Positions 1 through 64,000 of a stretch of DNA of 64,000 bases are shown piece after piece. Source of the DNA: Flavihumibacter fluvii. GTDB taxonomy: Bacteria; Bacteroidota; Bacteroidia; Chitinophagales; Chitinophagaceae. The position numbers and the translations under genes are program-made. The notes under the pieces are model-generated. The model was given only the letters and a program-made list of their open reading frames with translations. It ran no database searches and was not told the DNA's origin. The number at the start of each line of letters is the position of its first letter. The stretch's first letter is position 1. The stretch spans positions 830,001 to 894,000 of the forward strand of contig NZ_CP092333.1 of NCBI RefSeq assembly GCF_018595675.2, read 5' to 3'.

Positions 1-1590
1 GTTGGCTCTATCCAGGCCTGGTCGCCTGACAGCAAAGGATTTGTTTATGCTGAATTGCAGACCAGCGATAAGCATTCCAATAATTTATGGAAAGATGTCA
101 TTCTAAGGTATCATCGGTTAAATTCAGACGCAAGAAACGATAAAGCTATCTTTTCACGTATTCATAACCCGGAACTAGATTTAAAACCTTCAGACTTTTT
201 AAATGTTTATTACTCCCCTGACAATAATTATTTAATTGCGGTGGCGTATCCGGGTGCACAAGCGCAGAACAGGTATTTTTATTCACCTGCTGGTAACCTT
301 GAGAAAGAGCATGTACGTTGGCGTGTATTAACAACCATTGAAGACCAGGTGAGTGAAGCGATAATATATAAAGATAAGGCCTACCTGGTAACCCGTAAGA
401 ATGCGCCCAACTTTAAAGTATTGGAAATGCCGCTTGACACGCCAGATCTTGCACATACAACTACACTTGTACCCGAAACCGACATCCCAATAGGCTGGAT
501 AAGAGTAAGCAAAGATTATTTGTTTATACAAAAAACACAGGGGATTGTAACAAAGTGGACTCAGTATAATTTTTCGACCGGTAAATCAGAGGAAGTTAAA
601 TTTCCTCATCCGGGTTCTGTATGGATTTACTGCCTGGATGCAAGTACCAATGAATGCCTGGTGAATCTTCTTTCCTATACGAAACCTCTCACTAGATATG
701 ATTATAACCCCAAGTCTCAACAAGTTTCTTTAAGCGCCTTTAATGTCACTTGTAAGTATCCCGGAGTAAATGATTTAGTGACGGAGCAAGTAGATGTAAA
801 AAGCTATGATGGCACGATGGTTCCTTTATCGCTTATTTACAACAAGTATATTAAGAAAGACGGAAGTCATATTGCTTTTATGACGGGGTATGGAGCATAT
901 GGAAATGTCAGCATTCAATACTTCGATCCCCTTTCCCTTTCCTTGTTAAACAGGGGAGTTGTCATAGCGATAACACATCCACGTGGAGGTGGTGAAAAAG
1001 GGTTTGCCTGGCATATGGGAGGATATAAATCTACCAAGCCCAATACCTGGAAAGATTTCATAGCATGCGGTGAGTATCTTATTACGCATCGATACACTTC
1101 ACCCAGGCACCTTATAGGTGAAGGCACCAGCGCAGGGGGAATATTAATTGGCCGGGCTATTACCGAACGGCCTGATTTGTTTGCAGCCGCCATCAACAAT
1201 GTTCCTGTAAGCAACCCGCTGCGGGGAGAAAACAGGCCTAATGGTGAAATTGATGCAAAAGAATTCGGAACCGTAAAGGATTCAACTGAAGCAATGGGAT
1301 TGATTGAAATGGATCCTTTCCTGCATGTTACGCCTGGCGTAAATTATCCGGCAGTAATTGCAATAGCAGGTATAAATGACACAAGAGTTCCCGTTTGGCA
1401 ACCTGCAAAATTTGTGGCAGCACTGCAAAATGCCAGCACATCCAACAAACCTGTGTTGTTGCAGCTTAATTATGACAGTGGACATGGCGCCGAGGAAAAA
1501 AAGGTACGGTATCGCATTTTAGCCAACATGTATGCATTTGCCCTATGGCAGGCAGGACATAATGACTTTAAAGTTGTGCAAACGAAATAA
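1..1590 (+). CDS. Prolyl oligopeptidase family serine peptidase (S9A), 5'-truncated by window
   Basis: The reading frame is open from base 1, so the first in-frame TTG at 55 is not the real start; the N-terminus lies outside the window. 529 residues are visible: the end of the seven-bladed propeller, then the alpha/beta hydrolase domain. The catalytic triad is readable: Ser in GEGTSAGG (about 1120-1143), Asp in GINDTRVP (about 1370-1390) and His in DSGHGAEE (about 1480). The PRGGGEKG stretch is typical of S9A oligopeptidases, which cleave short peptides after proline or, in the oligopeptidase B branch, after basic residues. Which branch cannot be told. No signal peptide can be judged because the start is missing. 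It is followed by an attC-like repeat rather than by an operon partner. Confidence 0.9.
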   Translation, partial: VGSIQAWSPDSKGFVYAELQTSDKHSNNLWKDVILRYHRLNSDARNDKAIFSRIHNPELDLKPSDFLNVYYSPDNNYLIAVAYPGAQAQNRYFYSPAGNLEKEHVRWRVLTTIEDQVSEAIIYKDKAYLVTRKNAPNFKVLEMPLDTPDLAHTTTLVPETDIPIGWIRVSKDYLFIQKTQGIVTKWTQYNFSTGKSEEVKFPHPGSVWIYCLDASTNECLVNLLSYTKPLTRYDYNPKSQQVSLSAFNVTCKYPGVNDLVTEQVDVKSYDGTMVPLSLIYNKYIKKDGSHIAFMTGYGAYGNVSIQYFDPLSLSLLNRGVVIAITHPRGGGEKGFAWHMGGYKSTKPNTWKDFIACGEYLITHRYTSPRHLIGEGTSAGGILIGRAITERPDLFAAAINNVPVSNPLRGENRPNGEIDAKEFGTVKDSTEAMGLIEMDPFLHVTPGVNYPAVIAIAGINDTRVPVWQPAKFVAALQNASTSNKPVLLQLNYDSGHGAEEKKVRYRILANMYAFALWQAGHNDFKVVQTK

Positions 1591-1609
1591 TAGACACAGC
1601 ACGGCAGGC

Positions 1610-1763
1610 AACATCGCATTGGCATTATGGCGGGGCGAAGAGTAACTCCGATTAACAGATTAAAAAATGAGTTATTTTATCTTTATTCAGCAGCGGCACC
1701 TGGCAGACGGGACATAGAGTACCAACACATCGCCAATGCTTTTATGTTAGCTGTCATTGTAAG
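1610..1763. repeat. attC-like inverted repeat A
   Basis: The left arm at 1610-1623 (AACAT, one base, GCATTGGC) is the reverse complement, apart from a small bulge, of the right arm at 1732-1751. The right end (1741-1763) matches the right end of repeat B (2408-2430) at 19 of 23 bases, around a shared ATGTTAGC core. Inverted arms about 110 bp apart, ending in GTTAG just before a single gene, resemble integron cassette recombination sites. The core is GTTAGCT, not a strict GTTRRRY. Function is inferred. Confidence 0.45.
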
Positions 1764-1787
1764 CAGACTTTACTGACATAGATAAAT

Positions 1788-2045
1788 ATGACAGAAGATC
1801 AATTAAAAATGCGGTACCAACAAATGGAAAACAATTTTAATGTAGCTGTAATTTCTAACAACGGTGACGAAATCAAAAAATGTATAACAAGTGACTGGGT
1901 ACTTGTTGAGGGTCAAGAAGGAATTATTCCGCAAGAAGGTTTTTTCAAAGTACTTCAACAAGGATTATTTTCTCATTCCATAATGACAAAGGAAAATGAC
2001 AGGTGGCCAAGCATATTGGCACATTTAATACCAGTAAAAGAATAG
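1788..2045 (+). pseudogene. NTF2-like/DUF4440 family gene with internal deletion
   Basis: 85 codons. Residues 1-63 look like the N-terminal half of small NTF2-like (DUF4440) proteins of about 125-130 residues; the last 20 or so (NDRWPSILAHLIPVKE) look like the family's C-terminal strand. The middle, about 40 residues, is missing. The join falls at an ACAAAGGAAAATGAC stretch, where TKE and KEN codons could have supplied short homology for an in-frame deletion. The cone fold should be lost, so I call it a pseudogene although the frame is open. It lies between attC-like repeats A and B, followed nine bases later by another broken gene. The family comparison is from memory. Confidence 0.6.
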
Positions 2046-2053
2046 TCTGACAA

Positions 2054-2260
2054 ATGGTATCAATTAACACGTTCAGAAAATTGGCGCTTTCGTTTCCAGA
2101 AGCGACAGAAGAGCCTCACTTTGAAAAAACTTCTTTCAGAGTGAAAAAGAAAATATTTGCGACCTACGACGATATAAAGAAAAGAGCTTATATCAAATTA
2201 TAGGAAATTGACCAGGATGTTTTTTCATCTGCTGACAAAATTAGACCAGGTGCCAGCTAA
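2054..2260 (+). pseudogene. YjbR/MmcQ-family protein fragment with premature stop
   Basis: From ATG 2054 the frame encodes 49 residues resembling the start of MmcQ/YjbR proteins (LALSFPEATEEPHFEK, then FRVKKKIFATYD). A TAG at 2201 interrupts it, but the same frame continues with EIDQDVFSSADKIRP, which is also family-like, and ends at TAA 2258. The usual length is about 115-120 residues, so the C-terminal half is missing as well as the stop being premature. Intact members are CyaY-like DNA-binding-fold proteins of uncertain role. It sits nine bases after the deleted NTF2-like gene and ends 15 bases before attC-like repeat B. Confidence 0.6.
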
Positions 2261-2274
2261 TGAAGAACAACGAA

Positions 2275-2430
2275 CCGCTAACATGAGTTTTTATGCAAGT
2301 TGGGATTGATAAACAATGTTCAGCATTAGTTTTAAATTCATCAATAATATCTCAATCCGCAGTGACCCGGGCGGACGGAATTCTAATTCCCAACCTGCAT
2401 AAAGCTATGTATGTTAGCGGGCATTGCAAG
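2275..2430. repeat. attC-like inverted repeat B
   Basis: Left arm 2275-2305 and right arm 2388-2420 pair over CCGCTAACAT, an unequal bulge (5 versus 7 bases), then TTTATGCA, one mismatch and GTTGGGA: about 25 paired bases. The unequal bulge recalls the extrahelical bases of folded attC sites. The right end matches repeat A. The inner part holds GGAATTCTAATTCC and a 16-base word (2369-2384) repeated at 4749-4764. The ATG at 2411 lies inside this element, which argues against it as the start of the next gene. Confidence 0.5.
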
Positions 2431-2464
2431 TGCGACATTACTCAATAATAAAAACGTAGAGACA

Positions 2465-3070
2465 ATGACGGAATTTTGGGAACAAGCCTTTCAGGATAAG
2501 CAAGAAATGTGGGGTTTAGAACCTGCAAAAGCTACTATTTTGACTAAGGACTTTTTTGCCGAGCATAAAATAAAAAATGTGTTAATACCAGGCATAGGTT
2601 ACGGACGAAATGCACAAATATTTATTGACAACGGAATGTCCGTAACCGGAATTGAAATTTCGCAGACAGCCATAGATTTGGCTCAAAAGAATTTTGGAAA
2701 CGACTTGAAAATTCACCACGGTTCAGTAACAGATATGCCTTTTGATGACAAATTATTTGACGGAATATTTTGCTACGGATTAATTTACTTGTTAGACAAA
2801 TACGAAAGAAGAAAACTTATCCAAGACTGTTTTAACCAATTGACCGAAAATGGATATATGGTTTTTACAGCAATAACTAAGGATGCTCAAACATATGGAC
2901 AAGGAATACAAATAAGCAAAGACCGATTTGAAATGTTTGGTGGAGTTAAAATTTTCTTTTATGACAAGCAAAGTGTAGAAAAAGAATTTGGCGACACAGG
3001 ACTTTTTGAAATAACCGAAGTGACTGAAAATTACCCATTTTACTTAATAAAATGTAGGAAAGCAAAATAA
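2465..3070 (+). CDS. Class I SAM-dependent methyltransferase (TPMT/TehB-like)
   Basis: 201 residues from ATG 2465. The upstream ATG at 2411 is rejected because it falls in the attC-like repeat. The glycine-rich SAM motif I (VLIPGIGYGRN) is at about residues 38-48, an acidic ribose-binding residue in VTGIEIS about 20 residues later, and MPFDDKLFDGIFCYGL fits motif post-I/II. The opening FWEQAFQDKQEMWG resembles thiopurine methyltransferase-like and TehB-like enzymes, which methylate small thiols or metalloids; the substrate is not predictable. AT-rich, single gene, flanked by attC-like repeats, like a cassette gene. Confidence 0.85.
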   Translation: MTEFWEQAFQDKQEMWGLEPAKATILTKDFFAEHKIKNVLIPGIGYGRNAQIFIDNGMSVTGIEISQTAIDLAQKNFGNDLKIHHGSVTDMPFDDKLFDGIFCYGLIYLLDKYERRKLIQDCFNQLTENGYMVFTAITKDAQTYGQGIQISKDRFEMFGGVKIFFYDKQSVEKEFGDTGLFEITEVTENYPFYLIKCRKAK

Positions 3071-3447
3071 ACTGGCGAAAGAAGAAAAACAACGACTCAG
3101 CTTTTGTGCTTGGTTGACAGTTTTGTACTTCTAAGTACGCCACTATGCATAGCCGCGAAACTTTGTAGGCAGGCCAATTTGCATATAATATTGCCTTTCA
3201 ACAATTTGATCCTAAAAAAATCAAAATATATACAACGTTTATTTTAGCCTCAGGAGTTTATCAAGAATCGAAGGGATTTCGCTTGCAGTTTGTAACAAAT
3301 TGAGAAATCAGGACTAAAAATTGAAATGGGCCTGCGGTCAGATTCCAATGGTAGATGATTTCCATTTCCACAGTTAATTTTGACTTTGGATTAGAAGTAT
3401 TAATATTCTAAAATACCTTTGAACAAACATTGAAATAGCTATCATTC
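3071..3447. other. 377-base intergenic stretch with attC-like remnant
   Basis: No coding sequence seen. The first part (3091-3143) holds an AAC...TCAGCTTTTGTGCT...TACGCCAC pattern that recurs at 7910-7957, plus a small palindrome GTACTTCTAAGTAC at 3125-3138. The remaining 300 bases are AT-rich with no ORF or clear hairpin and presumably contain the promoter of the hydrolase at 3448. Confidence 0.5.
3091..3143. repeat. attC-like half-site C
   Basis: TCAGCTTTTGTGCT (3097-3110) matches TCAACTTTTATGCT (7914-7927) at 12 of 14 bases, and TACGCCAC (3136-3143) recurs exactly at 7950-7957 with similar spacing (39 versus 36 bases). Both are preceded by AAC. This points to a common ancestral spacer element, here without a convincing right arm. 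Confidence 0.4.
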
Positions 3448-4542
3448 ATGATAAGGAAAGTATTAAAGGTGATTCTTTACATTATCTCTGCATTCTTGTT
3501 CCTGGTTTTGATCTTAATAACGGTATGGTGGATTAATAGTCCAGGTAAAGCAGACCCAATTACAAATAAGAACGGTGAGACAATCCCAAGCAGCATTTCA
3601 GTTATCGATACAGTTCAAATTGGAGGCTTGAAACAGTATATAATAATTCGAGGTGCTGATACAACCAAACCAATAATGTTGTTTGTTCATGGGGGGCCGG
3701 GGGGACCTGAAATTGGAATGATGAAAGAAACAAACCGATTAATTGAAAACGACTTCGTAATGGTATACTGGGAACAAAGGGGAGCAGGAAAATCCTATAA
3801 TTCAAATTTGCCACCTGAGTCAATGAATTTGAAGCAATTTATTTTAGATGCGGGTGAACTTAGCCGATATCTTATCAAGCGATTCAAAAAAGACAAGATT
3901 TACATTATGGGACATTCCTGGGGGTCTCTACTTGGGATTTTAACAGCTAATAAATACCCTGAACTTTTTCATGCCTATTTTGGTATTGGCCAAATAGCAC
4001 ATCAATATAGGGGAGAACTTGTTTCATTTGAATGGGCTAAAGACCAGGCTCAATTACATCATGATAAGAAAGCCATTAATGAATTGGCCAACCTGAATTT
4101 CCCGGATTCAGTTGCGAGTAACGCTGACTGGGATGAATTCCTTGCTATTGAGCGAAATTACGTTATGAAGTTTGGTGGTGGCGCAACCCGTGAAATGAAG
4201 GGAATATTGCCCTTGGTTAAAATGATATTTCTTACTCATGAATACAACGTTAAGGAAAAAATCAACTACCTGAAAGGCAGTGAATTTTCAGTCAAGTACT
4301 TGTGGCCTGAAGTAATCAATACTAATCTTTTCGATGAAATTGATAGTATGCCAGTTCCTGTTTATATTCTTCAGGGTTTATATGATTACCAGACACCCTA
4401 TCCAGTTGCTAAAGATTTTTTTAACCAATTGAAAGCACCTGCAAAGGAGTTCTTTATCTTTGAAAAATCTGCGCACAGTCCAAATATGGAAGAAATTGAA
4501 AAGTTTAATTCAATTGTGCATGAACTTGCCAGGAATAATTGA
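3448..4542 (+). CDS. Alpha/beta hydrolase, proline iminopeptidase-like (S33), membrane-anchored
   Basis: 364 residues. One hydrophobic helix at about 5-28 is an N-terminal anchor or uncleaved signal. The oxyanion-hole motif HGGPGGPE is near residue 77, the nucleophile Ser in GHSWGS near 153, a candidate acid in QGLYDYQTP near 312 and His in EKSAHSPN near 346. HGGPGGP and GHSWG together are characteristic of the S33 proline iminopeptidase branch, which removes N-terminal residues from small peptides; other hydrolytic roles are possible. An AraC remnant begins at its stop codon, so nothing nearby hints at a substrate. Confidence 0.85.
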   Translation: MIRKVLKVILYIISAFLFLVLILITVWWINSPGKADPITNKNGETIPSSISVIDTVQIGGLKQYIIIRGADTTKPIMLFVHGGPGGPEIGMMKETNRLIENDFVMVYWEQRGAGKSYNSNLPPESMNLKQFILDAGELSRYLIKRFKKDKIYIMGHSWGSLLGILTANKYPELFHAYFGIGQIAHQYRGELVSFEWAKDQAQLHHDKKAINELANLNFPDSVASNADWDEFLAIERNYVMKFGGGATREMKGILPLVKMIFLTHEYNVKEKINYLKGSEFSVKYLWPEVINTNLFDEIDSMPVPVYILQGLYDYQTPYPVAKDFFNQLKAPAKEFFIFEKSAHSPNMEEIEKFNSIVHELARNN

Positions 4543-4666
4543 CTCAAATATGTCAGTCAGTGAAGTAGCCTATGAACCTGGCTTTAAATATCCTCAACAT
4601 TTCACCCGATTGTTTAAACAATGGGTCGGGCAGTCACCCAATCTATATCGAGATTCGTTGAACTGA
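4540..4666 (+). pseudogene. AraC-family regulator, C-terminal HTH remnant
   Basis: The frame ending at 4666 encodes SVSEVAYEPGFKYPQHF followed by TRLFKQWVGQSPNLYR. This is the second helix-turn-helix of AraC/XylS proteins, whose usual form is SVSEIAYxLGF...FSRxFKxxxGxSPxxYR. Everything upstream is missing: the open frame back to 4460 overlaps the hydrolase in another frame and has no AraC similarity. At roughly 40 residues against a normal 280-300 it cannot be a working regulator. A Pro replaces the usual Leu or Val in the YEPGF turn. Confidence 0.65.
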
Positions 4667-4748
4667 ACTTAATAAAGTAAAATATTCTAATTATCCAATT
4701 ACCATATGAATCTAAGTTTTACCTAGTTATAATGGTATCCCAAGAGAA

Positions 4749-4764
4749 GGGCGGACGGAATTCT
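4749..4764. repeat. 16-base word shared with attC-like repeat B
   Basis: GGGCGGACGGAATTCT occurs here and at 2369-2384 with no mismatch, in both cases in a non-coding spacer of the cassette-like region. The flanks differ. The spacer 4667-4938 is otherwise AT-rich with no gene seen. Confidence 0.5.
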
Positions 4765-4938
4765 GTCTGTCATTAGCTCTTAACATCAACTTTTGTTTAT
4801 AAATTTAGATTTAATTCCAGGTCGATATTTGGTTATTTCCACAACTGTTCCAATACTCGGTCCTTATGCTTCATTTTTTGGGCGATACCGGTACTTCAAG
4901 CAACCTGCAACAAACAAACAATGACAAAGCAATAAATA

Positions 4939-5649
4939 ATGGAAAAAGGATACAAAAATCTAGTATATTTCTTTTTGGTAATTGCTGTTATTACCTTTAT
5001 TGGGTTCTACAAAAAATATTTTTCATTAGCTCCGGACTTTCCCGGACTAAAGAACATTCACCATTTTCATGCTCTTGCACTTTCCACCTGGTTGAGCATG
5101 CTTATCATCCAGCCAATTCTTATAGCAAACAACAAAATGACTGCACATAAGTTGATTGGAAAGTTTTCATACCTTTTGGTTCCATTCATGTTTGTCTCCA
5201 TGATTTTGGCATATCACAATCAATACCTGCGTTTTGTGGCTGAGGGTAAGCCAGAAACAGCATCTCTTGCATTTGTTTTTAGTCCGACTACTGATGCTAT
5301 TCCATTTGTAATTTTTTACCTGCTTGCAATTCTCAACAAACGAGAGACAGCAAAACACATGAGATACATGATTTGCACTGGAATTGTAATTGGCGGACCT
5401 GGATTAGGCCGCATTTTTATGACATGGATGGACATGGATATATTTGCTGCGATTGGACTGATGACATTATTTACACTTTTGGTATTTATCGGATTTATTG
5501 TTTACGACAGAGTAAAAAATAAGCATTTCAGAATTAACCCATTTACTATAGCATTTATTATCTGGCTTATTCCAAACATCCTGATAATCTTTTTTCCAAA
5601 CACCGCTTTTTGGCAAGGTATCGCAAAATGGATGGTGGCAACATTTTAA
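4939..5649 (+). CDS. Multi-pass membrane protein of unknown function
   Basis: 236 residues with about seven hydrophobic segments (roughly 9-27, 46-64, 75-95, 112-130, 140-160, 168-190, 205-225). Two histidine-containing stretches, HHFHALALSTW and HKLIGKFSY, sit at membrane edges, as in some haem-binding or redox membrane families, but I do not recognise the family. It lies 37 bases upstream of a RibD-like reductase on the same strand; the two may be co-transcribed. A second open frame at 4866-5150 overlaps it and is rejected. Confidence 0.75.
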   Translation: MEKGYKNLVYFFLVIAVITFIGFYKKYFSLAPDFPGLKNIHHFHALALSTWLSMLIIQPILIANNKMTAHKLIGKFSYLLVPFMFVSMILAYHNQYLRFVAEGKPETASLAFVFSPTTDAIPFVIFYLLAILNKRETAKHMRYMICTGIVIGGPGLGRIFMTWMDMDIFAAIGLMTLFTLLVFIGFIVYDRVKNKHFRINPFTIAFIIWLIPNILIIFFPNTAFWQGIAKWMVATF

Positions 5650-5686
5650 GTAATAAACCATAGACAACAATATAAAACTGAGTCAC

Positions 5687-6262
5687 ATGAGAAAAATAAT
5701 ATCATTTATGCACATATCGCTTGACGGTTTTGTAGCAGGTCTGAATGGAGAAATGGACTGGATTAAAGTTGATGAAGAAATTTTTGATTATGTCGGTAAG
5801 CGGATAAGCGAAGGCGACACTGCATTGTATGGACGGATAACCTTTCAAATGATGGAAAATTACTGGCCTACCGCAGGAGACAAACCGACAGCGACCAGGC
5901 ACGACATTGAACATTCAAAGTGGTACCACAAAGTTCACAAAGTTGTTTTATCTAAAACAATGAAAGATGCAGGTTTGACGAACACAAAAATTATCAGCGA
6001 CAACCTTACAGACAATATAAATGAAATAAAGCAGCAGGCAGGTAAAGACATCCTTCTTTTTGGCAGCCCGACAGCAACACATTCACTTATTCAACTTAAC
6101 TTAATAGACGGCTACTGGCTATTTGTTAATCCAATCATTCTTGGACGCGGTATTCCATTGTTTGTTGACATCAAAGAAAGAATAAAACTAAAACTATTGA
6201 CTAGCCGGCAATTTGCTTGCGGGGTAACTGAACTGAATTACACAGTGGACAGGACCTTATAA
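5687..6262 (+). CDS. Dihydrofolate reductase family protein (RibD C-terminal domain)
   Basis: 191 residues. The opening RKIISFMHISLDGFVAG is the classic first strand of the RibD_C/DHFR-like fold, ALYGRITFQMM and VLSKTM follow in order, and KDILLFGSPT...LIDGYWLFVNPIILGRG matches the NADPH-binding C-terminal half. Small stand-alone members are common in Bacteroidota as presumed NADPH-dependent reductases; true folate activity is unproven. A second, distinct member is at 10267-10875. A GTTAGGC core at 6291-6297 follows the stop. Confidence 0.85.
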   Translation: MRKIISFMHISLDGFVAGLNGEMDWIKVDEEIFDYVGKRISEGDTALYGRITFQMMENYWPTAGDKPTATRHDIEHSKWYHKVHKVVLSKTMKDAGLTNTKIISDNLTDNINEIKQQAGKDILLFGSPTATHSLIQLNLIDGYWLFVNPIILGRGIPLFVDIKERIKLKLLTSRQFACGVTELNYTVDRTL

Positions 6263-6279
6263 AATATACTGCCTGCAGT

Positions 6280-6310
6280 AATACCGGCCCGTTAGGCAAT
6301 TTTATAGCAT
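6280..6310. repeat. Possible attC-like right end (GTTAGGC core)
   Basis: After the RibD-like gene, GTTAGGC at 6291-6297 fits the integron GTTRRRY core exactly. No convincing left arm is visible, so on its own it is weak and counts only through its neighbours. Confidence 0.2.
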
Positions 6311-6352
6311 CACCTCATCAGAGCAACTATTTAAAAATTAAAAAGTAGAATA

Positions 6353-7870
6353 ATGAGAAACCTGACCTGTGCCTTACTGCTTATATGTACACATTGCTTT
6401 GGACAGAAGAAAGAAATACAAAATATTGCATCGATCGTTTCAATTGAACGGTTAAAAAAGAACCTTTACTATTTAGCCAGTGAACAATTAGAAGGCAGGG
6501 TCATGGGGAGCAAAGGGGATACCCTGGCTTCTGAATATATAATCAATTGTTTTAAAGAAAATCACCTGGCGGCCCCTTATAATAACGGGACAAGCTATTT
6601 TCAAACCGTAAATTCTTACAGAAAGAACCTCTTGCAATCTCAGTTAATTATCGGGGAAAAAAAATATGAGAACTGGAATGGTTGGGGTTTTGGAATGCGT
6701 AGCGTTGAATCGGTATTATTAGATAATATCCCGGTTGTTTTTGCCGGATATGGAATTGAAAACAGTCTATACAATGATTTTGCCAATATTGATGTGAAGG
6801 GTAAAGCGGTTTTACTTCTTACCGGTCAACCACAGGACAGTACAGGTATTTACCTGTTGTCAGGTACAAAGCAGGCAGCAATAATATCTTCTTATCAGAA
6901 TGTACTGCGGGATAAAGGGGCTTCACTTATTTTGCTTTATAACAACAGATTTGCAGCTGAATCTTCAATACAGCAAAAATCAGCTTTTCAGGCGGTGTAT
7001 AAAATTCCATTTTTACAGAATAACAACCTGCCTGTTATAATGCTATCTGAAGAAAGAGCCAATGAACTATTAGCCCATTCTGATAAATCAATAAAAAGCC
7101 TTGCACGGGACATTACAAAGACACTTCGTCCGCAATCATTTGTTGTAAACAATACAGTTAGCTGTCATATTAAGATTGATATAACTGAAGAAAAGGCACC
7201 CAATGTTATAGGAGTTATCAACGGAAGTGATAGCACAGCAGGCTGTATTATCCTTTCTGCCCATCACGACCATCTTGGAAAGGACGGAAATACTATTTAT
7301 TATGGCGCCGTTGATAATGCCAGTGGTACAGTGGCTATTATGGAAATAGCCATGCTGATGAACAAAGCTGTAGAAAAAGGGTTCAGGCCAAAACGCACGA
7401 TTATTTTTGCTTCATATACCGGCGAAGAAAAAGGCTTATTGGGTTCTTACCATTTCTCAACCAATCCCTTATTCCCTGTTGAAAAAACCCACGCCGTTTT
7501 GAATATTGATATGATGGGACGTGTTGATACCTTTTATACAGGAAAAAGAGCAGACAGTAATTATGCATACATCCTGGTAATAGATTCTCTAAACCGTGGT
7601 CTGCGTAAGGCACTATTCACAGCGAATGAAAAGCTGGGGAAACTAAAACTGGACACCTACTATGAGCAGCCGCAGTTTATGCAAAGAAGGCTTATGGGTT
7701 CAGATCAATATCCTTTTTACCTGAAAGGAGTTCCTTTCATCAGGATTGATTGTGGCTTTAGCAAAGACTATCATCAGCCAACAGACACACCCGATAAGAT
7801 TAATTATGAGCTTCTTTCCGATCAAATAAAACTGGCTTTTTTGACTACCTGGAATATTGCAAATGATTAG
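6353..7870 (+). CDS. M28 family zinc aminopeptidase, secreted, with PA insert
   Basis: 505 residues with a short signal peptide (hydrophobic run to about residue 18, then QKKE). A protease-associated insert (FAGYGIE..., DVKGKAVLLLTG) lies at about 125-230. The M28 metal ligands are readable in order: His in SAHHDHLG, Asp in GAVDNASG, Glu pair in TGEEKGLLGS, Asp in LNIDMMGR, His in DYHQPTD. Such enzymes take N-terminal residues off peptides in the periplasm or outside. It resembles the lipoprotein at 16245-17897 in layout but differs clearly in sequence, so it is not a recent duplicate. It is unusually large for a cassette-like gene and appears intact. Confidence 0.9.
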   Translation: MRNLTCALLLICTHCFGQKKEIQNIASIVSIERLKKNLYYLASEQLEGRVMGSKGDTLASEYIINCFKENHLAAPYNNGTSYFQTVNSYRKNLLQSQLIIGEKKYENWNGWGFGMRSVESVLLDNIPVVFAGYGIENSLYNDFANIDVKGKAVLLLTGQPQDSTGIYLLSGTKQAAIISSYQNVLRDKGASLILLYNNRFAAESSIQQKSAFQAVYKIPFLQNNNLPVIMLSEERANELLAHSDKSIKSLARDITKTLRPQSFVVNNTVSCHIKIDITEEKAPNVIGVINGSDSTAGCIILSAHHDHLGKDGNTIYYGAVDNASGTVAIMEIAMLMNKAVEKGFRPKRTIIFASYTGEEKGLLGSYHFSTNPLFPVEKTHAVLNIDMMGRVDTFYTGKRADSNYAYILVIDSLNRGLRKALFTANEKLGKLKLDTYYEQPQFMQRRLMGSDQYPFYLKGVPFIRIDCGFSKDYHQPTDTPDKINYELLSDQIKLAFLTTWNIAND

Positions 7871-7909
7871 TTCTATTTATGAGTGTAGTTGAACAAAAAA
7901 CAAACGCAC

Positions 7910-7957
7910 AACTTCAACTTTTATGCTATCGTGGCTTGACCAGCAATGTTACGCCAC
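7910..7957. repeat. attC-like half-site H
   Basis: AAC (7910-7912), TCAACTTTTATGCT (7914-7927), GTGGCTTGACCAG and TACGCCAC (7950-7957) match half-site C in order and spacing, and GTGGC can pair with GCCAC. The AAC-to-TTTTATGC portion also resembles the left arm of repeat B (AAC 2280, TTTTTATGC 2288-2296). Confidence 0.4.
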
Positions 7958-8089
7958 CTCATAATAACAACAGTTTATTAAGTCGCAAGCGGACTATATA
8001 CTACCCGGCTCCGGCTTTAACTTTGATAGAAAATAATATCACAGGCAGCCAATTGTCAAATAAAATTGGTAACGATACAACAAAGGACC

Positions 8090-8479
8090 ATGACAACAAA
8101 CGAAAATACAACGCATTTTGCTCCTGAACTGCACATTCCCAACGGGACGTTCAATGTTGATTTTTACACAAAATTCGGTGCAACGGAACATTTTTGTTTT
8201 CGAAATGATGACGGAAGCATTCATGTAGCAGAAATGGATATCAACGGTGCAATTTTTCACCTGCACGAAACAATGCGTGATGCTCTTGAACCAATCAGTG
8301 CAAAGGGAGTTACATCGGTTATCGGGTTGTTTGTTCCTGATGTACAGGAAGTAATGCAAAAAGCCATACAGGCAGGAGCAATTGAGATTAACCCTGTGGA
8401 AGACCACGATTATGGTTACAGGCAAGGAATGTTCAAAGACCCTTTTGGGCATTACTGGCAAATACAGAAAAAAATCTAA
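8090..8479 (+). CDS. VOC family protein (glyoxalase/bleomycin-resistance/PhnB-like)
   Basis: 129 residues from ATG 8090, eight codons inside the longer frame starting at 8066; AAAGGA just upstream supports this start. Strand order and the end (YRQGMFKDPFGHYWQIQKK) are typical of PhnB-like VOC proteins. The metal-ligand pattern is only partly visible, so substrate and even catalysis are open; members range from glyoxalases to antibiotic-binding proteins. It follows half-site H by about 130 bases. Confidence 0.85.
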   Translation: MTTNENTTHFAPELHIPNGTFNVDFYTKFGATEHFCFRNDDGSIHVAEMDINGAIFHLHETMRDALEPISAKGVTSVIGLFVPDVQEVMQKAIQAGAIEINPVEDHDYGYRQGMFKDPFGHYWQIQKKI

Positions 8480-8665
8480 ATTAGTGCTATCAATAAAAAG
8501 CAATCGGATACTCAATAAGATTGAGGTAGACGCCAACTAATATGGGATTTCCTAAAGCAGTGCCGGACTTGACAAACTAATTTCCCAGCCTTCGACAAGT
8601 CCTGATGTTGGTAGTAATACTGAGCGAATCCGATCCTTTAAAGTACATCAACATATCAGTTTTGA

Positions 8666-9399
8666 ATGATTAGAATAATAAAAAATACCATACTATTTAT
8701 CGCACTGTTACATGTGTTTTCATTTGAGATTTTAAGTCAAAAAAGCAATTTTAGCGAACTAATTGCTAAAAATGCTGATAAAATTGAGCAGAAAGTAATT
8801 GCCTGGCGGCACGATATTCATCAAAATCCGGAACTGGGAATTGAAGTGAAGACAAAGGTTGGCATGATCGGCACACAGCTATTTTGATGGGCGTAGCCGA
8901 AGTACTAACAGGCATGAAGAAAGACTTGAAAGGCGCCGTCAAATTCATTTTTCAACCGGCAGAAGAAGGCGCACCAATAGGTGAAGAAGGTGGGCCAAAT
9001 TTACTATCGCCCCGGCGGATTTTATGCTGGTAATACTGACTTTAAAATTACGGTAAGGAATTTAAGTAACGAAGATGAAGACTTGATTGTTTGTCGTATC
9101 AGGCAGATTGCAGAAAAAACAGCGGAAGCGGCGGGAGCAACAGCAATCGTAGAATTGCCCTACACAGTCAAATATCCTATTACTTTCAATAATATAGAAC
9201 TGACAACATACATGTTGCCTTTGTTACTAAAATCAGCAGGAGCAGGAAATGTACATCTAATTCCTGCCTTGTTTTTTCGTTTAGGTGGCATGCCAAAAGG
9301 TAAAAAGTAAAAACTGCAAGTCCACCTCATACCCCTGAGTTTATGATTGATGATACCTCATTTAAATTAGGCATCATTGCTTTGTGCAATTTGGCATAA
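8666..9399 (+). pseudogene. M20 family amidohydrolase, multiply deleted
   Basis: Pieces of a secreted M20 amidohydrolase (normally about 430 residues) appear in order across three frames: signal-like start, AWRHDIHQNPELG, IEVKTKVG, then GHDRHTAILMGVAEVL and FQPAEEGAPIGEEGG in a second frame, VGQIYYRPGGFYAG...DFKITV and RNLSNEDE...YMLP in a third, FFRLGGMPKGKK, and finally SPPHTPEFMIDDTSFKLG in another frame ending at TAA 9399. Missing blocks include most of the zinc-site region between KVG and GHD, the dimerisation lid after KITV, and the GAEDF region. At least five separate lesions, some in frame and some not, so it is dead. Block boundaries come from remembered family sequence. Confidence 0.75.
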
Positions 9400-9519
9400 A
9401 GAAGTACTATCACTAACTTAATGGGTATAATCAATAAGACAAGTAAATAGTCTACTGGCGGACTTTCTCCGGCAGCAGAAACCTTTCGTTTTAGTAATCA
9501 TCTTGAAAACCATATTAGT

Positions 9520-10059
9520 ATGACAGCATTGAATAAAATCCTTGACCTGACTCCTTTAGGAATGAGATTTACTGTTTTGAAAAGCGGCGTACAAACAAAT
9601 GGAAAGTCGTTGGATTTGCACTGGGAGTTATTACCTGGTTGTAACATGAAAGACCCATTAGTACATCATCATCCAAATGCTATTGAAACTTACGAGATAT
9701 TAGAAGGTGAAATGGAATTCTTAATAAAAGATAAATGGTTGACAGCAAAAAAAGGCGACAAGTTATCAGTCCCAATTGGAGTGACCCATGCTTTCAGAAA
9801 TCCAACAAATGAAATTGTAACCGTTTTTAATACGCACCAACCAGCTTTAAAAATGGAGGAATATTTTGAGGATGTCAGTAAGGTTTTAGATAAAGTAACT
9901 AATAATAGAACAAAAGAGTTTAAGTTGAATTTAAAAGCCAAGTTATATTTGGGCATATTGATGAATAATTACCGAAATGAGATAATTGCCATAAATCCTC
10001 CGGATTTTGCTGTGAAGATCCTTGGATATATTGGAAAATTGATGGGCATTAAATATTAA
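9520..10059 (+). CDS. Cupin domain protein
   Basis: 179 residues. Cupin motif 1 is HHHPNAIETYEILEGEMEF (about residues 47-65) and motif 2 is PIGVTHAFRNP (about 86-96), with His and Glu placed to bind a metal. The C-terminal 70 residues are helical with no motif I know. Single-domain cupins of this kind include isomerases, dioxygenases and small-molecule sensors; none can be chosen. It stands alone after the dead amidohydrolase, with about 120 bases of AT-rich spacer before it. Confidence 0.8.
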   Translation: MTALNKILDLTPLGMRFTVLKSGVQTNGKSLDLHWELLPGCNMKDPLVHHHPNAIETYEILEGEMEFLIKDKWLTAKKGDKLSVPIGVTHAFRNPTNEIVTVFNTHQPALKMEEYFEDVSKVLDKVTNNRTKEFKLNLKAKLYLGILMNNYRNEIIAINPPDFAVKILGYIGKLMGIKY

Positions 10060-10250
10060 TATTATTAAAAGGACTTTTTGTAAAGGAAATTATGTTTGAA
10101 CTTCTTCATCCTGTCTGCCCATGACAATCAATAGTTTACTTATTCACCTACTATTATTGTCGCATTTACACTCCATCAGCACGATCTTTGTTGGCGAGAT
10201 TTGTATTTGAACAAAAGCAATTTTGGAAAAGGTTTAAAAAATCATTTTAC

Positions 10251-10257
10251 GAGGAGG
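10251..10257 (+). promoter_or_regulatory. Strong Shine-Dalgarno site deciding the start at 10267
   Basis: GAGGAGG lies nine bases before ATG 10267. Most genes here lack such a site, as is usual in Bacteroidota, so it fixes the start 22 codons inside the longer TTG-initiated frame from 10201. It also hints at a foreign origin for the gene. Confidence 0.6.
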
Positions 10258-10266
10258 CGAAATAGT

Positions 10267-10875
10267 ATGAGAAGAATAATTGTTTTATCAATGATCACAT
10301 TGGATGGAGTCATGCAGGCACCTGGTGGGCCTAAGGAAGATACATCAGGAGGTTTCAAATTCGGCGGTTGGGTGGCGCCATATTCTGACGATGTTTATGG
10401 CAAAGTGGTGCAGGAAGAGCTGAAGCCTGCAGATTATCTTTTGGGCAGAAAAACATTTGAGATCTGGGCAGATTACTGGCCTGAACATGGAGAAATTTGG
10501 CCGGGTATAAATGAAGGCACTAAATATGTGTTTTCCAAGAACCTGAAAAAATCGGACCCGATTGTAACCGGGTGGGAAAATTCAGTAGTCATAAAAAAAG
10601 TGGCGGATATTAAAAAGGTAAAAAATTCAAAAGGTCCTGATATTCAAGTTTGGGGTAGCAGTGAGCTTGTTCAGCTACTACTAAAGAATGACCTGGTAGA
10701 CGAACTCAGGCTCAAAATTCACCCTTTGACTTTAGGTAAGGGAAAAAAGCTTTTTGGTAATGGAACGATTCCGGCAGCATTTGAATTAATAGAGAGTATT
10801 GTTACAACGAGTGGAGTAATAATTGCCAGTTACAAGCGGTCCGGGAAAGTCCGGACAGGTACTATTGGCGCTTAG
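10267..10875 (+). CDS. Dihydrofolate reductase family protein (RibD C-terminal domain)
   Basis: 202 residues. RRIIVLSMITLDGVMQAPGG opens the fold, DYLLGRKTFEIWADYWPEH and YVFSKNLKKSD follow, and GPDIQVWGSSELVQLLL...DELRLKIHPLTLGKGKKLFG is the standard C-terminal NADPH-binding half. This is the DUF1062/YyaP-like stand-alone reductase group, function unproven. It differs from the member at 5687-6262 and is preceded by an unusually strong ribosome site. A second strong site, AAAGGAGG at 10923-10930, follows it with no ATG behind it. Confidence 0.88.
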   Translation: MRRIIVLSMITLDGVMQAPGGPKEDTSGGFKFGGWVAPYSDDVYGKVVQEELKPADYLLGRKTFEIWADYWPEHGEIWPGINEGTKYVFSKNLKKSDPIVTGWENSVVIKKVADIKKVKNSKGPDIQVWGSSELVQLLLKNDLVDELRLKIHPLTLGKGKKLFGNGTIPAAFELIESIVTTSGVIIASYKRSGKVRTGTIGA

Positions 10876-11079
10876 GGAGAAATTGCATTGAATATGCGGC
10901 TGAGGTTATTTGTTCTATTGACAAAGGAGGAATTATAATAAGGAAACTATTACTTTTACATTCCTTTAACTGGTCTATAATTAATGCCCGGCAGGTGTGT
11001 GTAATCCTGGCGAAAGAATCAAGTATTAAGCTAAGCAAACTTTATTGCAAGAAACTTTACAAACTATTAAATAGGCTTT

Positions 11080-11607
11080 ATGGTAGCAATTGAAATAAAG
11101 AAAGTTGGACTTACCGATATTAGGCAATTGCAAGAAATCAGCAGACAAACATTTATAGAAACTTTTGCAGGCGGAAACACAGAAGAAAATATGCAAAAAT
11201 ATTTAGAAGAATGTTTTACGATGGACAAACTAACATCGGAGTTGACAAACCCCGACTCAGAATTTTACTTTGCCCTATCAGGCAATAAAGTAATTGGATA
11301 TGTAAAGATTAATTTTGGACAGGCGCAGACAGAACTAAAGGACCAAAAAGCTCTTGAAATAGAACGTATTTATGTTTTGAAAGAATTTTATGGAAAAAAG
11401 GTTGGACAGGTTTTATATGACACGGCAGTTGAAATAGCCAAACTAAAAAGTGCTGATTATTTGTGGTTAGGTGTTTGGGAAGAAAACCCAAGAGCAATTA
11501 ACTTTTATAAGAAAAATGGTTTTGTTGAGTTTGACAAACACATTTTTAAGTTAGGTAATGACGAACAGACAGATATAATGATGAAATTACAACTTGGCAA
11601 AAATTAA
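11080..11607 (+). CDS. GNAT family N-acetyltransferase
   Basis: 175 residues. The acetyl-CoA-binding core is seen as IERIYVLKEFYGKKVGQVLYDTAVEIA (motif A, about 95-121) and WLGVWEENPRAINFYKKNGFVEFDKH (motif B, about 128-153). The IRQLQEISRQTFIETFAGGNTEENMQKYL opening resembles the spermidine/spermine acetyltransferase-like PaiA group, so polyamines or small amines are possible acceptors; the substrate is not shown by the sequence. Single gene with about 200 bases of non-coding DNA before it. Confidence 0.88.
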   Translation: MVAIEIKKVGLTDIRQLQEISRQTFIETFAGGNTEENMQKYLEECFTMDKLTSELTNPDSEFYFALSGNKVIGYVKINFGQAQTELKDQKALEIERIYVLKEFYGKKVGQVLYDTAVEIAKLKSADYLWLGVWEENPRAINFYKKNGFVEFDKHIFKLGNDEQTDIMMKLQLGKN

Positions 11608-11658
11608 TGGGAAAATTCATTACCGGAATATTGAAAGTATAAGCATATACAAAGTACT

Positions 11659-12663
11659 GTGAAAGGAAAATTATCCATAAGTTTGAGCATATTCTTTTTG
11701 TGGGGATATTGTTTTCTTTTTTCAAGCGTTCAATCGCAACAGACCAATCAAATGGTAACCGGGCAGATGTATATTGAAAAGTTTATCCAGGCCGAAGGGA
11801 TTAGGCTTCACTACCTGGATTGGGGCGGCTCCGGGCTACCTCTTATCCTTATTCACCCGCTTGGCGATTCGCCATACATTTTTGAGGACTTTGCTGCTGC
11901 CTTAAAGAATAAGTTCAGGATTATTGCCTATTCGAGACGTGGACATAGCAAATCAGCAGCGACCGTATTGCATTATGACAATTCCACACTTGTTTCAGAC
12001 ATAAAGATTTTACTGGATAGTTTGCAGGTTAACAAAGCTAATTTGCTTGGCTGGTCAATGGGCGGCAATGAAATCACGGAATTTGCCATACGTTATCCCG
12101 AAAGGACTAATAAGCTTATTTATTTTGAGTCGGGTTACGACCTGTCAGATGATGCATTCAGGGATATCATTAAAACAATACCGAAATCCCCTTTTCCGGA
12201 CAGCCTGGATTTACTAACAATAGATGCATACCGGAAATGGTATCACAAATTCTGGTTTTCAGATGTAGAGTGGAATTCCACACTGGAAGCAAACCTGCAT
12301 GGATCTACCAGAATCAATTCTGACGGCAGTGTAGTTACTTTACCCAATGATAGCATTTCTAAGATGTTCCTGGAATCTGCAACGAGCTATCATCGTAACT
12401 ATAGGATGATCCAGGCTCCAGCATTGGTGATTTATGCCAAACCATTCTTTGTTTCTCCTGTAAAGGATGAAAAAGTACTATTTGGTTATGCGGAAATGGA
12501 AAGGAATATTATCCATCCATGGCGGTTGAGGAGCATGTACCAAATAAAGGCAGAGTTAAAAAATGTGACAATCAAAGAATTGCCAGAAGGCTCACACACT
12601 TCTTTTATATTTTTAAGCAAAGACTCCCTTGTTGAAACAATTGATCACTTCCTTTCTCATTGA
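11659..12663 (+). CDS. Alpha/beta hydrolase, secreted
   Basis: 334 residues from a GTG at 11659; no in-frame ATG gives a full signal peptide. Hydrophobic signal at about 4-26 ending near VQSQQ. The nucleophile is Ser in GWSMGG at about 133, preceded by the HPLG oxyanion region and YSRRGHSKS; His in EGSHTSF near 313 completes the triad, with the acid less certain. The architecture fits esterases, haloperoxidase-like or C-C hydrolases of the ABhydrolase_1 group. It is followed by a broken NTF2-like copy. Confidence 0.82.
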   Translation: MKGKLSISLSIFFLWGYCFLFSSVQSQQTNQMVTGQMYIEKFIQAEGIRLHYLDWGGSGLPLILIHPLGDSPYIFEDFAAALKNKFRIIAYSRRGHSKSAATVLHYDNSTLVSDIKILLDSLQVNKANLLGWSMGGNEITEFAIRYPERTNKLIYFESGYDLSDDAFRDIIKTIPKSPFPDSLDLLTIDAYRKWYHKFWFSDVEWNSTLEANLHGSTRINSDGSVVTLPNDSISKMFLESATSYHRNYRMIQAPALVIYAKPFFVSPVKDEKVLFGYAEMERNIIHPWRLRSMYQIKAELKNVTIKELPEGSHTSFIFLSKDSLVETIDHFLSH

Positions 12664-12700
12664 GAAAAGCAGTTTATTGACATGTCTTAAAAGTAAAAAT

Positions 12701-12890
12701 ATGAACCTATATAAAAAGGACTTTTGGCATCGCTATTATTCCTGCAAATAATGCCTATGGCACAATAAAATGGGAAAGTCACAGCAGATTTACTCCAGTT
12801 TTTTGCTGTTGTATTTAATGCGCATGATGTAAAGGCTATAATGACGCAGATGACAGATGATTGTTTTTTGAGGATTCGGGAGAACCAGGT
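12701..12890 (+). pseudogene. Decayed duplicate of the NTF2-like gene at 13576
   Basis: Base-by-base reading shows similarity to 13576-13745: GCCTATGGCACAA, GGGAAAGTCAC, CATTTAATGCGCATGATGT-like and GACAGATGATTGT-like words follow the same order as in the intact gene. Here the frame is broken by TAA codons and small indels from the first 20 codons on, and similarity ends around 12880. It is an old partial duplication with the hypothetical gene 12953-13546 between the copies. Confidence 0.7.
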
Positions 12891-12952
12891 TTAAACCTAA
12901 ATCCGTACAAGAATTAAGGAGTCGATACAAAAGTTGTCTAAATTTAATAAAA

Positions 12953-13546
12953 ATGATGATTATGAAAAAGACGATTGTAATCCTGGCATCACTAATCAGT
13001 TCGGTAGCCGTCGCCCAGATACCTACTGCCGAAGTGCAGATTAAGTGCGCTTTGCTTGCAGCCCCTGCGGATAAGCGAGGTGAAGCCAAGGTATACGGGT
13101 ACAATGGTAAGGGTGAGTTCATCGTGATAAAAAAAGGTACCAATGAATTGATTTGTATCGCTGATGACCCTAAGCAAGCCGGATTGAGTGTATCCTGCTA
13201 TCACAAAGACCTGGAGCCCTTCATGGCACGTGGTCGCGAGTTGAAAGCACAAGGCAAAAACTTCAAGGAAGTTTTCGACATCAGGGAGGCTGAAGCAAAA
13301 TCCGGTAAGTTGAAAATGCCCAAGCAAGCTGCGAACCTGCAGGTGTTTTCTGCTGCCGCCGAAAATTATAATCCCGCTACCGGTGATGTAACCAAAGGCA
13401 ATTACCGGTATGTAGTGTACATTCCCTGGGCAACAGCGGCCAGTACAGGCTTGCCAGCCAAGCCTGAAGCGGCAGGCATGCCCTGGATTATGGATCCGGG
13501 CACACACCGTGCACACATTATGATAGACCCGCCGACAAAAGACTGA
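12953..13546 (+). CDS. Hypothetical secreted protein
   Basis: 197 residues, or 194 if translation starts at the third ATG (12962), which gives the cleaner signal peptide MKKTIVILASLISSVAVAQ. The mature part starts at about residue 23 and has no membrane segment. Visible features are a possible small beta domain (GEAKVYGYNGKGEFIVIKKG), a DDP turn, two cysteines (CIAD, SCYHKD) and a C-terminal PWIMDPGTHRAHIMIDPP with conserved-looking His and Asp. I do not recognise the family. Base composition is richer in G and C than its neighbours, suggesting a different history. Confidence 0.75.
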   Translation: MMIMKKTIVILASLISSVAVAQIPTAEVQIKCALLAAPADKRGEAKVYGYNGKGEFIVIKKGTNELICIADDPKQAGLSVSCYHKDLEPFMARGRELKAQGKNFKEVFDIREAEAKSGKLKMPKQAANLQVFSAAAENYNPATGDVTKGNYRYVVYIPWATAASTGLPAKPEAAGMPWIMDPGTHRAHIMIDPPTKD

Positions 13547-13575
13547 CCAGGGTAACCCTGTAAATATGAATATGT

Positions 13576-14016
13576 ATGAAAACAGGACCTTTGCTATTCC
13601 TTTTATTATTTCCAATTTTGCTTATGGCACAACCAGACAGGAAAGTGACTAAAGATTTTCTACAGTCTTTTGCAGATGCATTTAATGCCCATGATGTTCA
13701 GGCAATACTGTCACATATGACGGATGACTGTGTGTTTGAGGCTTCTGCAGGTCCGGACGTTGATGGAGAAAAATTTACCGGGCGGGAACAAGTGAAAAAA
13801 GCATTTGAACAAGTATTTGCAACATTCCCGGATGCCCATTGGGGTAATCCCAGGCATTTCATAGCAGGAAACAGGGGTTTCACCGAGTGGATTTTCACCG
13901 GAACCAAATCAGATGGTACCAGGGTTGAAGTAACAGGATGTGATTTATTTACTTTTAAGAATGGGAAAATCGCCATTAAGAATTCTTATAGAAAGAATCG
14001 GTTGCCGGTAAAATAG
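13576..14016 (+). CDS. NTF2-like/SnoaL-like secreted protein
   Basis: 146 residues: signal peptide to about 19 (LLFLLLFPILLMAQP), then a full NTF2-like domain. FADAFNAHDVQAILSHMTDDCVFEAS and FTGREQVKKAFEQVFATFPDAHW are the typical helix and polyketide-cyclase-like segments, and VTGCDLFTFKNGKIAIKNSYRK is the last strand pair. Such proteins bind or isomerise small hydrophobic molecules; activity is not predictable. A decayed copy lies upstream at 12701, and a distant lipoprotein relative at 30512. Confidence 0.85.
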   Translation: MKTGPLLFLLLFPILLMAQPDRKVTKDFLQSFADAFNAHDVQAILSHMTDDCVFEASAGPDVDGEKFTGREQVKKAFEQVFATFPDAHWGNPRHFIAGNRGFTEWIFTGTKSDGTRVEVTGCDLFTFKNGKIAIKNSYRKNRLPVK

Positions 14017-14175
14017 GCAAGATAAAATTCTTCCCTCATCTGCTGAAACATATAAGCCGTTTTCGGAGGATGTATGAACAGAGTTCAGGATCATCTCATC
14101 ATATCCATGTATGATAATAATCATTGTTTGTTATGATTAACATGTTTTCCTTTACTGGAAATATCAGGGCAGAAA

Positions 14176-14796
14176 ATGACACAGAAAAGATTACTCCTTT
14201 GTGGAATTCTCGCAATGTTATGGTATGTAATCATAAATATCATTGTACCGGCGAATTACCCGGGCTATGATTTTGTTTCACAAACTGTTAGTGAACTCTC
14301 CGCAATCGACGCGCCTTCCCGGACATTATGGGTTGTACTCTGCCTGTTCTACACACTCTTATTTATGCTTTTTGGGTCCGGCATCTGGCTATCTGCAAAG
14401 GGAGATCGGAAACTGCGATTTGTTGGTGGAGTTGTCCTCTTCGATGCTGCAATAGGGTTATTCTGGCCACCGATGCACCAGCGGGAGGTCATTGCAGCAG
14501 GAGGAGGAACCCTCACAGATACACTACATCTTACCTGGGCCTTTGTTCACCTAGCTTTGATGTTGCTGATGATCGGTTTTGGTGCAGCAGCATTTGGTAA
14601 AGGTTTCCGGATCTTTTCAGTAATCATTGTATTGATTTTTCTCGTGTTCGGCATTCTGACCTCAAAGGAAAGCGTCGGAATTGAAGCCGGCCAGCCTACT
14701 CCATTGGTAGGCATCTGGGAACGGATTAATATAGGTGCTTACATGATTTGGGTGGTAGTATTTGCCATTAAGCTGATGAAGAGAAATAATACATGA
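14176..14796 (+). CDS. DUF998 family membrane protein
   Basis: 206 residues with six hydrophobic helices. The first helix followed by YPGYDFVSQTVSELSAIDAPSR is the hallmark of DUF998, whose members are integral membrane proteins of unknown role. The stop overlaps the ATG of the next gene by four bases (ATGA), so the two are translationally coupled and probably work together at the membrane. Confidence 0.82.
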   Translation: MTQKRLLLCGILAMLWYVIINIIVPANYPGYDFVSQTVSELSAIDAPSRTLWVVLCLFYTLLFMLFGSGIWLSAKGDRKLRFVGGVVLFDAAIGLFWPPMHQREVIAAGGGTLTDTLHLTWAFVHLALMLLMIGFGAAAFGKGFRIFSVIIVLIFLVFGILTSKESVGIEAGQPTPLVGIWERINIGAYMIWVVVFAIKLMKRNNT

Positions 14797-16133
14797 TACC
14801 AGTGGAGATCATTACTATTATAGTTCAGTTCCTTGCTGCCGCCTTAGGCATCACGGCAGCGCTACCCAGTATCCTGGTTTTTTTGCAGTTGCATTGGCCT
14901 GCACCGGCATTATGGTTCCTGAAATTATATGCATCTGCATTATCGCCCATACTCGCCTTTATTGGCCTACTCAGTGCTCTAGTGGGATTGGCAACAGGTT
15001 CGGCCTTTATCAGTGGGATTGGCCTATACAACATAGTGATATATTGTGTGCACATATTCAGCGTAACAAGGCCGCCTGCTTTTCCAGGCAACTTTGAAAA
15101 GGCTTTTGGCTTGCATTGGGCGGACAAGATCAACCCCGGACAAAAAAATCACTTTCTGCCAGCGCGCGCCATATTTAAGTTACCAATTGTACCGGATCCA
15201 CGACTGGAACAAAACTTAACATTTGCAACCATTCCCGGTACGGCCAGCAGATTATTGTGTGATGTATGGCAGCCATCTTCCATTATAGCTCCTTCCGGCC
15301 TGGCTTTTATTTACCTGCATGGCGGGGCATGGTACATGCTTGACAAGGATTTGGGCACCCGCCCGTTTTTCAGACATTTGGCTGCACAGGGACACCTGAT
15401 CATGGATGTGGCTTACCGGCTTGCTCCTGAGACGGACATGTTGGGTATGGTGCAGGATGTAAAGCGGGCCATTGCCTGGATAAAAGAAAATGCAAAAAAT
15501 TATGGCATAAATCCCGACATGATTGTTATAGGTGGCGGTTCTTCCGGGGCACACCTGGCCCTGCTTGCAGCCTATACTGCAAATAATCCACAGTTTACAC
15601 CAAAGGAACTGGAGGGGAAGGACCTCAGCGTTTGTGGCGTGATATCCCTGTATGGCCCTGCCGATTTAAAAGAAATGTATTACCATACTAACCAACAGCT
15701 CACTACCCGTTCAAGTCCAGGCAGGCCGAAAAAAACTGCGCCCACCCAAATGCCCGGGTGGATAATTAATTTAATGGGAAACAATTATCATCGGCTGGGT
15801 ATGGATAAAGGATTTGAAAATGCCGGAACATTTGTCACGCTTTTCGGCGGTCACCCAGATGAGTGTCCCGAGCGCTACGAGCTTTTCTCGCCTGTTACAC
15901 ATGTGCATGCCGAATGTCCGCCAACATTGTTGATACATGGCAAGCAGGATGTGATGGCCCCGGTAAAATCCACCCGCATATTATTCTCCCGTTTGATGGA
16001 TAAGAAAATTCAAACGGTCATGCATATTTTACTACAGACAGATCATGCATTTGACCTTCAGCTTTCCAAAATTTCGCCGTCAGCTCATAATGCTATCTAT
16101 GATGTTGAACGCTTTTTGGCAAGGATGGTTTGA
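14793..16133 (+). CDS. Alpha/beta hydrolase fold-3 enzyme with N-terminal membrane domain
   Basis: 446 residues. The first 100 or so hold about three hydrophobic helices, unusual for this enzyme class; the rest is a hormone-sensitive-lipase/fold-3 esterase. The oxyanion motif is HGGAWY near 173, the nucleophile Ser in GGGSSGAH near 248, and ASP/His are in HGKQDVMAP and QTDHAF near 388 and 420. It starts four bases inside the DUF998 gene. The pair resembles membrane-tethered lipid or ester hydrolases; the substrate is unknown. Confidence 0.85.
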   Translation: MIPVEIITIIVQFLAAALGITAALPSILVFLQLHWPAPALWFLKLYASALSPILAFIGLLSALVGLATGSAFISGIGLYNIVIYCVHIFSVTRPPAFPGNFEKAFGLHWADKINPGQKNHFLPARAIFKLPIVPDPRLEQNLTFATIPGTASRLLCDVWQPSSIIAPSGLAFIYLHGGAWYMLDKDLGTRPFFRHLAAQGHLIMDVAYRLAPETDMLGMVQDVKRAIAWIKENAKNYGINPDMIVIGGGSSGAHLALLAAYTANNPQFTPKELEGKDLSVCGVISLYGPADLKEMYYHTNQQLTTRSSPGRPKKTAPTQMPGWIINLMGNNYHRLGMDKGFENAGTFVTLFGGHPDECPERYELFSPVTHVHAECPPTLLIHGKQDVMAPVKSTRILFSRLMDKKIQTVMHILLQTDHAFDLQLSKISPSAHNAIYDVERFLARMV

Positions 16134-16244
16134 GGAAAGAATTTACAAAAGATGGGTCAGTGGTTCAATAATCACGGAAAAAAGTGCAATTTGAGTGTAA
16201 TGGTGGGATCTTAGCGCCTTATCCCTTTTTTAAACAACTTCAAT

Positions 16245-17897
16245 ATGTATAGATTCTCTGCAATCCTTTCCTTGTATTGTTTGGTTTTAGTTGCCGGCTG
16301 TACCTCCAAAAAAACAGCAAACCCTGAAGATGGACTGGCAGCATTCAGCGCTGATAGTTTAAAGCAGGATATTGCCATGCTGGCTTCTGACTCATTTATG
16401 GGGCGGAAACCATTTACGGCAGGAGAAACCAAAACCATCGATTACCTGCAAAAAGCATTCGCAGCCATAGGGCTGGAACCCGGAAATGGCAGCAGCTTTT
16501 TGCAGGCGGTTCCGATGGTCAGTATATTGGCCACGGCTGCGCCGGATATGAAGGTAAAAGCTGCTAAAGGGGATTTTACATTAAAGGCTTATGATGATTA
16601 TATTATCTGGACAGATAAACCCGACAGTAATACCAGTCTTGAACATACGGAACTGGTATTCGCAGGATACGGTGTTGTAGCCCCGGAATACAACTGGAAT
16701 GATTATGAAGGATTGGATGTTAAAGGGAAAGTTGTGATGGTGATGGTGAATGATCCGGGCTTCTGGACAGGGGATACGACTTTGTTTAAAGGGAAAACAA
16801 TGACCTATTACGGGCGCTGGACCTATAAATTTGAAGAAGCTGCAAGGCAAGGAGCAAAAGGCTGCCTTGTTATCCATAATACAAAAGCAGCCGGTTACCC
16901 TTTCAGTGTACAGCAAAAAAGCTTCAACACTTCCAGGCTGCAGTTGGATAACCGGGGTAAAGGAATTAAAAATTGTGATGTGATTGGCTGGATAACAGAA
17001 ACAGCAGCCAATACATTATTTAAAGCTGCCGGTTTCGATTCCAGCCTTTTGGTTAAAGCAAACCGGCCAGGGTTTAAAGCCCCTCCATTAAACCTCCAGG
17101 TATCCACAACCATGAAGGTGACGGCATCTTATAATAAATCGTATAATGTTATTGGCAGGATTACCGGGACAAAGCGTCCCGATGAAGTAGTTATTTATAC
17201 TGCACACTGGGATCATCTTGGCATTGGGCGCCCGGATGCAACAGGCGATTCCATTTATAACGGTGCCTTAGACAATGCTACGGGAACAGCGGGATTACTT
17301 GAACTGGCAAGGGCATTTAAAAGCATGGCAACAAAGCCGGAAAGAACCCTCATTTTCCTTTCCGTTACAGCGGAGGAGCAAGGGCTCCTGGGCTCGAAGT
17401 ATTATGCAGAAAACCCTGTTTACCCGGCCAATAAGACAACAGCCAATATTAATATGGATGGCCTTAACCGGTATACCAGGACGAAGGATATACTTGTGAT
17501 TGGAGAAGGGCAATCTGACCTGGAGGATTATTTAAAAGAAGAAGTGGAAAAAGCAGGTGGTTATATTTCATTTGATACCCATCCCGAATCAGGTTACTAT
17601 TACCGTTCAGATCATTTCAATTTTGCAAAGGCAGGTATCCCGGCGCTATATACTAATGCCGGAATAGATGTAATTGGCAAAGGCAAAGCGTATGGACAAC
17701 AACTTGAGGATGACTACACTGCCCATAATTATCACCAGCCATCTGACCATTTTGATGCAAACTCCTGGACAGTGGAAGGTGCTATCAGTGACCTCAAATT
17801 ATTGTTCCTGGTGGGCAGGCGTATAGCCTTTGAAGAAAAGTGGCCGCAATGGAAACCTTCTTCTGAATTTAAGGCGATCAGGGATAAAAAGAATTAA
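16245..17897 (+). CDS. M28 family zinc peptidase, lipoprotein
   Basis: 550 residues. The lipobox is VAGC near residue 19, so it is probably tethered to a membrane by lipid. A PA-type insert (VFAGYGVVAPEYNWNDY, DVKGKVVMVMVNDP) lies at about 135-270. M28 ligands are in order: His in TAHWDHLG, Asp in GALDNATG, Glu pair in TAEEQGLLGS, Asp in ININMDGLN (as NMDG), His in HNYHQPSDHF. Aminopeptidase activity on small peptides is expected. Same design as 6353-7870. No operon partner downstream: the next gene is on the other strand. Confidence 0.92.
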   Translation: MYRFSAILSLYCLVLVAGCTSKKTANPEDGLAAFSADSLKQDIAMLASDSFMGRKPFTAGETKTIDYLQKAFAAIGLEPGNGSSFLQAVPMVSILATAAPDMKVKAAKGDFTLKAYDDYIIWTDKPDSNTSLEHTELVFAGYGVVAPEYNWNDYEGLDVKGKVVMVMVNDPGFWTGDTTLFKGKTMTYYGRWTYKFEEAARQGAKGCLVIHNTKAAGYPFSVQQKSFNTSRLQLDNRGKGIKNCDVIGWITETAANTLFKAAGFDSSLLVKANRPGFKAPPLNLQVSTTMKVTASYNKSYNVIGRITGTKRPDEVVIYTAHWDHLGIGRPDATGDSIYNGALDNATGTAGLLELARAFKSMATKPERTLIFLSVTAEEQGLLGSKYYAENPVYPANKTTANINMDGLNRYTRTKDILVIGEGQSDLEDYLKEEVEKAGGYISFDTHPESGYYYRSDHFNFAKAGIPALYTNAGIDVIGKGKAYGQQLEDDYTAHNYHQPSDHFDANSWTVEGAISDLKLLFLVGRRIAFEEKWPQWKPSSEFKAIRDKKN

Positions 17898-18150
17898 ACA
17901 CGGGATAAATCATCGCAAAATGAAAAGGAAAATGTTATTTACCCAGTGGAGGCCATTTTCAGGAAAAACGAAATATTTTGAACCTTCCACTTAGGATTTT
18001 ATGATTAACTATAGAGTTGTGGATTTAGAAAGTTGAATTATAGGAACAAAACGATGTAGCATATGAGAAGCTTGGTGAAAAAATGGGCACAATGACTTCA
18101 AAATAGTGGAGGCAATAATTTTGGATGGTTTATTAATGCAAAGGCATATT

Positions 18151-19398
18151 TCATTTGAAATTAAAAAGTAGCGGCACAATAAAAGTCATAAAGATTATCC
18201 AGATGACATATATTGGCAAAAAGGAAGCAATACTATTTTCCACTTTCATAATTTCACGGGAGTCTTTCATTGTTTTGAAAAGCCGGTAGGTGACAATCAG
18301 CAGGTTGGCCAGAATCAGCACATTTCCACCTAAAACAGCCAGCCTGTTCGGTGTAATACCCCATTCAGAGATCCTGAATACGATCGCAGACAGGGCTATT
18401 CCATTTACAATCACGGTTATAGCTGAAAGTGCAAACAATAATATTACTCCGATTTTACTGTTACTGTTTTTAGATATTTCAGCAATTGAGAATAAGATAA
18501 TAGCCATTACCCCAATCAGCAGCAAATTGAAGATCAATAGAAATTCCCGGTCATTATATGGGTCCTTGCCAGTGAAGAGTAAAGCGAAGAGGTATATGAC
18601 CAGTGTAATCAGAACCAGGGGCGTAAATACTTTGGCAATAACCGGGGATACTCTGTGTACCAGTTGCGGATTGGTTTGTACAAGATAAGTTCCAAAGATC
18701 GGGGCCGCCGCCAGGCCCCAGATTCCAATATATTTAAAATAGTAGTTTTCCAATTTAATATCAATCAAATTAAAAAGGTTGATAGTAATTGCCGTTAAGA
18801 GCGCGCCGGCAATAATAATAATTGTCGTCATCACCACCAGGTCGGCGTTATAACGAAGGAAATCCAATCGGTGCGGAATGTTGTTTGGTTTATCACTCAC
18901 AAATGCAAAACCTAAAACAGCCCAGAGAAACAGAGGAAGGTGAATACAAGCCAAGTTTAAAGTATCGCTTTTTGTAGCAACAGGAAGTACATTAATGTAG
19001 ATGACCGAAATCAGAGAAACAGCAGAAACAATAAGTAAAGATTTCCTTTGAATATTGTTTTTCCAGGCAAAGTATGCGGTCAGTAATGGAAATACGATAA
19101 AGGCAATATTCCGTGTATAAAATTGATCCTGCGAAATTCCAGTGAAGTCCGGGATTTTAGCGATTAGTCCGGCAATAAAGGAAGCAACCAGGATAAAAAT
19201 CAATTCTTTATTAGTGCCCCATGAAATTTCTTCGTTCTTAAAGTTTATACGTGCATGCCAGATTTGTGCGATTAATTTTTCCTGTATTTCCGGGTACACC
19301 AGATTGAACTCCCGTTTGAAAGAGGAACTGTTGTCCCGATACAATTGTTCAAGAAGTCGCGGATTGTCCAGGTTATTTAATATTTCTGTTCTCATCAT
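18151..19398 (-). CDS. Multi-pass membrane protein, DUF4153-like
   Basis: 415 residues. A soluble N-terminal 65 residues (LLEQLYRDNSSSFKREF...LIAQIWHARINF) precedes about eleven hydrophobic helices. The stretch VSPVIAKVFTPLVLITLVIYLFALL is reminiscent of DUF4153 proteins, which have no settled function. The two ATGs at 19398 and 19395 are both possible starts. A 7-5-7 inverted repeat 68 bases upstream is a candidate operator. The gene stands alone between two + strand blocks, so its own promoter is expected. Confidence 0.7.
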   Translation of the reverse strand: MMRTEILNNLDNPRLLEQLYRDNSSSFKREFNLVYPEIQEKLIAQIWHARINFKNEEISWGTNKELIFILVASFIAGLIAKIPDFTGISQDQFYTRNIAFIVFPLLTAYFAWKNNIQRKSLLIVSAVSLISVIYINVLPVATKSDTLNLACIHLPLFLWAVLGFAFVSDKPNNIPHRLDFLRYNADLVVMTTIIIIAGALLTAITINLFNLIDIKLENYYFKYIGIWGLAAAPIFGTYLVQTNPQLVHRVSPVIAKVFTPLVLITLVIYLFALLFTGKDPYNDREFLLIFNLLLIGVMAIILFSIAEISKNSNSKIGVILLFALSAITVIVNGIALSAIVFRISEWGITPNRLAVLGGNVLILANLLIVTYRLFKTMKDSREIMKVENSIASFLPIYVIWIIFMTFIVPLLFNFK

Positions 19399-19765
19399 GC
19401 TGAAATTAACGTGTGGTGTTGAAAAGCAGTAAGGTATTTCCCATCAGGGTAAATGATATTAAAAGTACTTTGAAAAACAAAGTAAGTGAATAAAATCTGA
19501 ATTTTGCAATGAATTTCTAAAAAAATAAATTTTAACCGGGAAAGCCGGACTTGCTGGTATGTTTCAGGGCTGTATGTATCCAGGTAAGCCAATGGACGAA
19601 GTTCGTATTATTAGGCGCACTAATATCAACAGGAACTTCCCCGCCTGGTTAAAAACCAAATGGTTATGGTGAATTTTGGCAGCATTTTTCCTATTTGCAG
19701 GCGATATATTCGTTTGCTGTATACTTTATTAAAAACCCGATCGAATCTTTCTAATCTTTAGTGCA
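19399..19765. other. 367-base divergent intergenic region
   Basis: No gene seen. It must carry promoters for the DUF4153-like gene (leftward) and the glycosidase-like pair (rightward). The one clear structure is the inverted repeat at 19466-19484, close to the leftward gene. Confidence 0.5.
19466..19484 (-). promoter_or_regulatory. Candidate operator: TACTTTG-N5-CAAAGTA
   Basis: A perfect 7-base inverted repeat around AAAAA lies 68 bases before the start of the DUF4153-like gene. Its size and symmetry suit a dimeric winged-helix repressor. No such regulator is encoded next to it, so the binding protein is unknown. Confidence 0.4.
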
Positions 19766-21184
19766 ATGAATAGATGCCTGTCATTTGGCCTGCTGCTGCT
19801 CCTGGTGCTGGCTTATCCTGCTACCTACGCCCAGGACCCCCTACAAAAAAGCTTTTCCGGTAAATGGCACCACAATTACTCACAGGCTTTGGTAATGAAA
19901 ATGTTCAACTGTGCGGTTGATAGTGCCGGTAAACCTCGTGTGTATATAACTTTTGAACAAACCCTCAACTATATCAGGGCTATGGATAACCTGACCCTTG
20001 GTGTGCCCAAAATAATTTACCTGGTTGGCTGGCAGTATAATGGCCATGATGATAAATATCCTGCATTTTTTGAAGTGAATGAAGCGCTCAAAAGAAAGGA
20101 GGATAAAACAGCCAGGGAAAGCCTGCTCTGGTTGATGCGTGAGGCAAAGAAATACCATACCACCATAAGCCTGCACATCAACATAACGGATGCTTATGAC
20201 AACAGCCCTCTGTGGGATGAATATGTGAAAAATGACCTGCTTGCGAAAAATGAAGATGGCACCCTGATGCAAACGGGCGTATGGAATAACCACCCTTCCT
20301 ATCATATCCTGGCTAAAAGGGAATGGGAAACTGGCATTTTTCAAAAGCGGCTCGACAAGCTGTTAGAACTCCTGCCGCCATTGCAGGAGGCAGGCACTAT
20401 ACACATTGATGCATGGATCGCCAGGGGTAGCAAAGGACACCATATTTCCCAGGAAGAAGAAATCAGTTATATGTGGAAGATCGGGGAATACTTTATGTCA
20501 AAAGGAATTGATGTGTCCACTGAGCGTACTGATTTATCCAGGTATTTGTATGGCCTCTGCCCGCATTTTTATCATTATAATGGCCACACCCAGGATGATT
20601 ATTTAGCCTATCCTGCAAGTTTCAATACCGGCTCTAATTTTAACCCTGATTTAAACGGGGACAAAAACCTGAAATTCCTGTTTGGCACAAGCATGCACGG
20701 TGAAACGGTTTTCCCGCGTAACCCTACCAATAAAACCAAAATCACCGAAGAAAACTGGACGTCTTATTTTGCTGACGAATTTTACGAAAACTCTATGCAG
20801 TATTTCTTCCTGAATACCTTGAAGAGGTTAGGTGTGAAAAATACCGGTAATAACCGGGTGGCCTTGTTTTCTGGTAATGTCAATGTTTCACTCGCAGATA
20901 GCATAGTGAAGCGGGGTGATTTTGTGTTGCGCAACAAATCCTTTATGTATTTTCCTGCCGTTTGGCGCAATGACCATGGATACATAGTGTATTCGCGGCT
21001 GCGCGGGACAAAACTATTGCAAAGGCCCGCGGAGTGGGCATCGGCAAAAACTATTTTCATCTACCGGGTAAGTGCCGGCGGGCTGGAATTTGAACGGGAA
21101 GAAGTGTTGAACGGGAATAAGTTTACCCTGGAAGTGCAGGAAAAATTACCCCTGTACATTACTCCGCAGAAATTGAAACAATAA
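19766..21184 (+). CDS. Secreted glycoside hydrolase, GH101-like (endo-alpha-N-acetylgalactosaminidase-related)
   Basis: 472 residues with signal peptide (LLLLLVLAYPATYAQ, cleavage near 22). The catalytic-barrel hallmarks resemble GH101: YLVGWQYNGHDDKYP (about 88-102), the HTTISLHINITDAYD strand (about 131-145) and IHIDAWIARG (about 213-222), whose Asp sits where the GH101 nucleophile would be. It is far shorter than classical GH101 enzymes and lacks their extra beta domains, so it may be a distinct family acting on alpha-linked sugars. It is eight bases from the next gene. The family link is an inference from motifs. Confidence 0.6.
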   Translation: MNRCLSFGLLLLLVLAYPATYAQDPLQKSFSGKWHHNYSQALVMKMFNCAVDSAGKPRVYITFEQTLNYIRAMDNLTLGVPKIIYLVGWQYNGHDDKYPAFFEVNEALKRKEDKTARESLLWLMREAKKYHTTISLHINITDAYDNSPLWDEYVKNDLLAKNEDGTLMQTGVWNNHPSYHILAKREWETGIFQKRLDKLLELLPPLQEAGTIHIDAWIARGSKGHHISQEEEISYMWKIGEYFMSKGIDVSTERTDLSRYLYGLCPHFYHYNGHTQDDYLAYPASFNTGSNFNPDLNGDKNLKFLFGTSMHGETVFPRNPTNKTKITEENWTSYFADEFYENSMQYFFLNTLKRLGVKNTGNNRVALFSGNVNVSLADSIVKRGDFVLRNKSFMYFPAVWRNDHGYIVYSRLRGTKLLQRPAEWASAKTIFIYRVSAGGLEFEREEVLNGNKFTLEVQEKLPLYITPQKLKQ

Positions 21185-21204
21185 AAAACAGGGTGTCAGA
21201 TTAT

Positions 21205-23487
21205 ATGCGTATCAAAGTAGCAAAGATTGTCATGTTGGGGATCTTCCTTTCCCTTTGTTCAAACCGTTTATTGGCCCAGGTTGATTTCCGGACCGATTAT
21301 TTCAGGATCCGCATTAATGCCAGCGGCTGGATTACCAGTATGCAAAACATCACGGTAAATCCCCATCGGGAATTTAGTCCGGCTGATAAACCATCGCCCT
21401 TGCTTTCCTTGTACGACAGCAAAAAGAAACAATATTACCTGCCGGGCAAAGCTGCCTACAACAAGGCCAAACAAACATTTACCCTCTACTATCCCAACGG
21501 CTCTGTGGCTTCCGTGAAACTGGATCCCCACAGCAAATACCTGAAACTGACCCTGCTGGCACTCAGTCCACGGAACGGTGTCGATAATATCCAGTGGGGT
21601 GCTTACCATACCAATATTGCCAATCTTTTCGGCGAAGTGATCGGGGTGGCCCGGGATACCAGTGAAGCCGTCAATTATGCGATTGGCATGCTGGCCCTTA
21701 ACGACATCACCATCGGTGGAACAGCCGACCTCGAAGGGGATGCCGCGCCTTTCCAGTATATCATCCATAGTCCGGATAAACAGCAATACCCGCTTCCCGA
21801 AAATTTACAGGAAGGCCAGGCCTTTCCTATTGGAGGCGATGGTATTAATGATGTGGCTTTTTATGCGCACCCCGAGCCTTACTACCGAATCCTCTATGGC
21901 AATGCGGCTTTTGTAGATAAGGATGGCGAAATATTCCTGACCTACCACGCACGCAACCGCAGCATCCCGCAACAAATTTCTTTTTCCCTGATTCCCTTCC
22001 TGGCTACGAATAAACCCAATCACCAGGAAGTCCAGGCTTTGCCGGGAGTGGATTTTATGGGTTCATCTATCGCCCTTTGGGGAAGTCCCGATAGCACGGC
22101 CCTGCTGGATGTGATCCGAAACATCGTTTTGTCCGAGCACCTGCCTTACCCCACCATCAATGGCAAGTGGATTAAGGACCCCGCCCGTTATATTCCCGAT
22201 GTAAGTGCCCGGGGCGGACGTTATGACAGCACTATTTCCTATGTGTCACAACTCGGTTTTAAAGCTATTGAAACAGAAGACCTGCCCTTCTTCAAAGTGG
22301 ACCGGGGGAACCGGGGCTATATTGACGGGGAGCATTTTGAACAAAAAATCATTCCGTTCAGTTCGGGCAAGCTCTCGCATAAAGCGTTCACCGACCTGTC
22401 TAACCCAAAAGGAATATTGGTAGGCCGCCATACCATCACCACTTCCCTGGCGCAAGGCACCCTGGATGCCAGCCCGGTGCCGAATGACAGTTTGTGCTAC
22501 CAGCTAAAGCGGGTACTGGTTAAAAACATTAGTCCCGCCGACACCCTCATTGAAATTGACGACCCTGCTTATTTAAACGAAATAGCCAGCTGGGAAGGGC
22601 ACAGTGAAAGCCTCAACATGATTAAGATTGGCCGGGAGCTGATCCATTACTTGGGAGTGAGCAATACCCCGCCTTACCGGCTGCTGCGGATCCAACGGGG
22701 CTATTGGGGAACTGCTCCGGCCGCCCATGCTGCGGGCGATGCCGTCTTAAAAATGCAGGTGACCATCAATTATGGATATGATGGCCTCATTCCCGATATC
22801 TACCTGCAGGACAAGATTGCAGAATACTACGCCGATGTTAGCCATATCAACGGATTACGGTTTATGGACCTCGACGGCCAGGAATTTTTATTCAACAGCG
22901 GGCATGGTTATTATTCGGTGAAGCGGTTTTTCCACAAAATGTTTGATCGGGCGGCAGCGCATCAAATTCCTTATCTGCGGATTTCCGGCGCAACGCTCTC
23001 TGAAGGGTCCTGGCATTACCAGAGTGTGTGGAACGTGGGCGGGGGCAACAATATGTATGATACCAGGAAGCGGGTTTGGGGTAGTTCAACCAGTGAGGGC
23101 AAAGACATCCGGGATGTGGCCTATGCCAATTATTTTCCTGCAACCTTTGGCAATAACTTCGGGTTGACCGCCGGTTCAACGGTTGCCGATTTCGAGCATG
23201 TGCAGGCCATATCGGTTGGGGTAGGAGCCACTTACCTGCTGGAGCTCAACCAGGATGCTGTTGAAAGCTGTCCGCAGAAATATGAGATATTCAAGGCTGT
23301 TCGCACCTGGGAAGACGCCCGTGCGGCCAATGCTTTCCCGCGTTGGGTCAGGAAAGAACTGGCAAAGCCTGAAAACCAGTTCCACCTGGAGCGAAAGGAT
23401 AATAACACCTGGAAGCTGTATAAAACAAGCCTGGATGGGAAAAACCCGGTTTTGTACTGCTTGTTGAAAAGACAGGCGGGTTATTAA
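21205..23487 (+). CDS. Large secreted protein, putative glycoside hydrolase
   Basis: 760 residues from ATG 21205; a GTG at 21193 adds four more. Signal peptide to about 25 (VMLGIFLSLCSNRLLAQ). The first 270 residues read as a beta-sandwich (RIRINASGWITSMQN...), as in many carbohydrate enzymes. The second half has barrel-like strands with acidic residues (GFKAIETEDLPFF, GLRFMDLDGQEFLF, YLRISGATLSEGSWHY). The FMDLDG strand looks like a nucleophile site. I cannot name the family. Coupling to the GH101-like gene suggests both act on the same glycan outside the cell. No SusC/SusD pair is present. Confidence 0.6.
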   Translation: MRIKVAKIVMLGIFLSLCSNRLLAQVDFRTDYFRIRINASGWITSMQNITVNPHREFSPADKPSPLLSLYDSKKKQYYLPGKAAYNKAKQTFTLYYPNGSVASVKLDPHSKYLKLTLLALSPRNGVDNIQWGAYHTNIANLFGEVIGVARDTSEAVNYAIGMLALNDITIGGTADLEGDAAPFQYIIHSPDKQQYPLPENLQEGQAFPIGGDGINDVAFYAHPEPYYRILYGNAAFVDKDGEIFLTYHARNRSIPQQISFSLIPFLATNKPNHQEVQALPGVDFMGSSIALWGSPDSTALLDVIRNIVLSEHLPYPTINGKWIKDPARYIPDVSARGGRYDSTISYVSQLGFKAIETEDLPFFKVDRGNRGYIDGEHFEQKIIPFSSGKLSHKAFTDLSNPKGILVGRHTITTSLAQGTLDASPVPNDSLCYQLKRVLVKNISPADTLIEIDDPAYLNEIASWEGHSESLNMIKIGRELIHYLGVSNTPPYRLLRIQRGYWGTAPAAHAAGDAVLKMQVTINYGYDGLIPDIYLQDKIAEYYADVSHINGLRFMDLDGQEFLFNSGHGYYSVKRFFHKMFDRAAAHQIPYLRISGATLSEGSWHYQSVWNVGGGNNMYDTRKRVWGSSTSEGKDIRDVAYANYFPATFGNNFGLTAGSTVADFEHVQAISVGVGATYLLELNQDAVESCPQKYEIFKAVRTWEDARAANAFPRWVRKELAKPENQFHLERKDNNTWKLYKTSLDGKNPVLYCLLKRQAGY

Positions 23488-23579
23488 TGGCCGAAATGAA
23501 TATTTTTTCTTTAGTTTGACCTAGTATCTACAAGTCCGGATGTTCTCTACTCTATCATACTAAAACTTAAACTTGCCAT

Positions 23580-25316
23580 ATGGGAGATGTCCAAATCAAG
23601 CAATCCACAGAGCAGTACGATGTGCTCATTGTTGGGTCCGGCGCAGGCGGCGGAATGGCCGGCTATGTGCTGGCCAATGCCGGTATCAAAGTCTTAATGC
23701 TGGAAGCAGGGCCCTTTTTTGATCCTGCCAAGCATTCGCAGCAATTAAAATTTCCTTATGAATCGCCGCGGCGGGGAGCAAACACAACGCGGGCCTTTGG
23801 TGATTTTGATGCTGCTTTTGGTGGTTGGCAGATTGAAGGAGAACCCTATACGACCAAAGACAAAACCGAGTTCCAGTGGTTCAGGTCCCGCATGCTGGGT
23901 GGTAAAACCAACCATTGGGGAAGGATTTCCTTACGTATGGGCCCAATAGATTTCCAGCCCACAGACGGGCTGACCGAAACCTGGCCCATTACCTACGAAG
24001 ACCTGAAGCCTTTTTACGATAAGGTGGACCGGATGATCGGCGTATATGGAACCAATGAAGGACTGGAAAATGAGCCAGACGGTATCTTTTTGCCGCCACC
24101 AAAGCCCCGGCTTAATGAAATATTTATAAAAAAAGGGGCAGCCAAAGCGGGTGTAAAAGTAATTGCCGGAAGGGGGTCCGTATTGACCGAAGCATTACCA
24201 GGCAATAAGGACCGGGGCGCCTGTTTCTTTTGTGGGCAATGTGGGCGAGCCTGTAAGATTTACGGTGATTTTTCATCTTCATCCTGCCTGGTCATTCCGG
24301 CCATAAAAACGGGGAACCTGAAAGTAATCACTAATGCCATGGTAAGGCAGGTGCTGACAGATAAAGAAGGCAAGGCAACCGGCGTTTCTTATGTGGATAA
24401 AACAGATGGCCAGGAATACCAGCTTAAAGCCAAGGTCGTGGTGCTGGGTGCAAGTGCCTGTGAATCGGCGCGTATCCTCCTGAATTCAGCATCAGCGCAG
24501 CATCCGGGCGGACTGGCAAACAGCAGTGGTGTGGTTGGAAAATACCTGCATGATTCAACAGGAGCCAGCCTGGGTGGTTTCCTGCCGCAACTCATGGGGC
24601 GTAAGCGGTACAATGAAGACGGGGTAGGTAGTGTACATATATATTCGCCCTGGTGGCTGGACAATAAAAAGCTGGATTTTCCGCGCGGATACCACATTGA
24701 ATATGGTGGGGGGATGCACATGCCCTCATATGGATTTGGTGGCGGAATTGCCAAAATGAACGGGATGGTGCCTGGCAGGGATGGACAAATGAAAGCAGGC
24801 GGTGGTTTTGGTGCCGCATTGAAAGATGACTACAGGCGTTTTTATGGAACCCAGGTCGGCATGGCAGGGCGAGGCACGGCTATAGCCCGAAAGGAAAACT
24901 ATTGCGAGATAGACCCGAACATTGTAGACAAATTCGGTATCCCGGTGTTGCGGTTTAATTATACCTGGAGCAATGAGGAGATCAAACAGGCCAAACACAT
25001 GATCGATACATTCCAGGAGATCATGCACCAGATGGGCGCCATCATCACCTCCACCATACAGGGGCCCGAAACCAACTATGGCCTGGAAGCGCCCGGGCGG
25101 ATCATTCATGAAGTGGGTACTGTGCGCATGGGCGACAATCCCAAAACCTCGGCCCTGAACAAATGGTGCCAGGCACATGATTGTAAAAACCTGTTTGTGG
25201 TAGATGCCGCGCCATTTGTGCAGCAAGGCGATAAAAATGCCACCTGGACCATCCTGGCCTTGTCCATGCGGACTGCAGAATACATTCTCGATCAACGTAA
25301 GAAACAAAATATTTAG
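23580..25316 (+). CDS. GMC family FAD oxidoreductase
   Basis: 578 residues. The FAD-binding Rossmann motif VLIVGSGAGGGMAGYVLANAG is near 15-35 and LMLEAG near 40. GGKTNHWGR is the GMC flavin loop, and HEVGTVRMGDNPKTSALN...LFVVDAAPFVQQGDKNATWTILAL at the C-terminus holds the catalytic-site His and Asn region. A cysteine cluster (ACFFCGQCGRACK, about 213-225) is unusual and could bind a metal or iron-sulfur cluster. No signal peptide; export would rely on the partner three bases downstream. It probably oxidises sugars or sugar acids. Confidence 0.9.
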   Translation: MGDVQIKQSTEQYDVLIVGSGAGGGMAGYVLANAGIKVLMLEAGPFFDPAKHSQQLKFPYESPRRGANTTRAFGDFDAAFGGWQIEGEPYTTKDKTEFQWFRSRMLGGKTNHWGRISLRMGPIDFQPTDGLTETWPITYEDLKPFYDKVDRMIGVYGTNEGLENEPDGIFLPPPKPRLNEIFIKKGAAKAGVKVIAGRGSVLTEALPGNKDRGACFFCGQCGRACKIYGDFSSSSCLVIPAIKTGNLKVITNAMVRQVLTDKEGKATGVSYVDKTDGQEYQLKAKVVVLGASACESARILLNSASAQHPGGLANSSGVVGKYLHDSTGASLGGFLPQLMGRKRYNEDGVGSVHIYSPWWLDNKKLDFPRGYHIEYGGGMHMPSYGFGGGIAKMNGMVPGRDGQMKAGGGFGAALKDDYRRFYGTQVGMAGRGTAIARKENYCEIDPNIVDKFGIPVLRFNYTWSNEEIKQAKHMIDTFQEIMHQMGAIITSTIQGPETNYGLEAPGRIIHEVGTVRMGDNPKTSALNKWCQAHDCKNLFVVDAAPFVQQGDKNATWTILALSMRTAEYILDQRKKQNI

Positions 25317-25319
25317 ACA

Positions 25320-25952
25320 ATGAACAGAAGACAATCTTTAAAAGCCCTGAGTGTTTCTGCCATTAGTGCAGGTATACTGCTGGATGCCTGCAAGTCAGAC
25401 AAGCCCAAAATAACGAATGCGGTTGATCAGATCAACGTGGACTATGCAGCCGGATTGCAGGAATTTGAAAAAGAAAGGCTGGAAAAACTCTACGCCCAAC
25501 CGAACTTTTTTAATGAACATGAAAGGGAAACACTGATCGTGCTTGCGGACCTGATCATTCCGGCAGATGAGGTGTCCGGCGCTGCATCCGATGCCAAGGT
25601 GATCGACTTCATTGAGTTTATCGTCAAAGACATCCCTGATCACCAGCTACCCATGCGGGGCGGACTAAAATGGCTGGATATGCAATGCTTCACCCGATAT
25701 GGCCAGCCATTTACCGGCTGTACAAAAAACCAACAGGTTGAGATGCTGGAAGCCATTGCCTATCCAGGCAAAACCAAGCCTGAATTGCACCAGGGTGAAG
25801 TATTCTTTGACCGGATGCGTAACCTGACCGCAACCGGGTTCTATACCAGTAAAATTGGTATTAAAGACCTTGGTTATGCAGGCAATGCGCCGGGCAAATG
25901 GGAAGGTGTTCCGAAAGATGTATTACAACAATACAACCTGGAGGGGGAGTAG
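25320..25952 (+). CDS. Gluconate 2-dehydrogenase subunit 3 family protein
   Basis: 210 residues. It begins MNRRQSLKALSVSAISAGILLDAC, a Tat-like NRRQSLK motif plus hydrophobic run and cysteine, as in many exported partners of GMC dehydrogenases. The body has the family pattern NEHERETLIVLADLIIPADEVSGAASDAKVIDFIEF (about 60-95), then FTGCTKNQQVEMLEAIA. Subunit 3 is the small chaperone-like subunit which carries the GMC flavoprotein across the membrane by hitchhiking. The gene starts three bases after the GMC stop. A cytochrome subunit is not nearby. Confidence 0.9.
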   Translation: MNRRQSLKALSVSAISAGILLDACKSDKPKITNAVDQINVDYAAGLQEFEKERLEKLYAQPNFFNEHERETLIVLADLIIPADEVSGAASDAKVIDFIEFIVKDIPDHQLPMRGGLKWLDMQCFTRYGQPFTGCTKNQQVEMLEAIAYPGKTKPELHQGEVFFDRMRNLTATGFYTSKIGIKDLGYAGNAPGKWEGVPKDVLQQYNLEGE

Positions 25953-26050
25953 CAAAGCCTTGAACTGTCTACGCGCAGATATTCTGGCGTACGCGCAGCG
26001 GTTTGTGCAAGGCAATCAATATGATCCCTGCTTACAGCTAATTAATATTT

Positions 26051-27211
26051 ATGAGATATTTTTCATTGATAGCCGCACTCCTCCTGATTCAATCTGCAAT
26101 CATTGGGCAGAAACCCAGGGCGCGGGACCTGGGAATCCCTTTTAATGGCATTCCTGGTAGGTATAATGCCATAACGGATGTAAAGGGCGTTGAAGTAGGC
26201 TATAGTACCATTATTTCAGGGCAGGGGAAAAACAGTAGAGGAAAGGGTCCGGTTAGAACGGGCGTTACCGCAATTTTACCAAGAGGAAGAAATAATAACC
26301 CTGTTTTTGCAAATTGGTATTCACTCAATGGCAATGGAGAAATGACCGGAACAACCTGGATAACAGAATCCGGTTTTTTGGAGACACCGATCATGATAAC
26401 CAATACAAACAGTGTTGGTGTAGTAAGGGATGCAGTCTTGAAGTGGTTTGTACAAACTGGCTGGTATAAAGAGGACTTCTGGTATACCTATCCGGTAGTT
26501 GCTGAAACCTACGATGGTTTCCTGAATGACATTTATGGTTTTCATGTGAAAGAAAGCCATGCATTTGAAGCATTAGATGGTGCAAAAAGCGGACCGGTAA
26601 AAGAGGGAAATGTGGGCGGTGGTACCGGAATGATGTGTTTGGGATTTAAAGGTGGTACGGGAACAGCATCCAGGGTAGTTAAGATCAAGGATTCGACCTA
26701 TACGGTTGGTGTTTTAGTACAATCAAATTTTGGGAGTAAAAGAAATTTGACCATTGCGGGAGTACCAATAGGTAAGGAATTAAAAGATACCTTGAATTAT
26801 GAATTTAAGGCTGCACCCTCTTACAGGCAGGAAGGTGACGGATCAATTATTGTTGTGGTAGCAACTGATGCACCATTATTGCCCCATCAGTTAAAAAGAG
26901 TTGCCGCAAGAGTGCCAATTGGTATAGGCATAGCAGGTGGTCGTGGTGAGAATGGTTCCGGTGATATCTTCATTGCTTTTTCAACAGCCAACCCATCTGC
27001 CTTTCAAAGAGAGAACTTTACCAGGTTGGACGAAATGCCGAATGATATAATTAATCCATTGTTTGATGCAACAGTAGAAGCAGTGGAAGAAGCTATCATT
27101 AATGCAATGGTTGCAGCGGAGACAATGGAAGGTATTAACGGGAATAAGGCATATGGACTTCCGCATAAATCGGTTATTGACCTTTTAAAAAAGTACAATA
27201 GAATAAAGTAA
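26051..27211 (+). CDS. P1 family (DmpA-type) aminopeptidase
   Basis: 386 residues with a signal peptide (to about 19, IIGQ). The DmpA/S58 layout is clear: ARDLGIPFNGIPGRYNAITDVKGVEVGY at the start, RTGVTAILPRG, NVGGGTGMMCLGFKGGTGTASR in the middle, and GIAGGRGENGSGDIFIAFSTANP holding the Gly-Ser bond where these enzymes cleave themselves to expose the nucleophile. They release N-terminal L- or D-residues, and some cleave beta-peptides. A TACGCGCAG direct repeat lies upstream at 25970 and 25990. No operon partner. Confidence 0.9.
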   Translation: MRYFSLIAALLLIQSAIIGQKPRARDLGIPFNGIPGRYNAITDVKGVEVGYSTIISGQGKNSRGKGPVRTGVTAILPRGRNNNPVFANWYSLNGNGEMTGTTWITESGFLETPIMITNTNSVGVVRDAVLKWFVQTGWYKEDFWYTYPVVAETYDGFLNDIYGFHVKESHAFEALDGAKSGPVKEGNVGGGTGMMCLGFKGGTGTASRVVKIKDSTYTVGVLVQSNFGSKRNLTIAGVPIGKELKDTLNYEFKAAPSYRQEGDGSIIVVVATDAPLLPHQLKRVAARVPIGIGIAGGRGENGSGDIFIAFSTANPSAFQRENFTRLDEMPNDIINPLFDATVEAVEEAIINAMVAAETMEGINGNKAYGLPHKSVIDLLKKYNRIK

Positions 27212-27258
27212 GCATTCGGCATGAGTGGACAATTATTAACTGGCATAATTCCTAAAAC

Positions 27259-27627
27259 ATGCAACATCCTGCAAAATCCATAAGACCATTTATAGGAGCA
27301 ATAAATTTTGAGGAATCAAGGCATTTTTATAATGATTTGGGGTTTGAGGAATCTGTTATATCCAGGGAAATGTCCTACTTCAGGGTTTCACCTGCTGTAG
27401 GATTTTATTTGCAAAATGCGTATGTTAAGGATTGGGTAGACAATAGCATGATATTTCTTGAAGTTGACGATGTACATGAATATTGGAATGAATTACAAAA
27501 CCTGGGGCTTCAAAAGAAATATACAACCGTAAGATTGACACCCATCAAAGAATATTATTGGGGAAAGGAATGTTTCATGCATGATCCTTCCGGAATACTT
27601 TGGCATTTCGGGGAATTCATTAAATGA
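27259..27627 (+). CDS. VOC family protein
   Basis: 122 residues. It has the paired beta-alpha-beta-beta-beta modules of VOC proteins: IRPFIGAINFEESRHFYNDLGFEES at the start and CFMHDPSGILWHFGEF at the end, the latter typical of bleomycin-resistance/glyoxalase-like proteins. Metal residues are not all obvious, so it may bind without catalysing. It lies between the P1 peptidase and a TonB-like gene with about 50-base gaps. Confidence 0.85.
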   Translation: MQHPAKSIRPFIGAINFEESRHFYNDLGFEESVISREMSYFRVSPAVGFYLQNAYVKDWVDNSMIFLEVDDVHEYWNELQNLGLQKKYTTVRLTPIKEYYWGKECFMHDPSGILWHFGEFIK

Positions 27628-27680
27628 TTCTGGTATTACTAATATCATGTGGAGCATCTATCTTGACTGAATATTAATCT

Positions 27681-28628
27681 ATGAAAAGCATTTCTATAAT
27701 TATATGTATTGTTGCTTCGCTATCGGGCACTGCCCAGTCCAATATAAAGTATTACGACTATCAATGGAAGGAATGTGCGGATACCAGGGCAAGGTTTTAT
27801 AGCCAGATCACAGCCACGGATTCGGGATACCTTCGAATGGATTATTTCTTCCAGGAAAGGTCTTTGCAGATGAGCGGCAAATATGATGACCATGACTGCA
27901 AAATCCCAAATGGCCAATTCCGTTTTTTCCATGCCAACCGCTATATCCAAAGTTTTGGTAAGTACGTGCAAGGTCAAAAAGATGGGCTTTGGCTAAGTTA
28001 TCATTCCAACCAGATGATGGCTGACTCAATTGTATACAGGTTGGGTACCAGAACGGGGACCAGTTTATCATGGCATGCAAATGGATATCTGAAGGATTCC
28101 ATGCAGGTAAATGAATCCGGTGCTGGTGTACACGTGGGTTGGTTTGACAATGGTTCCCCATCATTTGCCGGACTATTATCCGCAGGAGAACAACCCAATG
28201 GTAAATGGAAATATTACCATAAGAATGGTGCATTGAGTGCGAGCGAGATCTATTTCGAAGGAAGGCTAGTGGCAAAAAAATATTATGATGAACAAGGCAA
28301 GGAGCAGGCCGATACTACCAACCTTGATTCCGAAGCCCGGTTTAAGGGCGGGTCAACTGCCTGGTTGAATTATTTGTCAAAAAAACTGATCTTTCCGCAA
28401 CAATATAAATTACTGAACCGCGATGATGCGGTAGTTGTTGTTAGTTTTACGATTACTGAGGAAGGAAAAGTGGCAGATGCATTTGTTAGCACACCCTTCC
28501 ATCCGGATTTTGATAAATTGGCCCTTCGCGCCATCACCAGTTCGCCTGCATGGATTCCAGCCCGGGACCATAACCGAAAAGTGGCTTCCCGGATCAGTCA
28601 GCCTGTTATTTTTTCACAGGAAGATTGA
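27681..28628 (+). CDS. Secreted protein with YwqK/MORN-like repeats and TonB C-terminal domain
   Basis: 315 residues, signal peptide to about 18. Residues 60-200 hold MORN/YwqK-type repeats (IPNGQFRFFHANRYIQSFGKY, KDGLWLSYHSNQ, GTSLSWHANGYLKDS, PNGKWKYYHKNGALSASEIYFEG). The last 90 residues are a TonB-like C-terminal domain (VVVSFTITEEGKVADAFVSTPFHPDFDKLALRAITSSPAWIPA). There is no N-terminal TonB membrane anchor or Pro-rich arm, so it is not a standard energy transducer. This combination is frequent in Bacteroidota, with no known role. Confidence 0.82.
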   Translation: MKSISIIICIVASLSGTAQSNIKYYDYQWKECADTRARFYSQITATDSGYLRMDYFFQERSLQMSGKYDDHDCKIPNGQFRFFHANRYIQSFGKYVQGQKDGLWLSYHSNQMMADSIVYRLGTRTGTSLSWHANGYLKDSMQVNESGAGVHVGWFDNGSPSFAGLLSAGEQPNGKWKYYHKNGALSASEIYFEGRLVAKKYYDEQGKEQADTTNLDSEARFKGGSTAWLNYLSKKLIFPQQYKLLNRDDAVVVVSFTITEEGKVADAFVSTPFHPDFDKLALRAITSSPAWIPARDHNRKVASRISQPVIFSQED

Positions 28629-28675
28629 CCACAATTTCACCGGAAGCAGAATGTATTTAGAATTACCTTCATATT

Positions 28676-29398
28676 ATGGTCAAATCCAGTTATACTGCAA
28701 AAGCGTTTATCCATGATCTTGTTGAAATGCGATCTGCAGTGGGCGTAAATAATTCCCGGTTTTACAAGGATGAAGGCGATGGGAACGAATTCCTGGACGT
28801 GCGAATGGCCAATATTTTCGCACTGGCTAAAGCATATATTAAAATGCCTGTAGCGGACATTGAACAGTTACTGGATAACAAATACTATGAAGTAAGAATG
28901 GGCGCGGTCAGCATCATGGATTTCCAGGCCAGGGAGAGAAAGGTTACGGATGAAACGAGGCAATCACTTTTTGAACTGTATATTAACCGGCATGATAGTA
29001 TCAATAATTGGGACATGGTGGACCGCAGTGCCCCATATGTTGTCGGTGGTTATTTGTTTGACAGGGACCGGACCATTTTATACCAGTTGGCCAGGTCCAA
29101 AAATATATGGGAACGACGCACTTCGATTGTCAGCACATATTATTTTATCCGGAAAAATGAAGTAAATGATACTTTCAAAATAGCGGAGTTGCTAATCCAT
29201 GATAAGCAGGATCTGGTCAATAAGGCAGCAGGTAGCTGGATAAGGGAAGCCGGCAAGAGAGACCCTAAGCGACTGGTCAGTTTCCTGGAAAAGCATGCCC
29301 CTACAATGCCCAGGGTAGCCCTTCGATATGCCATTGAAAAACTGGATAAAAAGCAAAAGGCCTATTTTATGGAACAAACTAAGCGGTCCATATCATGA
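28676..29398 (+). CDS. DNA alkylation repair protein, AlkD-like HEAT-repeat glycosylase
   Basis: 240 residues. The alpha-helical HEAT-repeat pattern is typical of AlkC/AlkD, with the signature stretch INNWDMVDRSAPYVVGGYL (about 104-122) where AlkD has its catalytic-site Trp-Asp. LARSKNIWERRTSIVSTYYFIRKN and SWIREAGKRDP follow as in the family. AlkD removes positively charged alkyl bases from DNA without base flipping. It is 86 bases ahead of a methyltransferase gene on the same strand; co-transcription is possible. Confidence 0.88.
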   Translation: MVKSSYTAKAFIHDLVEMRSAVGVNNSRFYKDEGDGNEFLDVRMANIFALAKAYIKMPVADIEQLLDNKYYEVRMGAVSIMDFQARERKVTDETRQSLFELYINRHDSINNWDMVDRSAPYVVGGYLFDRDRTILYQLARSKNIWERRTSIVSTYYFIRKNEVNDTFKIAELLIHDKQDLVNKAAGSWIREAGKRDPKRLVSFLEKHAPTMPRVALRYAIEKLDKKQKAYFMEQTKRSIS

Positions 29399-29484
29399 AA
29401 GTGGTGAACGCACTAATTTTCCATGAGCTGGCGGACGACTTTTCGGCTGCTCTTATAAAGGATATTGGCAGGAAATATTTGTAA

Positions 29485-30063
29485 ATGATAGAATTGATGC
29501 AACAACCATATCCGAAAGCGTACCAGGCAATTGTTGATGCTACAAAAGAATCAGGGTTTACAATGGCATCAGACCTGCTGACCTGTACATTGCTGAGGTC
29601 CCTGGCAGCATCAAAACGAGCAGGGAGCTTCCTTGAATTAGGAACAGGTACCGGGCTGGCCACTTCCTGGATACTGGATGGAATGGATAAAAAGTCAACA
29701 TTGGTTTCCATTGACAATGATGCAGCGGTCCTGGACATTGCCCGGAAATATTTAAGGGCGGATGACCGCCTTGAATTAGTACTGACTGATGGTGAAGCCT
29801 GGATCCATGATAACAGCCATCTAAAGTTTGATTACATTTTTGCAGATACCTGGCATGGTAAATACCTGATGCTTGAAGAAGCGCTGGGTATGTTAAAACC
29901 CACCGGAATCTATATTATTGACGATATGCTGCCACAACCCAATTGGCCGGAGGGGCACAATGAGAAAGCCATTCAACTTGTTGCTATACTTGAACAACGC
30001 CATGATCTTTGGGTCACCACATTGAATTGGGCAACCGGAATCGTGATCGCAGTAAAAAAATGA
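29485..30063 (+). CDS. Class I SAM-dependent O-methyltransferase-like protein
   Basis: 192 residues. SAM motif I is FLELGTGTGLATSWIL at about 52-67, followed by TLVSIDNDAAVLDIARKYL (acidic ribose ligand) and YIFADTWHGKYLMLEEALGMLKPTGIYIIDDML, which fits the O-methyltransferase family 3/CmcI-like group. The usual metal-binding Asp is in FADTW or IDD. Substrate unknown. It ends five bases from the convergent small membrane gene. Confidence 0.82.
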   Translation: MIELMQQPYPKAYQAIVDATKESGFTMASDLLTCTLLRSLAASKRAGSFLELGTGTGLATSWILDGMDKKSTLVSIDNDAAVLDIARKYLRADDRLELVLTDGEAWIHDNSHLKFDYIFADTWHGKYLMLEEALGMLKPTGIYIIDDMLPQPNWPEGHNEKAIQLVAILEQRHDLWVTTLNWATGIVIAVKK

Positions 30064-30068
30064 CAGGG

Positions 30069-30404
30069 TTATTCAAATACAAAATACAACCCGGCGCAGA
30101 TCACCAGGATGGCGATGGAAGTGAGTCCGTACAACACTACATTAAATAATTCAGGGATTGGGTTGGTGAGGCTAAGTACACAACTGATAAAACCTAAAAA
30201 CGCACCGACACCAAGGCAGATAAAACCAATAAATTGTTTCCGGGAGTTTTTGATCCGGTTAAATTCTTTCAGATGGCTGGCAATATCAGCTTCATCAAAT
30301 CCCATAGCCGATAATTCATCCCTGACTTTATCGGTATCGAATTTATTGGCGATCCATTCCTGGATGGTCGTTGAGTTAATGGAAGCAGTGCCGGTCATGG
30401 CCAT
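30069..30404 (-). CDS. Small membrane protein of unknown function
   Basis: 111 residues. The first 55 are soluble (WIANKFDTDKVRDELSAMGFDEADIASHLKEFNRIKN, which resembles a UBA-like or three-helix module). Two hydrophobic helices follow (about 57-80 and 88-108), with a short cytoplasmic tail. ATGs at 30404 and 30398 are both possible. It is convergent with the methyltransferase and divergent from the NTF2-like lipoprotein. I do not recognise the family. Confidence 0.7.
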   Translation of the reverse strand: MAMTGTASINSTTIQEWIANKFDTDKVRDELSAMGFDEADIASHLKEFNRIKNSRKQFIGFICLGVGAFLGFISCVLSLTNPIPELFNVVLYGLTSIAILVICAGLYFVFE

Positions 30405-30511
30405 CGTTTTAAGTATTGGAAGATTAATTCCGCAATCGTGAATTCTAATATATTAAAAACTTGTAAATTATACGAATATTTATTCAAGTTATACCGCAGT
30501 AAATCGCAGTT

Positions 30512-30961
30512 ATGATGAAGCAAATTGTGCTAATAACAGGAGTTGCCTATTTGTTGGGATCCTGTAAAACGGATGCCCAAAGCCTGCAGCAGCCGTATGA
30601 ACAGGAGAAGTTTATCCGGCAATATTTCGAACTTTTCAACCAGCACAACTGGGAGAAATTATCTGCTATGTATGCAGATACTGCCGAATTTAAAGATCCA
30701 AGCCTTGGACAAGGCATAGTGCTTCAGAACCGTGAGGAGTTTATCAAAAAATATGCAGCCCTGAGCCAGGCTTTTCCCGATGTGAAAGATAGCGTAGTGA
30801 ATATTTATCCTTCTGGCAGCAATCATGTGGTCGTGGAATTTATCTCCACGGGAACGGCGCCGGATCATTCCAGATTTGAATTGCCGATATGTACAGTGTT
30901 TACGATTGAAAAGGGTATGATCACCAAAGACTTTACTTATTATGATAATTTTGACCAATAA
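30512..30961 (+). CDS. NTF2-like lipoprotein (SnoaL/ketosteroid isomerase-like)
   Basis: 149 residues. The lipobox LLGSC near residue 18 marks it as a lipoprotein. The domain is a full NTF2-like fold: YFELFNQHNWEKLSAMYADTAEFKDPSLG (about 37-65), EFIKKYAALSQAFPDVKDSVVNIYPSG, and a final FTIEKGMITKDFTYYDN. Possible small-molecule binding or isomerase role. It is five bases from the YHS gene, which is 15 bases from DoxX, forming a likely three-gene operon. Confidence 0.85.
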   Translation: MMKQIVLITGVAYLLGSCKTDAQSLQQPYEQEKFIRQYFELFNQHNWEKLSAMYADTAEFKDPSLGQGIVLQNREEFIKKYAALSQAFPDVKDSVVNIYPSGSNHVVVEFISTGTAPDHSRFELPICTVFTIEKGMITKDFTYYDNFDQ

Positions 30962-30966
30962 GCCTT

Positions 30967-31419
30967 ATGACCATGAAATTGCTGGTATTAATTGTATTAA
31001 ATCTTTGCCTTCTCGCAACCGGCTATTCGCAGTCCGGCCAATACAATCTTTCAAAAGGCCTGGCCATCCAGGGATATGATCCTGTTGCATATTTTACGCA
31101 GCATAAAGCGATAAAGGGGGATAAGAAATATGCAGCATCTGCAGAAGCGGTGGTGTATTATTTTTCTTCAGCAGGTAACAAGGAATTGTTTCTGAAAGGC
31201 TATAAAAAGTACGAGCCACAGTATGGTGGCTGGTGTGCCTATGCCATGGGAGCTACGGGTGAAAAAGTGGAAATTGATCCGGAGACTTTTAAGGTAGTGG
31301 AAGGGAAATTGTATTTGTTTTATCATAGCTGGACGAACAATACTTTGCTAAAATGGAATAAAGAAGAAGCTAGCCTGAAAGTAAAAGCCTATAAGAACTG
31401 GCAAAAAATGGTTCATTAA
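30967..31419 (+). CDS. YHS domain-containing secreted protein
   Basis: 150 residues, signal peptide to about 20 (NLCLLATGYSQ). The YHS-like motif is AIQGYDPVAYFTQHKAIKGDKKYAASAEAVVYYFSSAGNKELFLKGYKKYEPQYGGWCAYAMG (about 31-93). The conserved YDPVAYF and YGGWCAYA parts are typical of Bacteroidota YHS proteins, which are suspected metal or small-molecule binders in the periplasm. It is in the NTF2-YHS-DoxX run. Confidence 0.88.
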   Translation: MTMKLLVLIVLNLCLLATGYSQSGQYNLSKGLAIQGYDPVAYFTQHKAIKGDKKYAASAEAVVYYFSSAGNKELFLKGYKKYEPQYGGWCAYAMGATGEKVEIDPETFKVVEGKLYLFYHSWTNNTLLKWNKEEASLKVKAYKNWQKMVH

Positions 31420-31434
31420 ATTACTCTAAACCCA

Positions 31435-31845
31435 ATGGTAATGCCTGTCAAAACCGTATTTTCCTGGCTTTTAAGAATAGTCGCTGCAGCCATATTATTA
31501 CAGACGCTTTACTTTAAGTTTACCGGCCATCCTGAGTCCGTTGAATTGTTTACTAAATTAGGTGTGGAACCATGGGGCAGGATTGGAACAGGCATCATAG
31601 AACTGGTTGCCGGTATTTTGTTATTGGTCCCTGCCACAGTATTTGCTGGTGCATTTTTGGGCGCAGGTTTAATGACGGGTGCCATCCTTTCCCACCTGAC
31701 CGTTATTGGAATTGAATCACAAGGTGATGGCGGCCAGCTTTTTTACCTGGCTATAACCGTATGGGTGTGTTGCGTGGTGCTATTGGGGTTGTATAAGGAA
31801 CAGGGTATCCGGATAATCCGGAAATATTTTCCGGGTGGATCCTGA
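31435..31845 (+). CDS. DoxX family membrane protein
   Basis: 136 residues with four hydrophobic helices (about 8-27, 48-66, 72-92, 101-119). SVELFTKLGVEPWGRIGTGIIELVAGILLLVP is the DoxX-family core. DoxX-like proteins accompany oxidoreductases and redox-stress functions in many bacteria, but this branch is not characterised. It is 15 bases downstream of the YHS gene. ATG 31441 is an alternative start. Confidence 0.85.
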   Translation: MVMPVKTVFSWLLRIVAAAILLQTLYFKFTGHPESVELFTKLGVEPWGRIGTGIIELVAGILLLVPATVFAGAFLGAGLMTGAILSHLTVIGIESQGDGGQLFYLAITVWVCCVVLLGLYKEQGIRIIRKYFPGGS

Positions 31846-31862
31846 TTGGTGATTAAATTGCT

Positions 31863-32360
31863 TTGGTGAAATCAATTGTAGACATTCAAACATTTATTCC
31901 TTCCCAGGCGCAGGCTGTTATTGACCTCATACTTCCCATACAACAAATTGAGTTTGGTGTTCCGGTTACTGCAGCTGACCAGCCTGACCTGTTAGATATT
32001 CCAGCATTTTATTTTCAGGGTCATGGCCATTTTTGGGTCGCCCTTATCAATGGTGAGGTGGTCGGTACCATCGGCCTGCTGAATTTTGGTGGTGGCGGTT
32101 TTGCACTACGTAAAATGTTTGTAGCTAAAGCCTTTCGGGGAGTTGGTTATGGCGTAGCCCAAAAATTGTGGGAAACTGCAAAATCATGGGTGAACCAACA
32201 CCAGGGGCAAGCTATTTACCTGGGAACAGTTGATATCTTAAAAGCCGCCCACCGGTTTTATGAGAAGAATGGATTTGTGCGGACAGAAGCTGCTGATCTT
32301 CCACTACAATTCCCCCGAATGGCAGTGGATACGGTGTTTTACCGGTATGAAATTCACTAA
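31863..32360 (+). CDS. GNAT family N-acetyltransferase
   Basis: 165 residues. There is no ATG: translation could start at TTG 31863 or the adjacent GTG 31866. Motif A is LRKMFVAKAFRGVGYGVAQKLWETAKSW (about 76-103), and HRFYEKNGFVRT (about 124-135) is motif B. The start QTFIPSQAQAVIDLILPIQQIEFGVPV resembles MarR-fused or stand-alone acetyltransferases in Bacteroidota. Substrate unknown. It precedes the lactone-oxidase operon by 62 bases on the same strand. Confidence 0.85.
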   Translation: MVKSIVDIQTFIPSQAQAVIDLILPIQQIEFGVPVTAADQPDLLDIPAFYFQGHGHFWVALINGEVVGTIGLLNFGGGGFALRKMFVAKAFRGVGYGVAQKLWETAKSWVNQHQGQAIYLGTVDILKAAHRFYEKNGFVRTEAADLPLQFPRMAVDTVFYRYEIH

Positions 32361-32422
32361 ACCCGTATCCTCAATATGTTGTACTTTCAGAAGCAGCCAG
32401 GTGCTACATAAATGAACCAGCC

Positions 32423-33787
32423 ATGGATAAAAGAACATTCCTGAAGACCTCATCGGTATTAATTGGCGGTGCTTTTTTGCCACCCATGGTGGGATGCCAT
32501 CCTGTAAAATCACTACATACCATGCAACCACTTTCTAACTGGGCAGGTAACTTAACCTATAGTACGGACCAGGTCCATTATCCAAAATCCATTCCTGAAG
32601 TACAGGAGATTATTCGCAAATACAAGTCCGTAAAAGCGCTGGGGTCCAGGCATTCCTTCAATACCATAGCAGACAGTACGGACAACCAGGTTTCGCTGCA
32701 GGAAATGAATAAGCTGGTTGCTATCGATAAAATTAAACATACCGTTACCATTGAAGCGGGTATGCGGTATGGTGAACTTGCGCCAATTTTGCAGGCTAAT
32801 GGATATGCCTTGCATAACCTGGCATCATTGCCGCATATTACGGTTGCCGGTGCCTGCGCCACAGCAACGCATGGGTCTGGAGTAACAAGTGGAAACCTGT
32901 CCACCGCAGTATCTGCGATTGAATTTGTTAATGCGGCCGGTGACCTGGTGGTAGTATCCCGGGAAAAAGATGGTGACCTTTTTAATGGGGTAGTGGTTGG
33001 ACTTGGGGCATTGGGCATAGTGACCAGGCTTACCCTTGACCTGCTGCCAACTTTTGATATGCAACAGGTGGTATACCGCAATCTTCCCACGAGTGCGCTG
33101 GCTGAGCATTTTTATGCAATTCTTGCAAGTGGTTATAGTGTAAGTTTATTCACCGATTGGAAGCATAACTATATTAATGAGGTCTGGGTTAAAAGCCGGG
33201 TAGAAGGGAGTGGATCCGGGACTATACCTCCAGAATTATTTGGCGCAAAATTGGCCACACAGAATTTACATCCGGTTGAAGACCAGCCTGCGGAGAATTG
33301 TACGGAACAAATGGGTGTACCCGGACCATGGTTTGAAAGAATGCCCCATTTTAAAATGGGTTTTAAACCCAGTACCGGAAAGGAACTCCAGGCAGAATAT
33401 TTTGTGCCCATTGAAAATGCTTATGATGCGTTTTTAGCTATGGAGAGCCTGCATGAAAAAATCTCGCCGCATTTGTTTATTTCAGAAATCAGGACGATCA
33501 AAGCAGATCAGCTTTGGATGAGTCCCTGTTATAAAAAAGATTGCATTGCCTTCCATACCACCTGGAAACAGGATACGCCAACTATAATGGCGCTGCTTCC
33601 AATGCTGGAAGAAAAATTGGCGGCATTTGGCGCCCGACCCCATTGGGCGAAACTATTCACACTGCCTCCGGCAGTGCTACAGTCACGCATCAGCAGGCTA
33701 AATGATTTTAAGCAATTGGTGGCGCAGTATGATCCCCAGGGAAAATTCAGGAACGAGTTCCTGCGGAAAAACTTATACAATTCCTAG
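32423..33787 (+). CDS. FAD-dependent D-arabinono-1,4-lactone/alditol oxidase family, lipoprotein
   Basis: 454 residues. The export signal KRTFLKTSSVLIGGAFLPPMVGC ends in a lipobox. The FAD PCMH domain follows, with KALGSRHSFNTIADS (about 72-86), whose His is where VAO-type enzymes attach FAD covalently, and ITVAGACATATHGSGVTSGNLSTAV (about 140-164). The C-terminal ALO domain ends in a typical DPQGKFRNEFL. Such enzymes oxidise sugar lactones, alditols or xylitol with oxygen. It is followed at four bases by a VOC gene and then an esterase, so the operon may handle a lactone or ester substrate. Confidence 0.88.
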   Translation: MDKRTFLKTSSVLIGGAFLPPMVGCHPVKSLHTMQPLSNWAGNLTYSTDQVHYPKSIPEVQEIIRKYKSVKALGSRHSFNTIADSTDNQVSLQEMNKLVAIDKIKHTVTIEAGMRYGELAPILQANGYALHNLASLPHITVAGACATATHGSGVTSGNLSTAVSAIEFVNAAGDLVVVSREKDGDLFNGVVVGLGALGIVTRLTLDLLPTFDMQQVVYRNLPTSALAEHFYAILASGYSVSLFTDWKHNYINEVWVKSRVEGSGSGTIPPELFGAKLATQNLHPVEDQPAENCTEQMGVPGPWFERMPHFKMGFKPSTGKELQAEYFVPIENAYDAFLAMESLHEKISPHLFISEIRTIKADQLWMSPCYKKDCIAFHTTWKQDTPTIMALLPMLEEKLAAFGARPHWAKLFTLPPAVLQSRISRLNDFKQLVAQYDPQGKFRNEFLRKNLYNS

Positions 33788-33791
33788 TCAT

Positions 33792-34199
33792 ATGGTTAAG
33801 ATCAATAAACTTCAGCATGTTGGCATACCGGTTACTGATATGAAGGTCTCCGAATCATTTTATACCCGGCTGGGATTTAAGAACGTGATGCAATCGGACT
33901 TTTTGCTGGAGGGCGATAAAGGGGTTTGTGTCATGATGCAAAACGGGGAAGTGCTCATAGAGCTGTACCAGTTGCCAGACAAGTTCCTGCCAGAGGTAGC
34001 GGCCCGCAATAACGGACATGTAGACCATATCGCATTTGACGTTCATGAAATTGACCGGGTATATGAAAAACTATTGGACGAAGGATATACTATTATGGAA
34101 GACGCCCCGGTGTTACTGCCATTCTGGAAGAATGGTTGCAAATATTTCAATATTGTTGGTCCGGATGGGGAGCGATTGGAGTTTAATGAAATACTATAG
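33792..34199 (+). CDS. VOC family protein
   Basis: 135 residues from ATG 33792; the longer frame from 33702 runs through the oxidase gene and is rejected. INKLQHVGIPVTDMKVSESFYTRLGF is a classic VOC start with a His metal ligand, NNGHVDHIAFDVHEIDRVYEKL holds the second, and YFNIVGPDGERLEFNEIL carries the final Glu. That makes an active metal-dependent VOC enzyme (methylmalonyl-CoA epimerase/glyoxalase-like) plausible. It is four bases after the oxidase and eight before the esterase. Confidence 0.88.
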   Translation: MVKINKLQHVGIPVTDMKVSESFYTRLGFKNVMQSDFLLEGDKGVCVMMQNGEVLIELYQLPDKFLPEVAARNNGHVDHIAFDVHEIDRVYEKLLDEGYTIMEDAPVLLPFWKNGCKYFNIVGPDGERLEFNEIL

Positions 34200-34207
34200 A
34201 AAATTTT

Positions 34208-35773
34208 ATGAAACAAATGATGTTAGTTTTTTTGTTGTTAATGGTTATCACCGGAGTTATTGTAGCACAACAAATTTCAGCAAAAAGCCTGCAGGTGAAA
34301 ATTGCTGATGGAATAGTGGAAGGGGTAAATGCATCAGGTATCCGTATTTATAAAGGCATTCCGTTTGCTGCACCACCAGTTGGTGAATTGCGGTGGAAAG
34401 CGCCGCAGCCAGTGAAAAGCTGGGCCGGTACCAGGAAAGCCCATAAGTTTGGTCCGAGGGCCATGCAAAGGCCGCTATTCAGCGATATGCAATTCAGGTC
34501 CGATGGCATGAGTGAGGATTGTCTTTACCTGAATGTCTGGACACCGGCGAAGTCATCCAAAGAAAGACTACCAGTGCTGGTATATTTTTATGGTGGCGGC
34601 CTCATGACAGGTGATGGTTCAGAATACCGTTATGATGGAGAAAATATGTCGCGACAGGGCATTGTTGCCATTACAGTGAATTATCGCGTGAGTGTTTTTG
34701 GGTTCTTTGCCCATCCCGAACTCACGAAGGAATCTCCCCACCATGCATCCGGGAATTATGGATTAATGGACCAGGCTGCGGCCCTGCAATGGGTGAAACA
34801 GAATATCGCCGCATTTGGTGGTGATCCGGATAAAGTAACTATTGCCGGGGAATCTGCCGGTTCTTTTTCTGTAAGTGCACAAATGGCTTCTCCATTAGCG
34901 AAGCATCTTATAAATGGTGCTATAGGTGAAAGCGGATCATTACTGGCAAAGGGCCGGGTGGTCCCATTGAAAGATGCCGAAGCACTTGGTTTGAAATTCG
35001 CCGCCATCGCCGGTGCGAAATCACTGGAAGAGCTCAGGAAATTACCAGCAGAGCAGGTGCTCGAATATTCAGCCAACCATGAATGGGAGTTATTCCCGGT
35101 AACTGTTGATGGATATTTTTTACCTAAAGCGCCAGATGAGGTCTATGCTGCGGGGGAACAGTCTAAAATCCCGCTATTAGCAGGCTGGAATTCTGAAGAA
35201 GGGCATTATACCAGTGTTTTTGGTGATAAGGAGCCCACCGAAGCAAATTTTAAGGCGGTGCTGGAAAAAACCTATGGAGGGAAAAGTGGCGAATATTGGA
35301 AACTTTATGGAGGCACAACTGTGGAAGCGATCAAACAGGGGGCAACCGATCTTGCCAGTGATAATTTTATCGGGTACGGCACCTGGAAGTGGTCTGATCT
35401 ACAAAGTAAAACAGGCAGCAAGCCTGTGTATCGCTATTTTTATACGCATTCGAGGCCAGCACTAAAGGGTGCAAAAGATAATTCGCCCGAATCAGCCGGG
35501 GCAGTCCACTCGGCAGAAATTGAATATGCCATGGGTAATTTACCGACTAATAAATTCTATGACTGGCAGCCAGAAGATTATACGGTCTCCCAAATTATGC
35601 AGGGCTTTTTTGTAAATTTCATTAAGACGGGAAATCCCAATGGAACAGGCCTTCCCGCCTGGACTCCCGTTAAACCTAATGGGCCGGCTGAAGTGATGAT
35701 CATTGATGTGGACAGCCGATTGGAAACTGAAAAGCACCGAGACCGGTATTTATTCCTGGATAAAAACCTTTAA
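34208..35773 (+). CDS. Carboxylesterase type B, secreted
   Basis: 521 residues with signal peptide to about 20 (LLLMVITGVIVAQQ). YKGIPFAAPPVGELRWKAPQP (about 48-68), SEDCLYLNVWTP (about 102-113), the oxyanion FYGGGL near 127-132, the nucleophile Ser216 in GESAGS, Glu in GWNSEEGHYTS and His in AVHSAEIEYAMG are all in family order. It hydrolyses carboxylic esters in the periplasm or outside. It belongs to the oxidase-VOC-esterase operon. Confidence 0.92.
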   Translation: MKQMMLVFLLLMVITGVIVAQQISAKSLQVKIADGIVEGVNASGIRIYKGIPFAAPPVGELRWKAPQPVKSWAGTRKAHKFGPRAMQRPLFSDMQFRSDGMSEDCLYLNVWTPAKSSKERLPVLVYFYGGGLMTGDGSEYRYDGENMSRQGIVAITVNYRVSVFGFFAHPELTKESPHHASGNYGLMDQAAALQWVKQNIAAFGGDPDKVTIAGESAGSFSVSAQMASPLAKHLINGAIGESGSLLAKGRVVPLKDAEALGLKFAAIAGAKSLEELRKLPAEQVLEYSANHEWELFPVTVDGYFLPKAPDEVYAAGEQSKIPLLAGWNSEEGHYTSVFGDKEPTEANFKAVLEKTYGGKSGEYWKLYGGTTVEAIKQGATDLASDNFIGYGTWKWSDLQSKTGSKPVYRYFYTHSRPALKGAKDNSPESAGAVHSAEIEYAMGNLPTNKFYDWQPEDYTVSQIMQGFFVNFIKTGNPNGTGLPAWTPVKPNGPAEVMIIDVDSRLETEKHRDRYLFLDKNL

Positions 35774-35792
35774 GGAAGCAGATGTTAAGATT

Positions 35793-35966
35793 ATGAATAC
35801 CTTTTTAGTAATACTTTTTGGAATTGCCCTGCTGGTATTAATAGCCTGGATGATAAAAGTAAACAATGATGAAAAATCCAGGCTGGAGGACAAACTCAAT
35901 AATGATTATCCTGTAAGGGAAAAACATCAGGAAGACGCGGATCCTGAAGACCTTAAAAGTGATTAA
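35793..35966 (+). CDS. Small single-pass membrane protein
   Basis: 57 residues from ATG 35793, 19 bases after the esterase stop; the longer frame from 35703 overlaps the esterase. One hydrophobic helix (about 3-20, FLVILFGIALLVLIAWMI) is followed by a highly charged tail (NNDEKSRLEDKLNNDYPVREKHQ...). This resembles small stress or scaffold membrane peptides. No family recognised; its place at the end of an operon supports it being real. Confidence 0.6.
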   Translation: MNTFLVILFGIALLVLIAWMIKVNNDEKSRLEDKLNNDYPVREKHQEDADPEDLKSD

Positions 35967-35968
35967 CC

Positions 35969-36685
35969 TTACCTGGAAGCCATGTATTTCCAGTCGTCTG
36001 TGCTCTTCATCGATTCAATTGCTTCAAAATACTGGTGGGTAGCAATGAATTTGTGTACGTGTTGCCTGCTTTCTGCGGGAAGGAATTTCTGCAGCATCCA
36101 GAAGTTTTTACTGCCCGATTTTTTCATGGCTGCATAGATGGGACCAGGACCGCAATTGTAGGCCGCCAGGACAAGCAGCCAATCCTTGAATTCAGTATGG
36201 AGGTCACGTAAATAGATAGCGGCAGCTTTGGTGCTTTTCCGGACACTCTTCCTTTCATCAACCTTAGGGGTTATTTTTAGTCCGAGAATTTTAGCAGTAG
36301 CCGGCATCAATTGCCATGTACCTACGGCACCAACCCTGGATACGGCAGTGGGGTTTAATTCTGATTCAACAACAGCCAGGTATTTTAGCTCGACCGGTAG
36401 TTTATATTTATTGAAGACGGCATCCATCAATTCAAAAATAGACGCGCTTTTTTCCCTGATAACATCAAGGTTATCCGTATTGGTTGTGATATATTTCTTT
36501 ATAAATTTTGCCGAAACTGCATTCATTCTTGGGTTCCTTTCGAAAGCATAGTCTGCAGAAGAGATATGGATCTCTTTGTGGGCAACTTTTACAAAAGCCG
36601 GTACGCATGGCGTTGCGGCAAATGATGAAAGAACTACGAGGATGGTGCTGGCCATCAGGATACGAAGCAACTGTGATCTCAACAT
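35969..36685 (-). CDS. Lytic transglycosylase (SLT domain), secreted
   Basis: 238 residues from ATG 36685; a TTG eight codons upstream is less likely. Signal peptide to about 24. The SLT goose-lysozyme-like domain has the catalytic Glu in LAVVESELNPTAVS (about 115-128), then GAVGTWQLMPATAKILGL and WLLVLAAYNCGPGPI (about 185-199), all standard for lytic transglycosylases that cut peptidoglycan to 1,6-anhydro-muramyl products. It is close to MltD/Slt types but lacks LysM domains. It ends two bases from the convergent small membrane gene. Confidence 0.9.
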   Translation of the reverse strand: MLRSQLLRILMASTILVVLSSFAATPCVPAFVKVAHKEIHISSADYAFERNPRMNAVSAKFIKKYITTNTDNLDVIREKSASIFELMDAVFNKYKLPVELKYLAVVESELNPTAVSRVGAVGTWQLMPATAKILGLKITPKVDERKSVRKSTKAAAIYLRDLHTEFKDWLLVLAAYNCGPGPIYAAMKKSGSKNFWMLQKFLPAESRQHVHKFIATHQYFEAIESMKSTDDWKYMASR

Positions 36686-36930
36686 TGTTTTCTTTTTCAG
36701 ATAAGACAATGCCGACCCAGGAGGGATTGGACTACATCAGTTAAATACTGGCATAGAATATTGGGATGTTAAAGGCAGCTAAGAACGGGGGGTACGGTTA
36801 TTTAGGCTTTTCATTTTATCCGCCTTGCTGCAAGGACGGGTTGATCACAGGAATAACATAAAGATAGTACCCGGTGGGTTGGAATGCAAGGTTGATGTAC
36901 TTGGGAAATCTACGATTAGCCGTAAAATAG

Positions 36931-38172
36931 TTACCTGACCTGGCCTTTTCCGCGTAAAATCCATTTTTCTGTGACCAGTTTTTCGAGAGCAAAGGGGCCT
37001 CGGGCATGTAATTTTTGGGTCGAAATGCCAATTTCTGCACCTAATCCAAACACTTCGCCATCTGTGAAGCGGGTGGATGCATTGGAGTAGACCACGGCGG
37101 CATCTACCTGTCTGATAAAGGCCTCGCAGGTTTTTTGGTTTTCGGAAATGATCGATTCAGAATGTTTGGTGGAGTATAGGGCAATATGGTGTAGCGCAGC
37201 TGACAAATCATCAACGACTTTTATGGCACATTTCAAACTCAGGAATTCGCGGCCGAAGTCTTCTTCTTTTGCTATGTGTAAAAAAGGATAGCCTTTCAAT
37301 AAGCCATGGGCTATTTTGTCGGCAAATATTTCCACGCCATCTTTTTCGAATTCTTTCTTCAGGGTGGAAAGGAAAGCAGGTGCGACCGCTTTGTCAACCA
37401 ATATGGCATCAACAGCGTTACAAACGGATGGCCTGGATACTTTTGCATTCACTACAATGGCCAGGGCTTTTTTAAGGTCCGCTTCAGCCTCTACATAAAT
37501 ATGGCAAACCCCGGCGCCCGTTTCAATCACCGGCACCTGGCTGTGGTTTCGGACGTATTTGATCAGGCCATCAGACCCCCTGGGAATCAACACATCAATA
37601 AACTTTGTAGCTGTCATCATATCGTCAACGACTTCGCGGTTTGCGGGCAACAGGCAAATTAAATCAGGATTCAATCCTTCGGAGGACAATACTTTCTTTA
37701 TGATCGAAACGGCCACGCTATTCGTGTGGCTGGCATCGGCACTTCCTTTCAGCACACAGGCATTGCGGCTTCGAAGACTCAACGCGGCTATATCGAAAGT
37801 TACATTTGGCCTTGACTCGTAAATGGCGCCTACAACACCCAATGGTACTGATATTTTCTGCAGTAAAAGGCCATTGTCGAGCGTTCTCTTTTCCAGGATC
37901 TGTCCGGTAGGATCAGGGAGCTTTGCCACTTTTTTTATACTGGCGGCAATATTGGCGATCCGTTGCGCATTCAATAACAAGCGATCATTTTTAGGATTAT
38001 CTGCCGGCTGTTTAGCGAGGTCTTTTGCATTTGCTTTCAGCAATATATGGGTGTTCTCCATTAGAGCATCAGCGAGCGCCCGCAGCACCTGTTGTACTTT
38101 AATATTTGGTACTGCCTGCAGTCCGGCAGAAGCAGCGTGTGTTCTTTGTATCTGTGAAGCAACGGTTTTCAT
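36931..38172 (-). CDS. proA: Glutamate-5-semialdehyde dehydrogenase (gamma-glutamyl phosphate reductase)
   Basis: 413 residues, close to the usual 417. It converts gamma-glutamyl phosphate to glutamate semialdehyde with NADPH, the second step of proline synthesis. VPLGVVGAIYESRPNVTFDIAALSLRSRNACVLKGS (about 105-140), FIDVLIPRGSDGLIKYV and the catalytic-Cys motif RPSVCNAVDAILV are diagnostic, with EVFGLGAEIGISTQKLHARGP near the end. It follows proB by nine bases in the same direction, forming a proBA operon. EC 1.2.1.41. Confidence 0.95.
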   Translation of the reverse strand: MKTVASQIQRTHAASAGLQAVPNIKVQQVLRALADALMENTHILLKANAKDLAKQPADNPKNDRLLLNAQRIANIAASIKKVAKLPDPTGQILEKRTLDNGLLLQKISVPLGVVGAIYESRPNVTFDIAALSLRSRNACVLKGSADASHTNSVAVSIIKKVLSSEGLNPDLICLLPANREVVDDMMTATKFIDVLIPRGSDGLIKYVRNHSQVPVIETGAGVCHIYVEAEADLKKALAIVVNAKVSRPSVCNAVDAILVDKAVAPAFLSTLKKEFEKDGVEIFADKIAHGLLKGYPFLHIAKEEDFGREFLSLKCAIKVVDDLSAALHHIALYSTKHSESIISENQKTCEAFIRQVDAAVVYSNASTRFTDGEVFGLGAEIGISTQKLHARGPFALEKLVTEKWILRGKGQVR

Positions 38173-38181
38173 GTGTTTTGT

Positions 38182-39216
38182 TTAAAATAAGACAATATCA
38201 TCAGCATGAGCTGCGATCACGCTTTTTGCATTGAGTTGCTGCATGATCTGTGCGGCATCCAACCTGGTTTTTGCAACACCCAGGATTTCACCATCTTCAT
38301 CCATAAGTTGTATCACCTCACCGGATACAAACTGGCCATCTGCACTTTTAATGCCAATGGTCAGCAGGCTTTTCCTGCCCGCCAGGGCTTTGGCCGCACC
38401 TTTGTCCACATGGATCGTTCCGAGCGTTACCGAGCCACTAGCGAGCCATTTCTGGCGGGCACGCAGGTTAGATTTCCTGGGTTCAAACCAGGATCCATTT
38501 TTTCCTTTTAACGCATCACTTAAGGGTTGGGTTCCTTTGAGCCCGCATATGATCACGGTGATGCCCAGGGATATGGCCAGCCTTGTAAATGTCAGCTTCG
38601 AGATCATGCCACCCAGGCCCAATCCGCTTTTTTCTGTCTTTACAAATTGCAGTACAGCCGCATCCACTTTTTCTATATGGCGGATAACCTTTTTTTGGTC
38701 ATCCAGTAATCCGCCGGCCGAAGTACAAAGAATTAGGGTGGATGCATCAAATCCAATGGCAATCAATGTAGCGAGTTCATCATTATCAGAGAACTTTATT
38801 TCCACGTTACTGACCAGGTCATTTTCATTTACAACGGGTAAAATGTTATTCTCCCAAAAAGTGGCGAAAGTTTGTTTGAGTTGCAGGAATTGTTTACGGT
38901 TCGAAAAATGCACCCTTTCGCACAAAGCCTGGGCAACGGTGATGCCGTGCTGCTGAAGGTGTTTGTGGTAAAGCTGGATCAGGATCGGGTTGCCGACGGC
39001 AGCTGCCGCCTTTCTTTCAGATAAACTGCCTTTGTATTCACGAATGAATTTTTTACCGCTGCCTACGGCGCCACTAGACACCAGAACAATATCATATTGC
39101 TGGTATAAACGGGCAATTTCAGCAGCCACTTTTTTTACAATGGAATTATCGATATTTCCCTCTTCATCGGTAATGACAGCGGTTCCTAATTTGATCACTA
39201 TAACTTCCCTGGACAT
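38182..39216 (-). CDS. proB: Glutamate 5-kinase
   Basis: 344 residues. It phosphorylates glutamate for proline synthesis (EC 2.7.2.11). The amino-acid-kinase domain has VIKLGTAVIT (about 6-15), VLVSSGAVGSG (about 44-54), PVVNENDLVS (about 126-135) and GGMISKLTFTRLAISLGI. The C-terminal 90 residues form a PUA domain (SVTLGTIHVDKGAAKALAGRKSLL...). The GTKxxA region is slightly different from textbook forms. First gene of the proBA operon; its promoter is in the 146 bases shared with the divergent RiPP precursor. Confidence 0.94.
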   Translation of the reverse strand: MSREVIVIKLGTAVITDEEGNIDNSIVKKVAAEIARLYQQYDIVLVSSGAVGSGKKFIREYKGSLSERKAAAAVGNPILIQLYHKHLQQHGITVAQALCERVHFSNRKQFLQLKQTFATFWENNILPVVNENDLVSNVEIKFSDNDELATLIAIGFDASTLILCTSAGGLLDDQKKVIRHIEKVDAAVLQFVKTEKSGLGLGGMISKLTFTRLAISLGITVIICGLKGTQPLSDALKGKNGSWFEPRKSNLRARQKWLASGSVTLGTIHVDKGAAKALAGRKSLLTIGIKSADGQFVSGEVIQLMDEDGEILGVAKTRLDAAQIMQQLNAKSVIAAHADDIVLF

Positions 39217-39362
39217 GTATGAATAACTTTATTATTGCGGGGCTAAAAATAGGAAGATCGGAAACAAAATTCCCGTAAAATCCGGTTTTGGTGCCAACGA
39301 TTACCGATTATTCCCTGTCATGCTTGTATCAAATCAATGCCGGATACCAAAAAGTCAAGAAC

Positions 39363-39530
39363 ATGAAACTGCCAAAAACCTTACTCAGTGCTATTCTGAC
39401 TGGAATTAGCGTGCAAACTGCCGTATCCTGTAGCAAAGCCAAGGAAACGCCAGGTGCGAAAGCAAAAACGGAGAGCAAGCAAAAAACCGACCAGGTCACT
39501 GATTCCTGTCCGGCTTGTGGTATGGGTTAG
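39363..39530 (+). CDS. Chryseobasin-type RiPP precursor peptide (MNIO substrate)
   Basis: 55 residues from ATG 39363, inside a longer frame from 39288. The N-terminal part is a hydrophobic signal-like leader (LLSAILTGISVQTAVSC) with a lipobox-like AVSC. A charged linker (KAKETPGAKAKTESKQ) follows, and the peptide ends in CPACGMG. That CPACGMG end directly upstream of a DUF692/MNIO gene is, from memory, the hallmark of ChrA-like (chryseobasin-related) peptides, whose two core cysteines are oxidised by the MNIO enzyme ChrH. Its stop lies inside the MNIO frame, so the two are coupled. Easily missed because of its size. Confidence 0.8.
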   Translation: MKLPKTLLSAILTGISVQTAVSCSKAKETPGAKAKTESKQKTDQVTDSCPACGMG

Positions 39531-40690
39531 ATCAATTACATCATCATCACTTTCTATTGCAGAAAATTTATTCTTCCCTTGCCAGCAACCTGGATATCCA
39601 GTTATTATCCGCGGCCTATCCTTTGCTTGCCGGGGGTAAGGTGGACGCTATCGAATGGTCATTTGATACATTGTATAAAGTTGACCATATACCGATGTGG
39701 TTTGAGGATTTACTTGCAGCATACAGTGCGCAAAACCGGTTGATCGGGCACGGGGTTTTCTTTTCCCTTTTTTCAGGAAGATGGTCGGATGCCCAGCAGA
39801 ATTGGTTAGCAGCACTCCGGCAAACCAGCCAGCGGTACCGTTTCGACCATATTACTGAGCATTTTGGGTTTATAACCGGAAAGGATTTTCACCAGGGTGC
39901 ACCAATGAGTATTCCCTATACACCTGCCACCCTGGCAATTGGCCAGGACAGACTCAAAAGGATACAGGATGCCTGTTCTTGTCCGGTTGGCCTTGAAAAC
40001 CTGGCTTTTTCGTATTCGCTGGATGAGGTGAAAGAGCATGGTGAATTTCTGCAACGGTTAATAGAGCCGGTGAATGGATTCATTATACTGGATCTCCATA
40101 ACCTGTATTGCCAGATCAATAATTTTGACATTGGATTTGAAGAGATCATTTCCTTATATCCTTTGGATAAGGTAAGGGAGATCCATATTTCAGGTGGTAG
40201 TTGGGATGAGGTATCGGAGCCATTCCCAAAAAATGTGCGAAGAGATACCCATGATAGTGCAGTGCCAGAACCAGTATTCGACCTGTTAAAGATGACCATT
40301 GAAAAGTGCCCGGCCTTAAAGTATGTGGTGCTGGAACAATTAGGATCAGCATTAAGTACTCCTGAAAGCCAGGCTGTTTTCCAGCAGGATTTCCTCATCC
40401 TTGAAGAGATCGTACAAGAAAAGAATAAGGGTCGCTGGGATTTTTTCAATGATGCATTTCTGCCATCCCCTTTGGTAATTCCAGATGATATTATTGAAGA
40501 TGAAGCCTTGTACCAACAGCAAAAGCAGTTAGCCGAAATATTGGAGCATTGTACAACTGCGGCCGAAGCCCAGCAACAAATGCGGCAAACTACACTGGCC
40601 AACTCAGCCTGGGATATTGAGCACTGGCAACCGTATATGCTGGAAACAGCCATTCGGATAGCCCAAAAATGGAAAGACGGATTTGAATAA
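39515..40690 (+). CDS. DUF692 family multinuclear non-haem iron oxidase (MNIO), ChrH-like RiPP enzyme
   Basis: 391 residues from TTG 39515; there is no in-frame ATG near, because TGA at 39500 closes the frame just upstream. TTG 39557 (before QKIYSSLASN) would fit other family members better and leave a 26-base gap. The TIM-barrel DUF692 pattern is clear: DAIEWSFDTLYK, RLIGHGVFFSLFSG, DHITEHFGF, CPVGLENLAFSYSLDEV, ILDLHNLYCQ, REIHISGGSW, RRDTHDSAVP and VVLEQLG. The repeated His, Asp, Glu and Asn residues are the likely iron ligands. It should modify the cysteines of the adjacent precursor. Nothing else of the pathway is next to it. Confidence 0.87.
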   Translation: MWYGLDQLHHHHFLLQKIYSSLASNLDIQLLSAAYPLLAGGKVDAIEWSFDTLYKVDHIPMWFEDLLAAYSAQNRLIGHGVFFSLFSGRWSDAQQNWLAALRQTSQRYRFDHITEHFGFITGKDFHQGAPMSIPYTPATLAIGQDRLKRIQDACSCPVGLENLAFSYSLDEVKEHGEFLQRLIEPVNGFIILDLHNLYCQINNFDIGFEEIISLYPLDKVREIHISGGSWDEVSEPFPKNVRRDTHDSAVPEPVFDLLKMTIEKCPALKYVVLEQLGSALSTPESQAVFQQDFLILEEIVQEKNKGRWDFFNDAFLPSPLVIPDDIIEDEALYQQQKQLAEILEHCTTAAEAQQQMRQTTLANSAWDIEHWQPYMLETAIRIAQKWKDGFE

Positions 40691-40742
40691 GGTTAATTTA
40701 TCCAATCCGGCTTTCTAGCAATAAATTGATGTACCAGATAGA

Positions 40743-40946
40743 TTATCCAGGCAATCCGGCAGATTGTCTTTTACTGGCCCTGATTACAAAATGAATCAAA
40801 ACCAATCCGGCACCAAAACAATAGAAGTTGAAAATTTGTCCAGCTGTTGGTCTTCCAAATGTCCAGGTCATGGCAATAATGGTTGTGCCCCAGATCAGGA
40901 AGGCGTTCTTAATAGCTGATAACAGCAAGTTGCGGAAAGTTTGCAT
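40743..40946 (-). CDS. Small membrane protein of unknown function
   Basis: 67 residues from ATG 40946; a longer frame from 40967 adds seven more. Two hydrophobic helices are visible (about 12-28, NAFLIWGTTIIAMTW, and 36-52, FNFYCFGAGLVLIHFVI), with basic residues at the end (RASKRQS). It converges with the MNIO gene, 52 bases away, and is upstream of the helicase in the same direction as that gene. A link to the RiPP is not shown. Moderately likely to be real. Confidence 0.5.
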   Translation of the reverse strand: MQTFRNLLLSAIKNAFLIWGTTIIAMTWTFGRPTAGQIFNFYCFGAGLVLIHFVIRASKRQSAGLPG

Positions 40947-41034
40947 AGGTATACATTTAGGGTACATTATTAACCTATAATCGCCCTGAAAATTGTGTAC
41001 CGTTTTTTAGCAGGATTTAAAAAATTCATGTAAC

Positions 41035-42948
41035 TCATTCATTTACAAACTCCCATGCGCTTAGATAGGCCGCGTTGTTTTGGGCATATTCGACGAATCG
41101 ACCATAAAATTCGTTTTTTGAAAGTGTAGCACTATCACCAATGACTACCAGTTTTTTGCGAGCCCGGGTCATGGCCACATTCATTCTTCGGGTATCTGAC
41201 AAAAAGCCGATTTCCCCGTTTGAATTGGAGCGTGTAAGGCTGATATAAATAATATCCCTTTCCTGTCCCTGGAAGCTATCGATCGTGTTAACGGTAATTT
41301 TGTGGGCGATGTCCTGCCATTCAGGGAAGGCTAATAATTGTTCTTTCAGTAATTCGATCTGGAGCTTATAGGGCGAAATGATGCCAATGGAGGGGAAGTC
41401 TTCAATGCAAAGGTTTTCGCGTAACGCACTAACGAGGATAGATAAGTGCCTAAACAGGAAGTCTGCTTCTTCGGGGTTGGTAGTACTGGTACCTTCCAGT
41501 TTTTCTTCAAAGCCACAACCAGCTGTATCAATAAAGGCCAGGGGGAAATCACCAGGGTATAAAAGGTGATGAGCAACCGATGCATCAGCCTTTAATTTAT
41601 TGTAATAAAAGACCTTTGAGGAATACCCCATAATCAGTTCATTCATCCGGTATTGGTTTTCCAGCAGGGAAACTGCTCCAGGGTATTTTTCCACACATTT
41701 TTCGAGCAGTGTCTTGCCCAGTCCGGCCCGGGCAGCATCCATTGATTTTATGGTAGGGGAAAGCTGGTTGTGGTCACCGGCAAGTATAAGTTTACGGCCT
41801 TTGATGATGGGGATCCAACAGGCGGGTTCCAGTGATTGCCCGGCTTCATCGATGAAGACGGTATGGTACTGCAAGGACTTTACGGTATAATGATTGGCAC
41901 CGACCAGTGTCGCAGTGATGACCTGGGCCTTGCCAATCAGATCATCCATTATATATTGTTCAATGCTGATCACTTCTTTCATGATCTTCCGTGCTTCATC
42001 AAAAAGAGCTTTGCGTTGTTCCCTTTCAGCTTTGCCAAAATTGCGTTTGTATTTCTGCGCTAAGTTGCGGTACTCATTTGCCTGTTTTTTCAGGTTCCTG
42101 ATATCTTTAATACGAGGGTGGGCAGCCATTTTACAATCCAGTGTTAACCGCATGAGCCCTTCTGAAACCCTTGCCGGGTTCCCAACCCGCAGCACCTGAA
42201 TGCCTTCATCGGACAATTTTTCGCTTAGCAGGTCCACTGCAGTATTGCTGGGGGCAACTACCAGTATTTGCCGGGGGTCTTGCTGCAACAGCACTTTAAT
42301 GGCCTGTACCAGGGTGGTGGTTTTACCGGTTCCGGGCGGACCATGCACAATAGCCAATTCGTTTGCAGCAATTATTTTACGGATGGCAGCCTGTTGGCTG
42401 GGGTTTAATTGTGGCAGGTCAGGCAGCCATGCAGATTCCTCAAAAGTTGGGTATGCCTCACCGGTTAATAATTTTACCAGGATTCCATTCCCTTTTTTTT
42501 CTGCCATAACAGCGGCCTGTTTTAAAGCGCTGTTCATTTCTTCATAGCTATTGTCATCAAACAGCAGGTCAATACCCAGTTTTCCATCGGACGCCCAATC
42601 GGGTAGTTCATCCAGTTGGAGGCTTATTTTGATCGTATTTCCGCTGATGTAAGTGATCACACCTTCTATACGGTCTGTTTTGGCATTGTGGTTGGAGAAG
42701 ATGGCAACGGGCATGCCAAACCTAAACTGGTGGACCAGTTCCAGGTAGCTTGTCCTTTCTATTTCGACTGTGAGGTAATCGCCCTGGCCTATTTCGGTTC
42801 CTTTGATGGCGATCGGATACCAGCATATGCCGTTTTGCCTCCTTTCGGAAGTAGAAGATTTTTCTGTTAAGGTTGCATAAGATAACCTGTCTGCCTGCCT
42901 TTCAATTCTTAACAAATCAGCTAACCTTTTAAAATACTCCATGGGCAA
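41035..42948 (-). CDS. Superfamily 1 helicase, UPF1/IGHMBP2-like
   Basis: 637 residues; MPMEYF gives two starts (42948 or 42942). Motifs in order: Q-like NPSQQAAIRKII, Walker A HGPPGTGKTTTLVQ (about 205-218), motif II FIDEAGQSLEP (about 367-377), GDHNQLSPT, ENQYRMN, NTIDSFQGQERDIIYISLTRSN (about 565-586) and RMNVAMTRARKKLVVIGD. The order matches DNA2/UPF1-type 5'-3' helicases. The first 170 residues form a beta-barrel region (1B-like). It probably unwinds nucleic acid in repair or RNA metabolism. Confidence 0.92.
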   Translation of the reverse strand: MPMEYFKRLADLLRIERQADRLSYATLTEKSSTSERRQNGICWYPIAIKGTEIGQGDYLTVEIERTSYLELVHQFRFGMPVAIFSNHNAKTDRIEGVITYISGNTIKISLQLDELPDWASDGKLGIDLLFDDNSYEEMNSALKQAAVMAEKKGNGILVKLLTGEAYPTFEESAWLPDLPQLNPSQQAAIRKIIAANELAIVHGPPGTGKTTTLVQAIKVLLQQDPRQILVVAPSNTAVDLLSEKLSDEGIQVLRVGNPARVSEGLMRLTLDCKMAAHPRIKDIRNLKKQANEYRNLAQKYKRNFGKAEREQRKALFDEARKIMKEVISIEQYIMDDLIGKAQVITATLVGANHYTVKSLQYHTVFIDEAGQSLEPACWIPIIKGRKLILAGDHNQLSPTIKSMDAARAGLGKTLLEKCVEKYPGAVSLLENQYRMNELIMGYSSKVFYYNKLKADASVAHHLLYPGDFPLAFIDTAGCGFEEKLEGTSTTNPEEADFLFRHLSILVSALRENLCIEDFPSIGIISPYKLQIELLKEQLLAFPEWQDIAHKITVNTIDSFQGQERDIIYISLTRSNSNGEIGFLSDTRRMNVAMTRARKKLVVIGDSATLSKNEFYGRFVEYAQNNAAYLSAWEFVNE

Positions 42949-42972
42949 AGCTACAGTGGGTTTTCGTCAGAA

Positions 42973-43599
42973 TTATTTCTTTTGCAGGGTAATCCACTGG
43001 GTGCCTGCATAGGTTATATTGACTGAAGTGCCATTGATGACCTGGTTTTCATTAAATGAAAAAGGGGACTTTAAGGTTAATATATTTCCGGACCAGGATA
43101 ATTTTGCACCCAGGGTTACATTTGGGATGGTTATTCCGCTGCCATTTGGCGCACCGATAGTGGCATTCTGGAAGGTGAGTGAATCCGTTCCCGACTCGGT
43201 ATACGGTGTGCTATCACTAAATGGCGGAACCTGGGCTGTAAAAGAGGAGTCCACGGATTCCACCAAAACGCCAGCTACATAAAAATACCCCTTGATGGTG
43301 GTGTCTACTGTGTAAGAAACATTATTAGTGTTGAATTTTCCGCCGTCAATTAAAACGGTGCCCTGGTTATTCTTTGAGGTATAATCGGTCACTACGACTG
43401 CTTTATAATCAACGCCGCTCTCACTATACAGGAATGTGCTGGTTGCCTGTAACCGGATATTGACCAGGTCATAATTTCCATTCAGCGTATTGGTATTACC
43501 GCCAGTAGATGGCTCATCCTCAAGTTCCAGTTGTTTCTGGCAGGAAAATAGCACCACTGAAAGAATGAGGGAGCTATGCAGCAATTGCTTAAATTTCAT
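42973..43599 (-). CDS. Hypothetical lipoprotein
   Basis: 208 residues from ATG 43599; a TTG nine codons upstream is possible. Lipobox VLFSC near residue 20 (LILSVVLFSCQKQ). The rest is a beta-rich domain of about 180 residues (NGNYDLVNIRLQATSTFLYSESG..., VSYTVDTTIKGYFYVAG...), ending in IQWITLQKK-like strands. There is a low-complexity TGGNTNT linker after the lipobox. Upstream of the ABC ATPase on the opposite strand. No family known. Confidence 0.75.
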   Translation of the reverse strand: MKFKQLLHSSLILSVVLFSCQKQLELEDEPSTGGNTNTLNGNYDLVNIRLQATSTFLYSESGVDYKAVVVTDYTSKNNQGTVLIDGGKFNTNNVSYTVDTTIKGYFYVAGVLVESVDSSFTAQVPPFSDSTPYTESGTDSLTFQNATIGAPNGSGITIPNVTLGAKLSWSGNILTLKSPFSFNENQVINGTSVNITYAGTQWITLQKK

Positions 43600-43691
43600 A
43601 AATAGGGCTGTAATTGTATAGCGCAAAGTTAATTGTTAATTGGACAATCCAGGTGGTTGCAAAATCGCTATAAAATCATATTATCGCAAAT

Positions 43692-44675
43692 ATGGAATTA
43701 TTACGCGTTTCCCGTATCAGGAAGCAGGGCAGGGACGGGTTTGTATTAGCGGAGGCCAGTTTTATCCAACAGAAGGGGCAACGGATCGCCATTGCGGGAG
43801 AAACCGGATCGGGGAAAACAACCCTGTTGAAAATTATTGCCGGATTGATTCAGCCCGATAGCGGCGAAGTGTTGTTTGAGGGGGAAAAAGTCATTGGTCC
43901 GATGGATAAACTAATTCCAGGACACCCGAGAATTGCCTATCTATCGCAACATTTTGAATTGAGGAATAATTACCGGGTGGAAGAGATTTTATCCTATGCC
44001 AATAAGATAACTGAGGAATCAGCAACAAAACTATATTCAGTCTGCAGGATCAGCCATTTATTGACCCGCAAAACAGACCAGTTATCGGGTGGTGAAAAGC
44101 AACGGATAGCCATTGCCCGCCTGCTGATCGGTTCACCCGTATTATTGGTACTGGATGAGCCATTTTCAAATCTCGACCTCATCCATAAACAATTGCTGAA
44201 ATCTGTCCTTCGGGAAATCGGTAATGAGCTGGATATTACCTGTATGCTAAGTTCGCATGATCCGCAGGATACATTATCCTGGGCAGATGAAATTATGGTC
44301 ATGCATTCGGGACGTATTATCCAGGCAGGCAGTCCGGAAGAAGTGTACAGGAAACCTGTAAATGAATATGTTGGAGGAATTTTTGGCAACTATACACTCA
44401 TCGGCCAGCAACTGGCAGCGGCATATCCCAGTTATTTTCCTGATCACCCAGCAGGCACATCCATTTTTTTACGTCCGGAACAATTGCGTATTGTGGCACC
44501 AGAAGCGGAAGGATTCAGCGCAACCGTGCAGGGGATTTATTTCCTGGGCAGCAGCTACGAGATTGAATTAAGCCTTTTTGACCAGGTAGTGCTGGCCAGG
44601 TCGGCGACAGGTAAGTTCAATGTTGGGGAAAAAGTGCAGGTGAGCCTTGTTCCTGGTGAAAGCTGGTATGTTTAA
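43692..44675 (+). CDS. ABC transporter ATP-binding protein (PotA/ModC-like with TOBE-type C-terminus)
   Basis: 327 residues. Walker A GETGSGKTT (about 36-44), Q-loop SQHFELR, signature LSGGEKQRIAIARLL (about 132-146), Walker B VLLVLDEPFSNLD and the His switch LSSHDPQDTL are all present. Residues 240-327 resemble a TOBE-like regulatory extension (TSIFLRPEQLRIV, FLGSSYEIEL, VGEKVQVSLVPGESW). This layout belongs to importers of ions, polyamines or small molecules, but no permease or binding protein is adjacent. It overlaps the convergent MFS gene by four bases. Confidence 0.87.
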   Translation: MELLRVSRIRKQGRDGFVLAEASFIQQKGQRIAIAGETGSGKTTLLKIIAGLIQPDSGEVLFEGEKVIGPMDKLIPGHPRIAYLSQHFELRNNYRVEEILSYANKITEESATKLYSVCRISHLLTRKTDQLSGGEKQRIAIARLLIGSPVLLVLDEPFSNLDLIHKQLLKSVLREIGNELDITCMLSSHDPQDTLSWADEIMVMHSGRIIQAGSPEEVYRKPVNEYVGGIFGNYTLIGQQLAAAYPSYFPDHPAGTSIFLRPEQLRIVAPEAEGFSATVQGIYFLGSSYEIELSLFDQVVLARSATGKFNVGEKVQVSLVPGESWYV

Positions 44676-45829
44676 GAATAGTATTTAACAGCCAACTGTT
44701 TTTTCAACAGGGAATATGGCAGCCAGATGATCAGTATAGCCAGCATCGCAATACAGCCAAAAGACCATCTTAAGCTGCTGTATTCAGCTATAAATCCAAC
44801 AAGAGGCGGGATGAACAGGAAACCCATGTAGCCAATGGTTGAGATGGATGCCAGCGCCGCCCCGCTATTGGTATTTGTTGATTTTCCTGCCATACTGAAG
44901 ACCATTGGGACAACGCATGAAACACCAAAGCCGGTCAATATAAATCCGGCAATAGTGAGGTAGGGAAATGGGGATAAGACCGTGATGGAAAAGCCCGTCA
45001 GCACAAAACAACCACTTGCTACCAGGAGAGGCAGAACCCCCAGTTTATTGGTCAGCCAATCGCCCAGGAAGCGTCCGGTAGTCATGGAAACCATGTATGC
45101 AACAAAAGCGAATGTTGATAATCCTTTTCCGGCACTTAATTCCTGCCTGAAAAAAACACTACCCCAATCATACATGGTATTCTCACAGGCCATCGAAGCA
45201 AAACAGATCATCGAAAATTTGAAAAGCGCAGGTTCAGGCAGGGTAAAGAAACTTTTTCTTTTAACCGGCGCGGGCACTTCGCCGTTAGTTAACCGGATGA
45301 ATAAAAAAGAAAGCGCCAAAAGTGCCACACTTACCATCAGGAGGTGCCAGGTTACGGCAATTTCATACAGTACCATAAAATAACCCAGTGCGGCACCAGC
45401 AAAACCAGCCAGGCTCCACACGCCATGGAAGGAATTCATAATAGACTTGCTGAACATTCTTTGGGTTTCCACAGCCTGTGCGTTCATGGACAGGTTAAGC
45501 AGGTTGCGGGTTATGCCAAATGCCAGCAGTACCAACACCAATTGCCATGCATAAGCAGCTGTTCCCGGCAAACAAAGGACCAGGTTAAAAGCGATGGCCC
45601 CGCCAAGCATAATTTTTTTACTGCTGAACCTTTGTAATAGCCAGCTGGTGATAGGAAGTGTCAGTAATAATCCAACCGGGAATGCAAAAAGAACCAGGCC
45701 GAGCTCCCCTTCCGACAAATGCAAGTGTTCTTTTACGGTGGGAATACGGGAAGCCCAGGAGGCATAACCAAACCCGGAAATGAAAAAGAAAATCGTTACG
45801 GCCAGTCTTTGTTGAACAGGAGATCCCAT
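44672..45829 (-). CDS. MFS transporter
   Basis: 385 residues, twelve hydrophobic helices. It begins QRLAVTIFFFISGFGYASWASRIPTVKEHLHLSEGELGLVL, typical of the fucose permease/YbjJ-like branch of MFS, and has the MFS loop motif at FLGDWLTNKLG. Sugar or drug transport is possible; the substrate is not visible. It overlaps the ABC ATPase end by four bases and lies 11 bases before the end of the large surface protein's partner strand. Confidence 0.88.
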   Translation of the reverse strand: MGSPVQQRLAVTIFFFISGFGYASWASRIPTVKEHLHLSEGELGLVLFAFPVGLLLTLPITSWLLQRFSSKKIMLGGAIAFNLVLCLPGTAAYAWQLVLVLLAFGITRNLLNLSMNAQAVETQRMFSKSIMNSFHGVWSLAGFAGAALGYFMVLYEIAVTWHLLMVSVALLALSFLFIRLTNGEVPAPVKRKSFFTLPEPALFKFSMICFASMACENTMYDWGSVFFRQELSAGKGLSTFAFVAYMVSMTTGRFLGDWLTNKLGVLPLLVASGCFVLTGFSITVLSPFPYLTIAGFILTGFGVSCVVPMVFSMAGKSTNTNSGAALASISTIGYMGFLFIPPLVGFIAEYSSLRWSFGCIAMLAILIIWLPYSLLKKQLAVKYYS

Positions 45830-45839
45830 GAAATATTGT

Positions 45840-47840
45840 TTACCTGATCAGCGTGGTTTTGCCTTTTTTGGAAAACTGTTTTTTTGAATCGCGATCAGTA
45901 AAGGTTAATGTCCAGATATATACACCGCTTGCCTGCAATTCTGAATTGAATCTTCCATCCCAACCTTTTTTCCAGTTGGTAGTACTAAAAACAACCTGTC
46001 CCCACCGGTTATATACGGTAAAGGTAAGTTGTTCAGCTTTCACGGCATTCAGGGGGTATAACATATCATTCCTGCCATCGGAATTTGGGGTGAATGCATT
46101 CGGTACATCGATCAGGCAGCTGACATAAACCTTTGTGGTTTTTTCTATGGAACTTGAACAGCCGATAGCATTGGTAACAGTATACTGTATGCGATATTCC
46201 CTTGTGGCAGCTGTTCGGTTAAATATGTGGTTGGGTGAAACCTCATTGCTGGTATTTCCATCCCCGAAATTCCAGTGATGCGAAACAATATTACCCACAG
46301 CAGTACTGGTCAGTTGAATCGGTTCGAGAGGACAATTGTCTTCGGCAACTGAAAAGTCAGCTTGTATGAAATTGTCGAGAACAACTGTTTGTTTGGCTGT
46401 ATCAGCACAGAAACCATTACTTACGATTAGTTGTACCTGTTTTTCGGTAAAACGCGAGTACCTGGCCTCCGGATTTTGTTGTGTACTGGCCATATTATCA
46501 TCCAGGTCCCATATGAAGCTGCTCACTTCATTATTACCAGGATGGCTATATGCCACCAGGTCTTGCACGCAGCCATAGGTTATATTGTAGGAGAAATCAG
46601 CATTTACCGTATCCTTGACCGAAAAAGGAAGGCTTGATCCGGGGGGTGTTTCTTCATTGCATTCATCCAGGAGGGTGTTTCCATCTGAGCCCCGTTTCAA
46701 TTGGATCCTGAAATCACCTTTCTGGCTGATGGCCTTGTCAAGAGTAATGGTAATTTCCTTTGTTCTTTCATCCGCGCAATTACCCGAAGCTGTAACAATA
46801 CCTACCGGGTAGGGGCCGATGATGGAAAAATCTGTACCATCTTCTGCAATGCTGCTGCATAGGATATCTTTAGGGAAAATCAGTTTTAGTTCCCGGGGTG
46901 CACAACTAACTGGTACCAGGCTATCCATTGGAGTTGGCACAATGGGCTGTATGGTAAATGCCATTGTTTCAGTTGTTGGTAAAGCAGTTCCACAGATATC
47001 GAGTATAGTATTTTCATCGGTACCTTCTTTCACCTTCAAAACATAGTCGCCGGGAGGCAATTGCTGGCCTATCTTGATTTCAATGGAGTCGGTATCAAAC
47101 CTGGATGAGCAACCGATACCTGTTGCGCTGCTAAATGTGACGGGATTCCCATCAATATAAAAATCTGTTCCGTCGGGAGCAATACTATTGCAAAGCATTT
47201 TTTTGTTCAGCTTTACCCGTATGATATCTCCGCCGCAATTAGATCCGGCACTCATCAATGCAGGTGTCCTGGTATCTGTAATCACAGCTGACCCACCATT
47301 AAACTCCAGCGTATAACCTTCCATGGAATTGGTGAACGGGGCGAAATGGCTGACCAGTAAAAGGTAATTATGGTTAACCTTTAATACCGGTTGTTTGCTG
47401 TTGAGGGGTTTGCCATAACCTGCGCATACAAATGTTTCGCTGGCGGAGGAAGATGTACCCGTTAACCCGGTTTCGCCGCTCCAGTTACAGGCGATAGACA
47501 GGTTGCCATCTGTAAACACTTCGTTCGGGTTGTGACCTGTAATATCATATAGTTCCCAGTCATAATCATCATCCAGGTTGTTGGGTGTGATCATGAATCC
47601 CAATGTGCCTTCCTTGAAGCAGGTGAATTTGTACCAGAATGGATTGGTATCCGTTACGTTATCTGATTTGCATTTTGACGGCAAAATCTTGTTACCGCAG
47701 AGGGGGACTGTCTGCTGCTTAAAAATACTGGTACCGCAAACAGGGAAGGCGGTTGTCGGGTTCTGACCTCGTGTGGTACAGGTCTGCGATAATCCAACCA
47801 TTGAATAAAAAAGGCAAAAAACAAGTACAGCTATCCTCAT
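45840..47840 (-). CDS. Large secreted protein with PKD domains and a gliding-motility (CHU_C/T9SS type B) C-terminal domain
   Basis: 666 residues with signal peptide (AVLVFCLFYSMVGLSQ, cleavage near 19). Two long repeat-like segments (about 200-300 and 305-410: CNSIAPDGTDFYIDG..., CSSIAEDGTDFSIIG...) resemble each other, followed by PKD-like domains (about 415-580: VQDLVAYSHPG...SFIWDLDD, HHWNFGDGNTSNEVSPNHIF). The C-terminal 90 residues, DVPNAFTPNSDGRNDMLYP...FTVYNRWGQVVFSTTNWKKGWDGRFNSELQASGVYIWTL, are a CHU_C type B sorting domain. It should be exported by the type IX system to the surface. Confidence 0.92.
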   Translation of the reverse strand: MRIAVLVFCLFYSMVGLSQTCTTRGQNPTTAFPVCGTSIFKQQTVPLCGNKILPSKCKSDNVTDTNPFWYKFTCFKEGTLGFMITPNNLDDDYDWELYDITGHNPNEVFTDGNLSIACNWSGETGLTGTSSSASETFVCAGYGKPLNSKQPVLKVNHNYLLLVSHFAPFTNSMEGYTLEFNGGSAVITDTRTPALMSAGSNCGGDIIRVKLNKKMLCNSIAPDGTDFYIDGNPVTFSSATGIGCSSRFDTDSIEIKIGQQLPPGDYVLKVKEGTDENTILDICGTALPTTETMAFTIQPIVPTPMDSLVPVSCAPRELKLIFPKDILCSSIAEDGTDFSIIGPYPVGIVTASGNCADERTKEITITLDKAISQKGDFRIQLKRGSDGNTLLDECNEETPPGSSLPFSVKDTVNADFSYNITYGCVQDLVAYSHPGNNEVSSFIWDLDDNMASTQQNPEARYSRFTEKQVQLIVSNGFCADTAKQTVVLDNFIQADFSVAEDNCPLEPIQLTSTAVGNIVSHHWNFGDGNTSNEVSPNHIFNRTAATREYRIQYTVTNAIGCSSSIEKTTKVYVSCLIDVPNAFTPNSDGRNDMLYPLNAVKAEQLTFTVYNRWGQVVFSTTNWKKGWDGRFNSELQASGVYIWTLTFTDRDSKKQFSKKGKTTLIR

Positions 47841-47885
47841 ATCGGGTCACAATGTAAAAAAACTTAACCTACAACGACCTGTAAT

Positions 47886-48188
47886 TCAGGGTATATTTAT
47901 AGACTCAAAGAAGGATAGCCTGTTTTTTAACATTTTTATTTCATCCTGTAAGGTCCTGATTTTCCGAAGGAGGTGCCTGATGGCATCAATACCCTCTGTA
48001 TTAATGCCCAATTCATAATACCAGCGCGTATATGTTTCCAGGTCTTGTAATTGTTCCAGATGCAGGTAAGCCTCGTTATCGATCACCGTGAATTCAATGA
48101 TGCCATCTTCCTGCAGGCTGGTTATAAAAACCGGGTCCAGTGAATGGATGCTGCAATATTCATGTACCGTAATTAATTGCAAGGTCAT
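47886..48188 (-). CDS. cbpM: Chaperone modulator CbpM
   Basis: 100 residues. The MerR-like helical modulator pattern (LITVHEYCSIHSLDPVFITSLQEDGIIEF..., YLHLEQLQDLETYTRWYYELGINTEGIDAIRHLLRKI) with a C-terminal coiled coil (RTLQDEIKMLKNRL) is typical of CbpM, which binds the J-domain protein CbpA and blocks it. It ends three bases after cbpA on the same strand, which settles the assignment. Confidence 0.9.
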   Translation of the reverse strand: MTLQLITVHEYCSIHSLDPVFITSLQEDGIIEFTVIDNEAYLHLEQLQDLETYTRWYYELGINTEGIDAIRHLLRKIRTLQDEIKMLKNRLSFFESINIP

Positions 48189-48191
48189 AAC

Positions 48192-49103
48192 TCAATTTTT
48201 GGGTTGAAGAGAGGATAACTGGCGGAATAAATCCATTTGTTTTTCGTCCAGGTTGGTTGGGATTTTCACAATAAGTGTAACGATAAGGTCACCAAATTGT
48301 CCAGCTTGCTTGTATACCGGAAAGCCTTTTCCTTTCAGGCGGAGTTTTGTGCCATTTTGGGTACCTGCGACCACCTTCATTTTCACTTTACCTTCCAAGG
48401 TGGAGACCAGGATCTCACCACCCAGCACTGCTGTATACAGGTCGATTTCGGTCGAGGTATACAGGTCATTTTCGAGCCGTTTAAATACCGGGTCTTCCAT
48501 TATTTTGAAAGTAATGTACAGGTCTCCGTTGGGTCCGCCATTTGCACCGGGTGCACCATATCCGGCTAATTTGATGACTTGTCCATCATAAATTCCTGCA
48601 GGGACGGTAATGCGGACGTTTTTCCCATGGATCTGCAGGGTTTCCTGATGGGTGGAGTAAGCTTGTCGTAGCGTTTTTTCAAGAGTTGTGGTGTAATCGC
48701 TTCCCCTGAATTTTGGGGGCTGACCTCCTCTTCCGCCAGCATTCCTTTCTCCGCCAAACCGGCTGCCAAACAAAGATTCGAAAAAATCGGAATAATCTTC
48801 GTCGTCCTGGCCGGTGCTATAGGAACTACGTGGACCTGTACGTGAACCTTGCTGCCTGGCCTGTTCGAATTGATCGGCCTGTTTCCAGTTTTCTCCATAC
48901 TCATCGTATTTCTTTCTTTTTTCGGGGTCACTTAATACCTCGTTGGCTTCATTGATCTGCTGGAATTTGAGGTGGGCGTCTTTGTCATTGGGGTTCAGGT
49001 CGGGATGGTGCTTGCGGGCCAGTTTACGGTAGGCCTTTTTGATGTCCTCTGCAGAGGCTTTTTTTTCCAGTCCCAGGATCTTATAATAGTCTATGAATGC
49101 CAT
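48192..49103 (-). CDS. cbpA: Curved-DNA-binding J-domain protein CbpA
   Basis: 303 residues from ATG 49103 ([38 protein letters not shown]), eleven codons inside the longer frame. The J domain has the HPD motif in its usual place (about 33-35). A Gly/Arg-rich linker follows ([19 protein letters not shown]), then the two C-terminal DnaJ substrate-binding domains ([24 protein letters not shown]..., [13 protein letters not shown]). No zinc-finger, so CbpA-type rather than DnaJ. It stimulates DnaK and binds curved DNA, and works with CbpM three bases downstream. Confidence 0.93.
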
Positions 49104-49374
49104 AATTGGTGGTACTTTACCTGGCCTGTAGGCCATTGTTAAATTTACTCTTTTTCCCAGATTCCGCCATTAAAGGTGAGTTTAAGATAACTTCAATGGT
49201 TAAGCGTAGTTGATTTTGGAGCCAGCAACTGGTGGGAACGATGTTCCTAGGCAGAAATCAAGGTGGAAATCCGGTAGCAATTGCTTAACTTATCAACAAC
49301 CCGGAAATTAAGTCCGGCAAAAATAATGCTGGCAGGCAACCCCTGGTGCTAAAGTAACGTTTCAAACGCCATAC

Positions 49375-49977
49375 ATGAGTCTTTCACAGGGCACTGAAGA
49401 TACCTTACCATCCCTGGTTTCAGGGTGTGCTTTGCTGAATCGGGCTAGTCAAAAACAGTTTTATGCACAGTTTTATGGCTATGCTTTCAGCACATGCCAC
49501 CGTTATGTCTCAAAAGAAGAGGAAATAATTGAAGTGGTGAATGATGGCTTTTTGAAGATTTTTCGGGAAATAAGCCATTTCCAGCCCATGTATGCCTCTT
49601 TTGAAAACTCCCTGATGGGTTGGATCCGCCGCATTTTCATCAATACAGCCATAGATCACGTTCGGAAGGAAAAAAACAGGATGCTTTTTACGCATGACCA
49701 GCATGAGGCTATAGATAATGTTTCGGTACCTGCTGCCGGATTAGAAAGACTTTCCCACAAGGAATTGCTGGAATTGATTACTAAGCTGACACCTGCCTAC
49801 CGAATGGTATTCAACCTGTATGTGATCGATGGGTACACCCATGAGGAGATCTCGGAAATCCTGGGCATAGCTGTTGGAACCTCAAAATCAAATTTGGCCA
49901 AAGCTAGGTTCAACCTACAGAAAATGATTTTAAATAAGCAGACGCAATTGTTAATTCATGAACAAAGAGCAATATAA
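49375..49977 (+). CDS. ECF-type RNA polymerase sigma factor
   Basis: 200 residues. Region 2 is around QFYAQFYGYAFSTCHRYVSKEEEIIEVVNDGFLKIFREI (about 28-66), with WIRRIFINTAIDHVRKEKNR as region 2.4/linker; region 4 is LLELITKLTPAYRMVFNLYVIDGYTHEEISEILGIAVGTSKSNLAKARFNLQ (about 137-188), holding the helix-turn-helix. The SKSNLAKAR pattern is standard. It overlaps the next gene by 20 bases, so the two are co-translated and the next protein is the likely regulator. Confidence 0.92.
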   Translation: MSLSQGTEDTLPSLVSGCALLNRASQKQFYAQFYGYAFSTCHRYVSKEEEIIEVVNDGFLKIFREISHFQPMYASFENSLMGWIRRIFINTAIDHVRKEKNRMLFTHDQHEAIDNVSVPAAGLERLSHKELLELITKLTPAYRMVFNLYVIDGYTHEEISEILGIAVGTSKSNLAKARFNLQKMILNKQTQLLIHEQRAI

Positions 49978-51364
49978 TTCATTCGACGACTGGTTCAGGG
50001 AGGCAGCAGCACAACCTGGACCAGCTGTTGATGATGCGGCCTGGCTACAAATGGAAGCAAGGCTGGACGGCGAAAAGAAAAAGCGTCGGAGAGTTGTATT
50101 TTGGTGGTGGTTCACCGGAATATTCCTGGCAGGTGGCATCTTTATGCTTACCGGCAATCAATTTGAATCAGGCAGGAAAACAGCTATTCCTGAAATAACA
50201 ACAAATACTCCCAGGGCCAAAAATACCAAAGGATCAGGCCAGGTTGTACCCAATGGAATAGTGGCACCAGGTACAGGGTCGATTTCTGCGGATACACCAG
50301 CGGACATACAATTACAAAACGCTTCAACAAACCCCAAGCCTTCAAAGACTGGTTCAGGTACTGGTGACAATAAAACAGCCCTGACACCAACCACTGGAAA
50401 TACAAAGCAATATGCCAGGGCAATAAATAGCCTGGCCATAGGGCCTGTTGGCCAACCGGAGGTTCAAAACAACAAAAAACGGAGTGATAAAAAAACAAGG
50501 CAGCAGACATCTGCCATTGGAATGGCCAGTGCTTCAGTAGTTGTGGCTGACCCTTCAAAAAAGAAAGATCCTATAAAAAGTGATATCCACCAAGAGTCTA
50601 AACAAATTGATTCAACTGGTGTGGAAAATGCACCGGTTCAGGAAATTGAGCCCGGGTCTGCTGATTCCCTGGCAAATGATACGATTCAAAAGAAACCAGA
50701 GATAAAACCAATTACAAGTAACAATTCGAAGGCTGGAAATAAACCAAAGAAAACATCCGATCGCAAATCGCATATGTACCTGTTTGGTGCAATTGCGCCA
50801 GAATGGTCATATATCAGCCATCGTGGTGTAGGAAATGCTGCTATTAGTTATGGTGGCGGTATCGGATACCAGTTTTCCGGAAAGTGGGCAATACAGGCCG
50901 GTGTATTTTTGTCGGGAAAAAAATATGTAGCCGGTGAAGGCGATTATACACCCAAGCCCGGATCTTATTATGATAATCCAAATTATGTCATTGAATCTGT
51001 TGATGCCGATTGTTCGGTACTTGAAATACCCATTTCAGTACGGTACACCTTCCTGCAAAAGAAAAGAACAGGCTTTTTTGCTATGGCGGGGATCAGCTCA
51101 GCGATCATGAAAGAAGAAACCTATGACTATGAGTATTACCGTTATGGTAATCCGGCAAATTCATCCTATACCTATAAGACAGGTGAATTATATCTTTTTT
51201 CGGGGTTAAGTATATCTGTGGGCATGGAAAGCAAGCTGAATAAAAATTTCTCATTAATAGTCGCTCCCTATTTTAATATACCACTAAAAGGTATCGGAGA
51301 AGGCAGTGTGCAACTGAATTCTTTTGGGATACAAGGTGGCATAAAATACAATCTTCCTTTTTAA
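49958..51364 (+). CDS. Anti-sigma-like protein with inner-membrane helix and outer-membrane beta-barrel domain
   Basis: 468 residues. A charged N-terminus (about 1-45) with DWFREAAAQPGPAVDDAAWLQMEARLD resembles the start of Bacteroidota anti-sigma factors. One helix spans about 46-64 (VVFWWWFTGIFLAGGIFML). A 200-residue Lys/Ser/Thr/Pro-rich linker (about 67-270) follows, and the last 195 residues read as a small eight-stranded outer-membrane barrel (MYLFGAIAPEWSYIS, GGGIGYQFSGKWAIQAGVFLSG, SVGMESKLNKNFSLIVAPYFNI). It overlaps the sigma gene by 20 bases. A protein crossing both membranes could sense the outer membrane and hold the sigma factor. Confidence 0.82.
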   Translation: MNKEQYNSFDDWFREAAAQPGPAVDDAAWLQMEARLDGEKKKRRRVVFWWWFTGIFLAGGIFMLTGNQFESGRKTAIPEITTNTPRAKNTKGSGQVVPNGIVAPGTGSISADTPADIQLQNASTNPKPSKTGSGTGDNKTALTPTTGNTKQYARAINSLAIGPVGQPEVQNNKKRSDKKTRQQTSAIGMASASVVVADPSKKKDPIKSDIHQESKQIDSTGVENAPVQEIEPGSADSLANDTIQKKPEIKPITSNNSKAGNKPKKTSDRKSHMYLFGAIAPEWSYISHRGVGNAAISYGGGIGYQFSGKWAIQAGVFLSGKKYVAGEGDYTPKPGSYYDNPNYVIESVDADCSVLEIPISVRYTFLQKKRTGFFAMAGISSAIMKEETYDYEYYRYGNPANSSYTYKTGELYLFSGLSISVGMESKLNKNFSLIVAPYFNIPLKGIGEGSVQLNSFGIQGGIKYNLPF

Positions 51365-51456
51365 TTGAAAATAATATAATAAGGCAACCTTTTTTTAGCA
51401 TGCAACGATAAGATGGTCAAGGGAACAATTTCATTCCAACTGCAAAAACCATCTTT

Positions 51457-52284
51457 ATGTATACGAGATTACTTCGATCCAGGCTCTTAGGCTGCCTGTT
51501 TGTTATTACCTTATTTATGGCTTGTAGTAAAAGCGGGACAGATGCACCAATGAGTCCATGTACCGGCATTACGATATCTGTGAATGGCACAGCGACCAAT
51601 ACAAGTGGAGCGGGCAATTCAGATGGATCAATAACCGCGACGGCATCGGGTGCAACCGGCTTTACGTTTAGCCTGAATGGGGGGACGGCGCAGTCATCAG
51701 GTACCTTTAATAACCTGGCAGCAGGATCATATACCATTACCGCAAAAACGTCACAGGGTTGCAGTGGAACGGGAACTTTTACAGTAACTAACGGTGACGC
51801 ATGCGCGGGAAAGACAATTACTGTTGGTGCTAAAATCACCAATTCCGACAAATGTTCGCCCAGCGGAACGATTAAAGTTGAAGTTACTGGAAGTACAGGG
51901 TTTACCTACCGCTTAAATGCCAGCGGTGCTTACCAGGCTGAAGACTTGTTTAATAATGTTGGTCCGGGTAACTATACAGTGTATGCAAAAGATGGTGCCG
52001 GTTGCGAAAAATCAACCACAGTTACGGTTGGATCGCTCGATAATGGTCCGCTTTTTACGGCAGTGAAATCCCTGATAAATGCAAAATGTGCAACCTGCCA
52101 TGTAGCCGGTCATTCATCGGGAATCAATTTCACCGTAGAGTGTACAATCGTGGAGAAAAAATCAAACATCAGGGCAGCAGCTGTTGATAGTGAAAAGATG
52201 CCCCAGGGTGGTCCGGCTTTAACAGCGGCAGAGAAGAAAACAATTACTGATTGGATAGATGCCGGCGGGAAAAGTTCAGATTAA
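51457..52284 (+). CDS. Lipoprotein with SprB-like repeats and a c-type-haem site
   Basis: 275 residues. Lipobox LFMAC near residue 22. Two SprB-type repeats follow (about 55-105: SDGSITATASGATGFTFSLNGG...FNNLAAGSYTITAK; about 125-180: GTIKVEVTGSTGFTYRLN...GNYTVYAKDGAGC). The C-terminal domain holds KCATCHVAGH (CxxCH haem attachment, about 211-220) and a KMPQGG Met axial candidate with LTAAEKKTITDWIDAGG. This joins an adhesin-type repeat to a small cytochrome. Its stop shares one base with the next ATG. Confidence 0.82.
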   Translation: MYTRLLRSRLLGCLFVITLFMACSKSGTDAPMSPCTGITISVNGTATNTSGAGNSDGSITATASGATGFTFSLNGGTAQSSGTFNNLAAGSYTITAKTSQGCSGTGTFTVTNGDACAGKTITVGAKITNSDKCSPSGTIKVEVTGSTGFTYRLNASGAYQAEDLFNNVGPGNYTVYAKDGAGCEKSTTVTVGSLDNGPLFTAVKSLINAKCATCHVAGHSSGINFTVECTIVEKKSNIRAAAVDSEKMPQGGPALTAAEKKTITDWIDAGGKSSD

Positions 52285-52697
52285 TGAAATCATTGCATAA
52301 ACAGAGAATGATTGCTGCCTTCATAATCCTGGTATTAATTGGTATAGGCGTTGAATATGGCTATTACCTTTTTAATAAGCCACGGTCATCGGTAGTTTCC
52401 AGTACAACGGACCTTCAAATTGATGCAAAAGCACTCTTTCATGATTTTGAAACAAATGATAGCCTTGCCAGCAGCAGGTACCTCAATAAAGTTATTGAAG
52501 TGAAAGGGATTGTGCAGGCTATAGATTCTTCCGCCGGAAATATAGCTGTGTTGCTGGCCACCGGATCTGCCGGGTTGATCAATTGTGCAATGGCCGGAAA
52601 TACTGTGCGTGTCCAGGAAAAAAAGGAAATCCTCATCAAAGGGAGGTGCGCAGGTTACATGCTGGATGTCATCATGGTAGACTGTGTGATTCCCTGA
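52284..52697 (+). CDS. Membrane-anchored OB-fold (tRNA_anti-like) protein
   Basis: 137 residues from ATG 52284, which shares the TAATG overlap with the previous stop; the longer frame from 52251 overlaps the cytochrome gene. One N-terminal helix (about 8-28, IAAFIILVLIGIGVEYGYYLF), then an OB-like domain (SSRYLNKVIEVKGIVQAIDSSAGNIAVLLATG...EILIKGRCAGYMLDVIMVDCVI). Such OB-fold proteins are common in Bacteroidota periplasm, with no known ligand. It lies in the cytochrome-YceI-barrel cluster. Confidence 0.78.
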   Translation: MKSLHKQRMIAAFIILVLIGIGVEYGYYLFNKPRSSVVSSTTDLQIDAKALFHDFETNDSLASSRYLNKVIEVKGIVQAIDSSAGNIAVLLATGSAGLINCAMAGNTVRVQEKKEILIKGRCAGYMLDVIMVDCVIP

Positions 52698-52716
52698 TTC
52701 CCAATAAACCAGTTAT

Positions 52717-53085
52717 ATGCGAAAAATATTTTTATTGATGTTCTTGTGCTTAACAGTTCTGATGATATCAGTATCATGTTCCAAGGATAATGAGGCCAGC
52801 CATGACAATGGCAGCTGTACAACGGAAGACCAGTCATTCGCTTCAGATATCCAACCCATATTCAATACTTATTGCACCAGTTGCCATAATAGTTCCAATC
52901 AATCCGGCGGACAAAACCTAACAAATTACGAGGGGGTAATGAATGCCATTGACAATGGCAAATTAATTGGCGTTATCACGCATGCATCCGGTTATCCGGC
53001 CATGCCCCAGGGAGCTGCGAAATTATCTGATTGTAACATATCAAAAATCAGTGCCTGGATAACACAGGGCGCATTGAATAATTAA
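52717..53085 (+). CDS. Small c-type-cytochrome-like lipoprotein
   Basis: 122 residues. Lipobox VSCSK near residue 21. A single haem site YCTSCHNSSNQ (CxxCH, about 53-57) and a Met candidate in YPAMPQGAAKLSDCNISKISAWITQG match the C-terminal part of the SprB-haem lipoprotein two genes upstream. Probable electron carrier anchored in the periplasm. 19 bases after the OB-fold gene, 29 before YceI. Confidence 0.85.
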   Translation: MRKIFLLMFLCLTVLMISVSCSKDNEASHDNGSCTTEDQSFASDIQPIFNTYCTSCHNSSNQSGGQNLTNYEGVMNAIDNGKLIGVITHASGYPAMPQGAAKLSDCNISKISAWITQGALNN

Positions 53086-53114
53086 GGAAGGCAGAGGTAA
53101 AATAATACAGCACC

Positions 53115-53654
53115 ATGCTTAGGATGACCTTATTAATTATCATGATCTGTTCCTATGCGACAGCGTTTTCGCAGCGTTATATTACCAGGAATGGTATAGC
53201 CCGTTTTTATTCCAGGACAGACCTTGAAGATATTGCGGCCGAGAACAAGCAGGTTATGGCTGTTCTTGATCCGGACAGCAGGTTGATAGCCGTATCTATG
53301 CTGATGAAAGGGTTCCTGTTTAAAAAAGAACTGATGCAGGATCATTTTAATGAAAATTATGTGGAGAGTGATCGTTTTCCAAAGGCCATTTTTGAAGGCA
53401 CTTTTGCTGAAACAATAGATATTTCCGAGAATGCTGTCACTAAACTATTATTCAAAGGAAAGCTTAGTCTTCATGGCGTTAGTCGTGAGGTCGCATTGCC
53501 GGCTACAGTAGTTGTGAAAAACGGCATTATTTCGGGCAACGCAGAATTTCAACTCGTTCCTGAAGATTACCAGATCAGGATCCCAAATCTGGTGCGGGAT
53601 AAAATTTCCAGGAAAGTTGATGTATTTATATCTGTAGACCTGAAAAAACAATGA
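53115..53654 (+). CDS. YceI family protein
   Basis: 179 residues with signal peptide to about 19 (MICSYATAFSQ). The YceI lipocalin-like barrel is seen from GIARFYSRTDLEDIAAENKQVMAVLDPDSRLIAVSMLMKGFLF to FPKAIFEGTF (about 22-100), then KGKLSLHGVSREVALPATV and IPNLVRDKISRKVDVFISVDL. YceI proteins bind isoprenoid-like lipids such as polyprenyl quinols. It overlaps the DUF5777 gene by four bases (ATGA). Confidence 0.9.
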   Translation: MLRMTLLIIMICSYATAFSQRYITRNGIARFYSRTDLEDIAAENKQVMAVLDPDSRLIAVSMLMKGFLFKKELMQDHFNENYVESDRFPKAIFEGTFAETIDISENAVTKLLFKGKLSLHGVSREVALPATVVVKNGIISGNAEFQLVPEDYQIRIPNLVRDKISRKVDVFISVDLKKQ

Positions 53655-54565
53655 AGCAAATACTGCATCGTATGACTTTTATAGCAAGGTTAATTATATG
53701 TGCTTTTATGATATTGAAGGTTGCCCAATTGAATGCCCAGAAGGATACCAGTTCGCTGTTGGCAATGGTCGGCGATGGAATGGATAACGGATCCCGCTTA
53801 CCTGTGAAGGCAACATTTAAGGGAACGTATATCCTGAATACCGCCAGTATTGAAAATGTGGGTAAAGGGGTATTGCAGGTAATGATCATGCACCGTTTTG
53901 GTAAAATCAGTGATGGCGCTTATGAGTTATTCGGATTGGATAACGCTACTATCAGGCTGGGGCTGGATTATGGAATTACTGAACGATTGATGGTCACAAT
54001 CGGGCGGAGTTCATTCGAGAAGGTATTTGACGGATCAATAAAATACCGGATCCTGCGCCAGACTTCCGGCAATAGCATGCCGGTATCACTGAGCCTGAAT
54101 ACAGGGCTTACCTATACTACCCTTCGATATCCAGATAAGCCATATATGAACGAAACGTTCCGGACTGATTATTTTACCCAGCTATTGCTGGCGCGGAAGT
54201 TCAGTTCGAATTTTTCCCTGCAGTTAACACCCAGCTGGATACATCAAAACCTGGTTCCGGATACATTAGATAAAAATAACCAGATTGTGTTGGGTGCAGG
54301 AGGAAGGATAAAGCTCACTAAGCGGCTAAGTATAAATGCTGAATATAACTACCTTTTTCCTAACCAGGTGGTGACGTACAAGGTGTACAATTCTTTTTCA
54401 GCCGGATTAGATATTGAAACAGGTGGTCATGTTTTCCAGTTTGTGTTCAGCAATTCCCGTGGCATGGTACCACCGGTTTTTTTAACCAATACAACAGATA
54501 GCTGGCGTGATGGGGGTATTTATTTTGGATTCAATATTTCCAGGGTATTTACTGTGAGAAAATAG
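53651..54565 (+). CDS. DUF5777 family outer-membrane beta-barrel protein
   Basis: 304 residues, signal peptide to about 29 (ILKVAQLNAQ). Beta-barrel strands alternate along the whole length: GTYILNTASIENVGKGVLQVMIMHRFG, DNATIRLGLDYGITERLMVTIGRSSFEKVFDGSIKYRILRQ, RLSINAEYNYLFPNQVVTYKVYNSFSAGLDIETGGHVFQF. This fits DUF5777, with no known function. It overlaps YceI by four bases and ends two bases from the convergent DUF218 gene, closing the cytochrome-YceI-barrel cluster. Confidence 0.88.
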   Translation: MKQILHRMTFIARLIICAFMILKVAQLNAQKDTSSLLAMVGDGMDNGSRLPVKATFKGTYILNTASIENVGKGVLQVMIMHRFGKISDGAYELFGLDNATIRLGLDYGITERLMVTIGRSSFEKVFDGSIKYRILRQTSGNSMPVSLSLNTGLTYTTLRYPDKPYMNETFRTDYFTQLLLARKFSSNFSLQLTPSWIHQNLVPDTLDKNNQIVLGAGGRIKLTKRLSINAEYNYLFPNQVVTYKVYNSFSAGLDIETGGHVFQFVFSNSRGMVPPVFLTNTTDSWRDGGIYFGFNISRVFTVRK

Positions 54566-54567
54566 GA

Positions 54568-55245
54568 TTATTCATAAGCGTTTTGGTTGATGTGCTTACC
54601 CCTGGTTCCGCGTAGCCTATCCAGGAATCCCTGGCGTTTTGAAAGAGGTTGGAAAGGATCAATCCGTATGGTGTCGAAACTGAGTACCGGATCGGTAATG
54701 GTTGGTTGTAGTTTTTTTAAGGTATCAAGGACTATAGGCAACATGCCGATATCCGGACTCAGTTTTTTCCGGGTAAACCTGCGAAGCATTTTCGTCTGGA
54801 ATGGATCTGATGCCAGTGCGATCCTGGAAAACCCAAGTTTCCCCGCTTTTTTGTAGGAATAGTAAATATTCTCTGTGCTATGTTCAGCCAGTGTTTCAGT
54901 AAAAACATGTTCTGCCGGAATTCCAAGCGCCCGCGCATACATACCCATTACATCACCTTCTTTAAATGGTGTAGAAACGGCTGCCCCGGAATACATGACA
55001 TTCCGGGTTATTCCACGTTTAAATAAATAAAGTGACCAGGTTATACGCGCCTTCATGGTAGTACTCCAGCTTCCATTTTCCAGGGGTACACCAGGAATTA
55101 TGACCAGGTCATAAGGGGCAGCGTTTTCAGCTTCGGAAAGCAATTTCTTTGTTGCTTTTGATGAATAGGAGCAAGATAAGTTCACTGCGATAATCATGAT
55201 GAACAGTACAAATAGAAGGGACCGAATTACACAGGTATACATCAT
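54568..55245 (-). CDS. YdcF/DUF218-family lipoprotein
   Basis: 225 residues from ATG 55245 (or the next one at 55242); the longer frame to 55359 adds 38 residues with extra hydrophobic stretches and no clear signal. The chosen start gives a signal (LLFVLFIMIIAVNLSCS) with a lipobox. DUF218 core: YDLVIIPGVPLENGSWSTTMKARITWSLYLFKRGITRNVMYSGAAV (about 45-90), AEHVFTETLAEHSTENIYYS and SRIALASDPFQTKM. YdcF/SanA-like proteins act in envelope maintenance; a detailed role is unknown. Confidence 0.83.
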   Translation of the reverse strand: MMYTCVIRSLLFVLFIMIIAVNLSCSYSSKATKKLLSEAENAAPYDLVIIPGVPLENGSWSTTMKARITWSLYLFKRGITRNVMYSGAAVSTPFKEGDVMGMYARALGIPAEHVFTETLAEHSTENIYYSYKKAGKLGFSRIALASDPFQTKMLRRFTRKKLSPDIGMLPIVLDTLKKLQPTITDPVLSFDTIRIDPFQPLSKRQGFLDRLRGTRGKHINQNAYE

Positions 55246-55390
55246 ATTGAAAAGTAAGCAGATTCCAATTGCGGACAATAGCCGTATCAAAAGCGGACAG
55301 GTTATTTTACAAAAAAAATATAAATATTTAATAATCAATGCATTGCCTGATTGGCACATAATTCGCTGAAATCAAGCTAAAGAACCAACC

Positions 55391-56434
55391 ATGAAAAAAA
55401 TACTGGTATTGGGATTTGTGTTATTAATGGGACAAGCCTATGCACAGGATAAAGTTGGAACCCGACCTTACCTGAGCAGGAGCCTCGATAATGAAGCAAT
55501 CAGGAAGGTACAGGTAGAAACATCCGGCGGCAATATTTCTGTAATGGGTGTGGATGCTGAAGCCAGGCTAGAGGTTTTTGTATTGACAAATAATGGCCGG
55601 GAATCAAGCCTGTCAAGGGAAGAATTACAAAAAAAGCTGGAGCAGGATTATGAGATGCGTATTGCTGTTTCAAACAATCAACTAATAGCCATTGCCAAAC
55701 CGAGGTCGTTTAATGGCAACTGGGGGCGAAACAATTTATCGATTTCATTCCGGGTATATGTGCCCAAAAGTGTATCCAGTAAACTTACTACCAGTGGCGG
55801 AAATATTGTATTGAAAGACCTCACCGGTGGTGACCAGGATTTCACGACCAGTGGTGGAAATTTATCCGTTGAACGTACAACCGGCAGCCTGAAAGGTGTA
55901 ACCTCCGGTGGGAATATTACTGTTATTGATGCAAAAAATGAGATCGACCTGTCTACCAGTGGGGGGAATATTAGAGCTGAACGTTGTGAGGGCCAGGTAA
56001 AGCTGACCACTTCCGGTGGTTCACTTTACCTGAACCAGTTAGATGGTACTATCCGTGCTACGACCAGTGGTGGATCTGTGGATGGTGAAAATATAATTGG
56101 TGACCTGTCTGCCCATACATCAGGCGGAAATATTGACCTGGATAATTTATGCGCTTCGCTTGAAACATCTACGAGTGGTGGAAATATCAGGATAAGTATG
56201 AAATCCCTTGGCAAGTTTGTGAAAATATCCAATTCAGGTGGAAATATAGACCTGGTTATTCCTTCCGGTAAAGGGATCAATGTTAACCTGAAGGCTGACC
56301 GGATAAAAACTTCCAACCTTGAAAATTTCCAGGGTGATGCAGAAGAACACCATATCAAGGGAACCCTTAATGGTGGCGGAATCCCTGTTGAAGTCCATGC
56401 GGGAGGCGGAAGGATCAGTCTAACCCTGAAATAA
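55391..56434 (+). CDS. DUF4097 family beta-strand-repeat protein, secreted
   Basis: 347 residues with signal peptide to about 19 (LLMGQAYAQD). Residues 45-290 carry at least nine copies of TSGG(N/S) followed by a strand (TSGGNISVMG, TSGGNIVLKDL, TSGGNLSVERT, TSGGNITVID, TSGGNIRAE, TSGGSLYLN, TSGGSVDGE, TSGGNIDLDN, TSGGNIRISM, NSGGNIDLV), spaced about 16-20 residues, forming a stacked beta-solenoid of the DUF4097 kind. Its GGGISLTL end closes the stack. No enzymatic site. It follows a divergent promoter region shared with the DUF218 gene. Confidence 0.9.
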   Translation: MKKILVLGFVLLMGQAYAQDKVGTRPYLSRSLDNEAIRKVQVETSGGNISVMGVDAEARLEVFVLTNNGRESSLSREELQKKLEQDYEMRIAVSNNQLIAIAKPRSFNGNWGRNNLSISFRVYVPKSVSSKLTTSGGNIVLKDLTGGDQDFTTSGGNLSVERTTGSLKGVTSGGNITVIDAKNEIDLSTSGGNIRAERCEGQVKLTTSGGSLYLNQLDGTIRATTSGGSVDGENIIGDLSAHTSGGNIDLDNLCASLETSTSGGNIRISMKSLGKFVKISNSGGNIDLVIPSGKGINVNLKADRIKTSNLENFQGDAEEHHIKGTLNGGGIPVEVHAGGGRISLTLK

Positions 56435-56501
56435 TTTCGGCAATACAAATAGGGGTAAAGGAACACTAAGTTGTCGAAGTATAGAATAAAAAAAAATTAC
56501 C

Positions 56502-57131
56502 ATGAAGCACAACTTTTTTTTGGCCCTTATCCTCTTTGGATGTATGCTGTCTTTGCCTGTTTCGGCACAGGAGAACCAAACCATTTTTAATAGCGCTGGC
56601 ATAAAGCATTCCAGTGGTTATGGCGCAGTATCCAATAAGTTCACTACCATTAATGGCTATTTTGCCAATATGCCTGAAGTGTATGGTGGCTGGTTTATCA
56701 ACCGTAGTTTTATGATTGGGTTAGAAGGTGCTGCAACCACTAATTATATTCCGGTTCCATTGGACAAGCAGGATTGGAATGGTACTAAAATGACCTACCA
56801 ATATGGGCAGTTCGGACTGATGATGGAATATGTAATAGCATCAGATAGAAAGGTTCACCTGAACCTGAACCTGATGACTGGTACCGGTTTTCTTTTGCAA
56901 TACGACCGGGATGATTTTTCGGACTGGCATTTTGAAGACCACGATGTGAATACGCATTTTTTTTTAGTCCTGGAACCCGGGGCGCAACTAGAATTCAACT
57001 TCCTGAAGTGGATGCGGTTTAGTCCGGGGGTTTCCTACCGCCGTGTATTTAACAGTCAGGCATCCGGACTATCCGATAATGATCTGAGTGGGTTCTCGGG
57101 TAACTTAACCCTGAAATTTGGCCGCTTTTGA
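56502..57131 (+). CDS. Small outer-membrane beta-barrel-like protein
   Basis: 209 residues with signal peptide to about 22 (LSLPVSAQE). Amphipathic strands alternate through the mature part: GYGAVSNKFTTINGYFANMPEVYGGWFINRSFMIGLEGAATTNYI, YGQFGLMMEYVIASDRKVHLNLNLMTGTGFLLQYD, HFFLVLEPGAQLEFNFLKWMRFSPGVSYRRVF, ending in a hydrophobic-aromatic FGRF as in barrels. No named family. It is 67 bases after the DUF4097 gene on the same strand. Confidence 0.75.
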   Translation: MKHNFFLALILFGCMLSLPVSAQENQTIFNSAGIKHSSGYGAVSNKFTTINGYFANMPEVYGGWFINRSFMIGLEGAATTNYIPVPLDKQDWNGTKMTYQYGQFGLMMEYVIASDRKVHLNLNLMTGTGFLLQYDRDDFSDWHFEDHDVNTHFFLVLEPGAQLEFNFLKWMRFSPGVSYRRVFNSQASGLSDNDLSGFSGNLTLKFGRF

Positions 57132-57152
57132 ATTTACCGGGATGCCCAATTA

Positions 57153-58736
57153 TTAGTGTGCGGCAGCTGCGGCAGCTAAATCGGCTTTAGTGCTTTTTTT
57201 GGTTTTAATCATCAGGACAAAAGGAACGCAAACCAGGAACAGCAACCCGATATATAAGAATACATCCATGTAGGAGAGTACAGAAGCCTGGCGCATTACA
57301 GCATTGTCCATCATCTTGTGGGCACTGCTGATGGCCTGGTTTTCTGGCATTCCACCAGAGATAAAACGGGCAACCAGCGCATTTAGTTTTGATTGGTACA
57401 ATGGGTTGTCCGCGGTATAATTTTCAAGGAGGTTTGACCGGTATACCTGGTTTTGTTTAGACATATAGGTAGTGATCAGTGCAATACCAAACGAGCCGCC
57501 CAATTGTCGCATCATCCCGGTAAAGGCAGCACCCTGGCCAATTTCCTTTCCCTTCAGGGTTGATAAGGATAGGGTAGTGATCGGTATAAACAACATCCCC
57601 ATTCCAATGCCACGCATGATCAGCATCCAGAAAAAATTATCAGCAGCTGTATCTGGCGTTAATACTTTGTACCCCCAGAAACTATATACAAAAAAGACCA
57701 CCATGCCTATAGCCACCAATAAAGGCTGGCTCACTCCTTTTTGAAGAAGTTTGCCGATTAAAGGCATCATTATGGCTGTGGTCAGGGCAGCAGGAACCAT
57801 CAACATGCCGGCCTGTTGGGCCGTCCAGCCTAATGTACTTTGTGTATATAATGGGATAATAAAAGTTGATCCGTATAATCCAAAACCAAGAATGAATGAC
57901 ATTACTGTACCAATTCGAAGGTTCCCATTCTTTAAAACCCTAAGGTCTACAATAGGATTCTCATAGGTTAATTCACGCCAGATGAAGAAAAAGAAGCCAA
58001 GTATCGCTGCAATGACAGTATATGTGATCATGGAACTATTAAACCAGTCTTCTTCTTGGCCGCGTTCCAGTACAAATTGCAATGATCCGACGCAGGTGGC
58101 CAGGAATACTATGCCCCAGTAATCGACCTGGCTGGCCAGGGATTTTTCGCTGTATTTGGGGCTACGAACAAATTCCATGATCATTACGGCAGCAATGATA
58201 CCAATAGGAATGTTGATATAAAATATATAGGGCCAGGAAAAATTTGTGGTGATATATCCACCCAAAGGAGGTCCGAGTGTAGGCCCAATGATAACCCCAA
58301 GGCCGTATATAGCCTGTGCCATCCCTCTTTTTTCAGGGGGATAACTTTCGGTAATGATAGTTTGTGAAGTCACCAATAAAGCGCCGCCCCCCAAGCCCTG
58401 TACAAAACGGAAGAAAACAAGTTCCCAGATATTGGTGGCATTTCCGCATAAAAATGAAAATATGGTGAAGATGACCACAGAAGCAGCGAAATAATTACGA
58501 CGGCCAAATTGCTGCGATAACCAGCTGGTCATTGGAACAACAATAACATTACCTATAGCATACGCAGTAATCACCCAGCCAACTTCACTCAATGTGGCGC
58601 CCATATTTCCCTTCATATCATTCAGGGCAACGTTTACAATGGTGGAGTCTACAATTTCAAGGAGGGCACACATGATTGCGGTGATGGTAATGATCACCCG
58701 TCTGCTACCATATTCCACTAAGGATTCCTGTTGCAT
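57153..58736 (-). CDS. DHA2 family MFS drug efflux transporter (EmrB-like)
   Basis: 527 residues with fourteen hydrophobic helices. LLEIVDSTIVNVALNDM (about 24-40) is the DHA2 signature, SQQFGRRNYF the loop-2 motif, and FRFVQGLGGGALLVTSQTIITESYPPEKRGMAQAIYG the motif C region. A C-terminal Ala-rich tail. EmrB works with a HlyD-type adaptor and an outer-membrane TolC, which are the next genes upstream in this operon. Probably exports hydrophobic drugs or toxic compounds. Confidence 0.93.
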   Translation of the reverse strand: MQQESLVEYGSRRVIITITAIMCALLEIVDSTIVNVALNDMKGNMGATLSEVGWVITAYAIGNVIVVPMTSWLSQQFGRRNYFAASVVIFTIFSFLCGNATNIWELVFFRFVQGLGGGALLVTSQTIITESYPPEKRGMAQAIYGLGVIIGPTLGPPLGGYITTNFSWPYIFYINIPIGIIAAVMIMEFVRSPKYSEKSLASQVDYWGIVFLATCVGSLQFVLERGQEEDWFNSSMITYTVIAAILGFFFFIWRELTYENPIVDLRVLKNGNLRIGTVMSFILGFGLYGSTFIIPLYTQSTLGWTAQQAGMLMVPAALTTAIMMPLIGKLLQKGVSQPLLVAIGMVVFFVYSFWGYKVLTPDTAADNFFWMLIMRGIGMGMLFIPITTLSLSTLKGKEIGQGAAFTGMMRQLGGSFGIALITTYMSKQNQVYRSNLLENYTADNPLYQSKLNALVARFISGGMPENQAISSAHKMMDNAVMRQASVLSYMDVFLYIGLLFLVCVPFVLMIKTKKSTKADLAAAAAAH

Positions 58737-58746
58737 AATTTTATAC

Positions 58747-59853
58747 TTAGTCTAAATGAACATCAACCATAACATTCATGCCTGGACGAAGTTTCGCCAG
58801 CTTTTCCGTGCCTTCGGTGAATTCAATTTTTACCGGCACACGCTGTACCACTTTTACAAAGTTTCCGCTGGCATTATCAGGGGGCAGCAAAGAGAAACGC
58901 GATCCGGTAGCAGGAGAGAAGGAGCTGACTTTAGCCTCAAATTTCTGTCCTGGAAACGCATCTGCAGAGATGGTGGTTTTCTGGCCCTCTGCCATTTTAT
59001 CCAGTTGTGTTTCTTTGAAATTGGCAACTACCCATATCGAATTGCTCTGCACCAATGAAAATCCGGTTTGCCCGGCTTGAATAAACTGACCGGGATGTAC
59101 ATTTACCTTTGAAACCTTGCCATCTGCTGCTGCAGTAACCACTGTATAGGAAAGGTTCAGTTTTGCATTTTCCAATTCCGCTTCCCTTTGTAAAATAGTG
59201 GCATTAGAAACATTGATTTGCTTAGCAGTAGCATTTGATTGAGATGCCGTTGCCTTACTTTGCCGGATGGCTACTTTTTTCTGTTCTTCCAGCACCTGCA
59301 ATTGCTTATCTGCCGTTTGTTTGGCCGCTAAAACCTGCTCGTATTGCTGTTGGGTTATGCTATGGTCGGCAATGAGATTGTCATACCGCTTCAGGTCTTC
59401 CTGCGTTCTCCACTGGTTTACTTTGGCAGTTTCAATTTGCGCCTCGATGGTTGCAACATTCGCTTCAGTAGTTGCAATATTAGCTACAGATGCGCTGGTA
59501 GTGGCTTCAGCGGCGCCGAGATTGTTTTTTGCGGCAATGACTGCTGCTTCTGCCTGCTGCACTTTGATCAGGTAATCACGGTTATCCAGTATCATAAGGG
59601 TGTCGCCTTTTTTCACGAGTTGGTTATCTTTCACCAGTACGGATGTTATATATCCGCTGACACGGGGAATAACCGGACTAATATCTGCTTCCACCTGCGC
59701 ATCATCAGTTTCTTCATGGTGCAGGGCATGCTGGTATTTCGTAATGCCGAATGCGGCACCACCGATTACAAGTATGGCGAATACCACCATAAAGCGGATA
59801 TTGATTTTCTTTTTTCCTGCTACAGGAATAGGTTGATTTGATGTTGGTTCCAT
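58747..59853 (-). CDS. HlyD-family periplasmic adaptor (EmrA-like)
   Basis: 368 residues. One N-terminal helix (about 21-43, FMVVFAILVIGGAAFGITKY), a biotinyl-lipoyl-like domain (VIPRVSGYITSVLVKDNQLVKKGDTLMILD, about 62-91), a long coiled-coil hairpin (about 95-225) with Ala, Gln and Glu, and a beta-barrel region ending in VPVKIEFTEGTEKLAKLRPGMNVMVDV. It joins EmrB to TolC across the periplasm. Ten bases from emrB, 29 from tolC. Confidence 0.93.
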   Translation of the reverse strand: MEPTSNQPIPVAGKKKINIRFMVVFAILVIGGAAFGITKYQHALHHEETDDAQVEADISPVIPRVSGYITSVLVKDNQLVKKGDTLMILDNRDYLIKVQQAEAAVIAAKNNLGAAEATTSASVANIATTEANVATIEAQIETAKVNQWRTQEDLKRYDNLIADHSITQQQYEQVLAAKQTADKQLQVLEEQKKVAIRQSKATASQSNATAKQINVSNATILQREAELENAKLNLSYTVVTAAADGKVSKVNVHPGQFIQAGQTGFSLVQSNSIWVVANFKETQLDKMAEGQKTTISADAFPGQKFEAKVSSFSPATGSRFSLLPPDNASGNFVKVVQRVPVKIEFTEGTEKLAKLRPGMNVMVDVHLD

Positions 59854-59882
59854 AATTGGTTCAAAGCTTTAAGAAAACGTAA

Positions 59883-61229
59883 TTATTTTGAAGATGTAAA
59901 ATTCTGTGAAATGATACCGGCGGTTTCAGCCAGTTTATAATTGCTTACCTGTGCATCTGCTTTAGAAAATTCATAATTTAACTGGGCACGCAGTCGCGCC
60001 ACATTTGCATCAAGTACTTCCTGGGTCGTAGCTATACTGTTCCTGAATTTATTTGAAACTATGCGATAGTTTTCATTAGCCTGGTCAACCGCTTTTTCCA
60101 GCACAGTAATCCTTTTATCGGCCAGTATTGCGTCCTGGTAATCTTTATTCAGTTGCAGGGAAATATTATCATTAAGCAAGCCCTGGCTGATCTGGATCTG
60201 CTGTTGTCTTGCTTCAGCCTGGCTCACTTTTGCTTTCGTTTTCCAGATTGAAGAAATGTTGTATTTGACGCCAATACCAACATTTACTGCAAGATCTATC
60301 CGCATTAATCCGGGAATATTAGCTGCAACATAACCAGCGGTAGCTGCAATACCTGGATAGAGATCACTACGGGCAGCAACAATTGCTGCACTACCGGCTT
60401 TTTCCCTTTCTTTAAGGGCGGCCATATCTTTTCTATTCTGGCTGGCGATATTTTCCCATTCTTCCAGCGGTTTATCAGCCACCCGGATGCCTTCAGGAAG
60501 GGAAGTCTTAAAACTTGTATCAGTTGGAAGCCCGAGCATGATATTCATATTTACATTAGCCAGCTTACGGTCTTTTTCTGCCTCTAACAGCGCTAATTCC
60601 AGGTTGGAAACTTCCAGTTGTGCTTTTAATAAGTCATTCCTTGCAAGCACACCATTTTTTTCAAGGCTGGAGTAGTCTTTCACTCTTTGGTTTGATTCGG
60701 CAAGGGTTTCTTTTACGACACTGATGGCTGCATCCGCCTTATATAGATTCGTATAGGCCTGAATGGTGTTTTCGATGATCGCATTACGGTCATGCTCACT
60801 GTCCAGCCTGGCTGCAATGGCCAGGTATCGCGCGCTTTCAATGCCCGATTTGATTTTAAATCCAGTAAACAAAGGCTGGCTTACATTCAGCATACCGTAC
60901 AAGGCACTGTTCACTTTTATAGGTTGTTGTGCACCGCCACCACTATTATTGTTTTTTAAACTTTCATCGAGGGTAATAGAAGGGGTTGGTAACCATAATG
61001 CAGATCCGGAAACACCAGCTTCAGGTAACCTGCTATCTTCAGCCTGTTTCAACAGCGCATTGGCCTCATTGATTTTAGCCTGGTTAAGTTTTACCTGTTT
61101 GCTGTTTTTAAGGCTCAGTTCTACAGCCTGGTCCAACGTCAATGCCTTATTTTCCTGTGCAAGTAAAGGATATGAAAAGGTAGCCAGTACAACACCAATA
61201 CATGTTGTTATTTTTAAATAATGCTTCAT
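59883..61229 (-). CDS. TolC family outer-membrane efflux protein
   Basis: 448 residues with signal peptide to about 24 (YPLLAQENK). Two repeated helical halves of the TolC hairpin type are present: LTLDQAVELSLKNSKQVKLNQAKINEANALLKQAEDSRLPEAGVSGS and VAARSDLYPGIAATAGYVAANIP...KYNISSIWKTKAKVSQAEARQQQIQISQGLLND. The outer-membrane exit channel of this efflux operon. 19 bases downstream of tetR. Confidence 0.93.
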   Translation of the reverse strand: MKHYLKITTCIGVVLATFSYPLLAQENKALTLDQAVELSLKNSKQVKLNQAKINEANALLKQAEDSRLPEAGVSGSALWLPTPSITLDESLKNNNSGGGAQQPIKVNSALYGMLNVSQPLFTGFKIKSGIESARYLAIAARLDSEHDRNAIIENTIQAYTNLYKADAAISVVKETLAESNQRVKDYSSLEKNGVLARNDLLKAQLEVSNLELALLEAEKDRKLANVNMNIMLGLPTDTSFKTSLPEGIRVADKPLEEWENIASQNRKDMAALKEREKAGSAAIVAARSDLYPGIAATAGYVAANIPGLMRIDLAVNVGIGVKYNISSIWKTKAKVSQAEARQQQIQISQGLLNDNISLQLNKDYQDAILADKRITVLEKAVDQANENYRIVSNKFRNSIATTQEVLDANVARLRAQLNYEFSKADAQVSNYKLAETAGIISQNFTSSK

Positions 61230-61248
61230 CTATATATTATTGTATGCT

Positions 61249-61923
61249 TTAAGTAGTGGGTTCAGTATTTTTTTCAGGCAGGGATAAGGCGGCTTTCATC
61301 ATATGGTACAAATGTGCATTTAACTTTTTTCGCAGCATTTCAATGAATTCATCATTTTGCATTTTCTCGGCATTGTAAATCATTTTCAGGTACTCGGTAT
61401 TATTGCAAACACTCATCATTGTTCCCATTATGGTATGCATCATGAGGGTAACATCAACATTTGCTTTGAAGAAGTGATTTGCCTGGCCTTCTTCGATCAG
61501 CCTGGCGACCATACGCTGGTTGCGTTGTTTGGTGGCATTTACAATTTTGCTGATTTCCTTTACTTCCTTAATAGCCGGTTCACGTGTCATGATCTGGAAA
61601 AATGAAAAATTATCCAACCATTTACCTACATAATTCTGTACCAATACCTCCAGTTTCTGAAAGGGGTCAAGCATGGTGTTATCCAGCAGGGATTGTAAAA
61701 GCACACGGCTGGAACCAATCCGGTATACAAAGAGGGCCTCCAGCAATTTTTCCTTAGATCCGAAATAGTAAGAGATCATGGCCACATTTATGCCGGCTGC
61801 CTGGGAAATATCCCTGACTGAGGTCGCCGCATATCCCTTTTCGGAGATCAATTTTTCGGTGGCCATCAAAATACTGACCTGTTTTTCAGAATAAATAATG
61901 TCCTGATCGAGATTTTCTTCCAT
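61249..61923 (-). CDS. TetR/AcrR family transcriptional repressor
   Basis: 224 residues. The N-terminal helix-turn-helix is at about 20-65: ILMATEKLISEKGYAATSVRDISQAAGINVAMISYYFGSKEKLLEAL. The C-terminal ligand domain is of the TetR_C/AcrR type with VQNYVGKWLDNFSFFQIMTREPAIKE. It probably represses its own efflux operon: two near-palindromic sites lie right before the gene. ATG 61923 is almost on the -7 element, giving a near-leaderless message; Met20 is an alternative start. Confidence 0.93.
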   Translation of the reverse strand: MEENLDQDIIYSEKQVSILMATEKLISEKGYAATSVRDISQAAGINVAMISYYFGSKEKLLEALFVYRIGSSRVLLQSLLDNTMLDPFQKLEVLVQNYVGKWLDNFSFFQIMTREPAIKEVKEISKIVNATKQRNQRMVARLIEEGQANHFFKANVDVTLMMHTIMGTMMSVCNNTEYLKMIYNAEKMQNDEFIEMLRKKLNAHLYHMMKAALSLPEKNTEPTT

Positions 61924-61930
61924 TGTCTGA

Positions 61931-61938
61931 CAAAATTA
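61931..61938 (-). promoter_or_regulatory. Bacteroidota-type -7 element of the tetR-efflux operon
   Basis: On the minus strand the sequence is TAATTTTG, a perfect TAnnTTTG element; 19 bases further upstream a TTTA resembles the -33 TTTG box. It overlaps the first operator palindrome, consistent with self-repression. The expected RNA start falls near the ATG at 61923. Confidence 0.5.
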
Positions 61939-61972
61939 AACAATTGTTTGATTTAATTAAACGATTGTTTAA
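61936..61972. promoter_or_regulatory. Double TetR operator
   Basis: TTAAACAATTGTTTGA (61936-61951) and TTAAACGATTGTTTAA (61957-61972) are two near-palindromes of one motif, centre to centre 21 bases apart, or two helical turns. They lie in the 104-base gap between divergent tetR and the EamA gene. The arrangement fits two TetR dimers on the same DNA face; both directions may be controlled. Confidence 0.65.
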
Positions 61973-62027
61973 TTTTTTTGCTAATTTTTTTAAATACTAT
62001 TACAGCACTGATTAATTGCGGCATTGT

Positions 62028-62954
62028 ATGGGAAATCTGAAAGTATTGATGGCTTTTGCGGCCATTTATTTTATATGGGGTGCAACATACCTGGCTGCCT
62101 GGTTTGGCCTGGATAGTATACCGCCTTACCTTTTATCGGCCCTGCGTTTTTCATTGGCTGGAATTATCCTGCTGGTCTACGGCTACACCAGTAACGGGTC
62201 CCTTCCCGGGATCCGATCTTTCAAGATCAATGGTATTGCCGGCAGCCTGATGCTTGTCGGCGGCAGCGGTTCAGTACTTTGGGCCCAGCAGTATCTTGGT
62301 ACCGCCCTGGCTGCAATTCTGGTTTCCTCGCTGCCGATATGGTTTATCATCCTGGACCGGCAGCAATGGAAGGTATACAGGATCCAGCCCCTGGTCATCG
62401 CAGGTATAATCCTTGGTTTTCTTGGTATCATTTTATTATTTGGTTTTACTGCCAAACAGGATCCAACCACCATGACCAATGATCGCCAGGTACTTAGTAT
62501 TGCCGTTTTACTTGCAGGTTGCGTACTATGGACCATTGGTTCACTTTTTGTAACATACCGGCCAGTTGCTGAACCCATCTCAACGGGCACCGGAGTACAG
62601 TTACTGGCAGGTGGATTGGTTAGCCTTTTGATCAGCATTGCATTTGGTGAGACTGCGAACTTTTCGTTTGCAAATGTGTCGGTGAATGCCTGGCTGGGAC
62701 TCGCTTACCTTATTCTTTTCGGGTCGGTAATTGCTTACCTGGCCTATGTGTGGTTGCTCACGGTACGTCCGGCTGCACAGGTCGGTACTTTTGCCTATGT
62801 AAATCCTGTGGTCGCGGTCTTCCTCGGAGCCTTTGTGGCCCATGAGAAAATTCCGGGTATACAGGTAATAGCGCTGGCGATCATCCTTGTTAGTATCCTG
62901 CTGGTCAACCTGCCGAATTACCAAACATTAAAAGGCGCTAAAAATGATAGATAA
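62028..62954 (+). CDS. EamA family (DMT) transporter
   Basis: 308 residues from ATG 62028; the TTG at 62016 adds four residues. Ten hydrophobic helices in two EamA halves: FAAIYFIWGATYLAAWFGLDSIPPYLLSALRFSLAGIILLVYG is the classic first half, and AWLGLAYLILFGSVIAYLAYVWLLTVRPAAQVGTFAYVNPVVAVFLGAFVAHEKI the second. It probably exports an amino acid or metabolite (RhaT/YdcZ-like branch). Divergent from tetR across the double operator. Overlaps the GreA-like gene by 11 bases. Confidence 0.9.
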   Translation: MGNLKVLMAFAAIYFIWGATYLAAWFGLDSIPPYLLSALRFSLAGIILLVYGYTSNGSLPGIRSFKINGIAGSLMLVGGSGSVLWAQQYLGTALAAILVSSLPIWFIILDRQQWKVYRIQPLVIAGIILGFLGIILLFGFTAKQDPTTMTNDRQVLSIAVLLAGCVLWTIGSLFVTYRPVAEPISTGTGVQLLAGGLVSLLISIAFGETANFSFANVSVNAWLGLAYLILFGSVIAYLAYVWLLTVRPAAQVGTFAYVNPVVAVFLGAFVAHEKIPGIQVIALAIILVSILLVNLPNYQTLKGAKNDR

Positions 62955-63393
62955 GCCTGCTATTTACGCATTATACAAAAAAGCAATTGGTGAAAAAATC
63001 CGATTACTTCAATCCAGTCTCGATGAGTTGAAGGAGATCGGAAAAAATGAAACAAAAAGTACGGCTGGTGATAAACACGAAACAGCCTTAGCCATGGTTC
63101 AGCTGGAACAGGAAAAGAAGCGGATCCAGTTGCGTGAAGTACAGCAGCAACTGGCGGACTTCGAGAAAATTGATCCGGGCAAAACTGCATTTAACGTGGG
63201 CAGGGGAAGCCTTGTTGTGACAAGCAAGGGACTATTTTATCTTAGCCTGGCACTTGGAAAAATAGTAATTGATGGAAAGCCCATCATTGCAATATCACCA
63301 CAATCGCCGTTGGGCCAGCAATTGATGGGACGTACTTCCGGCGATACCATAATTGTCCATTCGGTCGGCTATACCATTGAATCAGTACATTGA
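62944..63393 (+). CDS. GreA/GreB-like transcription elongation factor-related protein
   Basis: 149 residues. The N-terminal 80 residues form a coiled coil (IRLLQSSLDELKEIGKNETKSTAGDKHETALAMVQLEQEKKRIQLREVQQQLADFEKID), and the end resembles the GreA C-terminal FKBP-like domain (GRGSLVVTSKGLFYLSLALGKI..., ISPQSPLGQQLMGRTSGDTIIV). The acidic tip of true Gre factors is not clearly conserved, so a Rnk-type or Bacteroidota Gre-like role is possible. Such genes are sometimes mislabelled as 3-oxoacyl-ACP synthase. Overlaps the EamA end. Confidence 0.8.
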   Translation: MIDKPAIYALYKKAIGEKIRLLQSSLDELKEIGKNETKSTAGDKHETALAMVQLEQEKKRIQLREVQQQLADFEKIDPGKTAFNVGRGSLVVTSKGLFYLSLALGKIVIDGKPIIAISPQSPLGQQLMGRTSGDTIIVHSVGYTIESVH

Positions 63394-63480
63394 TTTGATT
63401 TTTAAACGTGGTTTCATTGTTTCTTCTTAATTTTTCCCCTCCAAATGATTATTATAAAAATTGCCTAATTTATGCACTCA

Positions 63481-64000
63481 ATGAGAAAAGCAACGATGTT
63501 ATTTGCGCTGATGCTGATTACAGCCAGCGTTTTCAGCCAGAAATTCAAGCCGCTGTTCAACGGGAAAGATCTCAATGGATGGACTATCCATGGTACCGAA
63601 AAATGGTATGTTGAAAATGGCGAACTGGTCTGTGAAAGTGGTCCTGATAAGCAATACGGTTATTTATCCACTGATAAGAATTACAAGAATTTTATCCTTG
63701 AGCTGAAGTTCAAACTGGAGGCCAATGGTAATAGCGGTGTATTCATCCGTTCCGGAATTGACGGCACAAAAATCAATGGCTGGCAGGTTGAAGTTGCCCC
63801 TCCTGATATGCATACCGGAGGCATTTATGAATCATATGGCCGTGGATGGTTGATCCAACCAAAGCCTGAAGATGAAAAAGCACTGAAAGGCACTGAGTGG
63901 AATACGATGAAAATAGAAGTGAATGGGGATGAAGTGACCAGTTATGTGAATGGGACCAAAATGGTGTATTTAAAAGATGAAAAGATTGGTGCAGGCCAGG
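63481..64000 (+). CDS. DUF1080 (3-keto-disaccharide hydrolase-type) secreted protein, 3'-truncated by window
   Basis: The frame runs past base 64000, so 173 residues are visible. ATG 63481 gives a signal peptide (LFALMLITASVFSQ); ATG 63472 adds three residues. FKPLFNGKDLNGWTIHG (about 22-38), WYVENGELVCESG, YLSTDKNYKNFILELKFKLEANGNSGVFIRSG (about 61-92) and GGIYESYGRGW are the DUF1080 beta-sandwich hallmarks. Such proteins are lectin-like or hydrolyse 3-keto-disaccharides. The rest lies outside the window. Confidence 0.9.
   Translation, partial: MRKATMLFALMLITASVFSQKFKPLFNGKDLNGWTIHGTEKWYVENGELVCESGPDKQYGYLSTDKNYKNFILELKFKLEANGNSGVFIRSGIDGTKINGWQVEVAPPDMHTGGIYESYGRGWLIQPKPEDEKALKGTEWNTMKIEVNGDEVTSYVNGTKMVYLKDEKIGAGQ

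Follow-up and report, generated by a model that had tools for sequence, protein, structure and literature searches.

A single-copy precursor and MNIO pair of probable DybA/DybH type in Flavihumibacter fluvii, and the conserved signal peptide of its branch

The precursor gene and its MNIO enzyme

The window analysed here is a stretch of 64,000 nucleotides of the F. fluvii genome (assembly GCF_018595675.2, contig NZ_CP092333.1, positions 830,001 to 894,000), and all window positions are counted from its first letter. It contains a short precursor gene followed by a gene for an MNIO (DUF692) enzyme, with the following features.

39363..39530, + strand: precursor peptide gene, 55 aa, DybA-like and ChrA-related (NF050125 match; MNIO adjoining in relatives)
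39363..39428, + strand: lipoprotein-type signal peptide, residues 1-22, MK[LIV][SP][KR]xxLxA[ILVM]xx[GA] (pattern scoring)
39429..39431, + strand: lipobox Cys23, expected N-terminal lipidated residue of the mature 33-residue product (motif, alignment)
39507..39527, + strand: core motif C49-P-A-C-G-M-G55, expected MNIO substrate (motif; chemistry from PMC12636315)
39515..39556, + strand: upstream extension of the MNIO frame, probably untranslated (start comparison in relatives)
39557..40690, + strand: MNIO (DUF692) maturase of DybH/ChrH type, 377 aa, most likely start TTG 39557 (NF050165, PF05114, alignments)
39749..40336, + strand: span of the iron-ligand residues H65, H102, E147, D179, N182, H210, D230, H232 and E260 (numbered from TTG 39557)

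The 55-residue peptide opens with MKLPKTLLSAILTG, has a basic and hydrophobic N-terminus, carries AVSC at residues 20-23 and closes with SCPACGMG. The signal-like leader and terminal CPACGMG that the initial annotation had described are therefore present, and the peptide scored 76 bits against the NCBIfam family NF050125, "chryseobasin-related MNIO class RiPP peptide" (cut-off 40). Its match to NF050124, the family of the true chryseobasin precursor, was weak (18.6 bits, cut-off 50). A DNA pattern for C-P-x-C-G-x-G followed by a TRR codon matched a single site in the 5.0-Mb genome, and a reversed control pattern matched none. The NF050125 score and the single site, set against the empty control, show that the precursor is not a chance open reading frame. 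The signal peptidase II (SPII) signal and lipobox of the window precursor were judged by motif and alignment only. The lipobox Cys was invariant in 14/14 aligned precursors (L044, a duplicate of L041, and the signal-less L046 were omitted), and a Cys was found within residues 15-33 in 101 of 102 distinct precursors, the exception being L046. The reading of AVSC as a lipid anchor holds, and is already in print for DybA, which is reported to be triacylated (PMC12636315).

The enzyme matched PF05114 strongly (108.4 bits, cut-off 25), which confirms its DUF692 identity. Against NF050165 (MNIO_ChrH) it scored 391.7 bits with positions 11-361 of 363 aligned, so the ChrH-type C-terminal part is present. 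The 600-bit equivalog cut-off was missed, which places the window MNIO in the wider ChrH-like subfamily. The iron ligands of TglH are H71, H107, E151, D184, N187, H216, D229, H231 and E258 (PMC10880893). Window residues H65, H102, E147, D179, N182, H210, D230, H232 and E260 correspond to these in order (9/9); seven of them (E147, D179, N182, H210, D230, H232 and E260) were aligned directly to TglH (8hci), and H65 and H102, which fall outside that alignment, were placed by way of 3bww and the surrounding motif. All nine ligand columns were invariant in family alignments of 16 and of 30 sequences. The window MNIO is thus predicted to be able to form an iron cluster, and the ligands are silent on which reaction follows. 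The genome is a single contig of 5,001,887 bases in which one MNIO was found, and a search of it for other MNIO substrates, as CPxCGxG-stop sites, returned none beyond this one.

Conservation of the pair, the enzyme start and the neighbourhood

ChrH-like MNIOs were detected at E ≤ 1e-40 in 16 genomes of a 248-genome sample of the order, the window's own included. A CPxCGxG-stop frame lay just upstream of the MNIO in 16/16; in one (G062) it ends in CPPCGKG, has no recognisable signal peptide and lies at a contig end. NF050125 matched 19 of the 248 genomes, 12 of them over the cut-off, and 15 of the 16 MNIO genomes were among those matched. The four matches in genomes with no MNIO at 1e-40 (G177, G189, G021 and G080) were weak and partial. 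In a second, named collection, some of whose genomes are common to the order sample, a contig search with the single window protein gave no relative, and an alignment query gave 210, of which the best 80 were kept. They include Chitinophaga, Dyadobacter, Hymenobacter, Pontibacter, Fluviicola and Saprospiraceae as well as others. A precursor adjoined the MNIO in 79 of these best 80; C-P-x-C-G-x-G was found upstream in 77/80, two more had CLSCGMG or CQGCGMG, and on the short contig of L107 a precursor was looked for and none was found. Two or more precursors were present in 10/80. A CPACGMG-type peptide is therefore kept upstream of the enzyme in the relatives' loci, as the pairing proposed initially would have it.

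The core itself varies in L101, L117, L109, L132, L050 and L099 (CLSCGMG, CQGCGMG, CITCGRG, CIACGRG, CAACGMG and CPACGRG), and L046 has a CPPCGKG core on a frame with no recognisable signal peptide at a contig end. At least two extra Cys residues lie in the linker between lipobox and core in L045, L047, L048, L052, L053, L054, L070 and L093 (for example NCPSDCDSEH and SDCDESC); a second modification or a metal site is possible there. When NF050124 was searched class-wide (395 genomes, E ≤ 0.01), 20 genomes matched, all below the cut-off, and the top two of them were inspected. In G612 (L161:8689-10921) and G554 (L162:8773-11187), four tandem precursors lie upstream of one ChrH-like MNIO each. 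These arrays resemble the window pair in that the MNIO (42% and 45% identical to the window's) lies below short precursors ending in C-x-x-C-G-x-G, but they have four precursors with distinct cores (CPPCGMG, CPGCGMG, CEACGRG and CGKCGKG) and, by eye, signal peptidase I (SPI)-type signals with no lipobox.

Comparison of the relatives also bears on the start of the enzyme, which the initial annotation had placed at 39515, inside the precursor codons. The open MNIO frame extends back to about 39503. Its first TTG, at 39515, is formed where the core's Ala and Cys codons meet (gcTTGt), and five other loci, L043, L054, L104, L105 and L133, have a TTG in the equivalent position (-16 from the end of the precursor stop); each of the five has another candidate start. 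Of the 15 other MNIO loci in the order sample, 12 have a candidate start 4-16 nt past the precursor stop. Among the 79 named relatives with a precursor, searched from 5 to 25 codons before aligned residue 27, a post-stop ATG was found in 45, only a post-stop GTG or TTG in 28, and only an overlapping start in six (five ATG, one GTG). Thus 73/79 have a start codon past the precursor stop, and the overlap claimed for the window is probably false. The N-terminus of the family aligns with TTG 39557, which leaves a gap of 26 nt to the precursor stop, and non-ATG starts are common in the MNIO family. Since the conserved N-terminus aligns at this codon and most relatives have a start codon past the precursor stop, the window MNIO is most likely a 377-residue protein encoded by 39557-40690. 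We also considered overlapping genes as a coupling device and rejected the idea as a probable artefact of the ORF caller, although six of the 79 relatives have only an overlapping start.

Around the pair, proA-proB (36931-39216, - strand) adjoin the precursor in divergent orientation and appear ordinary. Near its other end lie an IGHMBP2-family helicase gene (41035-42948, - strand), an ABC transporter ATPase gene (43692-44675, + strand) and a gene for a PKD-domain protein with a type IX secretion sorting domain (45840-47840, - strand). A sigma-70/ECF-type factor, whose family occurs in 11/81 loci, is encoded ~9 kb downstream, too far off to argue from. A promoter and terminator scan gave nothing above shuffles, and Rfam gave no match in 36000-44000. 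Across 81 loci, no family of frames of 90 aa or more was general besides the MNIO. The next commonest lay near 18/81 loci and another near 9/81, families which we take, by eye, to be SusC-like and SusD-like, and grouped members of both were absent from the window's 20-kb stretch. The minimal two-gene layout proposed for the window, precursor plus MNIO, was borne out. An ordinary small lipoprotein standing by chance beside an unrelated DUF692 gene would fit the lack of conserved neighbours beyond the pair, but not the adjacency of precursor and MNIO in 79/80 (best 80 of 210 relatives) and 16/16 loci, the core pN/pS of 0.05 or the NF050125 score over the cut-off. We regard such a coincidence as extremely improbable.

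The Chitinophagaceae-like host suggested initially was correct, the genome belonging to the same family as G034, G217 and G243. Within the window's genus, the MNIO was found in 2/15 genomes, the window's own included. The congener's MNIO shares 50-52% identity with the window's, less than the 61% of many copies from other genera. Sequence similar to the window's helicase and ABC-ATPase genes lies beside the congener's pair (L137), in another order, and L089 and L090 contain members of the helicase group as well. Recent horizontal transfer was considered and rejected, because gene loss, local rearrangement and rapid divergence explain the data no less well, and helicase/ABC-ATPase-like sequence lies beside the congener's pair. 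A quick MNIO tree, which has long branches, the congener's included, placed the window only as far as a group of 52 rows. In Hymenobacter volaticus, an MNIO 59% identical to the window's is encoded on a 330-kb plasmid record (NZ_CP095062.1:270231-271340), so the unit may be mobile in Hymenobacter.

Class assignment and proposed maturation

DybA/DybH of Dyadobacter crusticola resembles the window pair in that a precursor with a lipobox Cys and a C-terminal CPACGMG lies directly upstream of a single ChrH-like MNIO, with no obvious partner protein. According to the preprint that describes DybA/DybH (PMC12636315, November 2025), clusters of this branch consist minimally of a precursor and an MNIO with no partner protein; the product has a mass shift of -4 Da and contains a macrocycle and a hydantoin; DybA was modified and triacylated in E. 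coli, as judged by MS, NMR and lipid analysis; and homologues from Chitinophaga and Hymenobacter also give -4 Da. The two pairs differ in sequence, the window MNIO being ~60% identical to Dyadobacter homologues, which stand in for DybH, and we found nothing mechanistic that sets them apart. The window pair is very probably a DybA/DybH-type DAG-RiPP unit whose product would be lipidated and 4 Da lighter than the unmodified peptide. A shift of -4 Da rather than +10 Da is expected because the pair belongs to the DybA/DybH branch and scores below the Chryseobacterium-type cut-offs. For this branch, chemistry, lipidation and two-gene layout have all been published already. The describers of the peptide family call its function unknown (PMC12636315). 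In the literature searched (titles and abstract openings), we found no reported function of the branch product and no experiment on the window pair.

Chryseobasin (ChrA/ChrH/ChrI) of Chryseobacterium shares the CPACGMG core and a ChrH-type MNIO with the window pair. In contrast, ChrA is described with an SPI signal and no lipobox Cys, and it belongs to a larger conserved operon with ChrI (DUF1772) whose product is S-methylated (PMC10214503). A ChrI-type gene, part of the chryseobasin operon, was not found in the window's genome, which gave no PF08592 match at E ≤ 0.001. PF08592 (Anthrone_oxy) is presumably the former DUF1772 of ChrI. The initial annotation had put the pair in the same class as ChrA/ChrH. 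It does remain a chryseobasin-related MNIO RiPP, but of the DybA/DybH branch, the NF050124 and NF050165 cut-offs both being missed. If it were instead a true chryseobasin, its MNIO would also S-methylate the product and give +10 Da, as ChrH does. The core motif is identical to that of ChrA, ChrA and ChrH in E. coli are reported to give +10 Da even without ChrI, and ArlAH, with the motif CPACGMMM, gives a mixture of both products (PMC12636315). On the other hand, both Chryseobacterium-type family cut-offs were missed (18.6/50 and 391.7/600 bits), the precursor has the lipobox Cys, like the unmethylated branch, and the tested homologues from Dyadobacter, Chitinophaga and Hymenobacter are reported to give -4 Da (PMC12636315), which makes a +10 Da product quite improbable. 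TglH and MbnB have the iron-ligand set in common with the window MNIO, but the papers describe both as dependent on TglI or MbnC, active on other substrates and lacking the C-terminal helical domain of ChrH (PMC12636315, PMC10214503).

For the DybA/DybH-type pair of the window, we draw on the studied relative to infer both reaction and lipidation, as well as the sequence of events and where the product ends up. The cytoplasmic MNIO, using its iron cluster and O2, would oxidise the C-terminal CPACGMG by four electrons. A macrocycle containing a hydantoin would thereby link Cys49 to what had been Cys52, and a thiohemiaminal thiol would stay free (-4 Da); neither a partner protein nor S-methylation would be involved. 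The signal peptide would then direct the product of this step to the inner membrane. There, Lgt would add diacylglycerol to Cys23, LspA would cleave before Cys23 and Lnt would N-acylate it. The product would be a 33-residue lipopeptide with an N-terminal membrane anchor and a rigid ring at its free C-terminus. The initial annotation had remarked that no protease or exporter was visible. None lies in the two-gene unit, but this leaves no gap, since lgt, lspA and lnt lie elsewhere in the genome, each over its family cut-off (for lnt, one match over and three below).

Our guess is that the ring is a membrane-tethered binder displayed on the cell envelope. A more specific alternative is that the ring binds copper or iron and that the unit is a metal-stress lipoprotein like the lipidated bufferins or oxazolins. 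Other MNIO-made lipoproteins have been tied to copper (PMC12636315), the product would keep a free thiol, and models of tungstate, molybdate and ferric transporters are among the sub-cut-off matches of the neighbouring ABC ATPase. However, 3 kb and a gene in the opposite orientation separate this ATPase gene from the pair, none of the ten neighbours scanned scored over the cut-off of a named metal-resistance family, and the 81 loci have no general neighbour family (frames of at least 90 aa) besides the MNIO. The published product also lacks the thioamide or thiooxazole groups of the bufferin and oxazolin families. Nothing pointed to a copper or iron response, judged via neighbour genes only, and we consider a metal-stress role unlikely.

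Conservation of the signal peptide

The signal peptide of this branch is conserved in register. In the 101 distinct precursors that have a Cys within residues 15-33, and with Met as position 1, the conserved residues were K2 in 92, [LIV]3 in 101, [SP]4 in 100, [KR]5 in 84, L8 in 97, A10 in 93, [ILVM]11 in 101 and [GA]14 in 99. At least seven of the eight positions were matched by 98/101 precursors compared to 0/78 control frames, other lipoprotein-like frames of these loci selected with a simple pattern, of which the best (3/78) scored 5. The count is descriptive, as the eight positions were chosen on the same precursors. The window precursor matches 8/8. Two further comparisons are less circular. 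Across 55 pairs of similar precursors matched in length, which are linked by shared ancestry, the pN/pS ratio was lowest in the core (0.05), intermediate in the signal (0.13) and highest in the linker (0.27). Mean identity over 1500 random pairs was 51% for the signal, 22.5% for the linker and 92% for the core, compared to a shuffled-signal baseline of 28%. These sequence comparisons indicate that purifying selection in this branch acts more strongly on the signal than on the linker, at odds with the "relaxed selection" on the signal peptide described in PMC12636315. The observation is new here, though it may be visible in the sequence logo of Fig. 1c of that preprint. In other lipoprotein families of these loci, identity of the signal and of the mature part was 80% and 86% (three members), 40% and 37% (nine members) and 32% and 75% (three members). 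That one of them keeps its signal well (80%) speaks against a special role of the precursor signal.

A tentative explanation, which we think somewhat doubtful, is that the signal is a dual-purpose leader whose register, MK[LI][SP]KxxLxA[IV]xxG, fixed across Bacteroidota despite drift of the linker behind it, is read by something besides the lipoprotein pathway. It might be read by the C-terminal part of the MNIO, or it might pace export, so that modification beats secretion. Of the eight positions, the eight precursors from two genomes of another family match 6, 5, 6, 3, 6, 6, 6 and 4. These precursors, which look like SPI substrates, keep part of the register (S4 in 8/8, A10 in 7/8, L8 in 6/8), as would be expected of an element that serves the enzyme and not lipidation; the partial register could also come from common descent.

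The residues just past the lipobox were compared with the surface lipoprotein export signal of Capnocytophaga, which is K-(D/E)2 or Q-A-(D/E)2 just past the lipidated Cys and is said to need a net negative charge (PMC5080379). The window precursor reads C-SKAKE at this point, short of the published minimum. K at +3 was found in 51/99 precursors and 19/78 controls, an acidic residue at +4 or +5 in 74/99 and 29/78, and x-K-(D/E)2 in 17/99 and 1/78, counts that kinship makes non-independent; the 99 omit the extra precursors of L109 and L132, and in the two-Cys rows (L042, L055 and L109) the first Cys was taken. A net negative charge over +2 to +6 was rarer in precursors (19%) than in controls (31%). 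Surface display via the Bacteroidetes lipoprotein export signal, suggested by the CxKD or CxKDD of many relatives, was therefore rejected, the charge being rarer than in controls and the window's SKAKE falling below the minimum.

The window pair adds to a peptide family whose describers call its biological role unknown (PMC12636315). It is a clean, single-copy and minimal case, the one-contig genome having yielded a single enzyme and a single substrate, and deletion of the pair should therefore be free of paralogue confusion. The conserved signal provides a handle on how an enzyme that acts on the C-terminus outpaces export. If the dual-purpose leader is true, the published conclusion that the C-terminal seven residues are all that the enzyme reads would need qualifying.
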